Of a stretch of DNA of 64,000 nt, positions 1 through 64,000 are shown one piece after another. The notes beneath the pieces are model-generated. The model saw nothing but the letters and a program-made list of their open reading frames with translations, ran no database searches and was not told the DNA's origin. This stretch comes from Bifidobacterium sp. (lineage in GTDB: Bacteria > Actinomycetota > Actinomycetes > Actinomycetales > Bifidobacteriaceae). The translations under genes and the position numbers were made by a program. The stretch is from contig NZ_JALCLM010000001.1 of NCBI RefSeq assembly GCF_022647885.1, positions 1,054,001 through 1,118,000 of the forward strand. The letters are read 5' to 3'. Position 1 is the stretch's first letter. Every line of letters begins with the position of its first letter.

Positions 1-1893
1 GAATTCGGTATCGTGCAGGTACCAAGAGCTGGTTATAGCAAGAGCAAATCCTTCACGGTGAGTAATAAGGCTGATAAGCCAGTGACATATTCATTGTCTT
101 ATCAGGCAAGAGTGAGCACGCCTGGTGTTGACTACACATTAGACAAGAAGACCCTTACTGTCCCTGCAAACGGTAGCGCCAATTTCACGGTCACATTGAG
201 CATTCCAGACCAATCCTTGCTGCGTCACACCCGTGACACCACACAGCCGGTGAAGAATCCAGTTTCATCTGACTATGACAGCAATTACGTCACCGACGCC
301 AGCGGTATTGTGCGTTTGGTGCCTACTGACACTGCCAATGGTGCTTTCTCCGCCTTGCGTGTGTCGATGGTTAGCGCGCCTAAGCCGATTTCCGAAACGA
401 GCACGAGCCTTGAATTCTCCAAGGGTTCTGCTGATGGTCAGTTGGTGATTAGTGGCAAGGGCTTCGCCAATGGTTCAGGTGTAACTGGGTATAGCTCCCA
501 GATAGCACCGATGCAGCTTGCGGTGGAAGATCCAGTTGACGGTTACACGTCGCAGGATTCTGCACGAAGCCTTGCTTCTGCGGATATTCGCGCAGTTGGT
601 GTCTCGTCAACGGCTCCTCAAATCAGCGATAAATCGCAGGGTTATCTCACCTTCGGCATCGAAACCGATAAAACCTGGTCACGTTTAGGAACCAGTGTGT
701 ATCCAATCATTAATATTGGTGAGAATGCTGATGGAAACCCTGATTATGTTGTTCAGGTCAACACGGTGAAGAATGGCGCCATAACAGACGCGGTTTGGGC
801 GGAAACCTACAAATTAGAGGGTAATGCTTATACGCTTGTCGATCAGGAACCTGTGGTCGATTCGACTGTGTCAGATTCAAATGTTGCGCTGCTGTCGGTA
901 AAACTCAGTGCCTTGGGGATTGCTAAGGATTCGTCATCTGCTCCTATGACATTCAATGCAGAAACACAATCGCCACTTGCACAAGAAGCTGAGCAGTCAT
1001 ATGTAGTTGATAAGACTGACTGGGCAACATTTGACCCGCTAAATCCTGACCTCTGGTTCGGCACTAGTGGGCAAACAGGATCAGGTTCTGCGGTGGAAGC
1101 AGATAAGACAGGGACGATTCAGGCACATCTCAAGACTGCCGTCAGTTCGTCGGCGAGCAAGAGTGCTCGTTCATCATCAACTGAAGAAACACCTGCTGCA
1201 ACAGCACAGCCACAAGCCTTGCTATTGCACCTTAATGGCTCGGTTCCGGTTGCTAAAGATGCCAGCCCTGTGATTGATGTCCAGAGCATCGCTGATCGAG
1301 ATACCAGCGAATTGCAGAAGCTCGTGGACACAGCAGATGCTTTGAAGGAGAGCACGTATACGCCGGAATCGTGGAAGCTGCTAGCTCAAGCGCTTACCAA
1401 TGCTAAGGATGTGCTTGCCGATGCCAGCTCCACTAATCAGCAGATCAATGCGGCATATAACTCGCTGAATACTGCGATTAACGGCCTGGTGAAGGTATCC
1501 GCAAAGGTTGATAAGGTGAAGTTGCAAAGTTTGTACAATGCCTTGAAGACTCTTAATAGCAAGAACTACACTGCTGATTCTTGGAAGGCCTTCTCTGCGG
1601 CCTTGACCCAAGCGCAACAGGCACTTGCTGACACCAATGCCACTCAGGACCAAGTCAACACTGCCTTTGCCTCTTTGCTTAGGGCACACCAGATGTTGGT
1701 GCAAGCTTCGACTAATCCTGCGGTTGATAAGTCGAAAGATCGCTCTGATGGGGTTTCTGGTGCTGCTGCGGGGAGTAGAGGGAATTCTGGTCATCTCTCC
1801 ACAACCGGTGCTGCAGTAGGAGGCGTAGTACTAGTCGCACTGATGGCGGTTGCCACAGGAACAGTGTTTATGGTGCTGCGCAAACGTCACTAA
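1..1893 (+). CDS. C-terminal part of a cell-wall-anchored S8-type protease (5' truncated by window)
   Basis: The frame is open from base 1, so the N-terminal catalytic part lies outside the window; 630 residues are visible. The first ~85 residues resemble the Fn3-like domain that follows subtilase catalytic domains in streptococcal/bifidobacterial surface proteases. A long beta-rich stretch to about residue 350 follows, then a Ser/Thr-rich linker. Two FIVAR-type three-helix repeats lie at about residues 433-497 and 503-567, a stalk module common on bifidobacterial surface proteins. The end carries LSTTG (residues 599-603), a hydrophobic helix and the tail RKRH, the layout of a sortase sorting signal with a non-canonical LPXTG. 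It probably acts outside the cell, covalently bound to peptidoglycan. The protease assignment rests only on the downstream domains, since no catalytic residues are visible. Confidence 0.7.
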   Translation, partial: EFGIVQVPRAGYSKSKSFTVSNKADKPVTYSLSYQARVSTPGVDYTLDKKTLTVPANGSANFTVTLSIPDQSLLRHTRDTTQPVKNPVSSDYDSNYVTDASGIVRLVPTDTANGAFSALRVSMVSAPKPISETSTSLEFSKGSADGQLVISGKGFANGSGVTGYSSQIAPMQLAVEDPVDGYTSQDSARSLASADIRAVGVSSTAPQISDKSQGYLTFGIETDKTWSRLGTSVYPIINIGENADGNPDYVVQVNTVKNGAITDAVWAETYKLEGNAYTLVDQEPVVDSTVSDSNVALLSVKLSALGIAKDSSSAPMTFNAETQSPLAQEAEQSYVVDKTDWATFDPLNPDLWFGTSGQTGSGSAVEADKTGTIQAHLKTAVSSSASKSARSSSTEETPAATAQPQALLLHLNGSVPVAKDASPVIDVQSIADRDTSELQKLVDTADALKESTYTPESWKLLAQALTNAKDVLADASSTNQQINAAYNSLNTAINGLVKVSAKVDKVKLQSLYNALKTLNSKNYTADSWKAFSAALTQAQQALADTNATQDQVNTAFASLLRAHQMLVQASTNPAVDKSKDRSDGVSGAAAGSRGNSGHLSTTGAAVGGVVLVALMAVATGTVFMVLRKRH

Positions 1894-1907
1894 GACTGGC
1901 AGAAGTT

Positions 1908-1978
1908 AACTGCTTCACCAGGACAGTTATTGTTCGCTTTATTGTCGCGAACACTGTTCTAGTGAGGCAGTTTTTTTA
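1908..1978 (+). terminator. Long stem-loop terminator after the surface protein
   Basis: An almost continuous stem starts 14 nt after the stop codon. AACTGCTTCAC pairs with GTGAGGCAGTT, and the inner segments GGACAGT and GTTCGC find their complements. It is followed at once by TTTTTTT. This is a classical Rho-independent terminator and separates the surface-protein gene from dgt. Confidence 0.9.
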
Positions 1979-2091
1979 TTGGAGATGTGAAATAGGTCAT
2001 TGAGAGTGTTAACTGGGGTTGTAAAGGTATACGTGTGCGGTAGCCTGATGGTGCAACGGTGGCCGTGGTATATGTGACTGGGGGTGCAACA

Positions 2092-3390
2092 GTGAACAGT
2101 GAACAATTCGATGAACATGGTGAATCTGTCCTTACACATGAAGGCTACCAGCCAATTGACGAGGAACGCTGGGCACCTGAACCTCCAAAATCTAGCGTTC
2201 GCACCGCTTTCGAACGTGACAGGGCTCGTCTAGTACACTCCTCAGCTCTTCGCAGGCTTGGTGCTAAAACACAGATACTCGTTGCGGGAACAGATGATTT
2301 TGCGCGCACGCGTTTGACGCACACCCTTGAAGTTGCTCAAATAGGCCGTCAAATTGCTGCCATGTTGGGTTGTGACCCTGATGTAGTTGACTGTGCATGT
2401 CTAGCTCACGACTTAGGTCATCCGCCATTCGGGCATAATGGCGAGCGAGCATTGTCGGATATTGCTCAGGGAATTGGTGGCTTTGAAGGCAATGCGCAGA
2501 CACTGAGATTGCTGACGCGTTTGGAACCGAAAATATTTCATGCGGATGGACGTAGTGCAGGAGTGAATCTGACTAGAGCTGCCTTGGATGCTACGGTCAA
2601 ATACCCTTGGACTTTTGCTGAGGCGGCGCAACATCCTAAAGGGGAGCGGAGTGCTAAATTCTGCGTATATCCTGACGATGTGGATGTGTTCCGTTGGTTA
2701 AAACTGCCAGGACATCACACTGATCGTCCGATGGAATGCCAAGTGATGGATTTGTCGGATGATATCGCGTATAGCGTGCACGATATGGAGGATGCTATCG
2801 TTGCCGGCTCATTCAACCCTCTCTCGCTTGCAGATCATAAGGTTGTCGATTCTATTGTTGGCATGACTCGTTCGTGGTATGGAGAGCAATGGGATGCTGA
2901 AGAGCTTATAGCAGCATTGCAGCGCTTACGCGCCTTGCATATGTTCCCCCAACATTTCAACGGGTCAAGAAATGCCTTAGCACAATTGAAAAATATCACG
3001 AGTGCGTTGATAGGACGTTTCGCTGGGTCGGTGGAGCGGGCAACCCGTGAACGGTATGGCAGTGGAAGACTGGTACGTTATACTGCTTCGCTGGTTATTC
3101 CAGATGAGACAGCCTATGAAATTGTGGCTTTAAAAGGCATCTCGGTCTTCTTCGTCATGGCACCTCGAGAGCATGAACCTTTCCACGATCGCCAACTCGA
3201 AATAGTCTCTGATCTGGTTGAAGTCATGATGAAGGATTCACCTCGACCCTCGGACGCTCTTGAGACAGTATTCCTTGATGATTGGTATGCGGCGACTAAC
3301 GAGGATGAGCGTCTGCGAGTTGCTATCGATCAAGTGGCCAGTCTCACTGATGGTTCTGCACTCACTATGCATGCCATCTTATGCAGCTGA
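2092..3390 (+). CDS. dgt: Deoxyguanosinetriphosphate triphosphohydrolase (HD domain dNTPase)
   Basis: It hydrolyses dNTPs to deoxynucleosides and tripolyphosphate, limiting the dNTP pool in the cytoplasm. The family signature is clear: an R-x-T/L-T-H-T-L-E-V segment supplying the first HD-domain histidine, then the HDLGHPPFGHNGE motif with the metal-binding His-Asp. The C-terminal part continues with the conserved MDLSDDIAYSVHDMED segment. The protein is 432 residues, normal for the actinobacterial form. I chose the GTG at 2092 because a GGGGGT Shine-Dalgarno lies about 7 nt upstream. In-frame GTGs at 2059, 2065 and 2074 lack a good site. It is followed after 35 nt by dnaG, an arrangement that I recall as common in actinobacteria, so the two are probably co-transcribed. 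Confidence 0.93.
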   Translation: MNSEQFDEHGESVLTHEGYQPIDEERWAPEPPKSSVRTAFERDRARLVHSSALRRLGAKTQILVAGTDDFARTRLTHTLEVAQIGRQIAAMLGCDPDVVDCACLAHDLGHPPFGHNGERALSDIAQGIGGFEGNAQTLRLLTRLEPKIFHADGRSAGVNLTRAALDATVKYPWTFAEAAQHPKGERSAKFCVYPDDVDVFRWLKLPGHHTDRPMECQVMDLSDDIAYSVHDMEDAIVAGSFNPLSLADHKVVDSIVGMTRSWYGEQWDAEELIAALQRLRALHMFPQHFNGSRNALAQLKNITSALIGRFAGSVERATRERYGSGRLVRYTASLVIPDETAYEIVALKGISVFFVMAPREHEPFHDRQLEIVSDLVEVMMKDSPRPSDALETVFLDDWYAATNEDERLRVAIDQVASLTDGSALTMHAILCS

Positions 3391-3425
3391 ATCAGTCATC
3401 CTAAGCAGCAGGTATTCTGGGTTTT

Positions 3426-5486
3426 ATGGCAGGAATGATTGTTAAAGAGGATATCGAGAAGGTTCGAGCAGCAGCGGATTTATACGATATTGTTTCTGCC
3501 GATGTCACTCTCAAATCGTCAGGATCGGGCACATTCGTTGGCCTGTGCCCTTTTCATGATGAGAAGACTCCCAGTTTTTCGGTTCGTCCTTCGCTTGGTG
3601 TCTGGCATTGCTTTGGCTGTGGTCTTGGAGGCGATGTATTCGGATATGTTGAGCAATCCGAGAATGTAGGTTTTGGCGACGCCGTAAGTATCCTCGCAGA
3701 TAAATATCATATTGAATTGCATTATGATTCCAATAATCCCGTCCCTGAGCAGCGGGGTTCTAAGCGATCTCGTTTGATTGAGGCTAATGAGGAAGCTCAA
3801 AGTTTTTTTAAATCTCAGATTATGAGTAAAGAAGCACTTCCTGCACGTAAGTTGCTTGGCGGACGCAATTTTACGCAAGCCGATAGCGAGCGTTTTGGTT
3901 GCGGCTATGCGCCGCAAGGTTGGGATAATTTGGTTCGTCACCTTTCTTCCAAAGGATTCACTCAACAGGAAATGACTGATGCTGGACTCGCCAGACAAGG
4001 TCAGCGTGGAGTGTATGACTACTTTCGTGGCAGGGTGACGTGGCCTATACGTGACTCTACTGGTAGAACGTTGGGTTTTGGCGCTCGAAAGCTTTATGAC
4101 GATGACACCATACAAGCCAAATACATCAATACACCTGACACTCAGTTGTACCGTAAGAATCAGGTGCTGTATGGCATAGATTTGGCTAAATCACAGATTG
4201 TTAAGAAACGACAGGTAGTGATTGTTGAAGGTTATACGGATGTGATGGCATGCCATCTTGCTGGTGTTGATACTGCAGTGGCCACTTGTGGAACAGCATT
4301 TGGCTTGGAACATGCAAAAATTGTTCGCCGTCTTATTTCTGATGATTCTTTGGGAGCTGTCCAACTAGTTGGACCGGTAAAGGGCTCACGCGTGGTATTC
4401 ACTTTTGATGGTGACGCAGCTGGTCAGAAAGCAGCGTTACATGCTTTCGGTCTTGATGGGTCTTTCTTAACGCAAACCTTTGTTGCTGTAGCAGCCGACA
4501 ATATGGATCCGTGTGATCTTCGCATTGAACGTGGAGATGAAGCTGTACGCAGTTTGGTGCAGCATGCGAAACCCTTGTATGACTTCGTTATAGACGCAGC
4601 GATCAATGCCTTTGATACACAATTCACCACCGGACAAATGGGTGCAGTCAAGGCTGTTGCACCGGTTATTGCGCAGATTCGAGACCGGTCATTACTGGAT
4701 TTATATGCTCGTAAGGCGGCACGTAGAGTCGGCGTAGAGATGGAAATCATGAACCGTGAGGTTTCTGCTGCACGACGGAATCTTCATGTGCATGACGAAG
4801 ATGCATATGTCTCAAGAAACCATCGTCAGACTCTTAATCAGATTCATGAACGTGGCGAGAATCCTTCTGCGAGCATGGTTGACCGCAAAAAATTAGAGCA
4901 TCAGGATGCTCAGATGCAAGGCTATTTCCGTATCGATGATGCGGTGTTTATCTGTGAGCAGCAATTTATGGGAATTCTGATTCAGGTGCCTCGTGCAGTG
5001 AACCGTGAGATGTTCGCACAGCTCGACGAAGGTAGCTTCACCACTCCGGTATTCCGATCACTATTCCAAGCGGTAGATGCTGCAGGGGGATTGCCAAGTG
5101 ATGACACTCCACAAGGATTATGGATGCATAATGTCACCAAAGCCACGGGACCTTGGCTTCAGCAAGTCATTAATGAGCTTGCTGTAATGCCCTTGCCGTT
5201 GCCTCAGGATGACAATGCGAGCGGTGGCCGTCAATCAGCAGCTCCTGAGAGTAATGCTGCTGCTGTACAGCTTCGTCCTCCTACAGTTTCGGAGACACAA
5301 TATGCTTCCGAGCTGCTAGTTCGTCTCTTGGACATGGGATATATGAGACGCATAGCAGTGGCCAAGCGCAGAATGAATCAGATGACTGACGGGACTGAGA
5401 AGTTTTCTCTCTTAGGTGATATCACCAAGCTCGAAACAGCACGCAAAGATTTGCAAGCGCAGGTTTACGGAAACACTGTTTCCTGA
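3426..5486 (+). CDS. dnaG: DNA primase
   Basis: It synthesises RNA primers at the replication fork. The N-terminal CHC2 zinc finger is intact: CPFHDEKTPSF is followed by WHCFGCG, giving the C-x2-H ... C-x2-C ligand set at about residues 41-65. The TOPRIM catalytic core shows EGYTDVM near residue 268 and the FTFDGDAAG metal-binding acidic cluster near residue 323. The C-terminal helicase-interacting domain is present, with a short variable Gln/Ala-rich linker before the last helices. The length of 686 residues is slightly above typical. The ATG at 3426 gives the MAGMIVKEDIEKVR start that I recall from bifidobacterial DnaG. Unlike the zinc-free ribosomal paralogues further along, this enzyme keeps its zinc site. 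A large hairpin element starts 19 nt after its stop. Confidence 0.95.
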   Translation: MAGMIVKEDIEKVRAAADLYDIVSADVTLKSSGSGTFVGLCPFHDEKTPSFSVRPSLGVWHCFGCGLGGDVFGYVEQSENVGFGDAVSILADKYHIELHYDSNNPVPEQRGSKRSRLIEANEEAQSFFKSQIMSKEALPARKLLGGRNFTQADSERFGCGYAPQGWDNLVRHLSSKGFTQQEMTDAGLARQGQRGVYDYFRGRVTWPIRDSTGRTLGFGARKLYDDDTIQAKYINTPDTQLYRKNQVLYGIDLAKSQIVKKRQVVIVEGYTDVMACHLAGVDTAVATCGTAFGLEHAKIVRRLISDDSLGAVQLVGPVKGSRVVFTFDGDAAGQKAALHAFGLDGSFLTQTFVAVAADNMDPCDLRIERGDEAVRSLVQHAKPLYDFVIDAAINAFDTQFTTGQMGAVKAVAPVIAQIRDRSLLDLYARKAARRVGVEMEIMNREVSAARRNLHVHDEDAYVSRNHRQTLNQIHERGENPSASMVDRKKLEHQDAQMQGYFRIDDAVFICEQQFMGILIQVPRAVNREMFAQLDEGSFTTPVFRSLFQAVDAAGGLPSDDTPQGLWMHNVTKATGPWLQQVINELAVMPLPLPQDDNASGGRQSAAPESNAAAVQLRPPTVSETQYASELLVRLLDMGYMRRIAVAKRRMNQMTDGTEKFSLLGDITKLETARKDLQAQVYGNTVS

Positions 5487-5504
5487 TCGTTCAAAGACGC
5501 CAAT

Positions 5505-5583
5505 ATGAGATAAGTGCGATAAAAGTAGAGATTTTTGCTAAAAAATTCGTAGCAAATCTCCACTTTTATCGCACTTATCTCAT
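5505..5583. repeat. Near-perfect 34-bp inverted repeat (hairpin family 2, copy 1)
   Basis: The arms begin ATGAGATAAGTGCGATAAAA and end in the complementary sequence. They differ by one base and a 2-nt bulge, and enclose a loop of about 9 nt. The element lies 19 nt after dnaG and, as RNA, forms a very stable hairpin that could terminate or protect the dgt-dnaG transcript. A second element with the same outer sequence (differing at two positions in the first 17 bp) is at 42198-42270, so this is a dispersed repeat and not a one-off terminator. Confidence 0.85.
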
Positions 5584-5668
5584 CTGCAGCCCGAGCTCTA
5601 CCCCTCGAACTTTCTTATACGACATAAGCAACCCAAAACCTTGATATTTCAATGATTTTGGAGGTGGT

Positions 5669-5776
5669 ATGGTGGCTTGGTTTCGAGAATTTGATCTTGA
5701 GAAATCGACTTTTGGAGATGTGCTGTCATGGCTGTTACTCAGCAAATACAAAATCACGGCATACTGCTGCGTTTAA
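5669..5776 (+). CDS. Possible 35-codon leader ORF overlapping the ATPase start
   Basis: An ATG preceded by a strong Shine-Dalgarno (GGAGGTGG, about 4-5 nt away) opens a 35-residue frame starting MVAWFREFDLEK and ending ITAYCCV. It runs in another frame past the ATPase start at 5728 and stops at 5774-5776. Its ribosome site is better than that of the ATPase itself. It could be a leader or coupling peptide that controls ATPase translation, possibly through its terminal Cys-Cys. It may equally be chance; no homologue is known to me. Confidence 0.3.
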   Translation: MVAWFREFDLEKSTFGDVLSWLLLSKYKITAYCCV

Positions 5777-7719
5777 GCGCGAGCCGCATACTACTGCTGT
5801 TAACTGTGCTCATTGGTGTCGTAGCGGCCACATTATGGCGCATTCAGTATCCAGTGGCTTCCTGGTTGCTGATTATCACTGCAGTGGTTAGCGTCCTCCA
5901 CTCGCTGTGGGGCATGATCGCTAATATACGTAAAGGGCACGTAGGCGTTGACATTCTTGCAATTGTGGCATTGATGTCAACGCTCGCAGTCCATGAATAT
6001 TGGGCTGCTTGGGTCGTTGTTCTTATGGTCTTTTCTGGTGAGGCTATTGAGGATTTTGCCGAGTCTAAGGCGCAACGCAATCTTGAGGCGTTGGTGGAGG
6101 CTGCTCCTTCTGTTGCTCATATAGCTCAGTTATCAGATGCTGGCGAAACTGTATGGAATACAGTTTCTGTTTCAGAGGTGAATATCTCTGACAAACTCTT
6201 AGTGAAACCAGGTGAAACAATACCTGTTAATGGTGTGCTGCATAGCGCGCAAGCCACGCTGGATATGTCGATGATTAACGGTGAACCGCTTCCTGTAGAT
6301 GTGTATGAAGGTTCAAAACTGTCATCAGGAGCAATTAATGGCGCATCTGCTATTGAGATGATAGCGACGGCGAAATCCGCAGATTCCCAGTACCAGAAGA
6401 TCATTGAATTAGTGAAGTCCGCTCAGGAATCTCGTCCTGCATCGGTAAAAACCGCTGATCTGTTGGCTGTGCCCTTTACTGTGATTTCGCTGGCAATTGC
6501 ATTCATGGCATGGGGTATTTCTCGTGATCCTATGCGTTTTGCTGAGGTTTTGGTTATTGCCACTCCCTGTCCTCTTCTGATTGCTGCGCCTGTGGCATTT
6601 ATGGGCGGGACTGGGCGTTTGGCCAAAGCAGGAATTGTTATCAAAGCTCAAGATATTCTTGAACGTCTGGGCGAAGTGAATCATGTGTTCTTTGACAAAA
6701 CTGGAACCTTAACGCAAAAGAAGCCCCGTGTCGATCGTATTGAGTTGAGTGATTGGTCTCAGCAGCAGGGGTTGAATCCTGATCAACTGCTTATTTCTGC
6801 AGGGATGCTCGAAGGTTATTCCTCACATATTCTTGCGCGTGGTGTAGAAAAGGCTGCTTTGGATTTGATACACGAGAAGCATTTGCAGCGTCCAGTGGTG
6901 ACTGAAGCACGTGAAACCACCGGAAATGGTGTGCAAGCAAAGGTGGCTGAAAACCTTATCGCTGTGGGCAGGTTGAAATTTGTGGCTCCTGATATCACCG
7001 AAGAAGAGATTCAGTCGGCATTTCCTGTTTTGGCCTCGAATGAGATGGTCACATACCTTGCTGTCAATGGCAACATGGCCGGCCGTATCATTCTCAAGGA
7101 TTTCCCGCGTCAAAACGCGAAAGCGACAATACAACAGTTGAATGATTTGGGTGTTTCCCGTGTGACGATGCTAACAGGAGACAAGCTGGACTCAGCAAAT
7201 ATCGTGGCGCACGCTGTTGGTATTCGAGATGTTCGCGCCGAGCTGTTGCCTGAGGAGAAAGTGTATGCAGTTGAAAGCGCGCGAGAAGAGCCGAGCATTG
7301 CTCAAGGGCGTGCCCAACGATTAGTGCTGTGGTTGAAAGGTCTCATAGGTATAAATACTGATAGCAATATCAGCATGATGGTCGGCGATGGTGTGAATGA
7401 TGCGCCTGTGCTTGCAGCTTCTGATATTGGTGTGGCTATGACGGATGGTTCATCCACTGCTGCATCTGAGTCAGCTCAGGTAGTCATTATGAATGATGAT
7501 ATTGCCATGGTGCCAACTGGCATGATGATTTCTCGTCAAACCAGGCGCATCATGTTGCAGGCAGTGTTTGGTGGCATTATTGCAGCAATTATCTGCATGA
7601 TTGTTGCTGCCTTTGGTGTGATACCTGCGGTTCTTGGTGCGCTAATTCAAGAGCTTATTGATGTGGCATGTATCTTGTGGGCATTGACTGCCATTATTGA
7701 CCACAAAATTACCTTTTGA
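5728..7719 (+). CDS. Heavy-metal P1B-type ATPase (TPC-motif subfamily)
   Basis: This is a membrane pump that exports a transition-metal ion at the cost of ATP. It has no N-terminal HMA domain and begins directly with membrane helices. The ion-path motif ATPCPLLIA (about residue 277) carries TPC in place of the CPC or SPC of better-known subgroups. The phosphorylation motif FDKTGTLT lies at about residue 322 and the hinge motif GDGVNDAP at about residue 553. The last helices carry LIQELIDVACILWAL, resembling the IDV-type terminal helix of a TPC group often annotated as Zn/Cd pumps. The usual nucleotide-domain His-Pro pair is replaced: the segment reads SSHILARG. At 663 residues it is compact. 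The start ATG has GGAG 11 nt upstream and overlaps a short ORF with a stronger ribosome site. Metal specificity cannot be read from the sequence. Confidence 0.85.
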   Translation: MAVTQQIQNHGILLRLSASRILLLLTVLIGVVAATLWRIQYPVASWLLIITAVVSVLHSLWGMIANIRKGHVGVDILAIVALMSTLAVHEYWAAWVVVLMVFSGEAIEDFAESKAQRNLEALVEAAPSVAHIAQLSDAGETVWNTVSVSEVNISDKLLVKPGETIPVNGVLHSAQATLDMSMINGEPLPVDVYEGSKLSSGAINGASAIEMIATAKSADSQYQKIIELVKSAQESRPASVKTADLLAVPFTVISLAIAFMAWGISRDPMRFAEVLVIATPCPLLIAAPVAFMGGTGRLAKAGIVIKAQDILERLGEVNHVFFDKTGTLTQKKPRVDRIELSDWSQQQGLNPDQLLISAGMLEGYSSHILARGVEKAALDLIHEKHLQRPVVTEARETTGNGVQAKVAENLIAVGRLKFVAPDITEEEIQSAFPVLASNEMVTYLAVNGNMAGRIILKDFPRQNAKATIQQLNDLGVSRVTMLTGDKLDSANIVAHAVGIRDVRAELLPEEKVYAVESAREEPSIAQGRAQRLVLWLKGLIGINTDSNISMMVGDGVNDAPVLAASDIGVAMTDGSSTAASESAQVVIMNDDIAMVPTGMMISRQTRRIMLQAVFGGIIAAIICMIVAAFGVIPAVLGALIQELIDVACILWALTAIIDHKITF

Positions 7720-7809
7720 CAATACTGGCTTTGGCAGTCCTCATTGATCGATTTTTGTGCTGTGTGTTTGCGGGTGAGTATGCTCAAGAACATAAATAGC
7801 GTGACTTCC

Positions 7810-8899
7810 CTAATCACAGCTCAGAGCTTGTTTCATAGGGAGATAAGTGATCTGGGGAGTTGTAGGTTTCCAATTGCCGTAGTGCTGGCTGAACCAGTCT
7901 GGTGCTTCTGAGTCTTCTGTGGATGCAGCTTTGATGATGGCATTGGTATTAATCGGACAGGTTGCCACAATGAATGTTGACTTCCCTGGAATCATCAACT
8001 GATCCTGAAGGTTGAACGCGCTGAGGGGCGTATGAGCTTTTTCGATATCCGTTAATGCAATAGTTTTGGTGAGTTTGCAAGCTTTGAGAGCTACGTTGAT
8101 TAGTGTGAAAGAAATGGTTGTTTGACGCCCTTTATTTCCGCTACTGCTGGAAATAATGTTGTTCTGCTTGAGTGGGTCTGCCACCAATAATTCGCACGCA
8201 GAATATTGCTGGGGGCTTTCTACGCTACCATCATCGGCAAGTGCTGGACCGTAATGCGGTGTAGTCCAAGGTGTGACGAGTACTGATGTGTGTGCGTCAG
8301 TGGTAAGAATATTTGATATATTACCGTTACTTCCAGCTTGAACGGGCAGAGAGTTGATGCCCGAAAAGCTTACGGACAATAGACTGCTCGCACTTCTGTC
8401 GACCTGTTGGCTTTCTTCCCATGAGAAATTGCTGCTGATTGACTCGCCAAGGCATAATGGTTGCGGTGGTGTCATAGCTCATGTATGTGCCCGTGTGCCC
8501 TGGTATCTGAACATTATTGAGTTGGAGGTTCTTGCCTCCTCGTTTCATAGTAATCACCGGCGCTTCTGATGTGACTGAACAGCCGAGTCGACTGATGTTT
8601 TGAACACGAATCCAGGCACTCGATGTTCCCATTGCACTGGTACCAAATTCAACAACTGCAGATAAATCAGTATTGTTGCATGCCTTTGCATTGTTAGAGC
8701 GAGTAGCAGCAACAAAGTTACCATCAGCGTCACGCACCGCTGTGTATGGAATGATGGAGGTCGTTGGCGACTGAGTCACAGGATGATATAGCACAACGGC
8801 GCATGCTGCAACGAGGCCAATCAGCACCAATGGCACAGTAACCAGAAGAATAGCTCGTACTCGTTTACTGCTAAGGCCACTACGAGAGCTTGATTGCAT
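7810..8899 (-). pseudogene. Frameshifted single-pass membrane protein with extracellular domain
   Basis: Two overlapping minus-strand frames form one protein interrupted by a one-base frame offset near 8440-8475. The upstream part (start ATG at 8899, MQSSSRSGLSSKRVRAILL) has a basic N-terminus, one membrane helix and an extracellular beta-domain with paired cysteines (KACNN and RLGCSV). It runs to GTYMSYDTTATI and then loses sense. The other frame takes over with PLCLGESISSNFSWEES and continues about 210 residues to the end. The extracellular fold resembles DUF4232-like Cys-paired domains, which is a weak resemblance. Either the gene is recently inactivated, or there is a sequencing error, or frameshifting occurs. 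It lies divergent to nrdF with about 250 bp between them. Confidence 0.65.
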
Positions 8900-9072
8900 A
8901 GTGCCAAGTATATTCACAGCGGCACGTGTAAAGCGCTCGCCATGAAAGCCATAGCAATCATGGATGAGTGACTCGAAAACAATGATGAAGCTATGAGGTG
9001 TGGGATATATCACATAAGAGTTCTAGGGGTAGAACTTTTGCGTGTCGCTGACAGAATTCTTCTGATGCATCA

Positions 9073-9119
9073 ATACTATATGTGGTGCAATAGAAAGAAT
9101 AAAGCACTGCATATAGTGG
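9073..9119 (+). promoter_or_regulatory. Pair of NrdR boxes upstream of nrdF
   Basis: Two 16-bp sites fit the NrdR consensus ACACTATATATAGTGT at 12 of 16 positions each. Box 1 spans 9073-9088 and contains ACTATATGTGGT. Box 2 spans 9104-9119 and contains CACTGCATATAGTG. Their starts are 31 bp apart, the three-helical-turn spacing typical of paired NrdR boxes. They lie 33-79 bp before the nrdF start, so nrdF is probably repressed by NrdR when dATP is high. Confidence 0.75.
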
Positions 9120-9151
9120 TTATAGGCAGTGAGCGAGGAGCAGTGATATCA

Positions 9152-10192
9152 GTGCAAGATAGAGTTCGACCCATCGAATTAGCAGATGATGCCATGATGA
9201 AAGCATCTGTAACGCCGCCACAATTCAGGCTGGACCACTCGTCGAGAATCCGTCCTGTCAACTGGAACGCCATCAGAGATGACAAAGATTTGGAAGTCTG
9301 GAATCGTTTAGTCTCAAATTTCTGGCTTCCAGAGAAAGTGCCGCTATCAAACGACATTCCCTCATGGAATTCACTCAGCGAGATTGAGAGGGATACCACT
9401 GTTCGCGTGTTTACAGGCTTGACGCTACTCGACACCACACAATCTTCGGTGGGGGAGATTTGCCAAATCGAGCATGCCCGCACCGAGCATGAGCAGGCTG
9501 TGTACACCAATATTGCGTTTATGCAGGCTGTGCATGCACGGTCCTATTCATCCATTTTTTCAACCCTGTGTTCAAGTGAACAGATAGATGATGCTTATCG
9601 GTGGGCGGTTCGCAATGATTTACTCCAAGAACGTGTGCGCACAGTTCTTGTGGAGTACGAAAGTGATGATCCTCTCAAACGTAAAGTAGCTGCAACGCTA
9701 CTATCCTCTTTGCTGCTCTATGCGGGTTTCTATTTGCCGTTGCATTTTGCATCTCGGGCGAAATTAATGAATACGGCAGATATGATTCGTTTGATACTGC
9801 GGGACAAGGCTATTCATGGATATTACTCTGGATATAAATATCAACGAGGACTTGAGCTACGTTCGGATTCAGACCGTGCAGCGATAGATAGTTTCACTAA
9901 TCAACTACTAGATACGTTATATGATTTGGAATTGCAGTATTCGGATCAGGTGTATCAAGGTTTCGATTTTATCGATGATGTGCATGCCTTTGTTCGCTAC
10001 AACGCTAACAAAGCCTTGATGAATCTCGGCTATCCAGCACGGTATAGCGCTTCTGAGACAGCAGTAAGCGCAGAGATATTGGCAGCGCTGTCTCCTGCAG
10101 CAGATGAGAATCATGATTTCTTCTCAGGTTCCGGTTCCTCATATGTTATGGGACATTCAGAATCCACTGATGATGACGATTGGGAATTCTAA
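9152..10192 (+). CDS. nrdF: Class Ie (metal-free, QSK-type) ribonucleotide reductase small subunit
   Basis: It is homologous along its whole length to class Ib NrdF, the radical-storing small subunit that partners NrdE. From this start every ligand position falls at the E. coli NrdF number plus 27. Asp94 (D67), His128 (H101), His222 (H195) and the radical Tyr132 (Y105) are kept. The three bridging/terminal glutamates are changed: Gln125 (E98, in AFMQAVHARSYS), Ser185 (E158, in TLLSSLLLYAGFY) and Lys219 (E192, in RDKAIHGYY). This Q/S/K triad is the signature of the metal-free R2e group, which stores its radical on a DOPA side chain. The GTG at 9152 is chosen for GAGGAG 11 nt upstream. Paired NrdR boxes precede it. 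nrdI and nrdE are not adjacent. A 113-bp repeat lies 25 nt downstream. Confidence 0.9.
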   Translation: MQDRVRPIELADDAMMKASVTPPQFRLDHSSRIRPVNWNAIRDDKDLEVWNRLVSNFWLPEKVPLSNDIPSWNSLSEIERDTTVRVFTGLTLLDTTQSSVGEICQIEHARTEHEQAVYTNIAFMQAVHARSYSSIFSTLCSSEQIDDAYRWAVRNDLLQERVRTVLVEYESDDPLKRKVAATLLSSLLLYAGFYLPLHFASRAKLMNTADMIRLILRDKAIHGYYSGYKYQRGLELRSDSDRAAIDSFTNQLLDTLYDLELQYSDQVYQGFDFIDDVHAFVRYNANKALMNLGYPARYSASETAVSAEILAALSPAADENHDFFSGSGSSYVMGHSESTDDDDWEF

Positions 10193-10217
10193 AGGGTGTT
10201 TTTACACGCTGATTGTT

Positions 10218-10330
10218 GTTTGTGTAGTGATTGGTGACTACATCGGAGCTGGTCAGCATTTCAAATCGTTGGAATACTGCCCATCGGATTTTTCGATACT
10301 GTGCAGTGAATGATAAATCCCTACACAAAC
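10218..10330. repeat. 113-bp palindromic dispersed element, copy A
   Basis: The element is bounded by GTTTGTGTAGTGATT and AATCCCTACACAAAC and begins 25 nt after the nrdF stop. It is the same length as copies B and D. Read in reverse complement it shares GTTTGTGTAGGGATTTATCA and AGTAT (offset 31) with copy B. Read forward it shares GTTGGAAT at offset 51 with copy D. Confidence 0.85.
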
Positions 10331-10339
10331 GACAAAGAG

Positions 10340-10374
10340 GGCTGTTTTCGTGATGTTCAATCACGAAAACAGCC
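10340..10374 (-). terminator. tRNA-Arg terminator hairpin
   Basis: A perfect 14-bp stem (GGCTGTTTTCGTGA and complement) with a 7-nt loop lies 2 nt beyond the CCA end of the tRNA gene on the minus strand. It probably ends the tRNA transcript and may also end leftward-to-rightward transcription from nrdF. Confidence 0.7.
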
Positions 10375-10376
10375 TG

Positions 10377-10453
10377 TGGTGACCCCGGACGGGCTCGAAC
10401 CGTCGACCTTGAGATTAGAAGTCACATGCTCTATCCAGCTGAGCTACGGGGCC
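10377..10453 (-). tRNA. tRNA-Arg, anticodon TCT
   Basis: A complete cloverleaf of 77 nt with encoded CCA is present. The acceptor GGCCCCG pairs with CGGGGTC (one G-T). The D arm is GCTC/GAGC, the anticodon loop CTTCTAA gives TCT, and the T arm GACGG-TTCGAGC-CCGTC is perfect. The anticodon stem TGTGA/TCTCA contains one T-T mismatch at 29-41. It reads AGA/AGG arginine codons. Confidence 0.95.
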
Positions 10454-10471
10454 AAACTTGAACTATTCTAG

Positions 10472-12424
10472 TCATATGCCACGAGAATTGCACTCTTGTG
10501 TCGCCAGGAGGCACAACTGAGCGGCGATACTATCAGCATTCATGCCATATCGGCGCTTAAGTTCAGACAGAGCCACACGGTCTGTGAATGCCATATCGGC
10601 TCCGACAGACATCACTCGCATAGCGGTGCTGGCATAATATGTGCTAATGCGCTGTCCCCAACCCCCATTACGTTGCGAATCCTCAAGGGTTACCACAATG
10701 TGATGGTTCTGGTGGAGACGATTCAGTGTTGCAGTGTCGAGTGTTGAATATTGTTGTGGGTCAATGATGGTGGGGTCCGATACATCAAGCACTAAGGACT
10801 GATTGGCGCTGAGTTTGGATGCGCTGAGCTTACGCAATATATGCGCTACGTCACATGCGAGAGGATAGGCATTACCGAGACCGAGTAGCGCAACACCTGA
10901 ACCTTCGTGAACTGTCCTATACCGTGACCAAGGATGCAACGTGCGTGCCGATTGTGCTGATTGTGCTGATTGAGACGGTAGATCGGACGGTGCTGATGGT
11001 TCTGCCGTGCGCTGCGTTACTGCCTTATCAGTGGAGAGCACAACACCAGCAGCACGCTCATAAGCCAGCACATCCTCACCAGGCATGCGAATGAGCACTG
11101 GCTTGCGGGCTGGTCCACTGGCCCACGCGAACATATCCAACAACTGTTTTCCACTCGTGGGTGCCAAACACGTCAATTCGGGGATATTTCCCAACAGAGG
11201 AATATCGAAGGTGCCGGAATGTGTAACATCGGTGCCAGAGATGCCTGAAGCAAATTCCAACAAGGTCACGGCGCTTCCGTTCAAACTCATTTCTTGTTGA
11301 ATTTGATCATAAGCGCGTTGGAAAAATGTTGATGATGTAGCAACGATTGGTGAGCCACCACCACGAGCAATACCACATGCGAGACTGATAGCATGCTCCT
11401 CTGCTATACCAACATCGATGAAATGTTTGCCGGCTTGCTGTCGGAATTCGTGCGATATACCGTTTGAAGAAGCTGTAGCTGGGGAAATAACCACAAGAGC
11501 AGGTTCCTGCTCAAATCGATCTAACAATGATTTCATCAGCATTGAACCGTATACCCACCGAGCATTTCGTTGCGTTGGGTGAGCACCAGGCACAGAGTTG
11601 CGTTGGTAGCTTGGATTGCACCAATGATTGTTGGGATCGTGGCCTTCGCTCACCCCAGCTATACCCGCATCTTGGATGCCTAAACCTTTTTTGGTGTGAA
11701 TATGAACCACAACAGGGTGATTGAGTTCCTTAACTAAGTTAAATGTAGCCAGCAACGCGGATATGGTATTGCCGTGTTCTACGTAACGATAATCAAAACC
11801 CAAGTCCCTGAAAATATTGTGAGCTGATGTGCCTTGCGTTGCTCTGAGTTCAGCAAGATTGGTATATAGTCCTCCGACGTTTTCATCAATAGCCATCTCA
11901 TTGTCATTGCAGACTATGAGGAGTTGTCCTTTCACTTGTGCTGCGCAGTTCAAGCCTTCAAAGGCAGTCCCGCTGCTTAGTGAGCCGTCGCCAATAATGG
12001 CCACTACGCGATGTTGCTGATTCATACAATTTCGCGCTAATGCAAGACCGTTGGCTAATGATATAGAGGTGCCGGTGTGACCAAGATCAAAATGATCGTG
12101 TGGACTTTCATTGCGGCAGGTGAATCCGCTTATGCTGCCAAATTCCTCAGGATTGCAAAAAGCTGACTTGCGACCAGTCAATATTTTATGTGTATAACAC
12201 TGATGAGAAACGTCAAAGATTATGCGGTCCTCGGGTGATGCGAAGACATAATGTAAGGCGATACTTAGCTCAATTGCACCAAGATTCGACCCTAGATGTC
12301 CGCCGTATGATGTGCAGAAGTCAATGATAGTCTTTCTGATTTCATCAGCTAACTGGGGCAACTGATGTGGGTCACAACGTTTGAGATCTTCCGGACTGTT
12401 AATTTCTTCGAGCAACGTGGACAT
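10472..12424 (-). CDS. DXS-like thiamine-diphosphate enzyme (divergent paralogue of 1-deoxyxylulose-5-phosphate synthase)
   Basis: A 650-residue ThDP enzyme with the three DXS domains in order. The cofactor-binding motif is GDGSLSSGTAFEGLN (DXS proper has GDGALTGGMA-like). The segment GHTGTSIS replaces the usual GHSSTSIS. The pyrimidine-binding region carries DVGIAEEHA in place of DVGIAEQHA, keeping the catalytic first Glu. Segments such as NDNEMAIDENVGGLY and HPVVVHIHTKKGLG match a DXS-like subgroup common in Firmicutes and some actinobacteria, whose role is not settled. A low-complexity Ser-Ala-Gln linker (SQSAQSAQSAR) sits between domains two and three. The start has GGAGG 5 nt upstream. 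It stands alone, ending 19 bp from tRNA-Arg. It may still be a true DXS if no other copy exists in the genome. Confidence 0.75.
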   Translation of the reverse strand: MSTLLEEINSPEDLKRCDPHQLPQLADEIRKTIIDFCTSYGGHLGSNLGAIELSIALHYVFASPEDRIIFDVSHQCYTHKILTGRKSAFCNPEEFGSISGFTCRNESPHDHFDLGHTGTSISLANGLALARNCMNQQHRVVAIIGDGSLSSGTAFEGLNCAAQVKGQLLIVCNDNEMAIDENVGGLYTNLAELRATQGTSAHNIFRDLGFDYRYVEHGNTISALLATFNLVKELNHPVVVHIHTKKGLGIQDAGIAGVSEGHDPNNHWCNPSYQRNSVPGAHPTQRNARWVYGSMLMKSLLDRFEQEPALVVISPATASSNGISHEFRQQAGKHFIDVGIAEEHAISLACGIARGGGSPIVATSSTFFQRAYDQIQQEMSLNGSAVTLLEFASGISGTDVTHSGTFDIPLLGNIPELTCLAPTSGKQLLDMFAWASGPARKPVLIRMPGEDVLAYERAAGVVLSTDKAVTQRTAEPSAPSDLPSQSAQSAQSARTLHPWSRYRTVHEGSGVALLGLGNAYPLACDVAHILRKLSASKLSANQSLVLDVSDPTIIDPQQYSTLDTATLNRLHQNHHIVVTLEDSQRNGGWGQRISTYYASTAMRVMSVGADMAFTDRVALSELKRRYGMNADSIAAQLCLLATQECNSRGI

Positions 12425-12747
12425 ATGCCTCCATTGGTAGTGAACCGTACTCTGCCTAACAAGATATGCTTGTCACGCACATTTTAGACAGTCTGATTAA
12501 GTACGAGTCAAGCAGTAGCTTGAATCTTTTACGAGTTCTGCGAAGCTCATAAGTAGTGTGCCCTGCAGCGTTATAAAAAAGCCTATATCGGTCATCTCTG
12601 AAAGTATTCACACCCTGCGTAATCCGAGTTGATCGAAAGTGTCAGACGCCTTGTGGGATAAGGCTTATACGCTGTGAAGTGTAGAGCTTCTGAAATTTCG
12701 TGCCAACTGGGTACAGTGGGTGCTGTTCCCAACTTTGGAGGTGGCGT
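12425..12747. other. Intergenic region between the DXS-like gene and purE
   Basis: This 323-bp divergent promoter region shows no supported coding sequence on either strand. A short dyad, GGATAAGGCTTATAC (about 12656-12670), lies upstream of purE and could be part of its promoter or an operator. I could not identify a purine riboswitch or a clear regulator site. Confidence 0.4.
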
Positions 12748-13263
12748 GTGAGCGTTGAGCGAGAGTCCGCACAGCTTGTAGTAGAGGTTGCAGTAATTAT
12801 GGGGTCATCAAGTGACTGGGAGACCATGCAGCATGCATGCGAAATCCTTGACCGCTTCGGTGTACCTTACGAAAAGCGCGTTATTTCAGCACACCGTACA
12901 CCCGAGTTAATGGCTGATTTTGCTCATGGTGCTCGAGCCAAGGGGATTAAAGTTATCATCGCAGGAGCAGGGGGAGCTGCACACTTACCAGGTATGGTAG
13001 CGGCACAAACCACACTGCCAGTGATAGGCGTACCAGTGCGCTCGCATGCTTTGAGTGGCTGGGACTCCTTGCTCTCTATTGTGCAGATGCCAGGTGGCAT
13101 TCCCGTGGCGACTACAGCTGTTGGCAATTCAGGCGCCACGAATGCAGGGTTGCTCGCAGTGAGCATTTTGTCTACTACAAATGAGCAACTTGCCAAGGCT
13201 TTGTCTGATTATCGTGAAGAACTCAAGAAAAAGGTGGAAGAATCCAATGCCCAGCTTGTCTGA
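12748..13263 (+). CDS. purE: N5-carboxyaminoimidazole ribonucleotide mutase (class I PurE)
   Basis: It converts N5-CAIR to CAIR in de novo purine synthesis, acting on the product of PurK encoded next to it. The N-terminal [12 protein letters not shown] motif binds the substrate phosphate and SAHRTP carries the conserved His. [14 protein letters not shown] and PVIGVPV complete the class I signature. The GTG at 12748 is preceded by GGAGGTGG with 6 nt spacing, giving 171 residues; in-frame starts further upstream add an atypical Cys/Trp-rich leader. The gene overlaps purK by 17 nt, so the two are translationally coupled. Confidence 0.95.
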
Positions 13264-14416
13264 AGAAACTGATGGTGCGGTGACCATGCTTGAACCTGGC
13301 TCAACCATAGGCATTGTTGGTGGAGGACAGCTAGGTCGCATGATGGCGCTGTCTGCGAGATATCATGGCTTCAAGGTGGGAGTGCTGGATCCAACACCCA
13401 ACTGTCCAACGGCTCAGGTGGCTGATTTTCAAATAACTGCCGAATACGACAGCAAGGAAGCTATCAGAGAGCTTGCCGAACGCAGCAATGTAATTACCTA
13501 CGAATTTGAGAATGTTGATGCTGACGCTCTTGATGAGGTTCGTGACATTGTAGCGGTGCCTCAGGGTACTGATCTGTTGAGAGTTACTCAAGATCGCGTT
13601 AATGAAAAACGTTTCATCAATCAACATGGCACTGCGACGGCACCATGGAAAGAGATTAATGGCGTCGAAGATCTAGTGGCCGCTATTGACGACATAGGAT
13701 ATCCAGCGGTGCTGAAAACAAGATCCGGTGGATATGACGGGCACGGGCAGCGGGTGTTACATAATGCCGATGACCTTGCGGAGATTCGCGAGCAAGTTAA
13801 CACTGAAGGATTTATGCCCCCCTCAATTCTTGAGGGCTTCGTCGATTTTGCCTTTGAAGCTTCAATCCTGATTTCCGGTAATGGTCATGATTTTGTGACT
13901 TTCCCTATCGTCCGTAATGAGCACCGGAATAACATTCTTCACCTGACGCTTGCTCCTGCGACGCTCAGCCATGAGGTTGAACGCGATGCTAAAGCTCTTG
14001 CTCTACGTCTCGCTCAAGGCTTCGAGCTTTCGGGAACTTTAGCAATTGAGCTGTTCATCACCAAGGATGATCAGGTAATCGTTAACGAGTTAGCCCCCAG
14101 ACCGCATAATTCAGGGCATTACACCATCGAGGCTTGTTCGATAGACCAATTTGATGCGCATATTCGTGGTATCGCAGGGTGGCCGTTGCCACAGCCTAAA
14201 CTCCTGAGCCCTGCAGTGATGGTGAATGTGCTGGGGCAGCATGTATTGCCAACTAGGGCATTGATTGCAGATCATCCAGAATGGTGCCTCCACGATTATG
14301 GCAAAGCAGAAATTAAACACAACCGTAAAATGGGACATATTACTGTGTTGACTTCTGACCTGGCAACCACGGTAAACGATATAGAAGCGACCGGATGTTG
14401 GAGTGATTTATCTTGA
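13247..14416 (+). CDS. purK: N5-carboxyaminoimidazole ribonucleotide synthase
   Basis: This ATP-grasp enzyme makes N5-CAIR from AIR, bicarbonate and ATP. The N-terminal [16 protein letters not shown] motif is the PurK pre-ATP-grasp signature. The ATP-grasp body shows [16 protein letters not shown], and [18 protein letters not shown] is the family hallmark for metal and phosphate binding. The ATG at 13247 overlaps the 3' end of purE and has GGAAG upstream. A second possible start is the ATG at 13289. The product of 389 residues ends KMGHITVL...ATGCWSDLS, as in other actinobacteria. The zur gene follows after 88 bp in the same direction. Confidence 0.95.
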
Positions 14417-14504
14417 GTTCATCAGGTAACGCCGATGACTTTGATATCAACACCAGCTACGCTGACGGTACCTGTGGAGCGTTCAGGTTTTGGAAAGGGA
14501 GATT

Positions 14505-14897
14505 ATGGTAGACCATGCACTCAGGCAGACTAAACAGAAGGATGCGGTGCTTAAAGCTCTCCACCAGTGTGATGACTTCATCTCTGCTCAGGATTTGCAT
14601 AGACAACTCATTGATTCGGGTCTTTCAATAGGGTTAGCAACTGTGTACCGACAGCTTAATGCGCTTGCAGACGCTGGTCAGTCGGATACTATCCGACTCA
14701 ACGGTTCTCAGCTATTCAGAATATGTCAAGATAATCACCACCACCATCATCTGGTATGTGAAGGCTGCGGGCGCACTATCGAGATTGAACCGCCGGATGA
14801 GCTTTGGCTGCGAAAAACCGCTGCTGACCATGGATTTAGCCTACATTCTCATACGGTTGAGCTTTTTGGCTTGTGCCCAGAGTGTCAAAAAGCATAA
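14505..14897 (+). CDS. zur: Zinc uptake regulator, Fur family
   Basis: A 130-residue Fur-family repressor. The N-terminal winged helix (ALRQTKQKDAVLKAL ... GLATVYRQLNALADAG) binds DNA. The C-terminal part has the His cluster HHHHH, then CEGCG and a final CPEC, giving two CxxC pairs for a structural zinc. The HSHTVELFGLC segment closely matches the V/HSHT-x-E-I/L-FG-x-C signature of actinobacterial Zur (FurB) and not iron Fur. The ATG at 14505 has AAGGGAG just upstream; a TTG 15 nt earlier is less likely. It presumably controls the zinc-free ribosomal protein operon, the COG0523-like gene and the metal-binding lipoprotein between 19.5 and 24 kb, which have matching palindromes. A 113-bp repeat follows 17 nt after its stop. 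Confidence 0.88.
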   Translation: MVDHALRQTKQKDAVLKALHQCDDFISAQDLHRQLIDSGLSIGLATVYRQLNALADAGQSDTIRLNGSQLFRICQDNHHHHHLVCEGCGRTIEIEPPDELWLRKTAADHGFSLHSHTVELFGLCPECQKA

Positions 14898-14914
14898 AAT
14901 CCTCATGCACTGCC

Positions 14915-15027
14915 GTTTGTGTAGGGATTTATCAATAGACGCGCAGTATAAAACATTTGAAAACACTGCAATTCCGCCGTTCTCGTTTCTTCAATAGTTG
15001 AGGAAACGAGAATAATCCCTACACAAA
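14915..15027. repeat. 113-bp palindromic dispersed element, copy B
   Basis: The element runs from GTTTGTGTAGGGATTTATCA to AATCCCTACACAAA, 17 nt after the zur stop. Internally it has TTTGAA at offset 42 and AATTCCGCC at offset 56, both at exactly the offsets seen in copy D. The right half contains an additional local hairpin, TCTCGTTTCTTCAA with its complement. Confidence 0.85.
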
Positions 15028-15036
15028 TGCACATGT

Positions 15037-15070
15037 GCTTTGTACAGTGAGCAATAATCCCTGTGTTACG
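15037..15070. repeat. Partial right-end copy of the 113-bp element
   Basis: Just past copy B, the sequence ACAGTGAGCAATAATCCCTG resembles the right end of copy A (GCAGTGAATGATAAATCCCT). It ends GTGTTAC in place of ACACAAAC. It looks like a truncated, diverged end fragment next to a full copy. Confidence 0.5.
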
Positions 15071-15093
15071 CCAGATTCGTCCTCGTTATGCTC

Positions 15094-17670
15094 TTATTCA
15101 GGCCTAAGTGACTTCAACATGTCAAGAGTCTGAGATGCTTTCATATCAGGAAGATATGCTTGCAATACAGCCAATCCAATCGGCAGTAGCTTAGACGAGT
15201 CACTGTAACAGATATATATAGGTTCCTCTTGTGGCTGGAACTTCTGTTTGAAGAAGAATAGTGAGCGGAATCCATAAGCTGGTTCGACAATATCTGCGAC
15301 CATCTGCAGAGCATGGGTGATAATATTTGAGGATTCTTCGTCGCTGGGATCTAGACCAGCGAGAGGAGCAGCGGAAAGACTCATGAATACAGCCTCTCCT
15401 TCATCGCGCAAGCGTTCTGCCATGCGAGCAATCAGAAACTCCATAATGCCATTGGGACTGTCGGTACTATGACGCATGAAGTCCAAAGTCCAGCCAACGA
15501 TGCGACCAGATTGCCAAGTTGGCAGCCAGCTCGTTACTCCGAGGACGTGTTCATCAGCGTCAACTGCGTACAACAGACGAACGCGAGGATCGCGCAACTC
15601 TTGTAAACCACCTAGGGTGAATTTCATTTCGGGTAGTGCCTTGGTGTCTGCCCACTGCTCAGAAATACTGACTATCTGAGATTGAATAGGCCGGGGAGTG
15701 TGTTCAAAGGTGCTTTGTACATCACTGATACCAGAGCGCTTGGCCTTATTGATGGCCGTTCTGATGTCTTGCCATTTTTTGCCTTTGGTCTGCCACTGTC
15801 TGGGATCTACTACCATCTCAGTGCCAACTTGGATACTTGAGTAACCTTGGGAAGCGAGTATTTCCCGTGCTGGACGGTGCAGTCCATAGAATACTGGTGA
15901 CCAGGAGTGTTCCACGCAGAAACGGGCAAAATTCCCGAGGTCTGATTGATATTCTTCAGGGTCCCCAAATGGTCCAGTTGTTGTCAGTGCTATACCGTGA
16001 AGCACTCGGTATGCAATGGCTGAGTTGCCGCTGTGAGAAAACCAGTAATTATTGCCCTCCCATGTGCACATGAAGGACATAGATTCGCCACCAAGCTCCA
16101 CCAGACGGCCAGCGTTGTGACGTGATTCAACATCGAGTACGGAAGATTCCTTCATCCATCCAGCCATAACGATAATCACGAATGCCCAAAAAATTGGACC
16201 GATGCCTTGACGTAATAACATTGCAGGCACCGTTGTTGGGATGAATGAAACTTTGGTCCCGTCTGTAAAAGCAATCGGCAGGAATCGTTGTGGCAAATCA
16301 CGTATGAGCATCAATACATCAGGCTGTGGCTTGAATGAATCTGCGTTGAATAATGCAAGAAGTACATAAGCGACACTTGCGGTGATGAAGGTTGTTGCAA
16401 TAGTCACCACGCCTGCACGAATTCGTGACGTCTTAGTTTTAATGGTAAAGAATCGGCGATATGAAAAAACAGCGGTTGCGAAGATTAGGGGTGGCACGGA
16501 AGTTGTCAGGAATGTCAGCATTACGCCATGTCGCACAATTGAACTCAGCGTTTCTCCCGAAGCGAGGGGTGAGACGAAGCAGTAGAGGAATGCAAATAGA
16601 GCGATTGCACAATTCATTACAATGCAAGCCCACGCTGCAATTCGGCGTCCTTTGTATAAACCCCAAGCGATTATCAAAAGCGCAGCCATTGGCAGTAATG
16701 ACCGAAGAATTGCCCCAGGGAGAGCAACATGAGCCAATCCATATGGGTTGAAACATGTTTGATGCCCAACTGTGTGCAAGCATTCGAGAACTTGAGGCGT
16801 ATGCACAGTTCCACCGGTTATAAACATCGCTAATGTGCTCAAAGCTCCTGCACGGTGACTTGAGGTTAGGGCCACGACGGGGCCTAAAGCGAGAATCACA
16901 CAAATGGAAGCAATGATGCGTCTGCTCTCGAATGAGGTTGAATGCCACCAGTGAATTTTTGTGGATGGGCCATGCCAAAGTCGGCCAGCAATATGACCAA
17001 TAATTGCGGCAACAAGAATGCAGTAATCGCCAGGATTGCCGCTGTAGAGCACAGCAATGCAGATAGCACTGTAACCGAAGATCTGGATGCGTCTACGCCA
17101 CAGATAATCGCTATATTCGCTAGCCGCCATAAGAGAACCTATAACAAGGAGCACAGGGGTTAGTGACATACGGATACTCGAAATAGTGTGCCACTGACCG
17201 GCGAGTGTGTTGAGTATTGTGCAGGTGAGCAATCCGCCGGCGGTACCGACAAAAGCTGGAAGCAAGCAGGCAATAATGGTGCGTCGAGTGCCTAGACGGC
17301 TTTCTGCTATGGCCAAGATTACGAATGAGAGAACGGCATGCAACAATAACTTGACTGGGCTATACACCAAAATCAAGCTGGCGGTCAGACGAAGCAGTTG
17401 CACGCTGAGCTCTGGTTCAGCTGCCCCATGCTTATGTATTGGTGGCCCTAGTATTTGCCCCAAGCTCAGAGAAGGCATCGTATCTGGAGTGCCTGGAAGC
17501 TCAATCATTCTGTATATGAAATACCCGATATTAATAATTACGATAGCTGCCACGAATATTACGGCAAGGCGGTGATGACGGAGCCAATCGTGCACATCCT
17601 TGCCGACTGACTTCCAATGTCCGTTGCCTAAATGCTTAGCCGTGCTGGCCTCATTATTCTTCTCGTTCAT
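15094..17670 (-). CDS. MprF-like phosphatidylglycerol lysyltransferase family protein
   Basis: An 858-residue membrane protein. Residues from about 35 to 530 form many transmembrane helices, including a rhomboid-like stretch near the N-terminus. The last ~330 residues are the DUF2156 domain (a GNAT-like tRNA-dependent lysyltransferase fold), recognisable from GESMSFMCTWEGNNYWFS, TTTGPFGDP, FYGLHRPAREILASQGYSSIQVGTEMVVD and WTLDFMRHSTDSPNGIMEFLI. Such enzymes move lysine or another amino acid from tRNA to a membrane lipid and flip the product, lowering negative surface charge against cationic peptides. The substrate cannot be deduced. It ends about 200 nt from zur (convergent). The esterase gene lies 69 bp upstream on the same strand, so the two may form an envelope-related operon. 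Confidence 0.85.
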   Translation of the reverse strand: MNEKNNEASTAKHLGNGHWKSVGKDVHDWLRHHRLAVIFVAAIVIINIGYFIYRMIELPGTPDTMPSLSLGQILGPPIHKHGAAEPELSVQLLRLTASLILVYSPVKLLLHAVLSFVILAIAESRLGTRRTIIACLLPAFVGTAGGLLTCTILNTLAGQWHTISSIRMSLTPVLLVIGSLMAASEYSDYLWRRRIQIFGYSAICIAVLYSGNPGDYCILVAAIIGHIAGRLWHGPSTKIHWWHSTSFESRRIIASICVILALGPVVALTSSHRAGALSTLAMFITGGTVHTPQVLECLHTVGHQTCFNPYGLAHVALPGAILRSLLPMAALLIIAWGLYKGRRIAAWACIVMNCAIALFAFLYCFVSPLASGETLSSIVRHGVMLTFLTTSVPPLIFATAVFSYRRFFTIKTKTSRIRAGVVTIATTFITASVAYVLLALFNADSFKPQPDVLMLIRDLPQRFLPIAFTDGTKVSFIPTTVPAMLLRQGIGPIFWAFVIIVMAGWMKESSVLDVESRHNAGRLVELGGESMSFMCTWEGNNYWFSHSGNSAIAYRVLHGIALTTTGPFGDPEEYQSDLGNFARFCVEHSWSPVFYGLHRPAREILASQGYSSIQVGTEMVVDPRQWQTKGKKWQDIRTAINKAKRSGISDVQSTFEHTPRPIQSQIVSISEQWADTKALPEMKFTLGGLQELRDPRVRLLYAVDADEHVLGVTSWLPTWQSGRIVGWTLDFMRHSTDSPNGIMEFLIARMAERLRDEGEAVFMSLSAAPLAGLDPSDEESSNIITHALQMVADIVEPAYGFRSLFFFKQKFQPQEEPIYICYSDSSKLLPIGLAVLQAYLPDMKASQTLDMLKSLRPE

Positions 17671-17739
17671 TACATTCCTTGAATTTCAGATACGTCTATA
17701 GGTGCAATCCGCATAGGATTTGTTGGATACCTGGTGCTG

Positions 17740-19101
17740 TCATGGGGTGACTACGGTGATATTCGGATAATCGTTGAGGTCCTTTGTCATGGTTCCAAGC
17801 CCCATCTGTGCGCTGAGCCAATCAATAGCTGGGGGAAGAGCAGTTTTTACGGTGTTCCAATCATGCCCTGAATGTGCGGTCACCACCGTTTTTACTGTCA
17901 TTCCAGCCTCAACCCCTGCTCGGCCTATGGCATGAATATTGCCGGTCGATCGTGAATCTTGGTCGCCTGCGACGCTGAACATGGTTTGTGTAGAAGGTGC
18001 ATGCTGTTGAATTGCCACAATAGGAATTTGTTCTTTATAAGCCTTTTCATCGCCGTTAAAGTAGCGGTTTATCATCTCTTCACGAGAACCCTGAGTAGGT
18101 GCAATTTCGCCGTCAATGGGGAGCATATGTCCATAGAGTTTAGGATGGCGTGGCCCTAGTTGAGTTGCACAAGTGCCGCCTTGTGAAAAGCCTCCAATAC
18201 CCCATTGGTCCGTGGCAGTCGAGACAGGGAGTTCTTTGGTGATCCAGTTGGTCACATCCACTGTGAGATAGGTTTCAACATTGCCAACAACCGGCGAATT
18301 GATGCACAAGCTGTTGTTTCTGGTTGAACCATTTTGATCTGGTGAAACCACAATGGGGGCTAGCCCGTGGTGCGCACTGGCATATGCATCTAATACCTTT
18401 GAGATATCGCTGGCAGTAAAGAATCGGTCGGGACTTCCTGGTTGACCGCCGAGCATCACAAGCACCGGAAGTTTTGGTGGGTGCGCGCTCAAAGCAGCAG
18501 GTGGCAAGTAGATGTCTGCTGGTCTGGGATTGAAACCTGATTTGGTGCCTGCAATAGTTATGGAGCGCACTTCTCCCTTGTTAGGGTGTGCTGGCGCTTT
18601 ATTCGCTGCAGCGAGGGCATCCCACTGGGCGACGCTCATGCTTGCATGATGCACGGTTTCAAGATTTAGTGTTTTGTACACTGGTACACCAAAAACGCTG
18701 CTAAAGAGAATGAATTCTCCATACACCATATTTACCCTGAGTAGTGTAAATAACACCAGAATTGGTATGGCGATTATGGAAATAACGCGGCGAATACCGT
18801 GATTCATTACCAATACTGCGATGAGATATCCAAGGGAGCCAATTCCCAGACTGATTACAGTGATGACACGGATTCCAAGGCTGACGCCAAAAACAACAAA
18901 TACATCGGAAATGAGCCAGGTTACAAAATAGCCAGCAGCGCCAGATAATAAGCCGATAAGAATCTGCCACAGAATTTTTTTACGATGCTTGGAACCTAGT
19001 TGCATGACGAATGTGGCTAGTAAGACGATAGCAGTAATGAATAACCACAGCGTTGGTAGCCAGCCTCTGAGCAGGTGTATATGCAGCAGCCAATCGATCA
19101 T
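17740..19101 (-). CDS. Membrane-anchored esterase (antigen 85 / esterase D-like alpha/beta hydrolase)
   Basis: A 453-residue protein with four predicted membrane helices in the first ~135 residues, followed by an extracellular alpha/beta hydrolase domain. The oxyanion region LPVLVMLGGQPGSPDRF and the nucleophile elbow GFSQGGTCA place it in the esterase family related to mycolyltransferase antigen 85. The Asp is in AGDQDSRS and the His in HSGHDW. It probably acts on a cell-envelope ester substrate outside the membrane; the substrate is unknown. The start ATG at 19101 has no strong Shine-Dalgarno. It lies upstream of and in line with the MprF-like gene. Confidence 0.8.
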   Translation of the reverse strand: MIDWLLHIHLLRGWLPTLWLFITAIVLLATFVMQLGSKHRKKILWQILIGLLSGAAGYFVTWLISDVFVVFGVSLGIRVITVISLGIGSLGYLIAVLVMNHGIRRVISIIAIPILVLFTLLRVNMVYGEFILFSSVFGVPVYKTLNLETVHHASMSVAQWDALAAANKAPAHPNKGEVRSITIAGTKSGFNPRPADIYLPPAALSAHPPKLPVLVMLGGQPGSPDRFFTASDISKVLDAYASAHHGLAPIVVSPDQNGSTRNNSLCINSPVVGNVETYLTVDVTNWITKELPVSTATDQWGIGGFSQGGTCATQLGPRHPKLYGHMLPIDGEIAPTQGSREEMINRYFNGDEKAYKEQIPIVAIQQHAPSTQTMFSVAGDQDSRSTGNIHAIGRAGVEAGMTVKTVVTAHSGHDWNTVKTALPPAIDWLSAQMGLGTMTKDLNDYPNITVVTP

Positions 19102-19550
19102 CTAATCCCCCCAATGAATCTCTAACGGCCCGCGTCGCTTTGATGTTGGAGCAGACCAACCTCGAAGTCGCATGGAGCGGTTGCAATCTGAAATTGCTGT
19201 GCTTCGCTCTCGAATTCCGTCTGTTAACGGTACTCGTTTGTCGGTGTAGGGCAATCAGCCTTGCGAATGACTTTCTGAGCCGCGTTCAGTTTCGCGCACT
19301 GGCTATAAGCGCAATGGCGGAGGGATTGCAAGGTCGCTATAGCAGTTATAGCTGTAACAATCGAAGGCAAGATTTGAAGAATTACCAGTTGGCACACATA
19401 CAAAAAGCACCTCGATTCAGTGTGAAAACTGCTTCGAGATGCTTATGGATATTCATGTGAAAGCGATATATGAATAAGTCGAATTTCAAGAAGGTAATAC
19501 TTGTGAAAGTGGTGCTACACCAGCGCAGTAGAGTGCGCAGTCACGAAGAT
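19102..19550. other. Intergenic region between esterase and the ribosomal protein operon
   Basis: This 449-bp stretch has no convincing gene. On the plus strand a 43-codon open stretch ending at 19231 (… MERLQSEIAVLRSRIPS …) has coding-like codons but no start upstream, so it may be the tail of a lost gene. The right half contains a terminator for the ribosomal operon (separate entry). Confidence 0.4.
19402..19444 (-). terminator. Terminator of the zinc-free ribosomal protein operon
   Basis: On the minus strand AAGCATCTCGA pairs with TCGAGGTGCTT (one mismatch in 11 bp) and is followed by TTTTT. It lies about 105 nt after the rpmF stop, with no gene between. Confidence 0.7.
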
Positions 19551-19718
19551 CTAGAGCTTGAGCTTTCCTTTTCGTGCCGCGGCTGCTAGATGCTGTGGAA
19601 CAATCACATTTTCGCCTTCAGGAGTGCGCACGGTTATTAGCTGTGCTGTTTCTGCCTTCCACTGAGAGCGTCTGGCATGAGTATTAGCCCGTGACTTCTT
19701 ATACTTTGGTAATGCCAT
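19551..19718 (-). CDS. rpmF: 50S ribosomal protein L32, zinc-free form
   Basis: A 55-residue protein, [18 protein letters not shown]... ending KGKLKL. It has the L32 N-terminal KxKxSRANTxxRR signature but none of the four cysteines of zinc-binding L32. It is the last gene of the six-gene block; its ATG shares one base with the rpmJ stop codon. It probably replaces or supplements a zinc-containing L32 during zinc limitation. Confidence 0.93.
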
Positions 19719-19840
19719 CAGCCCTGTCTCGCTTTCAGATTTGGATGCTTCTTATTGATGACGTAAATATGTCCGCGCCTGCGCACAATTACCGAGCCAT
19801 CTTTGCGTGCCAAAGATCGTACAGATGATTTCACTTTCAT
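19718..19840 (-). CDS. rpmJ: 50S ribosomal protein L36, zinc-free (YkgO-like) form
   Basis: A 40-residue protein beginning [16 protein letters not shown] and containing [22 protein letters not shown]. This is the YkgO type of L36, which lacks the C-x2-C ... C-x4-H zinc site. Its ATG overlaps the rpmE stop (ATGA) and its stop overlaps the rpmF start, so translation is tightly coupled. Confidence 0.95.
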
Positions 19841-20121
19841 GATTCGCTCCCATCGCGCTGTGGTGAGCTTCTGCGGTAACGCTGATTGAATTTCTGCACT
19901 TGTCCTGCCGCATCGAGCACTATATTCTTGCCGGTGTAGAAGGGGTGGCTGGCTGAAGATACTTCCACATTAACTAGTGGGTATTCTTTGCCGTCGTTCC
20001 ATCGCACGGTCGGTAGCGAATCCGCTTTTGCGGCCAGTGTTGAGCGAGTCAACATCATAGTGTTTGCCGATTGGTCGCGGAATACGACATAACCGTAAGT
20101 TGGGTGAATATGTTGTTTCAT
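19837..20121 (-). CDS. rpmE2: 50S ribosomal protein L31 type B (zinc-free)
   Basis: A 94-residue L31 of type [21 protein letters not shown], then [25 protein letters not shown]. It lacks the CxxC zinc ligands of type A L31. A C-terminal Ser/Arg-rich extension ([12 protein letters not shown]) is present. It sits between rpsN and rpmJ in the operon and overlaps rpmJ by 4 nt. Confidence 0.96.
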
Positions 20122-20166
20122 AATTCCAGATTTCTGTAGTTAATAGATTTCAGCAAGTATGTGGTA

Positions 20167-20472
20167 TTACCAGCTGGATTTGGTTACTCCTGGCAATTCG
20201 CCGCGATGAGCCATTTCTCTAAGGTTGATGCGTGAAAGGCCAAATTTTCTTAGATATCCGCGTGGACGGCCATCTATCGCATCCCTGTTGCGTAAACGTG
20301 TTGGGCTTGCGTCGCGGGGGAGTGCGTGGAGTTTAGCCATTGCTTGTTCGCGCTCTTCTTGACTGAGATGAGGGTTAACGCTATCACGTTTATATTGAGC
20401 CCTTCGCTCCGCATAGCGTTCTACAAGGCTTTGTCTGCGTAGTTGCTTATTAATTTTGCTGGTTTTTGCCAT
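20167..20472 (-). CDS. rpsN: 30S ribosomal protein S14, long zinc-free form
   Basis: A 101-residue S14 starting [24 protein letters not shown] and ending [27 protein letters not shown]. This is the long form without the CxxC-CxxC zinc module of the short S14 that actinobacteria normally encode in their main ribosomal operons. Here it is a zinc-sparing paralogue, 18 nt after rpmG. Confidence 0.95.
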
Positions 20473-20490
20473 GATATTCTTCTGTCTGTG

Positions 20491-20661
20491 TCAACGTGTT
20501 TCGCGGAAAATAACCCGACGTCGCACAATCGGGTCGTATTTCAAGAGCTCAACTCTATCGGGTGTATTTCTTCTATTTTTTCTTGTGGTGTAGGTAAAAC
20601 CAGTTCCTTCGGTTGATCTCAGGGTGATAACCGGACGAATCTCGCTTGACTTTGAGGCCAT
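20491..20661 (-). CDS. rpmG: 50S ribosomal protein L33, zinc-free form
   Basis: A 56-residue L33: [22 protein letters not shown], then [31 protein letters not shown]. The positions that carry CxxC in zinc-binding L33 are occupied by non-cysteine residues. It is separated from rpmB by 133 bp containing a repeat structure, a much larger gap than between the other genes of the block, so it may have its own transcript start or processing site. Confidence 0.95.
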
Positions 20662-20720
20662 GACACTTCCTTAATGTTCAACGTTGTTAGGGCGTTCTAT
20701 GGAAAATCCTGGTGTGCACT

Positions 20721-20797
20721 GCGGGTGGCATTGTGTAAATGGCATTGCGTAAATGGTACTGCGGGTGACATTTACACAAATGGCATTTACGCAATCA
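20721..20797. repeat. Compound inverted/direct repeat between rpmB and rpmG
   Basis: ATTGTGTAAATG and ATTGCGTAAATG occur in tandem, followed by their inverted partners CATTTACACAAATG and CATTTACGCAAT. The word ACTGCGGGTG occurs twice on the same strand. The RNA of either strand can fold into alternative hairpins. The location inside the operon suggests partial termination, processing or attenuation between rpmB and the rest. Confidence 0.6.
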
Positions 20798-21034
20798 GAC
20801 TTTCAACTCACCGCGTGACTGTAATTGCGCAACTATGGACTCGATTCCACGGCGGTCAATAGTTTTGATGCCTTTGGCCGAGACTTGCAACGTGATATGT
20901 CGCCCTAGAGAAGGCACCCAATAGCGTTTTTGTTGAAGGTTCGGCTGGAATTTTCTGCGGGTTGCTTGATGGGAATGGGATATGGAGTTGCCGTAGCTGG
21001 CATGAGTTCCGAGAACTTGACATGATTTGGTCAT
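20795..21034 (-). CDS. rpmB: 50S ribosomal protein L28, zinc-free form
   Basis: A 79-residue L28 starting MTKSCQVLGTHASYGNSISHSHQATRR, with PNLQQKRYWVPSLGRHITLQVSAKGIKTIDRRG. It lacks the paired CxxC ligands of zinc L28. It is the first gene of the block. Its promoter (TTGCGA, 17 nt, TATAAT) puts transcription start at or within 1-2 nt of the ATG, so its mRNA is probably leaderless. The Zur-type palindrome fills the promoter spacer. Confidence 0.95.
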   Translation of the reverse strand: MTKSCQVLGTHASYGNSISHSHQATRRKFQPNLQQKRYWVPSLGRHITLQVSAKGIKTIDRRGIESIVAQLQSRGELKV

Positions 21035-21041
21035 GGATGTG

Positions 21042-21070
21042 ATTATAGTAAATGATAACCATTATCGCAA
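21042..21070 (-). promoter_or_regulatory. rpmB promoter with internal Zur operator
   Basis: On the minus strand a -35 TTGCGA (21065-21070), a 17-nt spacer and a perfect -10 TATAAT (21042-21047) lie directly before rpmB. The palindrome lies almost wholly in the spacer and touches the -35. The distance from the -10 to the ATG at 21034 leaves about 7 nt, as expected for a leaderless mRNA. Confidence 0.8.
21053..21067. promoter_or_regulatory. Zur box 1 (shared, bidirectional)
   Basis: TGATAACCATTATCG is a 15-bp near-palindrome with arms GATAA/TTATC. It lies in the 50-bp gap between the divergent rpmB and COG0523-like starts. On the plus strand a perfect TTGACA (about 21018) followed 18 nt later by GATTAT could be the second promoter, with the box just downstream of its start site. 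The same 15-bp frame (TGATA-N5-TATCR) recurs at 22752. Confidence 0.75.
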
Positions 21071-21084
21071 ATAGAGAGTTTGAT

Positions 21085-22707
21085 ATGGACTATTTCCCAT
21101 GTAGTGAGTCTGCGGTACCGAGTTCCGGTGATGTTCAACGTGCTCAGGATGCTGAGCACGTTGAACATGTTTACCGTGCTGACAATAGTGAATCTGTTCA
21201 GCACGCTTCACAGGTCACGCTTGTTAATCAGTTCTGTGATGACAAGGTGTCACCGATGAAATGCTCGGTAGTGCTGCTTACGGGAGTGTGTGAGCAAGAT
21301 CTTGATAGCGCAGTGCTGGGACTTGCGGCAGGCAAGTCAGGGGTCACGGTCCTGAGATATTGGGTGGAAGGTAAGCCGGAAGATTCCGGCAGATTACGCG
21401 TCAGCCGTTCTCCGCGCTTGGTGCAAGAAAACATTTTGCCTGAAGTTATCGAGGGTATAGACAGCAATGCGCATTCGAAGCTGCCTTCTGATTATGACTG
21501 TATTGGTGATGGCCGGATTTCCTTAGATATGGATGATTGTTGCCTGACGTGTACTGTCAAACATGACCTTGGTTCGCTGCTCAGGGAATGTGCTGGAAGT
21601 TGCTCACAGGTGTTGGTGGTGCTTCCTCCTGGAATGGAAGCTACTCCGATTGCTGTCTATCTCAGAGAATTATGTTCACTGGATCAGTCTTTCAATGCTT
21701 TGCTCGAGGGTGCTCAAGAATCTGCCGATGAATCTGCTGTTAACTCTGCTGACCGATTAGGAGAACATGGTACTGGTGTTGGTTCCAGTGCTGCTGCTGA
21801 GGCATCTGACTCATGTGACCTGGATGCCGTCTCAGTTGGCACTATTGCTACTGTGGCCAGTGAAGAGGGCTTGCGACAGAGTTTGTTTGACGATTCACCG
21901 TTTACTATTGACGGAGAGTCTGAGGATGTAGGTGACGATCGCAGTGTGGGGGGTGCCGTTATGCATCTGCTGCATGAAGCGAAGCACCTACTAATGGTAG
22001 ACAGTAAGCAATCGGGGGAGAGTGCCGAAGCTGATCGCAATCAAGGAAATTTTCTAGACTTGCTCCAAATATTGATGCCGGCTGGTGGTGTTGTGCATGG
22101 CAACGTTAGTGCAGTCAATTGCGAGGATTTGATAATTGATGACGACGTTATGCTGCATGCTGAAGACTCTGCACAAGCATTACCAGTAGCTCAAGAAGTG
22201 AGTCAGGTGGATAATGCCGAGAGTATGCATGTGGATGAAGTTCTGCCTGTAACCGTAGGCAGAGAGTCTATGAGTGATGAAGCTATAGAATTTAAAGCCT
22301 TTGGCGCTCATATGTTTGCTCTGAGTGTGAGGACTTCGAGATTGGTACATCCGGGTAGGTTGTCAGACTTTTTGGCCGCCGATCATCAGCCAATGCATAT
22401 TCAAGCGCACTTTAAGGTACCGACTAAACCTTTTTCAACTTTCGTATGGGAATGTGAACCAAACGGTTCTCAAATTGAACAGATTCCAGATTCCTATCTG
22501 CAAGGTGTCCAAAATAACGTTACTGAGTTATTTATGGTGGCTTCTTGTGAAGATGTTAATCAGGATGGGTCAATTCTTGCTCGCTCGATTGAGGACTTGT
22601 TGCTCAACGCAGTTGAGATGAGTCAGGGGATAATTGCATGGATGGGACAGACGGATGAATTCACCAAGTGGGCAGAGGAAGGTCCAGTTGGGGATGAGAA
22701 CGACTGA
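21085..22707 (+). CDS. COG0523/CobW-like putative zinc-trafficking protein lacking a P-loop
   Basis: A 540-residue protein. Near residue 150 it has DDCCLTCTVKHDL, corresponding to the CxCC-T-V/I-R-x-D-L metal-binding motif of COG0523 GTPases. Near residues 402-432 is a region like the CobW C-terminal domain (SVRTSRLVHPGRLSDFLAA). The N-terminal beta strand is present (VVLLTGVCEQDLD) but the GxxGxGKT P-loop is absent, so GTP binding in the usual manner is unlikely. A long acidic Ser/Asp/Glu-rich insertion occupies about residues 210-380. I recall actinobacterial Zur-linked relatives that also lack the P-loop. The ATG at 21085 is chosen because the ATG at 21052 lies within the operator. Its place next to the zinc-free ribosomal genes suggests a zinc-limitation role; mechanism unknown. 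Confidence 0.7.
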   Translation: MDYFPCSESAVPSSGDVQRAQDAEHVEHVYRADNSESVQHASQVTLVNQFCDDKVSPMKCSVVLLTGVCEQDLDSAVLGLAAGKSGVTVLRYWVEGKPEDSGRLRVSRSPRLVQENILPEVIEGIDSNAHSKLPSDYDCIGDGRISLDMDDCCLTCTVKHDLGSLLRECAGSCSQVLVVLPPGMEATPIAVYLRELCSLDQSFNALLEGAQESADESAVNSADRLGEHGTGVGSSAAAEASDSCDLDAVSVGTIATVASEEGLRQSLFDDSPFTIDGESEDVGDDRSVGGAVMHLLHEAKHLLMVDSKQSGESAEADRNQGNFLDLLQILMPAGGVVHGNVSAVNCEDLIIDDDVMLHAEDSAQALPVAQEVSQVDNAESMHVDEVLPVTVGRESMSDEAIEFKAFGAHMFALSVRTSRLVHPGRLSDFLAADHQPMHIQAHFKVPTKPFSTFVWECEPNGSQIEQIPDSYLQGVQNNVTELFMVASCEDVNQDGSILARSIEDLLLNAVEMSQGIIAWMGQTDEFTKWAEEGPVGDEND

Positions 22708-22751
22708 TAGCAGTGAATATAGGTAGCGTATTCTCAAAGACACACTACTAA

Positions 22752-22779
22752 TGATAATTAATATCAATAAGTGTATAAT
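22752..22779 (+). promoter_or_regulatory. Zur box 2 and promoter of the metal-binding lipoprotein gene
   Basis: TGATAATTAATATCA (22752-22766) has arms TGATA/TATCA and the same frame as box 1. A perfect TATAAT follows at 22774-22779, so the box covers the -35/spacer region. The predicted 5' untranslated region is about 180 nt, unusually long next to the leaderless rpmB. Its function is not evident. Confidence 0.72.
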
Positions 22780-22963
22780 AATTGTTGTCAACGCAGTGGG
22801 CAGCTCCTTTGCGGCCAGATAGTTTCTTGGTTGATGAAAGTTTATGAGAGTCTAGCTTTCAGATCATAGATCTATGTCGCAGGTTTCAAGACGAGAAGGA
22901 TTGGACCAGGAGCGCGCGCCACTGTATGAACAAGCAAGATGAATATTTGGGAAGTAGGGGACT

Positions 22964-23899
22964 ATGTCGTTATCGGCATTCTTCAATTCAACAAGAGGAA
23001 CAGCAGCAAAGCGTGTGTTAGCAGCTTGTGTTGCCATTGCAGCATTATCGGGGACTGCAGCCTGCGGATCAGCGGCAAACACAGCGACATCGAGTACATC
23101 CTCGGATTCGAAGATTAGTGTTATTGCCAGTATCAATCAATGGGGCTCTGTAGCTCGTGATTTAGGTGGTAACAAAGTTGATGTTACGTCGATTATGACT
23201 AATACCAACGTTGAAGCACATGAGTATGAACCAACCAGCTCGGATATTGCGAAGTTCACGTCAGCAAAGGTTGTTGTGGTGAACGGTGCCGATTACGATC
23301 CTTGGGCTTCGAAAGCAGCATCATCCACAAAGGCAACCTTGGTCAATGCGGCAGAAACGGACGGTAAGAAGTCCGGTGACAATCCGCACGTATGGTTCTC
23401 CGCAGCAGTTCGTAGCTCTGCAGCCGATGCGATTACCAAGGCATATGAGAAGGCCATGCCCGAGCAGAAGAGTTACTTCGCCGGACTTAACACTGAGTGG
23501 AAAGCCAAAGAGCAGAAGCTTGAAGCTACTATCAAACAGTCCAGCAGCAAGCTCAAAGGCACCAATTACGCAGCTACGGAATCGGTTGCTTGGTACTTGG
23601 CTGATGATCTGGGTATGAATGACGTCACTCCAAGCGGTTATGCGCAAGCTTCAGCAAATGAAAGCGAACCGTCGCCAGCTGACATCAAGGAATATCAAGA
23701 GGCATTGGCAACAGGAAATATTAAAATGTTGGTCTTTAACTCGCAGGAAGCCGATTCAGTAACTGACCAAATCACTTCCGCTGCAAAGAAGAACAATGTC
23801 CCAATTGTGAATCTCACCGAGCAGATGCCAAAGCAATATACTGATCTACTCGATTGGATGAATGCTCTGGTTACTTCCTTCGCAAATAGCATTGAATAG
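22964..23899 (+). CDS. Metal (zinc) ABC transporter substrate-binding lipoprotein
   Basis: A 311-residue cluster A-I metal-binding protein. The signal peptide ends in the lipobox LSGTAACG, so it is anchored to the outer face of the membrane. Likely metal ligands are His in NVEAHEYEP, His in DNPHVWFS and Glu in ATESVAWYLADD. The C-terminal half has the LVFNSQEADSVTDQI and NVPIVNLTEQMP segments of the family. The usual long His-rich loop of ZnuA is absent. Zinc is inferred from the Zur-type box; the ligand set alone would also fit manganese. No ATPase or permease gene follows, so it must use a transporter encoded elsewhere. The start ATG has AGGGGA upstream. Confidence 0.85.
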   Translation: MSLSAFFNSTRGTAAKRVLAACVAIAALSGTAACGSAANTATSSTSSDSKISVIASINQWGSVARDLGGNKVDVTSIMTNTNVEAHEYEPTSSDIAKFTSAKVVVVNGADYDPWASKAASSTKATLVNAAETDGKKSGDNPHVWFSAAVRSSAADAITKAYEKAMPEQKSYFAGLNTEWKAKEQKLEATIKQSSSKLKGTNYAATESVAWYLADDLGMNDVTPSGYAQASANESEPSPADIKEYQEALATGNIKMLVFNSQEADSVTDQITSAAKKNNVPIVNLTEQMPKQYTDLLDWMNALVTSFANSIE

Positions 23900-23975
23900 T
23901 AGCCTTAAGCAGGTTGTGATCAGCTCAGTACATTAGTTAAGTACTGTGATTAATTAAGTAATATTGGGTATTCAC

Positions 23976-24043
23976 AACAACCGTAAGGTAATAGATACCT
24001 CGTTGTTTCGAAGCCATGCTTCGTGACTGCGGGGTATTTTTTG
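23976..24043 (+). terminator. Two weak hairpins after the lipoprotein gene
   Basis: AACAAC-N-GGTA pairs with TACC-N-GTTGTT (23976-24007), followed by CGAAGC-CAT-GCTTCG and then a TTTTTT run near 24040. Together these could terminate the lipoprotein transcript before the LtaS gene. Neither stem is strong. Confidence 0.35.
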
Positions 24044-24100
24044 TCAAGAATTAGCAATATAGCGATGCTTTGTCGGGCATCGTTGGGACAATCGGAGACT

Positions 24101-26404
24101 ATGCTTAGCTTTCTACGGCGTCGCAAGACTGGGGATAACAATGCAACGGAGCAACCATCAGAGGTGATTCATCAACAGAAGACTGTTCCTGATAGCGAGC
24201 AGAATGTTGCTTCATCAGGTAATGGACCTGAACCCACCTTGGTGTTGGCCAAGACACGATTCTCAACGTGGACGTATGTGGCGCTTTTCGTAATCTTAGA
24301 TATTATTGGCGTTGGCTTGTTGCAATGGGGCGTTACTATTTCAAGCTCTCGTGTCGCTCTATCGAGCCCACTCATTGGCTTTTGGGGATTCATCTCTAGT
24401 ATGTGGAGTGAAGGGCGCTTTGTCTTCATTCTTAATTTGATCATTCTGAGTATGATTTATCTGATCATTCTGATGATTTGTAATCGATTTTGGGTTGCTT
24501 CTCCAATATTTCTGACTATTTGTGCCGGCGTAGCCGTTGCTGAACATCTCAAAGCAGTTTCACGGTACGAAGCAATCATGCCCGCTGATTTGAACTTTCT
24601 ACAATCAAATACCGGTAATATTGTCAGCTTTTTGCCGGCGGGAGCACAGTGGACAATAGTCTGGGCAGTGGTGTCTATAGTAGTGCTGATCGCCTTATGC
24701 GTATTTATTAACCGCATGGACCTGCGCAGAGGCAGAGTATTTACCACATCTGATAAACGTATCGGTGCTATTTGCAGAGTCATGTTTATTTTGGTGCCAG
24801 CCATGGCCTTGACGTTATTTGCTCAGTCTGTAAGTACCGTAGGCACTTGGTCGTATTCAATGTCGAAAACAATGGGCGATATCCCATCAATGTGGGACTC
24901 TGTTTACGATGCTCAGCGTAATGGGACGCTTGTGGCTTTCATGCGCCAACTTAATCCAAAGGTGATGGACGAGCCCAGCGGATACAGCGAAGCCAACATG
25001 AAAAAAGTGGCAAAACGATATCAGCAAGAAGCAGAACAAATCAACACTTCTCGGAGCAGTTATCTCAATGACAGCACCGTGATTTATGTGTTGTCAGAGT
25101 CCTTCTCCGATCCGACGAGGGTTCCTGGAATCTCCATCAATAAAGACCCAATGCCGAATATCCGGTCAATTAAGCAACAAACGACAAGCGGTTTGATGCT
25201 CTCCTCAGGTTATGGCGGTGGCACCGCGAATCTCGAGTTTCAGCAGATTACCGGTTTAAGCATGGCAAATTTCGATGCCTCGTTGACCAGCCCCTACCAA
25301 CAGTTAGTGCCATCGCTCTCATGGACTCCAACTATTAATCAAATTTGGGGCAGCTCAAAAAATTCTTTGGCCTTCCACCCCTATGAGTCCTCGATGTATT
25401 CGCGTGCAGTGAACTACAAGAAATTCGGTTTCTCGAATTTCTATACGCTCGACGGTGAGAATCAGATCCAATATCAGAACAAGATTGATCAGTCTCCATA
25501 TGTAAGCGATGAATCTGCCTACAACAGTGCTCTTGGGAAAATCACGTCGGGGAATACCAGTCAGTTCCTGCAAATCATTACTATGCAGAACCATATGCCT
25601 TACAACAACTGGTATAACAACAACGAGTTTAAGGTAACAGCATCGACGGGTGCGAGTGCTCTGGGGAGTGACGAAACCATGTCAATTGACACCTATGCTA
25701 AAGGTGTCAGCATTACTGATACCGCTACCAAGTCTTTCTTGAATTCATTGAATGCAATTGATAAGCCTATAACTGTGGTGTTCTATGGCGATCATTTACC
25801 AGGAATCTACACCACTGCTGGAGCAGATGCCAATAACTCCTTAGCATTACATGAGACGGACTATTTCATCTGGTCCAACGATGCTTCAACATCGAGTGAT
25901 ACGAAGCTCCAGGGGAGTAACTTTTCTTCGCCGAACTTCTTTATGGCTCAAACCGCTGAGCATATGAATGCTAAGGTGTCGCCATACTTAGCTTTCCTGA
26001 CTCAACTGCATAGCAAGATTGCTGCGATGGAGCCTCCTGTTGTTAATCAAATTCAGGGTTGGGACAGAATTCCAGAGGGACAGACTATATATCTCGATAA
26101 TTCTGGGAATCCAATGGACGCTACGACTTTCGATGCCAAGACTAAACAATTGGTCAACGACTATAAGTTGATTCAATATGACATCACTGCAGGTAATCAC
26201 TACTTGCAAGGAACTGGTTTTATGACAGCACCGTCAAAGGCCAGTGAAGAAAAGGCTGCGAAGGCGGCAGCGGCTAAGGCAGCTAAAGAGGCACAAAAGG
26301 CGGCTGAAAAGCAGAGCGCAAGCCAACAAGCACAGCCCAGTGAATCCACTACCTCGTCAAGTAGTGAATCTAGTGCCGGACAGACCTCCACAAGCGGTAA
26401 ATAA
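24101..26404 (+). CDS. LtaS-type lipoteichoic acid synthase family sulfatase
   Basis: A 767-residue polytopic enzyme. About five membrane helices fill residues 50-270. An extracellular sulfatase-fold domain follows, with VIYVLSESFSDP, the SSGYGGGTANLEFQ segment carrying the catalytic Thr, ITMQNHMPYN and VVFYGDHLPGIY for metal binding. Enzymes of this type transfer glycerol phosphate units from phosphatidylglycerol to build lipoteichoic acid, or act as primases or related phosphotransferases. The C-terminal 60 residues are an Ala/Lys-rich helix with a Ser/Thr-rich end, not usual in LtaS. The ATG at 24101 has CGGAG upstream; an in-frame ATG at 24023 is less likely. A dispersed repeat follows 14 nt downstream. 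Confidence 0.85.
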   Translation: MLSFLRRRKTGDNNATEQPSEVIHQQKTVPDSEQNVASSGNGPEPTLVLAKTRFSTWTYVALFVILDIIGVGLLQWGVTISSSRVALSSPLIGFWGFISSMWSEGRFVFILNLIILSMIYLIILMICNRFWVASPIFLTICAGVAVAEHLKAVSRYEAIMPADLNFLQSNTGNIVSFLPAGAQWTIVWAVVSIVVLIALCVFINRMDLRRGRVFTTSDKRIGAICRVMFILVPAMALTLFAQSVSTVGTWSYSMSKTMGDIPSMWDSVYDAQRNGTLVAFMRQLNPKVMDEPSGYSEANMKKVAKRYQQEAEQINTSRSSYLNDSTVIYVLSESFSDPTRVPGISINKDPMPNIRSIKQQTTSGLMLSSGYGGGTANLEFQQITGLSMANFDASLTSPYQQLVPSLSWTPTINQIWGSSKNSLAFHPYESSMYSRAVNYKKFGFSNFYTLDGENQIQYQNKIDQSPYVSDESAYNSALGKITSGNTSQFLQIITMQNHMPYNNWYNNNEFKVTASTGASALGSDETMSIDTYAKGVSITDTATKSFLNSLNAIDKPITVVFYGDHLPGIYTTAGADANNSLALHETDYFIWSNDASTSSDTKLQGSNFSSPNFFMAQTAEHMNAKVSPYLAFLTQLHSKIAAMEPPVVNQIQGWDRIPEGQTIYLDNSGNPMDATTFDAKTKQLVNDYKLIQYDITAGNHYLQGTGFMTAPSKASEEKAAKAAAAKAAKEAQKAAEKQSASQQAQPSESTTSSSSESSAGQTSTSGK

Positions 26405-26417
26405 GGCACCAGATTCT

Positions 26418-26519
26418 GTTTGTGTAGGGATTTTATCGGAGCAGACAATAGTGGCTACCGTAGTTGCAACGATTTCAGGAATAGATACTCGGTGTCTGGC
26501 TAAAATTCCCTACACAAAA
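26418..26519. repeat. 102-bp palindromic dispersed element, copy C
   Basis: The element runs from GTTTGTGTAGGGATTTTATC to AATTCCCTACACAAAA, 14 nt after the LtaS stop. Reversed, it has AGTAT at offset 31, as in copies A (reversed) and B. The word AAATCGTTG near offset 45 matches copy A within one base of register. It is about 11 bp shorter than the other three. Confidence 0.8.
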
Positions 26520-26541
26520 GCATGAAGCTCTGATTTGGCAC

Positions 26542-27306
26542 CTAAGCGTAGTAGAAATAGCCGGTTGCTGAGTCTGTTGTGCTCACTGATGTTGCTTTGA
26601 GGACTAATCCTTCGTAGTGTTGTGATGCGCTACCTATTCGTCCGCGTTCTAGGGTTCCTGTGATATGTACCCAACTGTCCGTTTGGGGTACTGCAGTCTG
26701 GCTGGCATCAATGGTAAAGCCAAAGGCTGTCATGTCTAGAACGCAGCAGGTCATCAGCATGCGTCCAGCAGAGTACTGTCCTTTTCCTAGTGAGGTACTG
26801 GTGCTGACTTGTCCATTAACGATGATGGTGTAGCCGAGATAACTATCAGCATGCTTATCAATCTGGTTGTACCAAAAACCATAATCATCATTACTGATGG
26901 TGATCATTTTGCGCTTGGTATCTAATCCAGGAAGTGACGAGGTGTTGCTCGTATTGGATATTGCGATAGCTCGACTGCCAGCGAAAGCTTGTAATGACTG
27001 TGACGATGATATCGGCAGCAAAAATAGCAGTGAGGGAATTACCAGTAGGGTGAAGCTTGCCAGCAGGGTATTAGCATTCGCAGAGAACACGCCATTAAAT
27101 GCTCCTATTGCAAGAGCAACAACTACTACGATCGCAAGTATCATATATGGCAAGCTTCGCGGTGTTACGAAAGATCGATAGCGGCCCGTAATGATGAGCA
27201 GACTTATGGATGTGGCCAGTAATAGCAGGCAGAAGCCTTCAATACGATTAAGTAGTTTTGCGGTCTTAGGCTCTGTGACTGTGAGTGGTGTAAGAGTGGT
27301 GCTCAT
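26542..27306 (-). CDS. TIGR03943-family (YcgQ-like) membrane protein
   Basis: A 254-residue protein with two to three N-terminal membrane helices (IEGFCLLLLATSISLLI, LPYMILAIVVVVALAIG, LLASFTLLVIPSLLFLLP) and an extracellular C-terminal domain. That domain contains the family's conserved C-C motif (RMLMTCCVLDMTAFGF) and WVHITGTLE. The family is nearly always paired with a COG0701 permease, as here. Its start overlaps the permease stop by ATGA. My recollection of comparative-genomics work links this pair to COG0523 and Zur regulons, which suits the position here, but I see no clear Zur box before it. Function unknown. Confidence 0.82.
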   Translation of the reverse strand: MSTTLTPLTVTEPKTAKLLNRIEGFCLLLLATSISLLIITGRYRSFVTPRSLPYMILAIVVVVALAIGAFNGVFSANANTLLASFTLLVIPSLLFLLPISSSQSLQAFAGSRAIAISNTSNTSSLPGLDTKRKMITISNDDYGFWYNQIDKHADSYLGYTIIVNGQVSTSTSLGKGQYSAGRMLMTCCVLDMTAFGFTIDASQTAVPQTDSWVHITGTLERGRIGSASQHYEGLVLKATSVSTTDSATGYFYYA

Positions 27307-28418
27307 CCGATCACTCCTTGGATAGCGGCAACTATGAGCATCAGAGAAAAACAGATAATACTTACTGTGATTCCCAGTCTCCACACAAAACGACGTGTAA
27401 ACATGGAACGAAGCATCAACACATTCTTCAAGTCCATTATTGGACCGAATACCAAGAAACCTAGAATTGCAGGAGTGGGAAATAGCGTACTGATACTACG
27501 TGCAATTACTGCATCTGAAGATGAGCATAACGAACTAAGAAACGCCAAGGCCATCATCGCAATAATGGCTACTGGTGTTCCATATCCTTGCAACCACGAC
27601 GGTGCTGATGACCCAGCGAATGCTCGTACGCTGGATGCGACCACAATACCCATCATCATGTAGGGGAGGATGGTGTAGAGATCATCATGTATGTGCTGTA
27701 GATAGTTGCGGGCATGATTGCTGAAGTTGCTGTGCGTCGACTCTTTGACATGGTTATCTGAGTGCAGGGCATGATGAGTGCAGGCAACATCAGGTGTGTT
27801 GACGCAAACTCCACAATTGTCAACTGCTGAGAGCGGAGCAGTTGCATGAGTAGTGATCCTCATGGTGCTGTCGCTTTCGATGTCGCGAAGTAACTGGTGA
27901 TTGGCAGGAACAATAACGAAGCTAATGCCCACGAGGAGAGCAACAAGGACGCCAAAACTGACTCTGCTGATGGTCATCAAGGGGGAGTCTGGGAATGCAA
28001 ACCACGTTGACCATATGACAATCGGATTGATAACAGGAGCTGCGCAAAGAAAGACTATCGCAGCAGGCAGTGGTACACCCTTGCTGTGCAAACGTGAAAA
28101 TACTGGCACTGTGGCACAGTCGCACACAGGGATACAGAATCCTGCAAACAGCGCTACTAACATACCCAGCACAGTGGATTTCGGGAAGTGGGCTTCTATG
28201 AACTCTTGGGTGACAAAAGTTTCGACTGCCGCTGAGATGAGTATGCCTATCAACAGGAATGGCAGTGCCTGTAACAACAAACCAACCACACCTGTAAGAA
28301 TGATGGTCATTGGGAAGCCAGAGGTGTCAATCAGTGGTGAGGCAACGATAATTCCCCCAACTAGGAAGATACCTAGAAGGAATGTTTGAAAGCTAAACTG
28401 GAATCTGCTGCGCATCAC
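27303..28418 (-). CDS. COG0701/UPF0718 permease with His/Cys-rich loop
   Basis: A 371-residue permease with eight to ten membrane helices in two halves. The conserved first-half motif FCIPVCDCATVPVF carries three cysteines. The central cytoplasmic or periplasmic loop is rich in possible metal ligands: CGVCVN, then ACTHHALHSDNH, and HARNYLQHIHDD. The second half has the SSLCSSSDAVIA and GPIMDLKNVLML motifs of the family. It probably moves a metal ion or metal-bound compound together with the TIGR03943 protein. The 134-bp upstream region contains the dyad GTGATATAACATCAC (about 28513-28527). That dyad differs from the Zur boxes in spacing. Confidence 0.82.
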   Translation of the reverse strand: MMRSRFQFSFQTFLLGIFLVGGIIVASPLIDTSGFPMTIILTGVVGLLLQALPFLLIGILISAAVETFVTQEFIEAHFPKSTVLGMLVALFAGFCIPVCDCATVPVFSRLHSKGVPLPAAIVFLCAAPVINPIVIWSTWFAFPDSPLMTISRVSFGVLVALLVGISFVIVPANHQLLRDIESDSTMRITTHATAPLSAVDNCGVCVNTPDVACTHHALHSDNHVKESTHSNFSNHARNYLQHIHDDLYTILPYMMMGIVVASSVRAFAGSSAPSWLQGYGTPVAIIAMMALAFLSSLCSSSDAVIARSISTLFPTPAILGFLVFGPIMDLKNVLMLRSMFTRRFVWRLGITVSIICFSLMLIVAAIQGVIG

Positions 28419-28552
28419 ATCGAGTATTGTATATCGGGCCTCAATAATTCATCTGAGTGGAACGTTGCAGTGTGATATAGACAAGACTTACGAGCGCCGT
28501 TATGCAGTGCTCTGAGGTGATATAACATCACACGAACAAAAGGCAAGTGCCC

Positions 28553-29125
28553 TCACTCTTGCTCCGTGTGTTTGCGTGCTTGAAGTTTTCCGCCTTTGAC
28601 ACTGACTCTGTCGAATACCGATTGGTTGAATTTCGTCAGTGCAGCAGCGAAATTGGATATTTCACTTGTTGACCAGTCAGCAAGCACTGTGGAGAGTGCG
28701 CCAAGGTTTCTGTGCCGTTGTTTTTCAAGTCTTTCGGCTCCTTTATCGGAAATAGTGAACTTTCTGGCAAGGCCTCCATCGGGGTCTGCTATTCGTTCAA
28801 TAATCCCGTCACGTCTCATTGCTGCGGTCTGACGGTTGAGTGTAGATGCGTCGAGTCCGGTTACCTCACTGAGCTCGCTGATGCTCATTGCTTGGTGTTC
28901 AAGACTGACCAAGAGAATATATGCACTTCGGTCGAGAATACCAATTTGAGGATCTCGGAATCCGGCAATTCGGGTGAGTTTTTTGCCGAGCAACAAAGAT
29001 TCGTATTCTATAGAAACGATGTCTTCCAACAAGCGAGGATCGTTCGCGCTGTTGCTGTCGCGTTCCTTGTCGTCATTGGCAGTGGAGTCGATGGCAATGT
29101 CCTTATTGGAGGTCTCATCGTTCAT
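28553..29125 (-). CDS. MarR-family transcriptional regulator
   Basis: A 190-residue winged-helix regulator. After a ~30-residue acidic N-terminal extension comes the MarR core: QAMSISELSEVTGLDASTLNRQTAAMRRDGIIERIADPDGGLARKFTISDKGAERL, with the recognition helix and the wing DPDGGLARKF. It is divergently transcribed from an MFS exporter, the usual layout for a MarR regulator that represses both itself and a drug pump. Two palindromes in the intergenic region are candidate operators. Confidence 0.88.
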   Translation of the reverse strand: MNDETSNKDIAIDSTANDDKERDSNSANDPRLLEDIVSIEYESLLLGKKLTRIAGFRDPQIGILDRSAYILLVSLEHQAMSISELSEVTGLDASTLNRQTAAMRRDGIIERIADPDGGLARKFTISDKGAERLEKQRHRNLGALSTVLADWSTSEISNFAAALTKFNQSVFDRVSVKGGKLQARKHTEQE

Positions 29126-29162
29126 CGAAGTCTCCTTTGTTCTTGAAAGTTACCGTTCAGTA

Positions 29163-29226
29163 TACAACACCATATGCGTTGTACATGACTTGTGTATTAT
29201 ACATAAATATGTATTATGCATAATAC
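29163..29226. promoter_or_regulatory. Candidate MarR operators between regulator and MFS genes
   Basis: Two dyads are seen. TACAAC-N9-GTTGTA lies at 29163-29183, and a perfect 16-bp palindrome GTATTATGCATAATAC at 29211-29226. The AT-rich stretch between them repeats TGTATTAT and contains several -10-like words. Both sites lie between the MarR start and the MFS ribosome site. Confidence 0.55.
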
Positions 29227-29314
29227 GTGTATATTGCACATCATGAGGATCTCGGCTGGTATCAGCTGCCTTATTCTTAAGAAGTTTGAATTCAACAAAG
29301 GATGTAAGCTGCGC

Positions 29315-30739
29315 ATGCAGAATTCTAAACAACAAGCAATCACCCAGCACACGAGCAAACCTGGGGTGATTTTGGCAGTATTAGCTGCCGCTGGAATAAC
29401 GTCGTCATTGACGCAAACCTTAGTGATACCACTTGTCGGTGAGCTACCGAAGCTATTTGCTGCCGACCCCTCGGTGACCGCATGGGCAGTAACGATTACC
29501 TTGTTGACTGGGGCGGTAGGGATGCCAATTCTTGGCAAATTGGCAGATACCTATGGCAAACGGCGAATGCTACTTATCGCGTTACTGCCTCTGATTGTAG
29601 GTTCGGTGATTTGCGCTACAGCACCGAACATCACGATGATGATACTCGGCAGAGGATTGCAAGGCATTGCCACAGGTATGGTGCCGCTTGGCATCAGCTT
29701 GCTCCATGATGTGTTGCCACCTAAGCGGGTAGGTACAGCAATTGCATTGATGAGCTCATCGATGGGCATCGGTGGTGCGTTAGGATTGCCAGCGTCGGCA
29801 GCTGTCATCCAATACGTCAGTTGGCGTGGTCTTTTTTGGATTGATTTCGCTATAGCCGGGATAATATTTGTACTTATTTTTGTACTGATTCCAAAGCCTC
29901 ATCACACCCCGATATATGCCCCCTTTGATTTCTTGGGTGCGATTGGGTTGGGCGGAGCATTGCTGTGCCTCTTGCTAGGCATCATCAAGGGTAGTTCATG
30001 GGGTTGGTCGAGTGCCGGAATCATTGGACTTTTTGTCGGTGCTGTGGTGCTGACTTTGCTCTGGGGTTGGTGGGAGCTACGGCACACTAATCCTTTAGTG
30101 GATTTGCGTATTACCAGAAGAAGAAATGTTCTGGTTACTAACATCGCCTCGATTTTCATCGGATTCGCTATGTATGCTCAATCGTTACTACTGCCTCAAC
30201 TGATGGAGTTGCCAACATCCACGGGTTATGGACTTGGACAAACTATGCTCCAAATGGGACTTTGGATGGCACCAAGCGGTTTCGCAATGATGGCAGTCTC
30301 TTCGCTTGGCGCAAAGCTCACGGCAAGGCGAGGAGCCAAAACCACTTTAATCTGTGGAGCGCTGGTAATGGCTGTAGGTTATGGCTGTGCAAGCCTGCTG
30401 ATGCATTCACTGATCGGACTGATGATTTCCTCGTGTATCGGCAGTATGGGAACTGGACTGGCGTTTGGAGCGATGCCGACTCTTATTATGAATGGAGTGC
30501 CCCCAACTGAGAAGGCATCTTCGAACAGCTTTAATACGGTGATGCGCTCAATCGGTACTTCAGTTTCTTCTGCTGTTATCGCGGCAATTCTAGCGGGAAC
30601 GAGTATTACGGTACGCGGCAGCAGTATTCCTACACTTACAGGATTTAGGACTGGCTTGCTTGCAGGGTGTCTGATGGCCATAATCGCTGCTGTCATCGCG
30701 TTGCTTATTAGTGCGAAATCTCAACGTAATGCGCGTTAG
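29315..30739 (+). CDS. MFS drug/solute exporter, DHA2-like (14 helices)
   Basis: A 474-residue membrane protein with about 14 helices. Motif A is present as GKLADTYGKRRMLL, with the motif C-like region RGLQGIATGMVPLGISLLHDVLPPKRVG and further GALGLPASA. The domain layout matches proton-driven DHA2 efflux pumps. The ATG at 29315 is chosen for AAAGGA about 11 nt upstream; an in-frame ATG at 29216 lies within the operator palindrome. Regulation by the divergent MarR is likely. Substrate unknown. Confidence 0.87.
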   Translation: MQNSKQQAITQHTSKPGVILAVLAAAGITSSLTQTLVIPLVGELPKLFAADPSVTAWAVTITLLTGAVGMPILGKLADTYGKRRMLLIALLPLIVGSVICATAPNITMMILGRGLQGIATGMVPLGISLLHDVLPPKRVGTAIALMSSSMGIGGALGLPASAAVIQYVSWRGLFWIDFAIAGIIFVLIFVLIPKPHHTPIYAPFDFLGAIGLGGALLCLLLGIIKGSSWGWSSAGIIGLFVGAVVLTLLWGWWELRHTNPLVDLRITRRRNVLVTNIASIFIGFAMYAQSLLLPQLMELPTSTGYGLGQTMLQMGLWMAPSGFAMMAVSSLGAKLTARRGAKTTLICGALVMAVGYGCASLLMHSLIGLMISSCIGSMGTGLAFGAMPTLIMNGVPPTEKASSNSFNTVMRSIGTSVSSAVIAAILAGTSITVRGSSIPTLTGFRTGLLAGCLMAIIAAVIALLISAKSQRNAR

Positions 30740-30771
30740 GGGTGCAAGTAGCAGAAAACATATTGTTATAA

Positions 30772-30825
30772 CAGGTGAGGGGTGTGAGCAACCCGTTGTT
30801 ATGGATTGCTCACACCCCTCACCTG
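30772..30825. terminator. Bidirectional terminator between MFS gene and purD
   Basis: A perfect 20-bp stem (arms beginning CAGGTGAGGGGTGTGAGCAA) with a 14-nt loop lies between the convergent MFS and purD genes, 33 nt and 42 nt from the two stop codons. A TATTTT tract follows on the plus strand. It probably ends both transcripts. Confidence 0.85.
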
Positions 30826-30866
30826 AGTATTTTGTAAGAGTTTGTAAGTGTTTGAATTTCTTTGTT

Positions 30867-32138
30867 TTACAGCGCTTTAGCACCAATATCTTTACGATAG
30901 AACATGCCAGTGGTGTCTAGCTCATCGAGAATACGGTAAACCTTACGTTGCGCGTCTTCGATGGTGTCGCCTGAGGACTCAAGCAGCAGCACACGTCCCG
31001 ACGATGTGAGCAGCTGTGTAGTAGTTTGCTCGGAGTTTGCGACTCCCGCATAGTAGACGTGGGAGCTGTCATCCACGGAAATATCCGGAATTGGCGCGCC
31101 GGTCACCGTATTATTTGGGTACCCTTGGGCAGCAAGTACGACGCCCAATGTCGCACCTTCTGTTTTCCAAGTGAACTCTGGTTGTTGCCCTTCAAGAAGA
31201 GCGTTGATGCCAGCGCCAAAATCAGATTCTAAACGAGGGAGAACTACTTCTGTCTCGGGATCACCAAAACGTGCATTGTATTCAATTACCTTCGGACCAT
31301 CAGCAGTGGCGATAAGTCCTGCATACAAGATGCCCGTAAACGGCACACCTTCATCAACCATTGCTTGAGCAGTTGGCTTAATAATGGTTTCAATTGCTGT
31401 GTCAATCACATCCTGACTGATCTGGGGGACAGGACTATATGCTCCCATACCGCCGGTGTTGGGACCTTCATCACCGTCATATGCGCGCTTATGGTCCTGC
31501 GAAATAGGCATAGGCCAGAATTCATCGTCGCGAACGAAGCTCATCAGTGAAAACTCTTGGCCTTCAAGATAGTCCTCGATAACCACCTTGGCTCCGGCTA
31601 GACCAAAACGGTGATCAACAAAAATCTCGTCAAGAGCTTCAAAAGCGTCCTCAACACTCATGGCGACGGTGACGCCTTTACCTGCTGCTAAACCATCAGC
31701 TTTCACCACAATAGGAGCACCATGATCATGAACATACTGTTTTGCTCGATCGAGGTCATCAAAAGTTTCATAAGCTGCGGTCGGGATATTATGGCGTTCC
31801 ATCAGTCGTTTGGCGAAGTCTTTGGATCCTTCAATCTGCGCTGCAGCTTTATTAGGACCAAAAGCTTTAATGCCTGCCTGCGCGAAACCGTCGACTATAC
31901 CTTCCATCAGGGGGACTTCGGGTCCAACGAATACCCAGTCGATGTCGTTCTCGCGAACGAAATCAATCAGAGCAGCATGGTTACTTTGTGCAAGTTGGCT
32001 GGTATGAATACCGTCACGTTCCATACCAGGGTTACCAGGGGAGCAATACACTGCATCGACACTCTCGCCCTTGAGCAAGGTATAAGCAACTGCATGCTCA
32101 CGAGCACCTGAGCCGATAACCAAAACCTTCTGTCCCAT
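30867..32138 (-). CDS. purD: Phosphoribosylamine-glycine ligase (GAR synthetase)
   Basis: It joins glycine to phosphoribosylamine with ATP in the second step of purine synthesis. MGQKVLVIGSGAREHAV is the N-terminal signature. The ATP-grasp region has PIVVKADGLAAGKGVTVA, EGQEFSLMSF, QDHKRAYDGDEGPNTGGMGAYSP and IEYNARFGDPETEVVLPRL. It has 423 residues. The ATG at 32138 has GAGAGGA upstream; a longer in-frame reading to 32282 overlaps the purM 3' end and is rejected. It is the last gene of the purT-C-L-F-M-D run. Confidence 0.96.
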   Translation of the reverse strand: MGQKVLVIGSGAREHAVAYTLLKGESVDAVYCSPGNPGMERDGIHTSQLAQSNHAALIDFVRENDIDWVFVGPEVPLMEGIVDGFAQAGIKAFGPNKAAAQIEGSKDFAKRLMERHNIPTAAYETFDDLDRAKQYVHDHGAPIVVKADGLAAGKGVTVAMSVEDAFEALDEIFVDHRFGLAGAKVVIEDYLEGQEFSLMSFVRDDEFWPMPISQDHKRAYDGDEGPNTGGMGAYSPVPQISQDVIDTAIETIIKPTAQAMVDEGVPFTGILYAGLIATADGPKVIEYNARFGDPETEVVLPRLESDFGAGINALLEGQQPEFTWKTEGATLGVVLAAQGYPNNTVTGAPIPDISVDDSSHVYYAGVANSEQTTTQLLTSSGRVLLLESSGDTIEDAQRKVYRILDELDTTGMFYRKDIGAKAL

Positions 32139-32184
32139 GTGATTTTCCTCTCCAAAGCTCTCAGAACTTGAATGCGTCGTTGAA

Positions 32185-33225
32185 TCAGATGCCGTGACGT
32201 AATTCCACGCGCGCGCCATTATCCTTGATGATTCTGCCGACCACATAATGTGCTTCGTTTGCTTCATCGAGAATTCTGCCAACCTCAGCGGCTTTGGCGG
32301 GGCTGACCATGAGCACCATGCCGATGCCCATATTGAAAATGTTATACATTTCTAGCGCTTCGACGTGACCATACTCCTGCAGAATGCGGAAGATAGGTGG
32401 AACATCCCAGCTGTCAATATCGAAGGCTGCAGCAAGGCCTTCTGGAATAATGCGAGGTACTTTTTCAACAAAGCCGCCGCCAGTAATATGTGCTACTCCG
32501 TTGAGAACATCAGCTGCAAAAAGAGGTTTAAGAGCTTTGGCATAAATTCTTGTGGGTTTGAGCAACTCATCAGCAAGAGTTAAACCTTCAAGCTCGGGGA
32601 GTTTAGTATCTACGGTGAAATCAGAGTCTTTGAACAATGCTTTGCGCACTAATGAGAAACCGTTGGAATGCACTCCGGAGGAGGGGAGACCGATTATCAC
32701 ATCGCCCTCTTGTATGGCGCTGCCGTCAATAATCTTGCTTTTTTCGACCACGCCTACCGTGAATCCGGCCAAGTCGTATTCATCGGCGTCATACATATCG
32801 GGCATCTCTGCAGTTTCACCACCAACGAGCGCGGCACCTGCTTCGACGCAACCATCTGTCACACCCTTAACAACCTGTTCAAGAAGTTCAGGATCATTTT
32901 TACCGCAAGCAATGTAATCCAAGAAGAAGATTGGTTCAGCACCTTGAGCAAGAATGTCATTCACACACATGGCCACACAGTCCATACCAATAGTGTCATG
33001 TCTTCCCGCAGCTTTTGCCACCAGAAGTTTGGTCCCTACTCCGTCAGTTCCTGAAACAAGAACAGGCTGCTGGTAGTTCAGTGAAGAAAGATCGAAAAGT
33101 CCACCAAAACCTCCGATGCCACCGGCTCCTTGGCGAGCTGTGCGTGCAACATGGCGCTGGATTCGGTTGACAACTTCGTAACCAGCTTCGACGCTCACAC
33201 CGGCGTTCTCATAAGCTGTTGGCAT
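32185..33225 (-). CDS. purM: Phosphoribosylformylglycinamidine cyclo-ligase (AIR synthetase)
   Basis: It closes the imidazole ring, converting FGAM to AIR with [14 protein letters not shown], the [22 protein letters not shown] region, [14 protein letters not shown] and [16 protein letters not shown] are the family motifs. The length of 346 residues is normal. The ATG at 33225 has AAGGAAGG upstream. It lies 37 nt after purF. Confidence 0.96.
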
Positions 33226-33262
33226 GAATGACCTTCCTTAAATATGACGTTGGGGTAATGCA

Positions 33263-34786
33263 CTAGATATGTTGAGTATGTAATGGGGCAGGCGGATTAA
33301 TGAATTCGTTGTCTTTGTAGTTGCTGGTGTCTTCGGCGAAGCGTGTCACTCGTACTCGATCTTCGGGAGTTAGCGCAGCAAGGAAATCCTCCTCGTAATC
33401 GTCAAGTCGTGTTGGGTAGTCTCCGTTGAAGTAAGCAACGCACAGTCCGCCATAAGGCGCATCAGCATTCAAACCTATGGATTCGACCAAACCGTCGACT
33501 GTGAGGAAAGATAAGGAATCTGCTCCGATATAGTCACGAATGTCTTCGACGGACTTCTTTGCAGCAATAAGCTCGGAACTTTTTTGAATATCGATACCGT
33601 AGTAGCAGGGATATTTCAGGGGAGGTGAGGCGATACGCATATGTACTTCTGTGGCGCCTGCCTCACGGAGCAAACGCACAATACGCTTCGATGTAGTTCC
33701 GCGAACAATTGAATCATCTATAACGATAACTCGCTTTCCGGAAACCACACCACGTACGGCTGCAAGCTTCATACGCACACCCTGCTCGCGGAGTTCCTGA
33801 GTTGGCTGGATGAAGGTTCGTGCCACATATTGATTTTTGATAAGACCCATTTCATTGGGCAGACCCGAAGCTTCCGCATAGCCTGAGGCTGCAGAAAGTG
33901 AAGAGTTTGGAACGCCAATAACCATATCGGCATCTACTGGGCACTCTTTCGCCAAACGTGCACCCATACGCTTGCGTGCCGAATGGACATTAATCCCATA
34001 AATATTGGAATCAGGCCGTGCGAAGTAGATGAATTCCATCGAGCAAATAGCTAGCTGAGTATCATCGGTATATCGTTCGATGCGATAGCCTGAGTCATCA
34101 ATAATCACGATTTCACCAGGGCGAATATTTCGAACGAATTGTGCGCCGACAATATCGAGAGCACAAGTTTCTGAGGCGAGAATATACGCCCCGTTTGTCA
34201 TACGTCCTAACGATAGTGGTCTGAAACCATTAGGATCCAATGCACCGATGATTTCATGCTCAGTCATGAGCAAATAAGCGAATCCGCCATGAACCTGATT
34301 AAGCGCGTATTTCAATTGCTCAATGAAGTTACTACCAGGAGCACGACGGATAAGATGCATCAACACTTCAGTATCCGAATTGGAATGGAAAATCGCACCC
34401 TGCTCTTCGAGTTCACATTTGAGTGATTCACAGTTCGTGAGGTTGCCATTGTGGCATAAAGCAATGTCGCCGTCATGGAAACGGAAGATGAAGGGTTGAA
34501 TGTTATCAATCGAACCCGAACCTGAAGTGGCATAGCGCACGTGCCCGATGGTGGTGTTGCCTTTAAGCCTAGTGATATTGGCTTCTTCGGAAAACACCTG
34601 TGTTAGTAGTCCAAGACCACGGTGCCCAATAAGGTGACCATCGTTGTTGGAAACGATGCCTGCACCTTCTTGGCCGCGATGTTGTAGGGCGTGTAAACCG
34701 AAGTATGTCAGACGGGCGGCATCAGGGTGACCCCAGACGCCAAAGACGCCACATTCCTCATGCAGGCCTTCTAGCTCAGCAGGCAT
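33263..34786 (-). CDS. purF: Amidophosphoribosyltransferase
   Basis: It catalyses the first committed step of purine synthesis, making phosphoribosylamine from PRPP and glutamine. A short propeptide precedes the catalytic Cys of ECGVFGVWG, as in the self-processing class of PurF. The glutaminase domain has [11 protein letters not shown] and HNGNLTN; the PRPP loop is [14 protein letters not shown]. Of four cysteines that hold a [4Fe-4S] cluster in Bacillus PurF, three seem present ([21 protein letters not shown]). The fourth is replaced by Tyr in [11 protein letters not shown]. Clusterless PurF is therefore possible. The ATG at 34786 has GGAAGGAG 10 nt upstream; the ATG at 34804 lies just before this site. 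Confidence 0.95.
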
Positions 34787-34878
34787 GCTGGCGGCTCCTT
34801 CCATAGTTTTTGGTGATGTAGGGAACTCCGCGTTTCTCTACATACGTTACCAAGTGTGTACTACATCTGACGGGAAGG

Positions 34879-37800
34879 TTAACGGGTGAAGTACTCAACC
34901 CCACCCTCGATGATTGGTTGGAATGTTTGTGCGTCGGGAACATTACGATACAGTCCTGGTCCACGACGTTCGCTGTGTCCCATCTTGCCCAGTACGCGTC
35001 CATCCGGGCTGGTTATAGCTTCGATGGATAGCACTGATCCGTTGGGATTAACATCAAGATTCATTGAAGGCACACCCTGCTGATCGACGTACTGCGTGGC
35101 AACCTGGCCACCTTCAATTAAGCTGCGTACCGTGGCTTCATCAGCAACAAAACGACCCTCGCCGTGGCTGATAGCAATCGTGTGAATATCGCCCACAGTG
35201 CTTTTGCTCATCCAAGGGGAGAGGGTAGAAGCCACTCTGGTGCGTACTAAACGACTTTGGTGGCGCCCAATAGTGTTGAACGTTAACGTCGGGTAATTGG
35301 CAGACATCGGCACAATATGACCAAAAGGAACCAAACCGAGTTTAATCAAAGCTTGGAAGCCATTACAGATGCCAAGCATCAGACCGTCGCGGTTATTGAG
35401 CAAATCACCAACGGCATCGCTCACCTCAGGGGAGCGGAAGAAAGCAGTGATGAATTTTGCTGAACCATCAGGTTCATCTCCACCTGAGAATCCTCCAGGC
35501 AACATCACCATCTGACTACTACGAATAGCCTGTGCGAGTGCTTTGGTACTCAGTGCCACAGCGTCTGGAGTGAGATTGTTAATAACTACAGTGTCAACTT
35601 CAGCACCGGCTCGTTTGAATGCGCGGGCAGAATCATATTCACAGTTTGTTCCAGGGAATACAGGAATAACCACGCGAGGTTTAGCAACGGTTTGTGGATG
35701 ATGTTCAATACTTGGCACGTGCGAACTAATAGTTTCCACAACTTTGCCATCGCCACGATATGGGAATATTTCTTCGATGCCAGATTCCCAGGTCTCTTGC
35801 AATGTACTCAGATCAATGTTCTCATCCTGAGTTTGCAATGTATATGCTTCACTAGTCACACCAATCTGTCGAAGTGAGAGATTGGATGGGAGTGTTGAAA
35901 TGTCAGCGTCATCAGATAATTCCACTACAAAGCTGCCGTAACGAGGCGCGAAAAGTACGCTGGTGTTAACATCCTTGTCCAAGGTTAAACCGAGGTGGTT
36001 GCCCAGCGTCATAGTGAACAAAGATTCAGCCAAGCATCCATAACCAGGTGTAGAGATAGCCAAGGCAGAACCTTCAGCAACCAGAGACTCAACTGCAGTA
36101 ATTGCTGCAATAAGGCTGTGCTTTTCGGGGGTTAGCCCATCTGACTGATATTGCGGTTCAATAAGCAACACACGGCTTCCCGCGAACTTGAATTCTGGAG
36201 AGGTCGCCTTATTCGCCGACCCGACAGCTACTGCAAAGCTGATGAGGGTAGGTGGTACGTCAAGCTCTTCGAAGCTGCCGCTCATGGAGTCTTTGCCACC
36301 AATAGCTCCAACTTCTAAGTCAAGTTGTGCCATTAATGCGCCGAGTACTGCTCCAACCGGTTTACCCCAACGAGCAGGGTCTTCGCCTAACTTTTCGAAG
36401 TACTCCTGCAAAGATAAATAGGCATCTTCACGGCGGAAGCCAGCAGCAACCAACTTGCTGATACTCTCAACCACGGCCAAATAGGCACCAGTGAATTGAT
36501 TACGTTCAGTGATATAAGGGTTGAATCCCCATGCCATCGCGCTTGCAGTGGTGGTTTCGCCGTCAACAGGGAATTTGGCTACCATCGCCAAACTTGGTGT
36601 CAATTGGCGGTTGCCTCCGAAAGGCATCAACACAGTTGCTGCGCCGATGGTGCTATCAAAACGCTCAGATAATCCTTTATTTGAGCAGACATTCTGATCA
36701 CTAACGAGCGAATGTAAACGTTCTTCAAGACTGTTACCTGCCCAAGTGCGTTGGTAAGTTTCTGGGTTGGGCACATGTACATCTGTAAATTTTGGTGCAC
36801 CATTAGACGACAGAAATGCGCGACTCACATCAACGATGGTGTCGCCCTTCCACGTCATGCGCAGACGCTTCTCTTCGGTTACGCTCGCCACCACAGAAGC
36901 CTCAAGGTTTTCTTGTCGGGCATATTCTAGGAATTCTTCTAGATCGTCAGGTGCAAGCGCAACTGCCATACGTTCTTGGCTCTCAGAGATTGCGAGTTCC
37001 GTACCGTCTAAACCCTCGTACTTTTTTGGAACAGCATCAAGGTTGATATTAAGCCCATCGGCAAGTTCTCCAGTAGCCACTGAGACTCCGCCAGCGCCGA
37101 AATCATTGCAGCGTTTAATCAAGCGGCAAGCATCACCTCGACGAAAGAGCCGTTGCAGTTTTCGCTCTACTGGAGCATTGCCCTTTTGCACTTCAGCTCC
37201 GCAATCTTCCAGACTTTCAGCATTCTGTGATTTCGAAGCCCCTGTGGCGCCACCGATACCATCACGGCCTGTACGCCCTCCGAGCAGAATGATTTGATCA
37301 CCTGCTTCTGGCTCCTCACGACGCACATGATCTGCAGGTGTCGCACCAACAACAGCGCCGACTTCCATACGTTTGGCCACATAGCCTGGATGGTAGATTT
37401 CGTGTACTTGCCCTGTAGCTAAGCCAATCTGGTTGCCATATGAAGAATATCCTGCAGCAGCGGTCGTCACAATTTTGCGCTGGGGTAGTTTGCCTGGAAG
37501 TGTCTGATCAAGTGGGGTAGTAGGGTCCGCTGCACCAGTGACACGCATAGCTTGGTATACGTAGCTTCGACCCGAAAGGGGATCACGGATTGCTCCGCCA
37601 ATACACGTTGCTGCTCCACCGAAGGGTTCGATTTCAGTAGGGTGATTGTGAGTTTCATTCTTAAATAGGAACAGCCAGTCTTGGTCTTCACCATCTACGT
37701 CAACAGTGGTTTTGACGGTGCATGCATTAATTTCCTCGGATTCATCGAGGTTACGTAACACCCCTGTGGACTTCAGATACTTAGCGCCGATGGTTGCCAT

Positions 37801-38601
37801 ATCCATCATGCACAGGGTTTTTTCGTCACGTCCGAGTTCGTGACGAAGAGAAAGATAGCGATCAAAAGCCTTTTGAACTACGGCATCATCAATTTGGATA
37901 TTCTGCAATTGCGTTCCAAATGTGGTGTGACGGCAGTGATCTGACCAGTATGTATCAATAACTTTGATTTCAGTAATAGTGGGGTCGCGCTGTTCTTCCT
38001 GAAAATATTTCTGACAGAAGATAATATCTGCCAAATCCATTGCTAGACCGCGTTCTTCAATGAATTGAGCGAGGCTACTTTCATCGAGGGAAACAAATCC
38101 TTTGACAACTTCGACCGCAGTCGGTGTGGCCATTTGCATGTTTAACGTTTGTTTAACATCCAGCGAAGCTTCGCGCGCCTCAACAGGGTTGATAACATAA
38201 CGTTTAATTGCCTCAAGGTCATCGTCAGAAAGCTGACCATCAATCAAGTAAACAGTTGCTGTACCGACTGTTGGACGCTCGCCCTGGCTCATCAGCTGAA
38301 TGCATTCGCTAGCAGATTCTGCTCGCTGGTCGAATTGCCCAGGCAGGTATTCCACAGCAAATATGTGTGCAGACTCTGATTTGGGAAGCTTATCGCTGAC
38401 CATATCGGTTTGAGGTTCACTAAATACTGTGGGAACACTCTGTTCAAATAGCGAAGAGCTAATGCCCTCCACATCGTAACGATTAATCAGACGCAGCGAT
38501 TTCAGCCCCTTGAGGCCTAGCACTGTGCGCAGCTCATGGCTCAGCTGCTGCGCCTGAACATCGAATCCGGATTGCTTCTCAACGTAGACGCGGAAAACCA
38601 C
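34879..38601 (-). CDS. purL: Phosphoribosylformylglycinamidine synthase, single-chain
   Basis: A large 1240-residue enzyme that makes FGAM from FGAR, glutamine and ATP. It combines the PurS-like, PurL and PurQ functions. The ATPase half shows TFKNETHNHPTEIEPFGGAATCIGG (in part), GGRTGRDGIGGATGAS and CNDFGAGGVSVA. The C-terminal glutaminase shows VFPGTNCEYDSARAF, LPGGFSGGDEPDGSA and the nucleophile segment LGICNGFQALIKLG, ending in SHGEGRFV. The long single-chain form is typical of proteobacteria and also, from memory, of bifidobacteria, whereas most other actinobacteria split it. The GTG at 38601 with GAGAGGA upstream gives the MVFRVYVEKQ start; the ATG nine codons earlier lacks one. Confidence 0.95.
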   Translation of the reverse strand: MVFRVYVEKQSGFDVQAQQLSHELRTVLGLKGLKSLRLINRYDVEGISSSLFEQSVPTVFSEPQTDMVSDKLPKSESAHIFAVEYLPGQFDQRAESASECIQLMSQGERPTVGTATVYLIDGQLSDDDLEAIKRYVINPVEAREASLDVKQTLNMQMATPTAVEVVKGFVSLDESSLAQFIEERGLAMDLADIIFCQKYFQEEQRDPTITEIKVIDTYWSDHCRHTTFGTQLQNIQIDDAVVQKAFDRYLSLRHELGRDEKTLCMMDMATIGAKYLKSTGVLRNLDESEEINACTVKTTVDVDGEDQDWLFLFKNETHNHPTEIEPFGGAATCIGGAIRDPLSGRSYVYQAMRVTGAADPTTPLDQTLPGKLPQRKIVTTAAAGYSSYGNQIGLATGQVHEIYHPGYVAKRMEVGAVVGATPADHVRREEPEAGDQIILLGGRTGRDGIGGATGASKSQNAESLEDCGAEVQKGNAPVERKLQRLFRRGDACRLIKRCNDFGAGGVSVATGELADGLNINLDAVPKKYEGLDGTELAISESQERMAVALAPDDLEEFLEYARQENLEASVVASVTEEKRLRMTWKGDTIVDVSRAFLSSNGAPKFTDVHVPNPETYQRTWAGNSLEERLHSLVSDQNVCSNKGLSERFDSTIGAATVLMPFGGNRQLTPSLAMVAKFPVDGETTTASAMAWGFNPYITERNQFTGAYLAVVESISKLVAAGFRREDAYLSLQEYFEKLGEDPARWGKPVGAVLGALMAQLDLEVGAIGGKDSMSGSFEELDVPPTLISFAVAVGSANKATSPEFKFAGSRVLLIEPQYQSDGLTPEKHSLIAAITAVESLVAEGSALAISTPGYGCLAESLFTMTLGNHLGLTLDKDVNTSVLFAPRYGSFVVELSDDADISTLPSNLSLRQIGVTSEAYTLQTQDENIDLSTLQETWESGIEEIFPYRGDGKVVETISSHVPSIEHHPQTVAKPRVVIPVFPGTNCEYDSARAFKRAGAEVDTVVINNLTPDAVALSTKALAQAIRSSQMVMLPGGFSGGDEPDGSAKFITAFFRSPEVSDAVGDLLNNRDGLMLGICNGFQALIKLGLVPFGHIVPMSANYPTLTFNTIGRHQSRLVRTRVASTLSPWMSKSTVGDIHTIAISHGEGRFVADEATVRSLIEGGQVATQYVDQQGVPSMNLDVNPNGSVLSIEAITSPDGRVLGKMGHSERRGPGLYRNVPDAQTFQPIIEGGVEYFTR

Positions 38602-38651
38602 AGTGCGTGTCCTCTCTGTATGGGGCATTATTCTCGTGGACTATTGAATGT

Positions 38652-39434
38652 TTAATGCTTACAGTTGCAATTGCCTTTGCCTTTGCAACATGTTGTAGTG
38701 CTTTCCAGAGTGCGCAGACGAGCAAAGATCTCTTCATAAGCAGGAATAATGCTGCCGAGATCACGACGGAACAAATCTTTGTCGAGATGCTCAATTGCTG
38801 CATTATCTTCAGCTTGATCCTTAACATCCCACAAACGGCAGGTGTCTGGTGTGATTTCGTCAGCTAAAAGAATCATCCCATCGCTGGTAATACCCATCTC
38901 AATCTTGAAGTCCACAAGCTTGACATCGATTGAAGAGAACAAGGCATGCAACACCTGATTAATTTCGCGTGCTTTAGCAGCAATGATTTCCAGTTGTTGT
39001 GATGTTGCCAAATTTAGAGCGAGAATATCGTCATTGTTAATGAAAGGATCATTAAGTGCATCGCTCTTATAAAAGAATTCAAGCACTGGCCTACTCAGCT
39101 CAGTGCCTTCCTCGATGCCATAGCGCTTGGCAAATGAACCAGCGGCGACATTACGCATAACGATTTCCAGTGGGAACATGGTCATCTTGCGTACCAGCTG
39201 CTCAGTTTCAGACAGCTGTTTAACAAAATGACTGGCGATGCCGCGTTTAGCAAGTAGACGGAACATCAATGAGGTGATCTCATTATTGAGATGTCCCTTG
39301 CCTTCAATCTGCTCTTTTTTAGCGCCGTTACCAGCAGTTGCCTGGTTCATGTATTCGACCCAAAGAATATCGGGGTCATCGGTCGCGTAGAGTTTTTTTG
39401 CCTTGCCTTGGTAGAGCAGATCCAACTTCTCCAT
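38652..39434 (-). CDS. purC: SAICAR synthetase with a cysteine-rich tail
   Basis: It joins aspartate to CAIR. The start [21 protein letters not shown] and the later [22 protein letters not shown] and [13 protein letters not shown] motifs identify PurC of the short bacterial type. That form usually ends near residue 240. Here about 15 residues are added, ending [12 protein letters not shown], with Cys at 249, 250, 256, 258 and a final His260. This looks like a metal or redox site and is not part of the known fold. The gene lies 50 bp upstream of purL in the same operon. The ATG at 39434 has GAAAGG upstream. Confidence 0.93.
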
Positions 39435-39512
39435 GGCTCGCCTTTCTTGTGCAGCATATGCGCAAAGGGGGATATATCGTCAACGGACAGTGAAAAGAGT
39501 ACCAAGCGCCTA

Positions 39513-39537
39513 ATACAAGCATGAAACATGCTTGTAT
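39513..39537. repeat. Perfect 11-bp hairpin between purT and purC
   Basis: ATACAAGCATG-AAA-CATGCTTGTAT forms an 11-bp stem with a 3-nt loop, 13 nt after the purT stop. There is no T tract. It may be an attenuator, an RNA-processing site or an operator. Confidence 0.6.
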
Positions 39538-39550
39538 ATCATCTCAGTTG

Positions 39551-40852
39551 TTATTTATCTGTGGTGCTTATGGTTAGAGTGTCAAGGATCTCGGCGCTTT
39601 TTGCACGGGCATCGGACTCGCTGCTTCCGATGGACAATGCCACTGCCATACGGCGGTGCCCATGGATCTCTGGTTTATTGAAAATGCGCAATTCGCTATC
39701 TTCAACTGCCAGTGCCGCCGGAAGATTTGAGAACACAGCCTGGCCTTCGCCTGTGACAACAATGGCCCTGCTGCAAGCAACTTGACCTTTTGCAAGGTTT
39801 ATGGAGACATCGCTATCGGTGACAGGGATGCCTAATATTGCCCGCGCGTGGAGGGCGAATTCGCTGAGACGTTGCGAAACGAGAGTGACCATACCTGTGT
39901 CATGGGGGCGAGGTGAAACTTCGTTGAAAAGTAAGGTGCCGTCGGTGAGCACAAAGAGTTCAACACCGAAAACGCCCCAACCAAATTCTCCCTTGGTGTT
40001 GGCTTCGTCTACCAAACCTTGAACAGCTTGTTTGGCGAGAGAGCAGGCATCTTTCAAAATCTCAGAAGGCATCGCTGCAGGTTGCCAAGATTCACGGTAA
40101 TCACCGCTTTCTTGACGTTGCCCAATCGGAGCACACGTGACTATACCAGCACTAGAACTTATGGTGAGAACAGTTAACTCATAGTCAAGGGGAACTAAAG
40201 CCTCAACGATAACCTTTGAGATTTCGCCATTTTCTGCGGCACGGCGGCCGGTCTGTGCCTCATTCCACGCATCTACAATCGACTCGGAATCTCGCACCAC
40301 TGATTGACCATGTCCGGAAGAACTCATAATAGGTTTAACTACGCACGGATAACCGACCTGTTCAGCGCCCGACTGTAATTCTTCCAAAGATTGAGCGAAA
40401 CGATATGGCGTGGTTGGCAGACCCAAAACTTCATGTGCCAACACTCGTAAGCGCTCGCGATCCATACAAATCGCTGCTATGTCAGAGCTGGGTGTGACTT
40501 GTATGCCTGAGCGTGCAGCTGCGGCTAGTTGAGAAGTGGCTATTGCCTCTACTTCAGGGACAATGATGTTCGGTTTGACTTCGTCAATCAACGCTTGTAA
40601 AGCAACAGGGTTTGTCATGTCGAGAACCCTGTTTTCGTGGGCGAATTGTGCAGCTGGAGCTCCTGCATAGCTATCAGCAGCACAAACCCAGACGCCTAAG
40701 CGCATAAGCTCTATCGCAACTTCACGGCCTAATTCACCTGAACCTAACAGCAGCACTCTGGTGTTGTCTGGAACAAGAGGATTGCCATATTCTCGTTGTT
40801 TGGAAATTGAAGGATCGATTTGATGTGAGGTTGCATCGCTCATGGGCTCCAT
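39551..40852 (-). CDS. purT: Formate-dependent GAR transformylase
   Basis: An ATP-grasp enzyme that formylates GAR with formate and ATP, an alternative to the folate-dependent PurN. The start region RVLLLGSGELGREVAIELMRLG, then VPEVEAIAT, CVVKPIMSSSGHGQS and FNEVSPRPHDTGMVTL are diagnostic. The 433-residue length fits. The choice of PurT links purine synthesis to formate, which bifidobacteria produce with pyruvate-formate lyase. Two close starts (40852 and 40843) cannot be separated; the second has GGAG only 3-4 nt away. It is the first gene of the pur run, and the aminotransferase gene diverges from it. Confidence 0.95.
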   Translation of the reverse strand: MEPMSDATSHQIDPSISKQREYGNPLVPDNTRVLLLGSGELGREVAIELMRLGVWVCAADSYAGAPAAQFAHENRVLDMTNPVALQALIDEVKPNIIVPEVEAIATSQLAAAARSGIQVTPSSDIAAICMDRERLRVLAHEVLGLPTTPYRFAQSLEELQSGAEQVGYPCVVKPIMSSSGHGQSVVRDSESIVDAWNEAQTGRRAAENGEISKVIVEALVPLDYELTVLTISSSAGIVTCAPIGQRQESGDYRESWQPAAMPSEILKDACSLAKQAVQGLVDEANTKGEFGWGVFGVELFVLTDGTLLFNEVSPRPHDTGMVTLVSQRLSEFALHARAILGIPVTDSDVSINLAKGQVACSRAIVVTGEGQAVFSNLPAALAVEDSELRIFNKPEIHGHRRMAVALSIGSSESDARAKSAEILDTLTISTTDK

Positions 40853-40992
40853 TGTGCCACTCAGGTATGGATATTGCTCGTCCCGTAGCGATACTGATAT
40901 GCCCTGATAGAAATATCCCGTGATGCAGCAATACAGATATGGAGCAATGCGATTGTAAGATGATGTGAGTTAATGTACATGCCGTTCAGGGG

Positions 40993-42198
40993 ATGATGAG
41001 AGTGCAACAAGTCAACGAAGCAGCGATGGACATAACCCAGATGCTTGCGGATCGTGCAACTTCGATTCCGGACAATCCCTTTGCAGCAGCAGATAGCCGC
41101 GTTGCTCGGGCAGTGGCACAAGGGGCTGATGTCATTGATCTTAGCAAAGGCAATCCTGATGGTGAGCCACCAGAGTTCATGATTGATGCCGTTGTTAAAG
41201 CCTCTCACGATCCCACCGATTTTCGTTACGCACCCTTTGACGGTAAACCTGCGTATTTACGAGCAGCTGCTCATTGGTATATGCAGGAACATGGTGTGAC
41301 TCTTGATCCTGTGACGCAGATTCTTGCGGTGAGTGGTGCATCAGTTGGAATTGGACTAACTATACAAACGCTGATAAATCCTGGGGAGCTGGTGGTAGTA
41401 CCAGGGCCCTATTATCCGCAATATGAAGGTTCAACTGCAGTTGCTCAAGGTCGACTTCAAGCACTACCTACCGATGCTGAGCACGGATTTTTGCCGGATT
41501 TATCTGCTGTTCCTGAGTCTGTATGGCAGGAAGCCAAACTGCTGATTCTTAACTACCCAAACAATCCGACTGGTGCTGCTGCTACTCCGGAGTTTTTCGC
41601 GCAAGCTGTTGAGTTGGCTAAACGCTACGGTTTTGTGATTATGCATGACTTTGCTTATGCAGGTATAGGCTTTGACGAGAATCCACCTATTAGCTTGCTC
41701 AGTACGCCTGGCGCAGTAGATGTCGCTGTCGAGCTGTGCTCATTATCGAAGATGTATATGATTGCTGGTTGGCGAGGGGGCTTTGTGGCCGGCAACGCTG
41801 AGCTTATGCATGCATTGAAGATGGTGCATCGACAGACCAGCCTATTGATGGGAACCACAGTGCAAGATGCAGGCGCTGCTGGCCTTAACAGCGATCAATC
41901 GACTGTTCGTGTGCTTGCACAGCGTTATAAGCAACGTTTTCTAACCTTGCAACAAGGCCTTGCGCAGGCGGGTCTTGAAGTTTGCGATTCTCACGGCGGT
42001 CTCTTCGCATGGATGAGAGTCCCTGAAGGTACCAGTGACGCAGAGTTTTCGCAGTGGTTGCTTGCCAAAGCTGGTGTAGCAGTAATTGCAGGTTCAGATT
42101 TCGGCCCGACGGGTGCGGGATATGTCCGTTTGAGCCTGCTGAAGCCCGAATCCGACCTTGCCGAAGCTGCGAAACGCATCTGTAATGAACGGAATTGA
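40993..42198 (+). CDS. Class I/II PLP-dependent aminotransferase
   Basis: A fold-type I aminotransferase of about 390-401 residues. Motifs: VIDLSKGNPDGEPPEF near the N-terminus, VSGASVGIGLTIQTLINPGELVVVPGPYYPQYEG, LNYPNNPTGAAATPEFF, HDFAYAGIGFD and the PLP-lysine segment SLSKMYMIAGWRGGFV, then LRLSLLKP-like YVRLSLLKPESD. It resembles LL-diaminopimelate or alanine/aspartate aminotransferases; the substrate cannot be chosen. The start is ambiguous: the ATG at 40993 and GTG at 41002 share the GGGG site, and an ATG at 41026 gives a conventional N-terminus. Its stop codon overlaps the first base of a hairpin element. Confidence 0.85.
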   Translation: MMRVQQVNEAAMDITQMLADRATSIPDNPFAAADSRVARAVAQGADVIDLSKGNPDGEPPEFMIDAVVKASHDPTDFRYAPFDGKPAYLRAAAHWYMQEHGVTLDPVTQILAVSGASVGIGLTIQTLINPGELVVVPGPYYPQYEGSTAVAQGRLQALPTDAEHGFLPDLSAVPESVWQEAKLLILNYPNNPTGAAATPEFFAQAVELAKRYGFVIMHDFAYAGIGFDENPPISLLSTPGAVDVAVELCSLSKMYMIAGWRGGFVAGNAELMHALKMVHRQTSLLMGTTVQDAGAAGLNSDQSTVRVLAQRYKQRFLTLQQGLAQAGLEVCDSHGGLFAWMRVPEGTSDAEFSQWLLAKAGVAVIAGSDFGPTGAGYVRLSLLKPESDLAEAAKRICNERN

Positions 42199-42270
42199 GA
42201 TAACTGCAATAAAAGTGGAGATAATCTGTCGAAAATGTTGAGAAAAACCCCACTTTTATTGCAGTTATCT
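42198..42270. repeat. 21-bp perfect inverted repeat (hairpin family 2, copy 2)
   Basis: AGATAACTGCAATAAAAGTGG and its exact complement flank a 31-nt middle. The outer sequence matches the element at 5505-5583 except at two positions in its first 17 bp. The left arm begins in the stop codon of the aminotransferase, and the right arm ends 2 nt from the stop of the convergent threonine aldolase. It probably serves both genes as a terminator or 3' stabiliser. Confidence 0.85.
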
Positions 42271-42272
42271 TG

Positions 42273-43298
42273 CTAGAGCAGCTTAATCAGGGATTGGACT
42301 TCCGATTCCTTGGTCGCCCAGCTTGTGGCGAAGCGGATTATGGTGTGATCGGTATCGAAACGTTCCCAGATGCTGAAAATTACTTGTTTTGATAATTCTG
42401 CGAGCTTTTTATCATCAAGAATGACGAAAATCTGGTTCGTGGGGGAGTTGATATAGAAGCGGTATCCGCGTTTTACGAGTGCTGTGCGTAATACGCTTGC
42501 TGTGTCGATAGCATTCTTGCTGATATGCCAATAGAGGTCGTCGGTGAATAATGCTGCGAATTGAGCGCCTAATAGCCGCCCCTTCGCAAGCAAAGCTCCA
42601 CGCTGCTTAATCATGGTGAGCATGTGTTTCGGTGCATTGGCCTGCGGAAATACCACTGCCTCGCCACAGAGCGCACCGATTTTTGTTCCACCAATATAAA
42701 AGACATCGGCGTATGTGGCGATGTCCGTGAGGGTGACATCACTTTGCGGACATGCTAGTGCATAGCCGAGGCGTGCACCATCAATGAATAAGGGAAGATG
42801 ATATTCGTGGCAGACGGAGGAGATTGCGCTAAGTTCTGCTCGGGAATACAAAGTTCCATATTCAGTGGGGTGCGAGATGTAGACCATACCAGGGAAAACC
42901 ATGTGATCGTGATTAGCATCTTCAAAAAAACCTGCTAAATATTGTTGAAGAATGTTAGCTTCCATCTTGCCATCGTGCCCTGGAACTGTCAGCACTTTAT
43001 GGCCGGAAGCTTCAATAGCTCCTGCCTCGTGCATACTCACATGACCAGTGTCAACCGCTACAACACCTTCGAACTGATTGAGCATAGATGCGATAACGAC
43101 CATATTGGTTTGAGTTCCGCCGACCAATAAAAACACATCTGCGTCAGGTTTGCCGCAAGCTTCAGCAATCCGTTGTTTGGCTTGTGCAGAGAGATCATCG
43201 GAGCCATAGCCTGGAAGCTGCAGATTATTGGTGTCAATCAGACTCTGCAGTACGAGCGGATGTGCACCCTCGGAATAGTCGTTTTCAAAATGCAGCAT
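42273..43298 (-). CDS. Low-specificity L-threonine aldolase family protein
   Basis: A 341-residue PLP enzyme of the threonine aldolase / beta-eliminating lyase group, which cleaves L-threonine or allo-threonine to glycine and acetaldehyde. Characteristic segments are FENDYSEGAHPLVLQSL, YGSDDLSAQAKQRI, FLLVGGTQTNMVVI, DTGHVSMHEAGAIEASGHKV, PLFIDGARLGYAL and the lysine segment YIGGTKIGALCGEAVVF. The ATG at 43298 has AGGAGG, an excellent ribosome site. The GH13 gene lies 28 bp upstream in the same direction. Its glycine product can feed purine synthesis, although it is not part of that operon. Confidence 0.88.
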   Translation of the reverse strand: MLHFENDYSEGAHPLVLQSLIDTNNLQLPGYGSDDLSAQAKQRIAEACGKPDADVFLLVGGTQTNMVVIASMLNQFEGVVAVDTGHVSMHEAGAIEASGHKVLTVPGHDGKMEANILQQYLAGFFEDANHDHMVFPGMVYISHPTEYGTLYSRAELSAISSVCHEYHLPLFIDGARLGYALACPQSDVTLTDIATYADVFYIGGTKIGALCGEAVVFPQANAPKHMLTMIKQRGALLAKGRLLGAQFAALFTDDLYWHISKNAIDTASVLRTALVKRGYRFYINSPTNQIFVILDDKKLAELSKQVIFSIWERFDTDHTIIRFATSWATKESEVQSLIKLL

Positions 43299-43326
43299 GG
43301 TTCCTCCTGAGATTCCCGACTGTGAA

Positions 43327-44730
43327 TTATCCAACACTATGACGAGAATCGTACAACTGGCTGCCATCGGCGGCTTGAACCGTCGCATAGGGTTCAGGAT
43401 CAAGGTGGAGTTGAGTCAATATCCATTTATCGCCCGTATCGTTATACGAGCGATAGCTGAAGCTACGGTTTTCTAGATGTTCACTAATGGTTCGTGCATG
43501 TTCGAGCCAAGGATGCTGATGTCGTAAGGCGATTAATGCACGGTGAGTCTCAAACATGCGTCGAGCTTTTGTATCGAGAATTTCTGGTTGTTGCGGGAAT
43601 GATGGCCGAATGGCATCATCACCGCCAAGACGCTCTTCTTTGATTCCTGTCATGCCATATTCGTCGCCATAGTAAATGCTTGGTATACCGCCAACGGTCA
43701 TCAGGACGGTAAGTGCAAGAATTGCGCCTGGGATTGCTATGCGGCTGGCAATACGAGTAACATCGTGATTCCCGATGAATGTCTGCGGTACGAAACTGTC
43801 GAGGAAGGTATTATGGCGTTTCAAATTCCAATCAAGTTCAAAGAAATTACCTTCAGCAATGCTTGACCAGATCGATTTCCATAATTCATATTGGGTTACT
43901 GAATCTACGGTGGAATCAAGCACAAATTTCGAATAATCCCCGTGAATGACCTCACCAAAGATCCAAGTATCTGGATGTTGTTGACGCACAGAGGGAAGAG
44001 TTCGAGCCCAGAATTCTGAATCTACTGAGTATGCAGCATCTAGCCGCCATCCATTTGCGCCGCGATCTAGCCAATAATTCATAATCCCTGCAACATAAGC
44101 GACAGTTTCGGGGGAGTGGTGATCGAGTTCAACAAGACTCTTGTGTCCCTCAAATACTGGCAGTCTAGCGGTTGCATCTTCTGCAGATGAAACTTCATGG
44201 TGGTGAGAGGAATGGTCTGCAGGTATTAAGGAAACTAGACCATTCCAGGTTGAGTTTGAATCTCCTGCTAACGCGGCTGCCACTGCCGGATGGTTTCTGC
44301 CAACATGGTTAAAAACTCCATCAAGGATGATTTGCAAGCCTTGATCTCTACATGCCTCTACTAGTTTGTCGAAGGAAGCGTCTCCACCAAGTCGATCATC
44401 AATATGTTTGAAATCTGTGGTGTCATAGCCGTGAGTTTCGGATTGAAAGATTGGGCCTAACAGGAGACCTGTGAAACCTAGTTCTTTGACTCGCCCCAAC
44501 CATGGAATCAGTGCATCAAGACCTCTGTCGCAGCGGCGTTGTAACGGTGAATCCGGTCGTATGTTGGCACCAACAAATCCTAGAGGATATACATGCCACC
44601 ACACTGCATTCGAGGTCCAATCTGGATTATGAAGCGCATGGTGAACGCTAGCTTCTGAAGGTTGACAGTCGGTATCTGAATTCATAGTGTCTGGTGGATT
44701 ATTTGTGTCAGTTTGTTGGTACTCAGACAT
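43327..44730 (-). CDS. GH13 alpha-amylase family glycosidase
   Basis: A 467-residue cytoplasmic enzyme without signal peptide. It has the (beta/alpha)8 GH13 regions in order: LDGVFNHVG (region I), GWRLDAAYSV with the nucleophile Asp (region II), FGEVIHGDY with the acid/base Glu (region III) and FIGNHDVTRIAS (region IV). A separate beta-domain at the C-terminus carries NDTGDKW. The sequence VWWHVYPLGFVGA near the start resembles a cyclomaltodextrinase/neopullulanase-like actinobacterial group. It likely acts on intracellular alpha-glucans or imported oligosaccharides. The ATG at 44730 has GGGGGATC upstream. Confidence 0.88.
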   Translation of the reverse strand: MSEYQQTDTNNPPDTMNSDTDCQPSEASVHHALHNPDWTSNAVWWHVYPLGFVGANIRPDSPLQRRCDRGLDALIPWLGRVKELGFTGLLLGPIFQSETHGYDTTDFKHIDDRLGGDASFDKLVEACRDQGLQIILDGVFNHVGRNHPAVAAALAGDSNSTWNGLVSLIPADHSSHHHEVSSAEDATARLPVFEGHKSLVELDHHSPETVAYVAGIMNYWLDRGANGWRLDAAYSVDSEFWARTLPSVRQQHPDTWIFGEVIHGDYSKFVLDSTVDSVTQYELWKSIWSSIAEGNFFELDWNLKRHNTFLDSFVPQTFIGNHDVTRIASRIAIPGAILALTVLMTVGGIPSIYYGDEYGMTGIKEERLGGDDAIRPSFPQQPEILDTKARRMFETHRALIALRHQHPWLEHARTISEHLENRSFSYRSYNDTGDKWILTQLHLDPEPYATVQAADGSQLYDSRHSVG

Positions 44731-44956
44731 TGAAAGATCCCCCTATCAAGTGATTGACTACGTGCGTTCAACTGTAGTGGGTGGTGTCAATGAATCGGTA
44801 TATCTAAGAGTTAACGTCTTTACCAGTTAATGTATCTGCGAACAAGCGTTGCAAGAGCTGAAGGTGTTGCCTATCAAAAGATCCGGCAATACACAGATGC
44901 ATTTGGGCTACATGTGGACTACATTTTCGCTGTAATTTGATGTTCTCAACTAATAG

Positions 44957-44990
44957 AAAAGGCTTACAGCCATTGAGACTGTAAGCCTTT
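44957..44990 (-). terminator. Terminator of tRNA-His
   Basis: On the minus strand AAAGGCTTACAG pairs exactly with CTGTAAGCCTTT over 12 bp, followed by TTCT. It begins 5 nt after the tRNA 3' end. Confidence 0.85.
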
Positions 44991-44994
44991 CGAG

Positions 44995-45071
44995 TGGGGT
45001 GGCTAACGCGGCTCGAACGCGCGACCTTCTGAACCACAATCAGATGCTCTACCGACTGAGCTATAGCCACC
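44995..45071 (-). tRNA. tRNA-His, anticodon GTG
   Basis: A complete cloverleaf: the acceptor GTGGCTA pairs with TAGCCAC, there is an extra G at -1 opposite the C discriminator (the histidine identity feature), and CCA is encoded. The anticodon stem TCTGA/TCAGA encloses TTGTGGT, giving GTG. The T arm is CGCGC-TTCGAGC-like with GCGCG pairing. Confidence 0.96.
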
Positions 45072-45076
45072 ATACG

Positions 45077-45104
45077 TGTGTGTTTCGGCATGCCGAAACA
45101 CACA
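45077..45104. promoter_or_regulatory. 28-bp perfect palindrome directly before tRNA-His
   Basis: A 28-bp perfect palindrome (half-site TGTGTGTTTCGGCA) ends 6 bp from the tRNA 5' end. On the minus strand TATAGTAT, a possible -10, lies just upstream of it. The palindrome therefore covers the transcription start and leader of the tRNA. It could be an operator, a processing hairpin in the precursor or a cruciform site. Confidence 0.7.
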
Positions 45105-45301
45105 ACAGATGAATACTATACACGATTGGCGTACTTGCCACGCCGATAGGTAACAGATACAGAACGCTACCTTAATCCCAGTGCTTCTCGACATAGACAC
45201 TCGTAGTTCATTGCCACGTTTAGGGCAGGAATACTTCCTACGTCAATAGGACGGTCGCGCATCAGAATGATAGCAAGTACTGCGCGGAGTAATTGTGGTG
45301 C

Positions 45302-45874
45302 TCAAGCGCCTTGACGAATTACTGCTGGCAAGGAAGCGGGTGTCTTATCAGGTGTTCCTTCACGATGGTGTGCTGTATCTGATGGTTTATAGATATACAG
45401 AGATAGGAGCATCGGCAATAACGGGTACAGATATCTCATCTGAAAGCCTTGTAGAGCTAAGGTTTTTGCCATTTCTGATGGTTGATTCCATGTGAGAAAC
45501 AAGGAGAGAGATATGAGTGTGGCCGTGCCCACAGCAGCAAAGCAACAAGTGAAATACAACATTCTTTTTTCACCAAATCAATCAGGATTCACATTCCGGA
45601 GGGTTATCGTCAAAACAAATCCCACGAGTATTAGCGACGCGATAATGATCTGTGTATCTTTGCTGATATTGAATAGGATAATAAAATCATTCGCCAGTAA
45701 ACGAAATATTGTCTGGATGGGCCTTGCCAGCAGCAATCCCTTATTGTGTGCATATATCTCAGGTTTTGGTGTGAAAGCAAAAACGTTCTGCCACCATATA
45801 ACGATAACGCTCGAGATTACGATAGTTGAGGAGAGAAAAAATGCTGCACTGAGGGCGTGCGAGTTGAATAACAA
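45302..45874 (-). pseudogene. Remnant of a DUF2142-like polytopic membrane protein
   Basis: Two minus-strand segments in the same frame are separated by a single TGA: the reading is RNVNPD-stop-FGEKRMLYF. Both halves are rich in membrane helices. The downstream half has FLTWNQP and LQGFQMRYLYPLLPMLL, strongly like the QGVQGRYFLPLLPLLL signature near the end of DUF2142 proteins. A TAA also closes the upstream end at once, so the large N-terminal part is missing. It is a decayed 3' fragment, probably of an envelope glycan-related gene. Confidence 0.65.
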
Positions 45875-46147
45875 TTAGAGGGTATGGGAATAAACCATCA
45901 GACAGAACAACCTATTAACGAATAGTCTCTGAGGGGTCAGAATTACTCTAGTTGTTGAGCTCTTGTTTGATTATGCTAAGTTTTGTTGCTGTGGTGCGGT
46001 ATTAGTCTTGGGACACCACGAAAATCATTCGGACAGTTCGGTTTATTCGGATATCACAGCCTTAAAAGTAATGTGGCTCTAGGTCGTTTGTTGCAGCACC
46101 TGGTGCTTGAAACAGTGCGCGGGCAGCAAACAACTGACACGAGCAAC
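45875..46147. other. Non-coding stretch between remnant and YbaK gene
   Basis: No supported gene is seen in these 273 bp on either strand. Frames are short and broken. It probably belongs to the decayed locus. Confidence 0.4.
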
Positions 46148-46663
46148 TCAGTCCTTGGAATAAGTCAGATATGAGGGCTGAATAGCTTTTGCGATTGTGG
46201 GAACATCTTCTGCTTTTACCAGAGCAGAAACGTGATTCGATCCGATATGAAACGCTGTGTTTCCAACGATTTTGCTCACTCTGGAATCCAATACTAGCTG
46301 CACTTTGCGCACGCGTTCATTACTGTCTAGTAGATCGAATAAGGTGACCTGACCTTTGGACTCTCCAAAAACGGTGCCAAAAGTGTTTAAGGATGCGAAG
46401 CTTAAACGTTTCGAAGCGATTTGCTTAGCTACATCCTTAAGATCGACTCTGCCCATGCCAGGTGCAACTAGCAGATAACAATTGCCATCACTACTGCTGA
46501 GCAGTAAGTTTTTCACCGTACTGTTGACTGTGATGCCAAGGTCTATCAGCACGCCGGATTCCATCGCTTCTTGAATCGAAGTGATAGGCGCGTGCTGCTG
46601 AATTCTGTATGCAAGATTGAGTGAGCTCAATAAATCCTCAACTGCTTTGCTGGATACTGACAT
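46148..46663 (-). CDS. YbaK/ProX-type aminoacyl-tRNA deacylase
   Basis: A 171-residue single-domain protein of the YbaK/INS editing-domain family, which removes wrongly attached amino acids (often Ala or Cys) from tRNA-Pro. Recognisable features are the N-terminal helix with YRIQQHAPITSIQEA, STVKNLLLSSSDGNCYLLV with the conserved lysine, KQIASKRLSFAS and the C-terminal GNTAFHIGSN. It most resembles the freestanding PrdX/ProXp-ala form. The ATG at 46663 has GGAGGA upstream. It stands alone in a region with broken genes. Confidence 0.82.
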   Translation of the reverse strand: MSVSSKAVEDLLSSLNLAYRIQQHAPITSIQEAMESGVLIDLGITVNSTVKNLLLSSSDGNCYLLVAPGMGRVDLKDVAKQIASKRLSFASLNTFGTVFGESKGQVTLFDLLDSNERVRKVQLVLDSRVSKIVGNTAFHIGSNHVSALVKAEDVPTIAKAIQPSYLTYSKD

Positions 46664-46929
46664 ATTCCTCCAAAATTTGTATAGGGTAATAAACCTTAAT
46701 CAGGGATAAGGCATATATATTAGTGGACTGTGGATACGGGATGCTGCAGTTAAATATGAAAGATCATAAGATATCATTTTGGCAAATAGTACGAGATATC
46801 TTCGTTGATTGTTTTTTAACTGCGGTGGTCCGTGTGCCGCACAAGTGACGGGGCTTGCTGTGTTGACGGCGAGCCCCAGAATCAGGTTTACCAATCGGAG
46901 TTACCTCTGGTTTCCAATCGCTATGAAAA

Positions 46930-48132
46930 CTACTGTCGCCCAAGTTTTTGGGCTATACCCCCATGATGTGAGCACATACCTCGATAGTTTGGCGCGCCTG
47001 GCGCAGAGGCTGATCTAGTTCCATCTTTGCAGACTGCTATTAGTGAACCGCTGCCGGATTGTTGCTGTTGTTGCTGCTGTTGCTGGGCTTTCTGCGCGGC
47101 TGCGGCATCGGCAGCCGCTTTCTGCTGTGCGGCCTTCTGTGCAGCAGCTTGCTGTTCTGCGACTTTCTGAGCTTCTGCTGCTTTCTGTTCGGCAGCTTTT
47201 TGCGCTGCTGCAGCGTCATTCTGCTTTTTCTGTTCAACGCTTGCATTCACCGCGTCCATTGTTTGCTGAAGGGGAGTGACCGCGTCTATATAGCTTTGGG
47301 GATCATCTGAGCTGACGGCGTTTGCGGTGTTGATTGCTTCTGTTAAAGCGGTGCGGGTTTGTGAGTCGGCGACATTGTTATTCGACGAGGTAAGTAATGT
47401 GTTGGCATCGTTGATTGCGCTTGCCAGTGTGGTCTTCGCGTCTGTTAGCTTTGCTGCATTCTCATCAGCCTTTTTCTGTGCTTCCGCAGACCTAGATGCA
47501 GATGCTGAAGCTGAAGCTGCTGCAGCTTCAGCTGATTGAGAAGCTTCTTCATCGCTGATCTTTGAGGTGGAATGGCTCTCTGCTGATGTGGTTTCTGGGG
47601 TATTGACTGCTCCGGCGATGAATGAAACTAGAGAGAGCACAATAGATAAGATTGCAGCCAGTATATTCTTCCGATTTTTTCTTATCGCTATAAGCAGCAG
47701 TCCCGCGATGCCTAGGAAGAATGCTATGAAACCGGCCAAAGCTCCCAATGCTGCGGCAGGTGTAAATGAGAATACCAACCCAATTATTCCTAAGATACAG
47801 GCAGCGATTATTAGCTTTGACCATGGGAGTTGTGAAGCAGCCGGCGGATTTGAAGGTGCGTAGGGTGGAACATTCGGCGGCAGTACTGCTGTTTGAGCAG
47901 GGACTGGTTGAATTTGCTGAGTGACGGGAAATTGTGTAGTCGCAGTGTTGCCGATTTGTTGAGAATCGTCCGGCTTCGTATCAAATATATTCGCACTGCC
48001 TCGGGTGTCGCTTGATGTCACTGCTGCATGAGGTAGGGTGCTGTTGCTCGATGTGGTGCGTATTGCTGCATCTGTGTCAATCATTCGACGGTTATTGTGC
48101 TTATCGTCATTTTTCCGAAACTGCCAACTCAT
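46930..48132 (-). CDS. Membrane protein with coiled-coil stalk and C-terminal DUF3761-like domain
   Basis: A 400-residue protein. A Ser/Thr/Pro-rich N-terminus of about 110 residues is followed by three membrane helices (LIIAACILGIIGLVFSF, LGALAGFIAFFLGIAGLLLIA, ILAAILSIVLSLVSFIAGAV). A Ser/Ala-rich and then Ala/Gln/Lys-rich coiled coil of about 150 residues with a Gln9 run comes next. The last ~35 residues, AVCKDGTRSASAPGAPNYRG with CSHHGGIA, match the Cys/His DUF3761 module found at the ends of secreted or surface proteins. The coiled coil probably spans wall space. The ATG at 48132 has AAGGGGAAA upstream. Function unknown. Confidence 0.75.
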   Translation of the reverse strand: MSWQFRKNDDKHNNRRMIDTDAAIRTTSSNSTLPHAAVTSSDTRGSANIFDTKPDDSQQIGNTATTQFPVTQQIQPVPAQTAVLPPNVPPYAPSNPPAASQLPWSKLIIAACILGIIGLVFSFTPAAALGALAGFIAFFLGIAGLLLIAIRKNRKNILAAILSIVLSLVSFIAGAVNTPETTSAESHSTSKISDEEASQSAEAAAASASASASRSAEAQKKADENAAKLTDAKTTLASAINDANTLLTSSNNNVADSQTRTALTEAINTANAVSSDDPQSYIDAVTPLQQTMDAVNASVEQKKQNDAAAAQKAAEQKAAEAQKVAEQQAAAQKAAQQKAAADAAAAQKAQQQQQQQQQSGSGSLIAVCKDGTRSASAPGAPNYRGMCSHHGGIAQKLGRQ

Positions 48133-49032
48133 AATTTCCCCTTGCTTAAACCCCTCAGATGGCATCAATGCCCGAAAAAATAGTAACCCTAGCTATATAA
48201 ATAGTGTGAATTCTAAAAAGTTTGAGCATATGTATTAAGGCAAGATTGTTGAATAATCCAGCAAATCACAAAGCGGAGTAAAGAAAAAGGTGATGCGATT
48301 ATTACAAAAACAGCGAGAAAGATTGTAAAGCCACTAGTTTCGTATTTACTGGTGCTTGACTATTAGGTCTACGTATATATCCCTTCATAGTGTTGGTTAT
48401 GCTTTCCCTATCCGTCAATCATAGAGTTTTAGAGTTGTAACGTCTTTGAACTCATCCAAGCTCTTGGAATGCGCGAGCCTGTTTGCGTTGAGTGTTGATA
48501 GCTCCAGTATTCAGCCCCATACACCAGCTCGGGTAGACGCGGAATCCACGTTTTCCTGGGTGTATTCCAGTGGTGATTCCGAGTTCTTCGAGATGTTCTT
48601 TAGTAAAACGAAACAATCCGTGTTGGTCCTTTGAAACAGCCGAAGGGTTTGCTCACATCAGCGAGGATATATTGCAACAGGAGTAGTGAGAGGGCTGTCA
48701 CCTTAGCATTTTCTCAGCATCTATTTGACAAACTGATCGAAGAGTTTGGCTATATATGCTTTCGCGCTGTTGCCGACGTTGATTATGAAAATATTACAGC
48801 TAAGTATCAAAGCCACTAGTTGCGTGAGATACGTACTAGCGTTGAAAAATTGGCCAGTCGTCAAGCTTCACATTGATCACATCTATATGATGAGAAGAGT
48901 ATATAAGAATCGATGCGATAATCGAATGCTCACTCATCGGCTGAAGCTTCCACGCCTGAGGATCATCTCGAATAGTGCAAGCAGCCAATGAAGACAGCGG
49001 CGGCGGAATGGGGACAGCATATATGTCGAACA
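48133..49032. other. Mostly non-coding decayed region
   Basis: These 900 bp carry no intact gene. The one recognisable piece is a MepB-like fragment at 48452-48652 (minus strand, separate entry). A 62-codon plus-strand frame at 48631-48819 (… FGYICFRAVADVDYEN …) has no recognisable family. AT content is higher than in neighbouring genes. Confidence 0.5.
48452..48652 (-). pseudogene. MepB-family C-terminal fragment
   Basis: A minus-strand frame without start codon reads SKDQHGLFRFTKEHLEELGI, then HPGKRGFRVYPSWC and QRKQARAFQELG. It follows the MepB pattern: G-x-F-x-F-P/T-K-E-x-L-x-x-x-GI, then GKRGFRVYPxW and K/R-x-Q-xx-xxF. A TGA closes the upstream end, and the N-terminal two-thirds of MepB cannot be found in any nearby frame. 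It is a remnant of a gene that in other bacteria accompanies multidrug efflux operons. Confidence 0.6.
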
Positions 49033-49734
49033 ATGATAAGAATCATTCGCAGCGTTGCAACAATAGGCATATCCGATGCAATGATTGCGGCAATGTCAGC
49101 ATGCTCGACTGACAAATCAACAGCACAGATATCGACACAGCAATCCTATGCGTCAACTTCGGTCAGCGGTGATGATGAACGTTCTCCCGCTCCATCACCG
49201 TCAATCAATACTCCATCACATAATTCTTCATCAAGCAACGCTGCTACAACGAATTCCACAAGTGCACAGGAATATTTGGGTAGCTACAGTCAATTATTTG
49301 CCGATCCTATACTGGCACAATGCATGGCTGAAATAATGGATCAACATGTCGACGACCAACTTACTCGCAAAGCAGCGGAGGACCTCACTGGCATAGGAGG
49401 TATTGGCGTATCTAACGGATCCGGTCTACCTGACACAGAACACCCAGATTGCGGGATAAAGCTGAAGAATCTCACCAGCCTATCGGGTATCGAACACTTC
49501 TCTAACATCCAGACCATCTCACTCGATGGATTAACACATTTGAGTGATCTGAGACCAATCAGAGGGCTTAATCGTCTGATGAGTGTCAGGCTCCTAGACA
49601 CGGCCGTCACTGACTACTCTCAGCTGGATTCACCGACAAGAATTTTCAATCTCGACGTATACATCAGCAGTGACATGCCTGCACCTACCATTGAGCAGCA
49701 ACGAGCTTGGCGTATCAACATCATCAATCAATAA
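49033..49734 (+). CDS. Putative lipoprotein with short leucine-rich repeat segment
   Basis: A protein of about 233 residues. A signal peptide (IRIIRSVATIGISDAMIAA) ends in the lipobox-like MSAC. A Ser/Thr/Asn-rich linker of about 60 residues follows. The globular part contains leucine-rich repeats: LKNLTSLSGIEHFSNIQTIS, then LDGLTHLSDLRPIRGLNRLMSV and a third in LLDTAVTDYSQLDS. The short ~22-residue period recalls internalin-type repeats. It is probably surface-exposed and involved in binding. The ATG at 48988 is an alternative start; neither has a clear ribosome site. Its neighbours are broken genes. Confidence 0.62.
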   Translation: MIRIIRSVATIGISDAMIAAMSACSTDKSTAQISTQQSYASTSVSGDDERSPAPSPSINTPSHNSSSSNAATTNSTSAQEYLGSYSQLFADPILAQCMAEIMDQHVDDQLTRKAAEDLTGIGGIGVSNGSGLPDTEHPDCGIKLKNLTSLSGIEHFSNIQTISLDGLTHLSDLRPIRGLNRLMSVRLLDTAVTDYSQLDSPTRIFNLDVYISSDMPAPTIEQQRAWRINIINQ

Positions 49735-50063
49735 TTCGATTGACGATCAGCAATCCCAAGCTGTCTCCCAATGACACTCTGTGCATGGCTTGGCATAGAT
49801 AATAGAATCGTACAAGCCTACGTTGCTTGTAATTGGTCTGAGACAACCTCACCAAGGTAATGTAGGGCAGCTAGGAAATGTCTGGGATTCACACGCAACA
49901 ATTAGCCTCTGAGTGGAGTAGTCGTGAAGTAGGTCATGCTGCTGGGAGTCAGCTTTAGCTGTGTCTCATCACAGAAATGGTTGTTGTATTGCAGCCGTAA
50001 TTTGTTGTTCCAAGCTAGATGCGTGATAGCTACAAGGCCTGGTTGGTGTTTGAAACTGGCGGT
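49735..50063. other. Intergenic region after the LRR lipoprotein
   Basis: The 329 bp lie between convergent genes. The right part continues the kinase reading in another frame (LNRQFQTP…), which may be its lost C-terminus. Otherwise no gene or strong hairpin is visible. Confidence 0.4.
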
Positions 50064-50567
50064 TTAATGAGTGATTACGCATTTTTCTCGATATTGGGAT
50101 GCAATCGAGCGATATTGTTGTGCTCGTTGTGGTGAGCGACCTTTCCAAACAAGCCACCACAAGAATTCTGCATCTAATTTGTCATTACAGCCTGCTGTCA
50201 TATTGGGGCGATGAGAGCCTCGATATTTCCACCATCGGGAAACGGCTCTGCATAAGCACGTAATACGATTTACATCAAGAATAAGAATCACATCAGCTTC
50301 TTGAAGACGTCTGACGAACGCTATATTGGGATAGTTTCCTTCTATTACCCACGAAGAATGATGATCAAGAAAGTCGTTGACGATGATGGTGCATTCTTCA
50401 TCGCTGCGCTCAACCCACTCGGGGAGCCAATGAACTGTATCTAAATGGAGTACCGGTAATGATTTCTGAGCAGCCAGCTGTGTTGCAAGTGTAGATTTTC
50501 CTGAACCGCTATATCCTAAAATTGCTATGCGCGTGATGTTCGTTGGAACACTCATATCGATACCCAT
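50064..50567 (-). CDS. P-loop kinase of the FlaR / DNA-topology-modulation type
   Basis: A 167-residue small nucleotide kinase-like protein with the Walker A motif GYSGSGKST at about residues 18-26. The family segments LHLDTVHWLPEWVERSDEE, WVIEGNYPNIAFVRRLQEADVILILD and CRAVSRWWKYRG follow. Close relatives are annotated as topology modulation proteins or adenylate-kinase-like; the true substrate is not established. Relatives usually end with a ...VI-x-L-x-NRRQ-x-x-FL helix. Here the frame stops after EKCVITH, while a neighbouring frame continues SLNRQFQTP, so the last ~15 residues may have been lost by a small frameshift. Confidence 0.72.
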   Translation of the reverse strand: MGIDMSVPTNITRIAILGYSGSGKSTLATQLAAQKSLPVLHLDTVHWLPEWVERSDEECTIIVNDFLDHHSSWVIEGNYPNIAFVRRLQEADVILILDVNRITCLCRAVSRWWKYRGSHRPNMTAGCNDKLDAEFLWWLVWKGRSPQRAQQYRSIASQYREKCVITH

Positions 50568-50583
50568 CAGTTTTGCACAATAC

Positions 50584-50772
50584 TTATTTGCGTCGAAGGC
50601 GTTTGCATATAAGAGATATCACAGCCGCAATCACAGCCAGTGCGGCGAAGCTGAGCGACCTTGTGCTAGAGAAATGAAAGATTGCAGGGCCAAGCGCAGA
50701 TAGCAAGAGGCTGATTAGAGCAATAACGAACAACAAACCTTCAATGCCGGAGAGCCAGATGTTTTTCTGCAT
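50584..50772 (-). CDS. Small two-helix membrane protein
   Basis: A 62-residue protein starting MQKNIWLSGIEGLLF with two hydrophobic helices (about residues 9-31 and 41-56) and a basic end CKRLRRK. It lies 16 bp upstream of the kinase gene on the same strand, so the two are probably co-transcribed. I recognise no family. Confidence 0.55.
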   Translation of the reverse strand: MQKNIWLSGIEGLLFVIALISLLLSALGPAIFHFSSTRSLSFAALAVIAAVISLICKRLRRK

Positions 50773-50857
50773 GGTGTTATTGTCTCACCTATTGACAGTC
50801 AGACATGAACTTGCCAACGGAGTCACAAGTGCCAAAATGTGATGATATTCTGCCACT

Positions 50858-51328
50858 ATGAAAGAAATAGAGGAAAAGGATTTACTGGAATTCAGACAAA
50901 TAGATCAGACAAATTTTAAGCAGGTCCTTGAACTCAAGCGTCCTGAATCTGAAGATTTCGTTGCACCGGTTGTGTACTCATTAGCTGAAGCGTGGTTGTA
51001 CCGCGACGAACAGATTATTAACCCATTCGCTGTGTATGCAGGTGAGAAACTCATTGCCTTTGTTATGACTAGTGAAGAACCGCATGGAGGAGTGCTGGAT
51101 ATTTGGAGAATCCTCATACCTGAGCAATACACCGGAAAAGGTTATGGGACCTTAATACTGCAACGGATAATCCGCGAAGCAGAGCAGAAATCATACGATT
51201 CGATTCAATTGTCGTATGTTCCTGGCAACGCTATGGCAGAACATGTGTATCGCAAGGTCGGATTCCAAGCCACAGGGGTTGTGGATGACGGCGAAATTGT
51301 TATGCGTCTCAAGTGCAAGGAACACTGA
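50858..51328 (+). CDS. GNAT-family N-acetyltransferase
   Basis: A 156-residue acetyl-CoA-dependent transferase. Motif A is clear: DIWRILIPEQYTGKGYGTLILQRIIREAEQKSYDSIQLSY with the QYTGKGYG loop that binds CoA. NAMAEHVYRKVGFQATGV provides the C-terminal strand. The pattern is close to spermidine N1-acetyltransferase/PaiA-BltD-like proteins. The substrate is not determinable. It diverges from the small membrane protein gene with 85 bp between. Confidence 0.82.
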   Translation: MKEIEEKDLLEFRQIDQTNFKQVLELKRPESEDFVAPVVYSLAEAWLYRDEQIINPFAVYAGEKLIAFVMTSEEPHGGVLDIWRILIPEQYTGKGYGTLILQRIIREAEQKSYDSIQLSYVPGNAMAEHVYRKVGFQATGVVDDGEIVMRLKCKEH

Positions 51329-51755
51329 CTCCAAGGAGTCGTGGAATGTGTTGAGAATGTTGCGTTGAATTTGAATAGGGCATGACTCAGCATTATCTAG
51401 TTGATGGGGATGCCTAATACCAGATTCTCCCAGGACTTGGCAGTTGTAGATGGTCATACTTTAGGTAGGTAAAACCGTGTGCCTTGAGCAGTGCTTTTGC
51501 TAAAGCTATTTTAAGTTGCAAAGGTTGAATACCATCGACGCCAATACTTGGTTGAGATCACCAATGTTGTCTCCATTTCAAAAAGGGGCCCGAGCCTCAG
51601 TCTCTTAGTTTTTTGCGAAGTAGCAGTTTGAGCGTGAACATGGAGGATTTTCCTTCATCCTCCATGTTCTTTCAAGTGTCCTTTGACCCTAACTCACGTA
51701 CATAGCATGAGAACAATGAGTATCACGTAATATCCCTCCCATTTCTCATTTCACG
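51329..51755. other. Intergenic region with one hairpin
   Basis: The 427 bp between convergent genes contain no supported gene. A hairpin is formed at 51637-51668 by AACATGGAGGA and its exact complement with a 10-nt loop, followed by CTTTC. It could act as a weak terminator, although it is about 300 nt from the acetyltransferase stop. Confidence 0.5.
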
Positions 51756-52425
51756 TCATACTTTGGGCTTCTTGGGCTGTATCAATTGCCGCCCGTCGCC
51801 CCTAAGAGCCTCAACGGTCCATGAAAGCAAAGCGGAAGATTGAATTGCACCTTCTTTGGCAGTCACCGGAATAATGTGTTGACCATCTGTTTGTCGGTTT
51901 AACCCATTCATCTCGGAGCTCGTCAGCAATAAGCACAGGCATTCTGTTGTGCACCGTGGCAGCATTGCCCGTAGATTCCCGCGTAAGTATTGTCGCTGTT
52001 AACATCCAAGGATCACCTCGTTGAGCACGCCACCAGGTATAAAGTCCGCCAAGTGACAGCGGTTTACCATCTGGATTAGAGAAATAATGCGGTTTCTGGT
52101 GTGCATCCCACTCGTAGCATCCGCAAGCGGGAATAATACAACGTTGCGTTCGAGCCGATAGTGCATAGCTTCGCTTCTGGAAAACGCTCTCAACTCGAGC
52201 GTTGTGCGTTGGGTAATCGAGTCTCGCAGTGGCCGACCAGGAGGGGATTAAATTCCAATATGCCGCAGCTGCATGCCTCACACCATCTCTACCATCGAGC
52301 ACGGTAGTAATCCTAGCTGTAGGTGCGATATTCCATGAAGGTGCAGGGATGTCTCCATCAGCAACCGCAGAATAATATTCTACGAGCTCATCAATAGGGA
52401 TATCGTTAGCAAAGCGCCCGCACAT
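51756..52425 (-). pseudogene. SOS-response-associated peptidase (SRAP/YedK/HMCES), frameshifted near the 3' end
   Basis: This family protects abasic sites in single-stranded DNA by covalent crosslinking through the Cys at position 2. The start MCGRFANDI has that Cys. WNIAPTARI, NARVESVFQKRSYALSARTQRCIIPACGCYEWD, and AATVHNRMPVLI give the conserved Asn, Glu and His. After RDEW the frame diverges into an unrelated Arg/Cys-rich end. The expected ending (LNRQTDGQHIIPVTAKE … GDGRQLIQPKKPKV) lies one base away, so removing one G from the GGG in GAATGGGTT would restore it. The catalytic core is complete, so a shortened product might still work. Confidence 0.8.
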
Positions 52426-52495
52426 GATTCAATCTTATAGCCGATGGATTGTAGTGCTTGTAATGAAAAGCTCTTGCTTCTCATGCTTTAATGCG

Positions 52496-52666
52496 TCACA
52501 AAAAACCTAGGAAAGACGCGACGACCACGATCGCTGCTGCGACCACAGCTAAAATGACAACAACCAAGTCCAAGCGTTCGCGACGCTTACGTTTTTTCTC
52601 AAAAACGGGACACACCTCACCGTGGGGGTGTGCCTCAACTTTGCAATCCTGGTCGTATTGGCACAT
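52496..52666 (-). CDS. Small Cys-rich tail-anchored membrane protein
   Basis: A 56-residue protein with the N-terminal cluster MCQYDQDCKVEAHPHGEVCP (three Cys and two His), then a basic KKRKRRER linker and a C-terminal hydrophobic helix LVVVILAVVAAAIVVVASFL. The arrangement suggests a tiny metal-binding or redox knuckle on the cytoplasmic face. The opposite strand is also open here, but its product is unstructured and basic. No known family. Confidence 0.5.
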   Translation of the reverse strand: MCQYDQDCKVEAHPHGEVCPVFEKKRKRRERLDLVVVILAVVAAAIVVVASFLGFL

Positions 52667-52905
52667 GAGGCTCAGTATAGTTGTCACACATTGCTGCACA
52701 TGTGCTTATCCCATGGGCAGATACAGATGCTGAGTAGATACTCAAAAACAGAGAATTCAGTTCGACATAACCTGTTAGGAAGACCTTAGATACTGACTAT
52801 GCATCATACAGTGTGCACAGCTGAAGAGCATTACCATTGTGCATTTCTATGATGTTTAGCAATCACAATATTTTCTATAGAAAACAACGCTGTCTATACA
52901 TACAA

Positions 52906-52944
52906 CTGTGCGCAGTCGATATGTTTAACATCGACTGCGCACAG
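52906..52944. terminator. Hairpin after the DUF805 gene
   Basis: CTGTGCGCAGTCGAT pairs with its exact complement over 15 bp with a 9-nt loop. It lies 31 nt past the DUF805 stop on the minus strand. The T tract is weak. The remaining ~240 bp toward 52667 hold no gene. Confidence 0.65.
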
Positions 52945-52975
52945 CAAGAATCAGCAAAATCGCTGACGTGATTGG

Positions 52976-53935
52976 TTATTGACGTGGACCTTCATAAGGC
53001 GGGTTAAACTGCTGCCCTGATTGACCACTTTGATCGTTGGGATCTTGTGGAGGCTGACTGTATGGTTGCGTTGGATCTGAGGGCTGTCCATACGGTTGTT
53101 CTGGGGCAGCGGGCTGTTCATAAGGTTGTGCCGAAGCTTGGTTGTTTGGATCGTATCCGCTCGGTGCTGACGTACCTTGAGTATACGAAGGATTCTGTGG
53201 GTAGTAGGGGTGTTGCTGCTGACCATATTGCTGTGGTGCTGTTTGCGGTACGTATGGCTGTCCGCTTTGATCCTGTTGTTGATATGGCTGTTGTTGCATC
53301 GGCTGAACGCCCATAGGGTTCATGGTATTAGGAGCCATGGGGTTAGATGCAGCTCTGCGATCAAAACGTGCACCTTCAGGATTCGATGCCATGCACATCA
53401 GCACTACCAAAGTGACATATCCAGCAATGATGAGGAGTATCGCAAACAGTAGAGCTACGATTCCGGTTCCTGCGGCCTGAGCAGCTGAGCTGCTGCCACC
53501 AAGAGAAGCAAAGCCAAAGAAGATACTTCCTATGCCTCCAACGAAGGCGAGGATGATGCCAACGAACATCAGTCCGTAGGGGAGTAACAACATAATGCCT
53601 GGCTTGTTCGAGTCATGTAGACGGCGTACTGCTACTGCAAGGCCAGGGATAAACACAGCTATTCCCCATGCTGTTGAGAGAAATTCGATGAAACCATTCT
53701 GATTAGTGAGTCCTGAGACGAATGAGAACGCGATACTCACGAGCACTAAGAACAGCTGAGCCCACCAATACTCACTTTTTGAAGCTCTTCCAGAGAACAC
53801 GACATATTTCTTGAAGAAGCGTTCGATTGCTTTTCCAAAAGTAATGCCATACCAAGGTAAGTCGATAGGAGGTTCGAATGTTTGCGGTGGTGCAGCGGGT
53901 GCGTAAGGCATTCCCGGCATTTGTGGTTGTGACAT
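52976..53935 (-). CDS. DUF805 membrane protein with Pro/Gln/Tyr-rich tail
   Basis: A 319-residue protein. Residues 28-195 form the DUF805 domain: FFKKYVVFSGRASKSEYWWAQLF, then helices and the conserved VRRLHDSNKPG motif. The N-terminal 25 residues and the C-terminal ~120 residues are low-complexity Pro/Gln/Tyr/Ser-rich with repeated QPY motifs, probably cytoplasmic and disordered. The ATG at 53935 has GGAGAGAG upstream. Function unknown; DUF805 proteins often occur in several copies in bifidobacteria (recollection). Confidence 0.85.
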   Translation of the reverse strand: MSQPQMPGMPYAPAAPPQTFEPPIDLPWYGITFGKAIERFFKKYVVFSGRASKSEYWWAQLFLVLVSIAFSFVSGLTNQNGFIEFLSTAWGIAVFIPGLAVAVRRLHDSNKPGIMLLLPYGLMFVGIILAFVGGIGSIFFGFASLGGSSSAAQAAGTGIVALLFAILLIIAGYVTLVVLMCMASNPEGARFDRRAASNPMAPNTMNPMGVQPMQQQPYQQQDQSGQPYVPQTAPQQYGQQQHPYYPQNPSYTQGTSAPSGYDPNNQASAQPYEQPAAPEQPYGQPSDPTQPYSQPPQDPNDQSGQSGQQFNPPYEGPRQ

Positions 53936-54070
53936 GCTTCTCTCTCCTTGTTTCGAAAACAGTCTCTCTAATTCTACTGCCCATTAGCAAAGCATGCACT
54001 GAGCGCACTAGAACTTTCATGCTTCGTCTGAATCAAATATCCAGTATGTGCGTCGTACCATACTGAAGGT

Positions 54071-54937
54071 ATGAAGAAGTTCAAGGAGAGGTTCGACGTT
54101 TTCAGCGACGCTGTATTCGCAATCATTTTGACCATCATGGTCTTGGAAGTTCCTGTCGAAGTTGTCAATGGAACGATTGATTACACCCAATTAGCTCAAA
54201 ATATTGGTGTGTATGTGGTGAGCTTCTGTTTTGTTGCTGACTGTTGGTATAAGCATGCATTGATTTTTAACGAGGTAGATGAGGTTTCACATCGCATTAT
54301 TATCAGAGATTTTCTATTAGTATTAGCAGTTTCATTAATCCCGGCGTTTACTAAGTTGATGATTTCTGATATTACTCAGACCACAGTGATGATGTGTGGT
54401 GTCGCATATCTGGTGGTCACGGTGATGGAGATCGTTATCGCCAGATCCATACTGCCTGCGAAATACAGTGATCCTGAACGCATGAAGGGCGTGTATACCT
54501 ATATTTTCGGTAAAACGAATATTGGCAGCATTACCATGATTATTATTTTCATTATTGTGGCATATTTCAGTCCTATTGCAGGTTTAGTGCTGTTTATTAT
54601 TGTTCCTGTGCGCTCCTTTATGTCGAACGCATCAAAACAGCAGAATTTAGCGGACATCTCGGAACTTGATGCAATTGGTGTGAGTAGCTTCATGAAGCTA
54701 TCTGAAAAAGATCGCAGAAAGTTTCTCAACTATCTTCGACGTTACATTCATGAGGCACGCAGAAGCGATAATAATGCCGAAGCAAAAAAGAATGCTTGGC
54801 ATCACTTCGTTAGGGAAGTGCAGCAGGCATTTGGTATCAGCGAGCAGCAAGTTTCCGAATGGTTTCAGGATGCTTCTGTGCTTAGAAAACGTTCCCGCGA
54901 TGACATCGAGAAGGTGCGAGAGCACAATTTGAGTTAG
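54071..54937 (+). CDS. TMEM175-family (DUF1211) putative potassium channel
   Basis: A 288-residue protein with the hallmark KERFDVFSDAVFAIILT at residues 5-21, the R/K-x-x-FSDAVFAI filter helix of bacterial TMEM175 channels. Five further helices follow up to about residue 190. The C-terminal ~90 residues are a charged cytoplasmic region that the bare family lacks (SEKDRRKFLNYLRRYIHEARR …). It would conduct potassium across the membrane. The ATG at 54071 is close behind GAAGG. It diverges from the DUF805 gene. Confidence 0.82.
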   Translation: MKKFKERFDVFSDAVFAIILTIMVLEVPVEVVNGTIDYTQLAQNIGVYVVSFCFVADCWYKHALIFNEVDEVSHRIIIRDFLLVLAVSLIPAFTKLMISDITQTTVMMCGVAYLVVTVMEIVIARSILPAKYSDPERMKGVYTYIFGKTNIGSITMIIIFIIVAYFSPIAGLVLFIIVPVRSFMSNASKQQNLADISELDAIGVSSFMKLSEKDRRKFLNYLRRYIHEARRSDNNAEAKKNAWHHFVREVQQAFGISEQQVSEWFQDASVLRKRSRDDIEKVREHNLS

Positions 54938-55017
54938 CGTTGACTCACTGTGTGGCTGAGAAGATAGTCAATAGATTTGGCCAGTTTCATGGTTAAGAAG
55001 ACAAGATTGGCGGTTGA

Positions 55018-56031
55018 ATGGTGAGTATGGATATGAATGCTAACGATGCTCCTTTGGTGAGCATCATCGTGCCTGTATATAACGTTGAGGAATTCCTCGA
55101 GGTGAGTATACGCAAGGCTTTGACTCAGACTTACCAGAATATTGAGCTCATTTTGGTTGACGATGAATCCGGAGATAGTAGTCCACAAATATGTGACTAT
55201 TGGGCGCAACATGATCATCGGGTGCGAGTGATTCACCAGTCCAACGGTGGGGTTTCTGCTGCTCGAAATGCAGGATTGCAATCTGCTAAGGGCGAGTACA
55301 TCTATTTCATGGACCCTGATGATGAAATTGAAACTCATCTTGTGGAACGCTGCTTAACTGCGATGGATAACGCTGGCGCTGATTTAGTGATGTTCCAATT
55401 CGATACGATTGGAGAATCCGGTCAAGAGCTTGAATCGTCATACAAACACAACGACTATGATGAATCGCAATTATTAACGCCGCAGGAAGCTATTAAGCAA
55501 CAGATTCAATCCGAAATCAATGGTTATTTTTGGGCTTTCCTAGCTCCCAGATCAACATACACTAAGCAGAATTTCTCGTTCCCTGTTGGCCGCAAGATTG
55601 AAGATATGGCTCGAATTTGTAACATTATTGGGGAGTCCCAACACATCCTGCGTATCCCGGATGTGCTCTATCACTACAGACTGCGTAGTGGATCTGCGAT
55701 GGGTGTGATTTCCACTTCGAATATGAGTGATTGGTTCCAGGCTGCAGAAGATCGCGAAGATTATATTCGCGATAGATATCCGGAATTAAAGGCCTTTGTT
55801 GCTCTTCAGACGCTTAACGTCTTGGGAAATACTGATTTTGAAAGCATACGGCAAAATATTGTCTATGGACTGAACATTGATCCTGATTCGCGAGCGAAGT
55901 TCAAAAAACGCTTGCAGAACTTTCTCGATGACTTGGAGGGCACGGATTTATCTGAGAAGGTCAAATTGCTGGTGGATTTCTTCAAAAGTGATAAATCATC
56001 CACAGCATCGAGCTCTGCAAACGAGTCCTAA
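55018..56031 (+). CDS. Family 2 glycosyltransferase
   Basis: A 337-residue inverting glycosyltransferase of GT-A fold. VSIIVPVYNVEEFLEVSI is the nucleotide-sugar strand, VDDESGDSS the first acidic motif, SNGGVSAARNAGL the conserved linker, and MDPDDEI the DxD metal site. The second half lacks membrane helices. It likely adds a sugar to a cell-wall or capsular glycan or teichoic acid. Starts at 55018, 55027 and 55033 cannot be separated. No other glycan genes are next to it. Confidence 0.85.
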   Translation: MVSMDMNANDAPLVSIIVPVYNVEEFLEVSIRKALTQTYQNIELILVDDESGDSSPQICDYWAQHDHRVRVIHQSNGGVSAARNAGLQSAKGEYIYFMDPDDEIETHLVERCLTAMDNAGADLVMFQFDTIGESGQELESSYKHNDYDESQLLTPQEAIKQQIQSEINGYFWAFLAPRSTYTKQNFSFPVGRKIEDMARICNIIGESQHILRIPDVLYHYRLRSGSAMGVISTSNMSDWFQAAEDREDYIRDRYPELKAFVALQTLNVLGNTDFESIRQNIVYGLNIDPDSRAKFKKRLQNFLDDLEGTDLSEKVKLLVDFFKSDKSSTASSSANES

Positions 56032-56343
56032 AGACTGTCACGTTATATTGAATAGTTATAACTCGTTGAAAGTTGGGGCTTGTGTGGTGAATAAGGACAG
56101 CAGTGCCGCAACATTGGTGAATCCGTGAACTGCGTAACTTTCCGGGTGCTTATTTGCTGATTAGCTCATCCTGTTCATCTATTCATGGAGCAATAGAGAG
56201 TGACATGAGAGATTTCATTCGGCGTGTCGTTATGCAGCTTTGAATTGAGGCCAGAGTAAACCGGCTCTAAACTGCTGGTGGTCGACCCTCAGCCGGCCAT
56301 AACAGCAGTATGGACGGCAATACAGATGTGTGGAAGGGCAACA
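56032..56343. other. Intergenic region before the PanE-like gene
   Basis: The 312 bp have no supported gene. A short dyad, GTTATATTGAATAGTTATAAC (imperfect), is at about 56042-56061, just after the glycosyltransferase stop. Otherwise nothing is recognised. Confidence 0.4.
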
Positions 56344-57327
56344 ATGAAATATGCGGTAATCGGGGCAGGCGGTATGGGAGTCCAATACGGCGTCCTGTTG
56401 CAAGAATTCGCAGGTAAAGAAGTCGACTTCATTGATACTTGGGAAGACAACGTTGAAAAAATCCGTGAGCAAGGTGGAGTCTATGTGTCACAGGATGAGA
56501 AAGATCGACATCTTGCCCCAATCCATATTTATTACCCTGAGGAATACACCGGAGATCCCGACGTGTGGATTGTATTTCTCAAACAGATGCAGCTTGATGG
56601 TGTGCTCAAGCGTTGTGCTGCTTTATTTCACAGTCATCAGTATGTATTCTCTGCGATGAATGGCTATGGACATTTTGAGAAGTTGGCTCAGTATTTTAAT
56701 CCATCCCATATTTTTGGTGGCACTGCACTTATCGGTGCTGAGGTATATGGCCCGGGGGATATGAACTTCACTGGTGGAGCGAGTGCAAAAGCCATGAATA
56801 TGTGTGCCTACGACGAATCTGTGAATGATGACGCCATTAATAACGTGGAACACACTATTTTTGAAGATTTCACTGCAGCAACATTGAACCCCACCATAGT
56901 AAGTAATTTCATGGGTATGTGTATGGCAAAAATTGTTTTCAACTCTGTGCTAAACACGCTCTGCACGATGTATCAAATCCGTTTTGGTGAGTTTATGAAA
57001 CATCCAGGGGCTCGATGGATGACTGAACAACTGGTCGATGAAGCTTATACGGCTGCGGAAAAGGCCGGTTTGACTTTGCTGGGCACACGCGAATCGGAAG
57101 TTGATACGATCTGCCACACAGCAGGGGTTGCACATCCTTTGCACTATCCCTCGATGTATCAAGATCTTACAAAAGGGCGGCCCACTGAAGTGGATTACAT
57201 TAATGGGTATATTGCTGAGATAGGGCGTGCACACGGTTATGAATGCCGTTTACATGAGTTTGTGACGCAAGAATTGCATTTAGCAGAATTAGCGTTTGCT
57301 ATTCATCATCCTGAATTTGCTCACTAA
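56344..57327 (+). CDS. Ketopantoate reductase (PanE/ApbA) family dehydrogenase
   Basis: A 327-residue NAD(P)-dependent oxidoreductase. MKYAVIGAGGMGVQYGVLLQ is the Rossmann nucleotide site. The C-terminal domain carries KIVFNSVLNTLCTMYQIRFGE with the conserved Lys and Asn, and HYPSMYQDLTKGRPTEVDYINGYIAEIG with the family's S-M-x-Q-D and E-ID-x-N-G motifs. True PanE reduces 2-oxopantoate to pantoate; many relatives act on other 2-oxo acids. The neighbouring gene is a 2-hydroxyacid dehydrogenase, so a shared 2-oxo acid pathway is possible. The ATG at 56344 has GGAAGGG upstream; a longer in-frame start is not supported. Confidence 0.82.
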   Translation: MKYAVIGAGGMGVQYGVLLQEFAGKEVDFIDTWEDNVEKIREQGGVYVSQDEKDRHLAPIHIYYPEEYTGDPDVWIVFLKQMQLDGVLKRCAALFHSHQYVFSAMNGYGHFEKLAQYFNPSHIFGGTALIGAEVYGPGDMNFTGGASAKAMNMCAYDESVNDDAINNVEHTIFEDFTAATLNPTIVSNFMGMCMAKIVFNSVLNTLCTMYQIRFGEFMKHPGARWMTEQLVDEAYTAAEKAGLTLLGTRESEVDTICHTAGVAHPLHYPSMYQDLTKGRPTEVDYINGYIAEIGRAHGYECRLHEFVTQELHLAELAFAIHHPEFAH

Positions 57328-57446
57328 TAGCCGCTTCAGCTTCACACAAGCGAAGATGACTGATCGGTGCTGTGAGGTGATGAATCCACACACTATGACA
57401 TGAAGTAACAACCGTGAAGTAAGAACGTAAGAAATGAAGGGGAGTT

Positions 57447-58508
57447 ATGTCTGAACCAGCACCGTTTGAACCAGCATGGTCTGAGCCGGCACCGTCATAT
57501 TCACCGCTGTCTGTAGGTATTATCGGACTCGGACATGTTGGTCCACACGTGGCTAACAGTCTGATTCTCCAAGGTATCGCCGATGAATTGTTGTTGTGCG
57601 ATACCAACGAGGATAAGCTTGCTGCAGAGGTACAAGATCTCAATGATTCCACGGTCTTTGCTCCACATCGTGTGGTGGTGCACAATTGCCATGCTGAGTA
57701 CGAGCGCCTTGCTGGGTGCGACGTCATAGTCAATTCTTCCGGTCAGGTAACGCTTTCAGCAATCAGCCGCACAGGAGAACTATTCAAAGCTATCGATGAT
57801 GTGCGTTCATACGTAGGACGTATTGCAGCTGCGGGGTTCACAGGGTTCTGGGTTAATGTTTCTAATCCATGTGATGTGGTCACCCGTGAAATTCAACGAC
57901 TTTCAGGACTGCCTGCAAGTCATGTTATGGGCACAGGAACAGTTCTCGACTCTGCGCGCCTGAGAACAGTTATTTCTCTACGTACTGGTCTTGCGCCAGA
58001 ATCAATTCAGGCATACATGATTGGTGAGCATGGCAATACCCAGATAGCTGCCTGGTCCTCAATTAGCATTGCAGGAACATTACTCAGCAGTCTCAGCAAA
58101 CACGAAACATATAATCTAGATGCCGCGGAAGTTGAATCTAAGGCTCGAGAAGGTGGGTACGTTTCATACCATGGCAAAAAGTGCACCGAGTATGCCATTG
58201 GCAATGCAGCTACACGTATTGTTAGGGCGATTGTTCACAATGAACATGTGGTGCTGTCTGCTTCAGTACAGCTCAACGGTGAATATGGGCAGCAAGGTTT
58301 GTACATTTCAGTTCCATGTGTGATCAGTGCACAAGGAGCTGGCGACATTTTCGAATTGAGTTTGACGGATGTTGAGCGCAAGGGTTTTGAGGCTTCATGC
58401 GATGTTGTGAGAAGCAATTACGCGAAGCTTGCTCCTATGTCTGTCGAAGCTGCCAGAACGCTTCCTATTGACATACCACGTCATCAAGGGGACGACCGAT
58501 TCGAATAA
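57447..58508 (+). CDS. L-lactate/L-2-hydroxyacid dehydrogenase family protein
   Basis: A 353-residue LDH/MDH-family enzyme. A Pro/Ala/Glu-rich N-terminal extension of about 20 residues precedes the Rossmann motif VGIIGLGHVGPHVANSLI. VNVSNPCDVVTREI, MGTGTVLDSARLR (catalytic Asp-Arg) and MIGEHGNTQIAAWS (catalytic His) are intact. The substrate loop reads SSGQVTLSAISRTGEL, lacking the usual LDH ANQKPGE-R sequence. This and the segment spacing resemble L-2-hydroxyisocaproate dehydrogenases that accept larger 2-oxo acids. Specificity is an inference. The ATG has GGGGAG 7 nt upstream. It follows the PanE-like gene by 119 bp. Confidence 0.82.
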   Translation: MSEPAPFEPAWSEPAPSYSPLSVGIIGLGHVGPHVANSLILQGIADELLLCDTNEDKLAAEVQDLNDSTVFAPHRVVVHNCHAEYERLAGCDVIVNSSGQVTLSAISRTGELFKAIDDVRSYVGRIAAAGFTGFWVNVSNPCDVVTREIQRLSGLPASHVMGTGTVLDSARLRTVISLRTGLAPESIQAYMIGEHGNTQIAAWSSISIAGTLLSSLSKHETYNLDAAEVESKAREGGYVSYHGKKCTEYAIGNAATRIVRAIVHNEHVVLSASVQLNGEYGQQGLYISVPCVISAQGAGDIFELSLTDVERKGFEASCDVVRSNYAKLAPMSVEAARTLPIDIPRHQGDDRFE

Positions 58509-58531
58509 GTCGATTCGCACAGTGTGCAATC

Positions 58532-58583
58532 ACGGTGTGATTGAACAAGGCGATTGAACGGTGTGATTGAACAAGGCGAATTA
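58532..58583 (+). repeat. Tandem 26-bp repeat, two copies
   Basis: Two adjacent 26-bp units beginning ACGGTGTGATTGAACAAGGC lie at 58532-58557 and 58558-58583, differing only in the last few bases. They sit in the 251-bp gap upstream of metQ. They could vary in number between strains or bind a regulator. No SAM riboswitch or T-box was recognised in this gap. Confidence 0.75.
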
Positions 58584-58759
58584 CCGCAGAGTTTTTAGTC
58601 GCACAGACATTGGGTATTAATTCAATTTAAGAGAGCTTATAAGTTTTACCGTGAGGCGCGCCCTGTTCTTCGTGTCGGAGCTTTACTAGCATGGCACTCG
58701 TTATTGAATTTGGACTGCTTGAGAACACAGTTGAATTTTGGTTGAGAAAGAGAGAGACC

Positions 58760-59572
58760 ATGAAGAAGAAGTTATTGGCAGGAGCGCTCGCGATTATTGC
58801 ATCCTTGAGCCTGGTGGGGTGTGGTAGTAGTTCTTCCGCGGAGAAGCATGATTATGTAGTCGGTGTAGCTAGCGACCAGCAGAAGGAAATTTGGGAGTAT
58901 GTCGGTGATCAGGTTAAGAAAGAAGGCATAACTATTGATGTGAAACTCTTCTCTGGCTACACCGAAGAAAACCCTGCTTTAGTGGATGGCAGCTTGGATT
59001 TGAACAGCTTCCAGCACGTTGCATATTTAAATAACTTCAATAAAGAAAACAACGCTGATCTAGTACCGATTGGATACACGTTGATCTCTCCCTTTGGACT
59101 GTATTCCAACATAATCAAGGATTACAAAGATCTCAAGGATGGTGACACTGTAGCTATTCCGAACGATGTGACCAATGGGGGACGTGCATTACAACTTCTA
59201 GATGCAATTGGTGTTATCAAATTGAAGTCAGATGCTCCTGATTCTCCGACTACTAAAGATATTGAAAGCTACGTGAAGAAGATCACTATCAAGGAATTGC
59301 AGGCAGATCAGATAGCCGCTGCGCTTCCTGATGTGACCGCAGCGACCATTAATACCAACTATGTGACCGATCAGCTACACACCACTCCGAAGGATTCAGC
59401 AATCTACATTGACACCGACCATATTGACTCGGTAAATGATATCTATAGAAACGTTATTGTGGCGCGTAAAGCTGACAAAGACAAGGCTGATTTCAAGAAG
59501 ATTGTTAAGGCATACCAAACGGATGCTGTGGCGAAACTTATTGAAAAGACCAACGATATCCCAGCTTGGTGA
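58760..59572 (+). CDS. metQ: Methionine ABC transporter substrate-binding lipoprotein
   Basis: A 270-residue NlpA/MetQ lipoprotein. The signal peptide KKKLLAGALAIIASLSL ends in the lipobox LVGCG. The NlpA signature segments are visible: LVDGSLDLNSFQHVAYLNNFNKENNADLVPIG, then TVAIPNDVTNGGRALQLLD and the C-terminal VTAATINTNYV. It captures methionine outside the cell for MetNI. The ATG at 58760 follows an AGAGAGAG ribosome site. A strong terminator separates it from metN, so the binding protein can be made in excess. Confidence 0.92.
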   Translation: MKKKLLAGALAIIASLSLVGCGSSSSAEKHDYVVGVASDQQKEIWEYVGDQVKKEGITIDVKLFSGYTEENPALVDGSLDLNSFQHVAYLNNFNKENNADLVPIGYTLISPFGLYSNIIKDYKDLKDGDTVAIPNDVTNGGRALQLLDAIGVIKLKSDAPDSPTTKDIESYVKKITIKELQADQIAAALPDVTAATINTNYVTDQLHTTPKDSAIYIDTDHIDSVNDIYRNVIVARKADKDKADFKKIVKAYQTDAVAKLIEKTNDIPAW

Positions 59573-59625
59573 TCGGTGATTAATGGTTGGTGGTTGATGG
59601 CTAGCCAGCGCCAACAGATAAATGA

Positions 59626-59662
59626 CCAAAAGGGGAGTCCGGTGACCGGCCTCCCCTTTTGG
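59626..59662 (+). terminator. Terminator or attenuator between metQ and metN
   Basis: CCAAAAGGGGAG-T-CCGG pairs with CCGG-C-CTCCCCTTTTGG around a TGA loop, a very stable hairpin 54 nt after metQ. The TTTT lies in the stem. Partial read-through would give less metNI than metQ, or metNI may have its own promoter in the following 94 bp. Confidence 0.8.
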
Positions 59663-59755
59663 CAGGATTATCACTACCTTAGTAACAGTAAAGACTGAAA
59701 CGCGTTAACCGTGCAGCAGACGATGACAGATTGACGTGGATTTGTAGCGAGTGAG

Positions 59756-60787
59756 GTGGAAGTGATAGAGCTTAATGACATTCTGGTCTCCTTCGAGCAG
59801 AAGAAGCACCCAGTAGTTGCTGTCAATCATGTCTCTTTGAGTGTGCCGAAAGCTTCGATTTACGGCATCGTGGGTTTTTCCGGCGCAGGCAAATCGACTC
59901 TAGTGCGCGTGATCAACTTGCTGCAACGGCCGAATGAGGGTTCTGTCACGGTAGACGGTGTCGATTTGTTGAGCTTGTCTCCGCGAAAGTTGCGCGAGGC
60001 GCGTAAGAATATCGGCATGATTTTCCAGCACTTCAATTTGATGGAGTCGCGCACGGTCTTCGACAACGTAGCCTTCGCTCTCAAAGGTAGTGGTCTGGAT
60101 AAGCAAGCACGTCGCAACAAGATTGAGCATCTGCTTGATCTGGTCGGAATCTTAGGCAAGCAGGACTCATACCCTCATCAGTTGTCTGGGGGGCAGAAGC
60201 AGCGTGTCGCCATTGCTCGAGCTTTGGCCAATGACCCGAAAATATTGCTCTGTGACGAAGCAACAAGTGCCCTAGACCCGAAAACGACTCTTGCTGTACT
60301 GAAATTGCTTAAAGAAATTAACAAGCGTCTCGATATTACGATTGTGCTTATTACCCATGAGATGCAAGTTGTCAAAGAAATTTGTGACACAGTTGCGGTT
60401 ATGGATCGTGGCCGAATTATTGAGCGCGGTGGCGTGGCTGAGATTTTCAGTAACCCCAAAGAGACCTTGACAGCAGACTTCATACGTACTGCTACTCATA
60501 TTGAACAGGCTGAGCAGACCATTTTGGAATATGCGAAAGGCCAAGACATTTTTGAACTGAAATTCTCGGGTGAACGGGCTTCCGAACCGGTGATAGTGGA
60601 ATTGTATAAACAATTTGGTCTGACCACTAATGTTCTTTATGGCAGTGTCGAATACTTGCAGAACACTCCGCTAGGAACGATGCTGGTGAGTTTTGATAGC
60701 AGCGACCGAATCACTGAGGTCAAAGAATTCCTGCGGGGCGAGGGTATCTCGATGCAGCAGGTGAACGCAGGGGAGCGTGAATCATGA
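59756..60787 (+). CDS. metN: Methionine ABC transporter ATP-binding protein
   Basis: A 343-residue ABC ATPase. Walker A is GFSGAGKSTLVR, the signature is LSGGQKQRVAIARAL and Walker B is ILLCDEATSALD, followed by the switch His in LITHEMQVV. A C-terminal regulatory NIL (C2) domain occupies about residues 265-340, the region that senses internal methionine in MetN. The GTG at 59756 is the first start; a GTG at 59762 is also possible. It overlaps metI by 4 nt (ATGA). Confidence 0.93.
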   Translation: MEVIELNDILVSFEQKKHPVVAVNHVSLSVPKASIYGIVGFSGAGKSTLVRVINLLQRPNEGSVTVDGVDLLSLSPRKLREARKNIGMIFQHFNLMESRTVFDNVAFALKGSGLDKQARRNKIEHLLDLVGILGKQDSYPHQLSGGQKQRVAIARALANDPKILLCDEATSALDPKTTLAVLKLLKEINKRLDITIVLITHEMQVVKEICDTVAVMDRGRIIERGGVAEIFSNPKETLTADFIRTATHIEQAEQTILEYAKGQDIFELKFSGERASEPVIVELYKQFGLTTNVLYGSVEYLQNTPLGTMLVSFDSSDRITEVKEFLRGEGISMQQVNAGERES

Positions 60788-61464
60788 TCGAACGTTTACT
60801 GCCAAATGCGAGCCAGATGGGTGACGATTTTATACAGGCCACGATAGAAAGCCTGCAGATGATTGTGTCTGCCATGATTATCGCCGGTGTGCTCGGTTTA
60901 TTGTTAGGAATTGTGCTGCTAGTGACCGGAGAGCATGGCCTGCGTCCTAACAAGGTCATTTACTGGACTCTGGATCAGATTGTCAATATCGGTCGTTCCA
61001 TACCGTTTATCATCCTATTGGCGATTATTATGCCATTCACGCGTTTTGTTGTTGGAACCAGCATTGGAACCACAGCGGTGACGGTACCAATTGTGGTAGG
61101 TACCATCCCATTCTTTGCTCGTCAGGTGCAGAATGCTCTGCTTGAAGTTGATCCAGGTGTTGTTGAAGCTGCTAAAGCGATGGGAACCAGCGATTTCGGT
61201 ATTGTGTACAGGGTGTACCTGCGTGAAGGGTTGGTCTCGCTAATCAGGTCTGCAAGCTTTACCATCATTAATCTCATCGGTTTGACTGCCATGGCAGGAA
61301 TAGTAGGTGGTGGTGGTCTCGGTGCCACTGCGCTACAGCAGGGATATCAACGTGGACAGACCGATGTCACTTTTGCATCGATGGTATTGATACTTATTAT
61401 TGTGTTCATTACGCAAATTATCGGCAATATCGCGGCGCGAATTGCTTCACACGGAAGAGGCTGA
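60784..61464 (+). CDS. metI: Methionine ABC transporter permease
   Basis: A 226-residue inner-membrane permease with five helices. The BPD-transport loop is visible as AMGTSDFGIVYRVYLREGLVSLIRS, the EAAKAMG...I coupling motif that docks on MetN. IIVPMT-like VGTSIGTTAVTVPIVVGTIPFFARQVQNALLEVDPGVVEAAKAMG matches MetI. Translation is coupled to metN by a 4-nt overlap. It completes metQ-metN-metI. Confidence 0.93.
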   Translation: MIERLLPNASQMGDDFIQATIESLQMIVSAMIIAGVLGLLLGIVLLVTGEHGLRPNKVIYWTLDQIVNIGRSIPFIILLAIIMPFTRFVVGTSIGTTAVTVPIVVGTIPFFARQVQNALLEVDPGVVEAAKAMGTSDFGIVYRVYLREGLVSLIRSASFTIINLIGLTAMAGIVGGGGLGATALQQGYQRGQTDVTFASMVLILIIVFITQIIGNIAARIASHGRG

Positions 61465-61483
61465 TTACTCGCAGAGCCCTGAT

Positions 61484-62047
61484 TCACAAACTGTATTTAC
61501 GAATAATGCGATAGGCCTCAATTAATTCAGGTAAATGCATACTAGCGTTTGCTGAACTAGTTGATGGCAAAGCTCTCATTGAAACGTGAAGTCCTGAACT
61601 CTCAAGGTTTGGTTGTGAATACTTGCTAAATAATGCAGCGGCTTTCTTTCCTGTGGTGAAAATATAGGAGATAGATGACTGGGTGAGTAGTGGTACTAGA
61701 TTTGTGGGTTCAGGATTACGGATGGTGGCATCGCTAGCACCGTTGATATCGCAAGATTCCAATACATCCCATAGTGCTATGTGATGTTGTAAGAGGAATA
61801 CCGCACGAGACTCAATACTCCCAGTCGTCAAGTTCAGAGCTTCGTTTGCTCTTTCCGATTCAGGGGATGAATCAGGGTATTGCACATAGAGTGCTTGCAG
61901 AACATGCCAAAAACGATTCCTTGGGTGCATGTAATAAAATCCTGCACTCCTAGACTTAGGGCTGGGCATAGATCCAAGCAGCAAAACGCGCGAATGGGCA
62001 TCCCAAACTGGACCAAATCCATGTTCTACATGTTCTAGCTCGCTCAA
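61484..62047 (-). CDS. DNA-deoxyinosine/uracil glycosylase family protein (UDG superfamily)
   Basis: A 187-residue DNA repair enzyme of the uracil-glycosylase superfamily, closest in motif to the hypoxanthine (deoxyinosine) glycosylase family. The active-site motif is LLGSMPSPKSRSAGFYYMHPRNRFWHVL and the DNA-intercalation motif is ALPSTSSANAS. It would remove deaminated adenine (hypoxanthine) or uracil from DNA. The ATG at 62047 follows AAGGAGCG. It is convergent with metI, only 19 bp away, and its start is 36 bp from a dispersed repeat. Confidence 0.85.
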   Translation of the reverse strand: MSELEHVEHGFGPVWDAHSRVLLLGSMPSPKSRSAGFYYMHPRNRFWHVLQALYVQYPDSSPESERANEALNLTTGSIESRAVFLLQHHIALWDVLESCDINGASDATIRNPEPTNLVPLLTQSSISYIFTTGKKAAALFSKYSQPNLESSGLHVSMRALPSTSSANASMHLPELIEAYRIIRKYSL

Positions 62048-62083
62048 AGCGCTCCTTTTTTAGTATATTGCCTCTCCAAATTC

Positions 62084-62196
62084 GTTTGTGTAGGGATTTT
62101 CATGAAGAGCTGATGTATTACTTTTTTGAAGTTGTTGGAATTCCGCCATTTCCCAAGTCAATTATTGTCTCTATACTTTCAAATCCCTACACAAAC
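62084..62196. repeat. 113-bp palindromic dispersed element, copy D
   Basis: The element runs from GTTTGTGTAGGGATTTT to AAATCCCTACACAAAC, with 16-bp nearly perfect inverted ends. TTTGAA is at offset 42, GTTGGAAT at offset 51 and AATTCCGCC at offset 56. It lies 11 nt beyond the stop of the minus-strand AlbA-domain gene and 36 nt upstream of the glycosylase start. Confidence 0.88.
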
Positions 62197-62207
62197 GTTG
62201 TGGGTTC

Positions 62208-63722
62208 TCAACGCAGCAGACGATATTGCTTCTGTGGCCGTGGTTGCTCGTTGATTGACTCTACAAGACCCTTGTTGAGAAGAGCTCGAAGACCTGTCGC
62301 TACAGCAATCGGTGATAGATGCAGCTCGAGCATAATGTCTCTGACACTAGCTGATGGTCGTTCTTCCAGTAGTTTGACAATCCGTTGTGCATAATTCTTA
62401 TCAGTCATGTCGTCAAAGGCTCGGCGATGATTTATTGTCAATTTGAAGCTGTCAATGGTGTGCTCAATATCCGCCGGCTCCATGCCTTGTATGCGCAGAG
62501 CTGCCTCAATTTGTTGGTAACCAGAACCGCCATTTTCAATGACATACCCACCGTCTGGATATGGTGTTGCCTCAAGTATGGCGACGAGAAATTGATTCCT
62601 GGTCGAAGGCGATATGGGATTCACCAAAGTGTTATGCGTGACCGTGCCGTATAAACCACCCGGATTAATGACCTCAATTCTGTTGGTAAATACATTGACC
62701 CGCACTTGTGTCCCGCGGGCATGTGGCGAGTAATCTCTATGCATCAGTGCATTGGCAATCGCTTCCCGAAGCACTGACCTCGGATAATCAGGAGGGTGTG
62801 TTCCTTCCGAGCTAGAGTCAGTACCTGTTGGGCCAGCTGTCCATGTCATCAAGGATTCAACAGCATCATCAATCATCACGGGGATTGGACCAGTGATACT
62901 TTCTGCGGCTACTAGGTGTCCTCCCTGAGCAAATACTTCCGCTCGACTAGTGCCTGGAAAAACAGCAATCGTCACATTAAGTCTTGGATAAAACTGTTGC
63001 GGATATCTGCCAAGAGCAAGCAAAGCTCCCAGCGTTGGTCGTAGCTGCGAGAAAGTGGGGTCTATATCTTCATCATCGTGTTCGTCCGCACTGTCAAGTG
63101 CCAAAATTCTCAATTCGCGAAGCATCTCACTATCGCCGTGCCCTTTGAATACATTAGGGTGAGCCTCACGTTGTCGTTCCAACAACCCATGTACTAATGC
63201 AGGGTTCAAGTCGTCAATGGTTGCATCTTGAACCATTTCTGCGTCATAGGCAGGTTGGGCATGCTCTTCCATGAGTCTTTCGACTTCATATCCGGTCATT
63301 CTACGGTCGCCGTCTCCGGTTCGGATGAATGATCCGCTGTATGCTCCGAGAGTGGTGACGAAGCAAGGTTTGTCACGTGGAAGCATTTCGTCAATTTGAG
63401 CGAATACCAAATTGCTGCCCTCAAATGGGCATGTCATAATCGTCGGTCTCACCACTGGTGTCATTTTTTCGCAAGCCTGGCTTAAGGCTTCCTGCATAGA
63501 ACGAGCGTTAAAGCCTTCAACTGGTGTGAAACCAGCTTTTTCGGAGAGACCTAAAATGATATATCCACCAGAGCCATTCGAAAATGCTGACAAGGTATCA
63601 GTGATGCTACTCGAGAGTTTGCGTTTGCTCTCTTTAACTTCGCACAGTTGCGTATCGTTGCCGATAATGCGCATAAGCTCAATTAGCTCAGTCATTTTTG
63701 CGGTGTAATCATCGTCATGCAT
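62208..63722 (-). CDS. Schlafen/AlbA_2-domain putative ATP-binding transcriptional regulator
   Basis: A 504-residue protein. The N-terminal ~130 residues form an AlbA_2 (Schlafen-like) domain: CEVKESKRKLSSSITDTLSAFSNGSGGYIILGLSE and GDGDRRMTGYEVERLMEE. A HATPase_c_4-type C-terminal region follows: PRSVLREAIANALMHRDYSPHARGTQVRVNVFTNRIEVINPGGLYG, with the helicase-like N and G2 boxes. A winged-helix end (ASVRDIMLELHLSPIAVATGLRALLNKGLVE) completes the family layout, which is found in COG2865-like regulators, often near defence or mobile genes. It stands alone here. The ATG at 63722 has GGTGGAG upstream. Confidence 0.85.
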   Translation of the reverse strand: MHDDDYTAKMTELIELMRIIGNDTQLCEVKESKRKLSSSITDTLSAFSNGSGGYIILGLSEKAGFTPVEGFNARSMQEALSQACEKMTPVVRPTIMTCPFEGSNLVFAQIDEMLPRDKPCFVTTLGAYSGSFIRTGDGDRRMTGYEVERLMEEHAQPAYDAEMVQDATIDDLNPALVHGLLERQREAHPNVFKGHGDSEMLRELRILALDSADEHDDEDIDPTFSQLRPTLGALLALGRYPQQFYPRLNVTIAVFPGTSRAEVFAQGGHLVAAESITGPIPVMIDDAVESLMTWTAGPTGTDSSSEGTHPPDYPRSVLREAIANALMHRDYSPHARGTQVRVNVFTNRIEVINPGGLYGTVTHNTLVNPISPSTRNQFLVAILEATPYPDGGYVIENGGSGYQQIEAALRIQGMEPADIEHTIDSFKLTINHRRAFDDMTDKNYAQRIVKLLEERPSASVRDIMLELHLSPIAVATGLRALLNKGLVESINEQPRPQKQYRLLR

Positions 63723-63812
63723 CGTGCTCCACCTCTCTGCGCCTGAGACCAGACTAACGCAAATACGCCGATAGCAAGGAGTTCAGCTATTGTCTGCCAT
63801 AGAGTTGGGAGC

Positions 63813-64000
63813 ATGGGATTAATACGAGAGAAGATAGAAAGAGCTATCGATTGGTGGAAACACTCTCTGCTGGGTCGTGTACTAGAACGATATGGCAACC
63901 ACAATGGCTCGATTCTTGCGGGTGGTTTAGCTTTCGGGCTGTTGTTTGCCTTCTTTGCTGGGATATGGACACTGTTCAGTGCTTTCGGACTATTTTTCTC
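63813..64000 (+). CDS. YihY/BrkB-family membrane protein (3' truncated by window)
   Basis: Only the first 62 residues are in the window: MGLIREKIERAIDWWKHSLLGRV, RYGNHNGSILAGGLAFGLLF and AFFAGIWTLFSAFGLFF. The amphipathic start, the G-x-x-L-A-G-G-L-A/T segment and the first long helix match YihY/virulence factor BrkB proteins (once called ribonuclease BN). It diverges from the AlbA-domain gene with 90 bp between. The rest of the gene lies outside. Confidence 0.75.
   Translation, partial: MGLIREKIERAIDWWKHSLLGRVLERYGNHNGSILAGGLAFGLLFAFFAGIWTLFSAFGLFF

Follow-up and report, generated by a model that had tools for sequence, protein, structure and literature searches.

The nrdF gene described here lies in the window, the whole 64,000-nucleotide stretch of a Bifidobacterium genome that was analysed. 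Assignment of its product as a class Ie ribonucleotide reductase small subunit (R2) of the QSK type is supported by the site residues, by its position in the NrdF tree and by 79% identity to a crystallised Gardnerella vaginalis protein, in agreement with the class proposed in the earlier note. Very probably, the gene encodes a working metal-free QSK R2 that shares the NrdI and NrdE of a distant nrdIEF operon with the class Ib R2 encoded there. The protein adds one member to an already known, characterised class, and its setting is less ordinary.

Site residues and class assignment

9152..10192, + strand: nrdF, assigned to class Ie, QSK type; 346 aa from GTG 9152, 349 aa if the start is GTG 9143

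The start codon is uncertain, as GTG 9143 is in frame too and is as possible as GTG 9152. A 91% identical relative (genome G016) has an ATG placed one codon after the position matching GTG 9143, and the residue numbers given below could shift by 3 with the other start. The translation of 9152–10192 (+) ends in the R2 tail TDDDDWEF.

The site residues are read from an alignment of 181 NrdF-like frames, drawn from 88 stretches of 64 G-numbered genomes plus 79 named loci, and are D94, Q125, H128, Y132, S185, K219 and H222. The E. coli NrdF counterparts, which we take from the earlier note to be D67, E98, H101, Y105, E158, E192 and H195, are offset by 27 at every ligand position, exactly as that note had counted. 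Q125, S185 and K219 replace the three Glu ligands, and the Asp (D94), the two His (H128, H222) and the radical Tyr (Y132) are retained, so that the Q/S/K reading is borne out. In addition, the protein carries the consensus residue at 129/129 positions where a single residue accounts for at least 97% of both the QSK and the class Ib (R2b) group, and the QSK state at 17/17 positions fixed differently between them. Together with the alignment, these positions rule out that the ligands are misplaced and the glutamates lie elsewhere.

The D/Q/H/Y/S/K/H string occurs in 97 of the 181 rows, representing 74 distinct sequences since some named loci repeat G genomes, and D/E/H/Y/E/E/H occurs in 71. The remaining 13 rows comprise 11 intact diverged proteins, one piece of such a protein and one fragment, and none of the 181 is intermediate between the two strings. 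Because 97 rows share the same string with no intermediates, the QSK string is not a product of chance.

The comparison with R2e and R2b proteins that had been proposed earlier places the window NrdF with the QSK group. In a tree of 94 chosen rows built by a quick method, all 67 QSK rows, the window protein included, fall on one side of the starred branch with support 100. The tree keeps 16 of the 71 R2b rows and leaves out near-identical rows, the G018 and G129 fragments, and loci L037–L046 and L078, which duplicate G genomes. The top solved-structure matches are 8RAG and 8RAH (phmmer, E 3e-187 and 3.3e-187; 625 bits), some 190 bits above the next chain, both of the R2e-QSK of G. vaginalis (Bifidobacterium vaginale). 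This protein is identical at 266 of 337 aligned residues (79%) and has the same Q/S/K set, the same kept Asp, His, His and Tyr and the R2 tail. The Mesoplasma florum R2e-VPK (6GP2; Aerococcus/Streptococcus type) belongs to the same metal-free, DOPA-bearing R2 class and matches over nearly its full length at 406 bits, but class Ie VPK proteins have Val, Pro and Lys where the window protein has Gln, Ser and Lys, and their gene order is nrdFIE (PMC11846895, in extract). Class Ib R2 proteins belong to the same family and have all six metal ligands including three Glu, whereas the window NrdF has all three Glu replaced. The NCBIfam label, class 1b, is contradicted by the site residues. Among viral relatives, the best 80 of 162 show 55–63% identity. 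A QSK-type R2 is favoured because the QSK residues, the fixed and signature positions, the 8RAG/8RAH match and the tree branch all point to it.

Since D, H and H are kept in 97/97 QSK rows, D94, H128 and H222 might hold a single metal ion, in which case the protein would not be truly metal-free. Such single-metal binding is very improbable, and we reject it: in the extract of PMC11846895 the 79% identical homologue contains only trace Mn and Fe, and two structures are metal-free with the Lys amine occupying one metal position. The same extract reports that DOPA formation in G. vaginalis R2e-QSK depends on NrdI and that the DOPA-R2 is active with reduced NrdI. A residue list for the R2–NrdI contact is lacking in the accessible part of PMC9462851.

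Partners in the genome and gene layouts across the family

The window genome (G000) is a single contig of 2,342,264 bp and 99.89% complete, and contamination is rejected on this basis. It contains two PF00268 proteins, the window gene product and one at 831,848–832,666, together with a single NrdI at 828,547 and a single NrdE at 829,722. The latter three genes form an operon of order nrdI-nrdE-nrdF at 828.5–832.8 kb, 230 kb from the window nrdF (235 kb for nrdI), and the operon nrdF reads D/E/H/Y/E/E/H with all ligands present. A genome-wide search for nrdI, nrdE and a second nrdF with intact ligands, as the earlier note had advised, thus finds one of each. One NrdH-like protein (664,673; 58% to the Gardnerella protein) and one class III NrdD (2,228,106) are also encoded. 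Around the window gene itself, neither nrdH nor nrdI nor nrdE occurs in 12 kb (5 kb before, 6 kb after), confirming that it stands without nrdI or nrdE beside it. A place beside nrdI is usual for the QSK group, though not defining. In G. vaginalis, the QSK gene is the last of nrdHIEF and encodes the only class I R2 (PMC11846895, in extract), whereas the window gene lies apart from such a cluster and its genome encodes a class Ib R2 as well.

As the genome encodes a single NrdI and a single NrdE for two R2s, these partners must be shared if both R2s work. Published work has NrdI as the activator of class Ib R2 too. The two R2s of the window genome are 58% identical, and their R1-docking tails are nearly the same (28/34 identical residues, versus 164/282 in the core); the tails are likewise 26–28/34 identical in seven further genomes with both R2s. 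The earlier conclusion, that ribonucleotide reduction in this organism could proceed with a metal-free R2, appears sound. The organism is nonetheless not dependent on the metal-free R2, since the second nrdF, with all its ligands, stands in the nrdIEF operon.

Under the proposed mechanism, the window gene would supply a working metal-free class Ie (QSK) R2 as a second possible partner for the one NrdE (R1) of the cell. The O2-derived oxidant would come from NrdI of the distant nrdIEF operon. Hydroxylation of Tyr132 would give DOPA, which would be oxidised to the radical, and Lys219 would stand in for one metal ion. From there the radical would reach NrdE through Tyr331, a conserved tail residue, with the conserved C terminus of the QSK R2 docking on NrdE. 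The class Ib R2 would be served by the same NrdI and NrdE, yielding two exchangeable radical subunits, one metal-needing and one not. The QSK R2 would likely serve to supply dNTPs aerobically under shortage of Mn or Fe. A hint of such a metal-related role, by analogy, may lie in the repression of class Ie by Fe and Mn in Streptococcus pyogenes, described in the accessible part of PMC8463856.

Gene layouts across the family bear on partner sharing. In the extract of PMC11846895, nrdF-QSK is represented by 275 sequences in 266 GTDB genomes, with gene orders nrdHIEF in 17 cases, nrdIEF in 106 and nrdIF in 104; where nrdE is missing from the stretch it is nearly always elsewhere in the genome, making R1 sharing possible. 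These nrdIF(QSK) layouts with a separate nrdE resemble the present case in that the QSK R2 must share its R1 with another locus, and differ in that nrdI adjoins nrdF, which is not so in the window genome and 21 further family genomes. QSK genes without nrdI are not discussed in that extract.

Matches of E 1e-140 or better occur in 55 of 189 Bifidobacteriaceae genomes. All 55 have the QSK residues, and the surroundings of each locus were examined for nrdH, nrdI, nrdE and nrdF. The layout is nrdH-I-E-F(QSK) in 18. In 15, QSK lies directly before nrdI-E-F(R2b), with a further nrdI ahead of it in 13 but not in G014 and G015. The other 22 are unlinked, lacking nrdH, nrdI and nrdE for about 5–8 kb on each side (G000, G016, G024, G048, G121, G142, G058, G059, G071 and G128–G140), and the unlinked position of the window gene is therefore not unique. 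In G048, nrdIEF lies 11 kb from QSK on the same contig. Outside the family, the Actinotignum loci L064 and L076 have no nrdI beside QSK and one nrdI in the genome.

All 22 unlinked genomes contain NrdE (in two pieces in G132), and NrdI is present once in 21 and as two pieces in G132. They divide by the second R2: an intact class Ib R2 accompanies QSK in six (G000, G016, G024, G048, G121, G142; PF00268, 307–318 bits), a strongly diverged PF00268 protein does so in 12, and QSK is the sole PF00268 protein in four (G058, G059, G132, G135). In G132 (L229, L293), QSK nrdF, nrdI and nrdE are all broken, by joint decay or assembly frame errors. G058, G059 and G135 yielded no R2 other than an intact unlinked QSK, and a complete nrdHIE lies elsewhere in each. 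These genomes are 96, 93 and 95% complete, respectively; G135 is one contig, and a missed R2b is possible in the multi-contig G058 and G059. The relatives argue that an unlinked QSK R2 can work with distant NrdI and NrdE, and function with unlinked partners may be extended by inference to the window organism. Partner sharing is favoured because there are one NrdI, one NrdE and two R2s with a common docking tail, and because of these three genomes, which offer a natural experiment for unlinked QSK as the only R2 found. More broadly, in this setting one can test directly whether a single NrdI and NrdE can serve both a metal-free and a metal-using R2, and ask why a cell keeps both.

The NrdI lineages add to this picture. 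In a tree of 117 rows and 133 columns, in which columns are few and many forks are open, and from which near-identical rows and the G-genome duplicates L037–L046 and L078 were omitted, one bifidobacterial group (61 rows, support 99) unites the NrdI of Gardnerella with those of the window genome and the other unlinked genomes. Thirteen bee-type genomes of the same genus (L200, L203–L214) show the order nrdI'-nrdF(QSK)-nrdI-nrdE-nrdF(R2b), each R2 with its own nrdI. The extra nrdI of this layout joins a group of 32 rows (support 86, not starred) with NrdI from QSK-carrying actinomycetes that lie outside the Bifidobacteriaceae. The nrdI that accompanies QSK in these bee relatives is absent from the window genome. 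The pattern fits an arrival of nrdI-nrdF(QSK) as a unit with later use of the native NrdI, a direction that we infer. The lineage matters because the NrdI that makes DOPA in QSK (PMC11846895, in extract) is of the native lineage.

Diverged R2 proteins and a proposed replacement of a metal cofactor

The diverged PF00268 proteins lie beside or within about 15 kb of nrdHIE in the 12 genomes (best stretch 74–175 bits). One example is listed here; the other loci, L279–L289, belong to G138, G136, G071, G128, G129, G130, G134, G133, G137, G139 and G140.

L278, 1109–2251, - strand: diverged PF00268 protein (G131)

Eleven are open frames of 378–485 aa, and the G129 copy contains an internal TGA. Two metal ligands are missing. 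Ten copies read E/E/H/Y/(E or Q)/I/S at the site, the G071 copy reads E/S/H/Y/Q/L/S, and the G129 piece has E/I/S at the last three positions. Any tail tyrosine is absent and the R1-docking end, DDDWDF, present in 12/12, and 50 of the 129 otherwise fixed positions are changed in all 11 intact copies. Pairwise dN/dS among them has a median of 0.205 (range 0.115–0.506 over 55 non-independent pairs), against 0.056 for QSK of the same genomes, both values being rough with dS near saturation. As far as such rough ratios go, the diverged protein appears to be under purifying selection, and it resembles a catalytically dead R2 that has been retained for some other role. In genomes with this probably dead R2, the unlinked QSK is likely the only credible R2. 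The branch of the diverged proteins is too long to place in the NrdF tree; their position beside nrdE and their best NCBIfam matches, which are class 1b models, suggest descent from a class Ib copy. A protein of this kind was not found in paper titles or abstract starts of an incomplete library.

Dead R2 proteins with docking tails in relatives, and the docking tail common to both R2s of the window genome, would also suit a window QSK protein that chiefly regulates the class Ib R2 or forms heterodimers with it, and that competes for NrdE or NrdI instead of generating the radical. Such a role is improbable: unlike the dead R2 proteins, the window protein keeps Tyr132, the tail Tyr331 and all shared fixed positions, and a purely regulatory function is weakened further because QSK is the only R2 found in G058, G059 and G135.

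Taking the window protein as a working R2, its relatives with QSK only or with a dead second R2 offer living stages, open to comparison, in which a protein-derived radical takes the place of a metal cofactor. The yeast protein Rnr4 lacks metal ligands. It pairs with Rnr2 in the heterodimeric yeast R2 (PMC4245953, in extract). We tentatively propose a series, plausible yet somewhat short of an even chance, in which a metal-free R2 arrives, shares the single NrdI and NrdE of the resident metal-using R2 as a metal-independent alternate and then displaces that R2, and the old R2 remains as a dead R1-docking subunit. This subunit may act as a partner or a regulator of the metal-free enzyme, loosely comparable to Rnr4 with Rnr2. 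The window genome would then represent a stage with two working R2s.

Upstream elements, constraint and neighbouring sequence

The region before nrdF contains two dyads and a pair of NrdR-like boxes:

8999..9014, no strand: TGTG-N8-CACA dyad, just before the next dyad; kept in G016 and G024 too
9020..9035, no strand: GTTCTAGGGGTAGAAC dyad, conserved before the QSK gene of G000 and G016; the G024 copy differs by one change
9073..9088, + strand: NrdR-like box 1, 12/16 letters of the assumed consensus
9104..9119, + strand: NrdR-like box 2, 12/16 letters of the assumed consensus, starting 31 bp after the start of box 1

Boxes were scanned as two 16-mers starting 30–33 bp apart and scored by identity to an assumed NrdR consensus. 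The pair before the window nrdF scores 24/32, higher than any other in the window (next 21); ahead of the nrdIEF operon of this genome, a pair with the same 31 bp spacing reaches 28/32. As background on the window + strand, 10/440 overlapping 290-bp tiles reach 20 and 2/440 reach 22. The whole nrdD and nrdH loci also contain box pairs of 24. Across the unlinked family QSK genes, 21/22 have pairs of 22–27, G132 being counted as 24 from its own nrdF start, and G059 has 20, the background level. The paired NrdR boxes noticed earlier are thus present, and the remark that they are unusual does not stand, given that 21 of the 22 unlinked genes lie above background. No literature on a second nrdF or on NrdR boxes in Bifidobacterium was found, and the accessible part of PMC5535262 mentions neither.

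A 40-bp element spanning both dyads is 82.5% identical between G000 and G024 (E 9e-5), and nothing else beside the gene aligns in G024. The element lies at 8999–9035 in the window, at 7375–7411 in L196 and near 8547–8562 (-) in L198. The GTTCTAGGGGTAGAAC dyad has one exact copy in the window genome and one more with 2 mismatches, versus 2 and 2 for reversed controls; a scan of this genome found no regulon for it, and it is absent before the QSK genes of G142, G048 and G121. Both upstream dyads are proposed as putative regulatory sites.

Constraint on the coding sequence is evident in the three closest QSK copies, with pN 0.054–0.092 and pS 0.61–0.86 (dS saturated in two of three pairs). Class Ib copies of the same three genomes have pN 0.005–0.011 and pS 0.48–0.67. 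QSK is therefore constrained but evolves faster than the class Ib copy, and may matter less because of this faster change. QSK is also absent or broken in 9/27 same-genus genomes, with broken pieces in G018, and adjoins nrdI' in the 13 bee relatives. All three observations would suit a relic that has lost its own nrdI and is itself being lost, the class Ib R2 doing all the work. This is nevertheless an unlikely history, no more probable than a regulatory role, and we reject it: the frame is open, all shared fixed and signature positions are retained, pN is far below pS, the NrdR-like pair is retained, and the 40-bp element is kept in G024 despite otherwise unalignable flanks. A working QSK R2 is favoured because pN is far below pS, NrdR-like boxes occur at both loci and the NrdI is of the Gardnerella group.

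Two genes before nrdF, window 5728–7719 (+) encodes a P-type ATPase (E1-E2 ATPase). Between the two lie two overlapping frames at 7810–9013 (-) with no Pfam match, which may represent an insertion or a broken gene because the ATPase gene stands directly before nrdF in G016. The link of ATPase and nrdF is probably due to chance, since the QSK gene lies elsewhere in G024. After nrdF, an imperfect long inverted repeat occupies window positions of about 10213–10336 (fold z -7.9 for 10185–10375). Its 16–24 bp end recurs at 14911–14934, 26418–26433, 62082–62103 and 62181–62197, resembling a small mobile element. Downstream of the repeat, a strong hairpin at 10341–10378 is followed by a tRNA-Arg gene at 10377–10453 (-).
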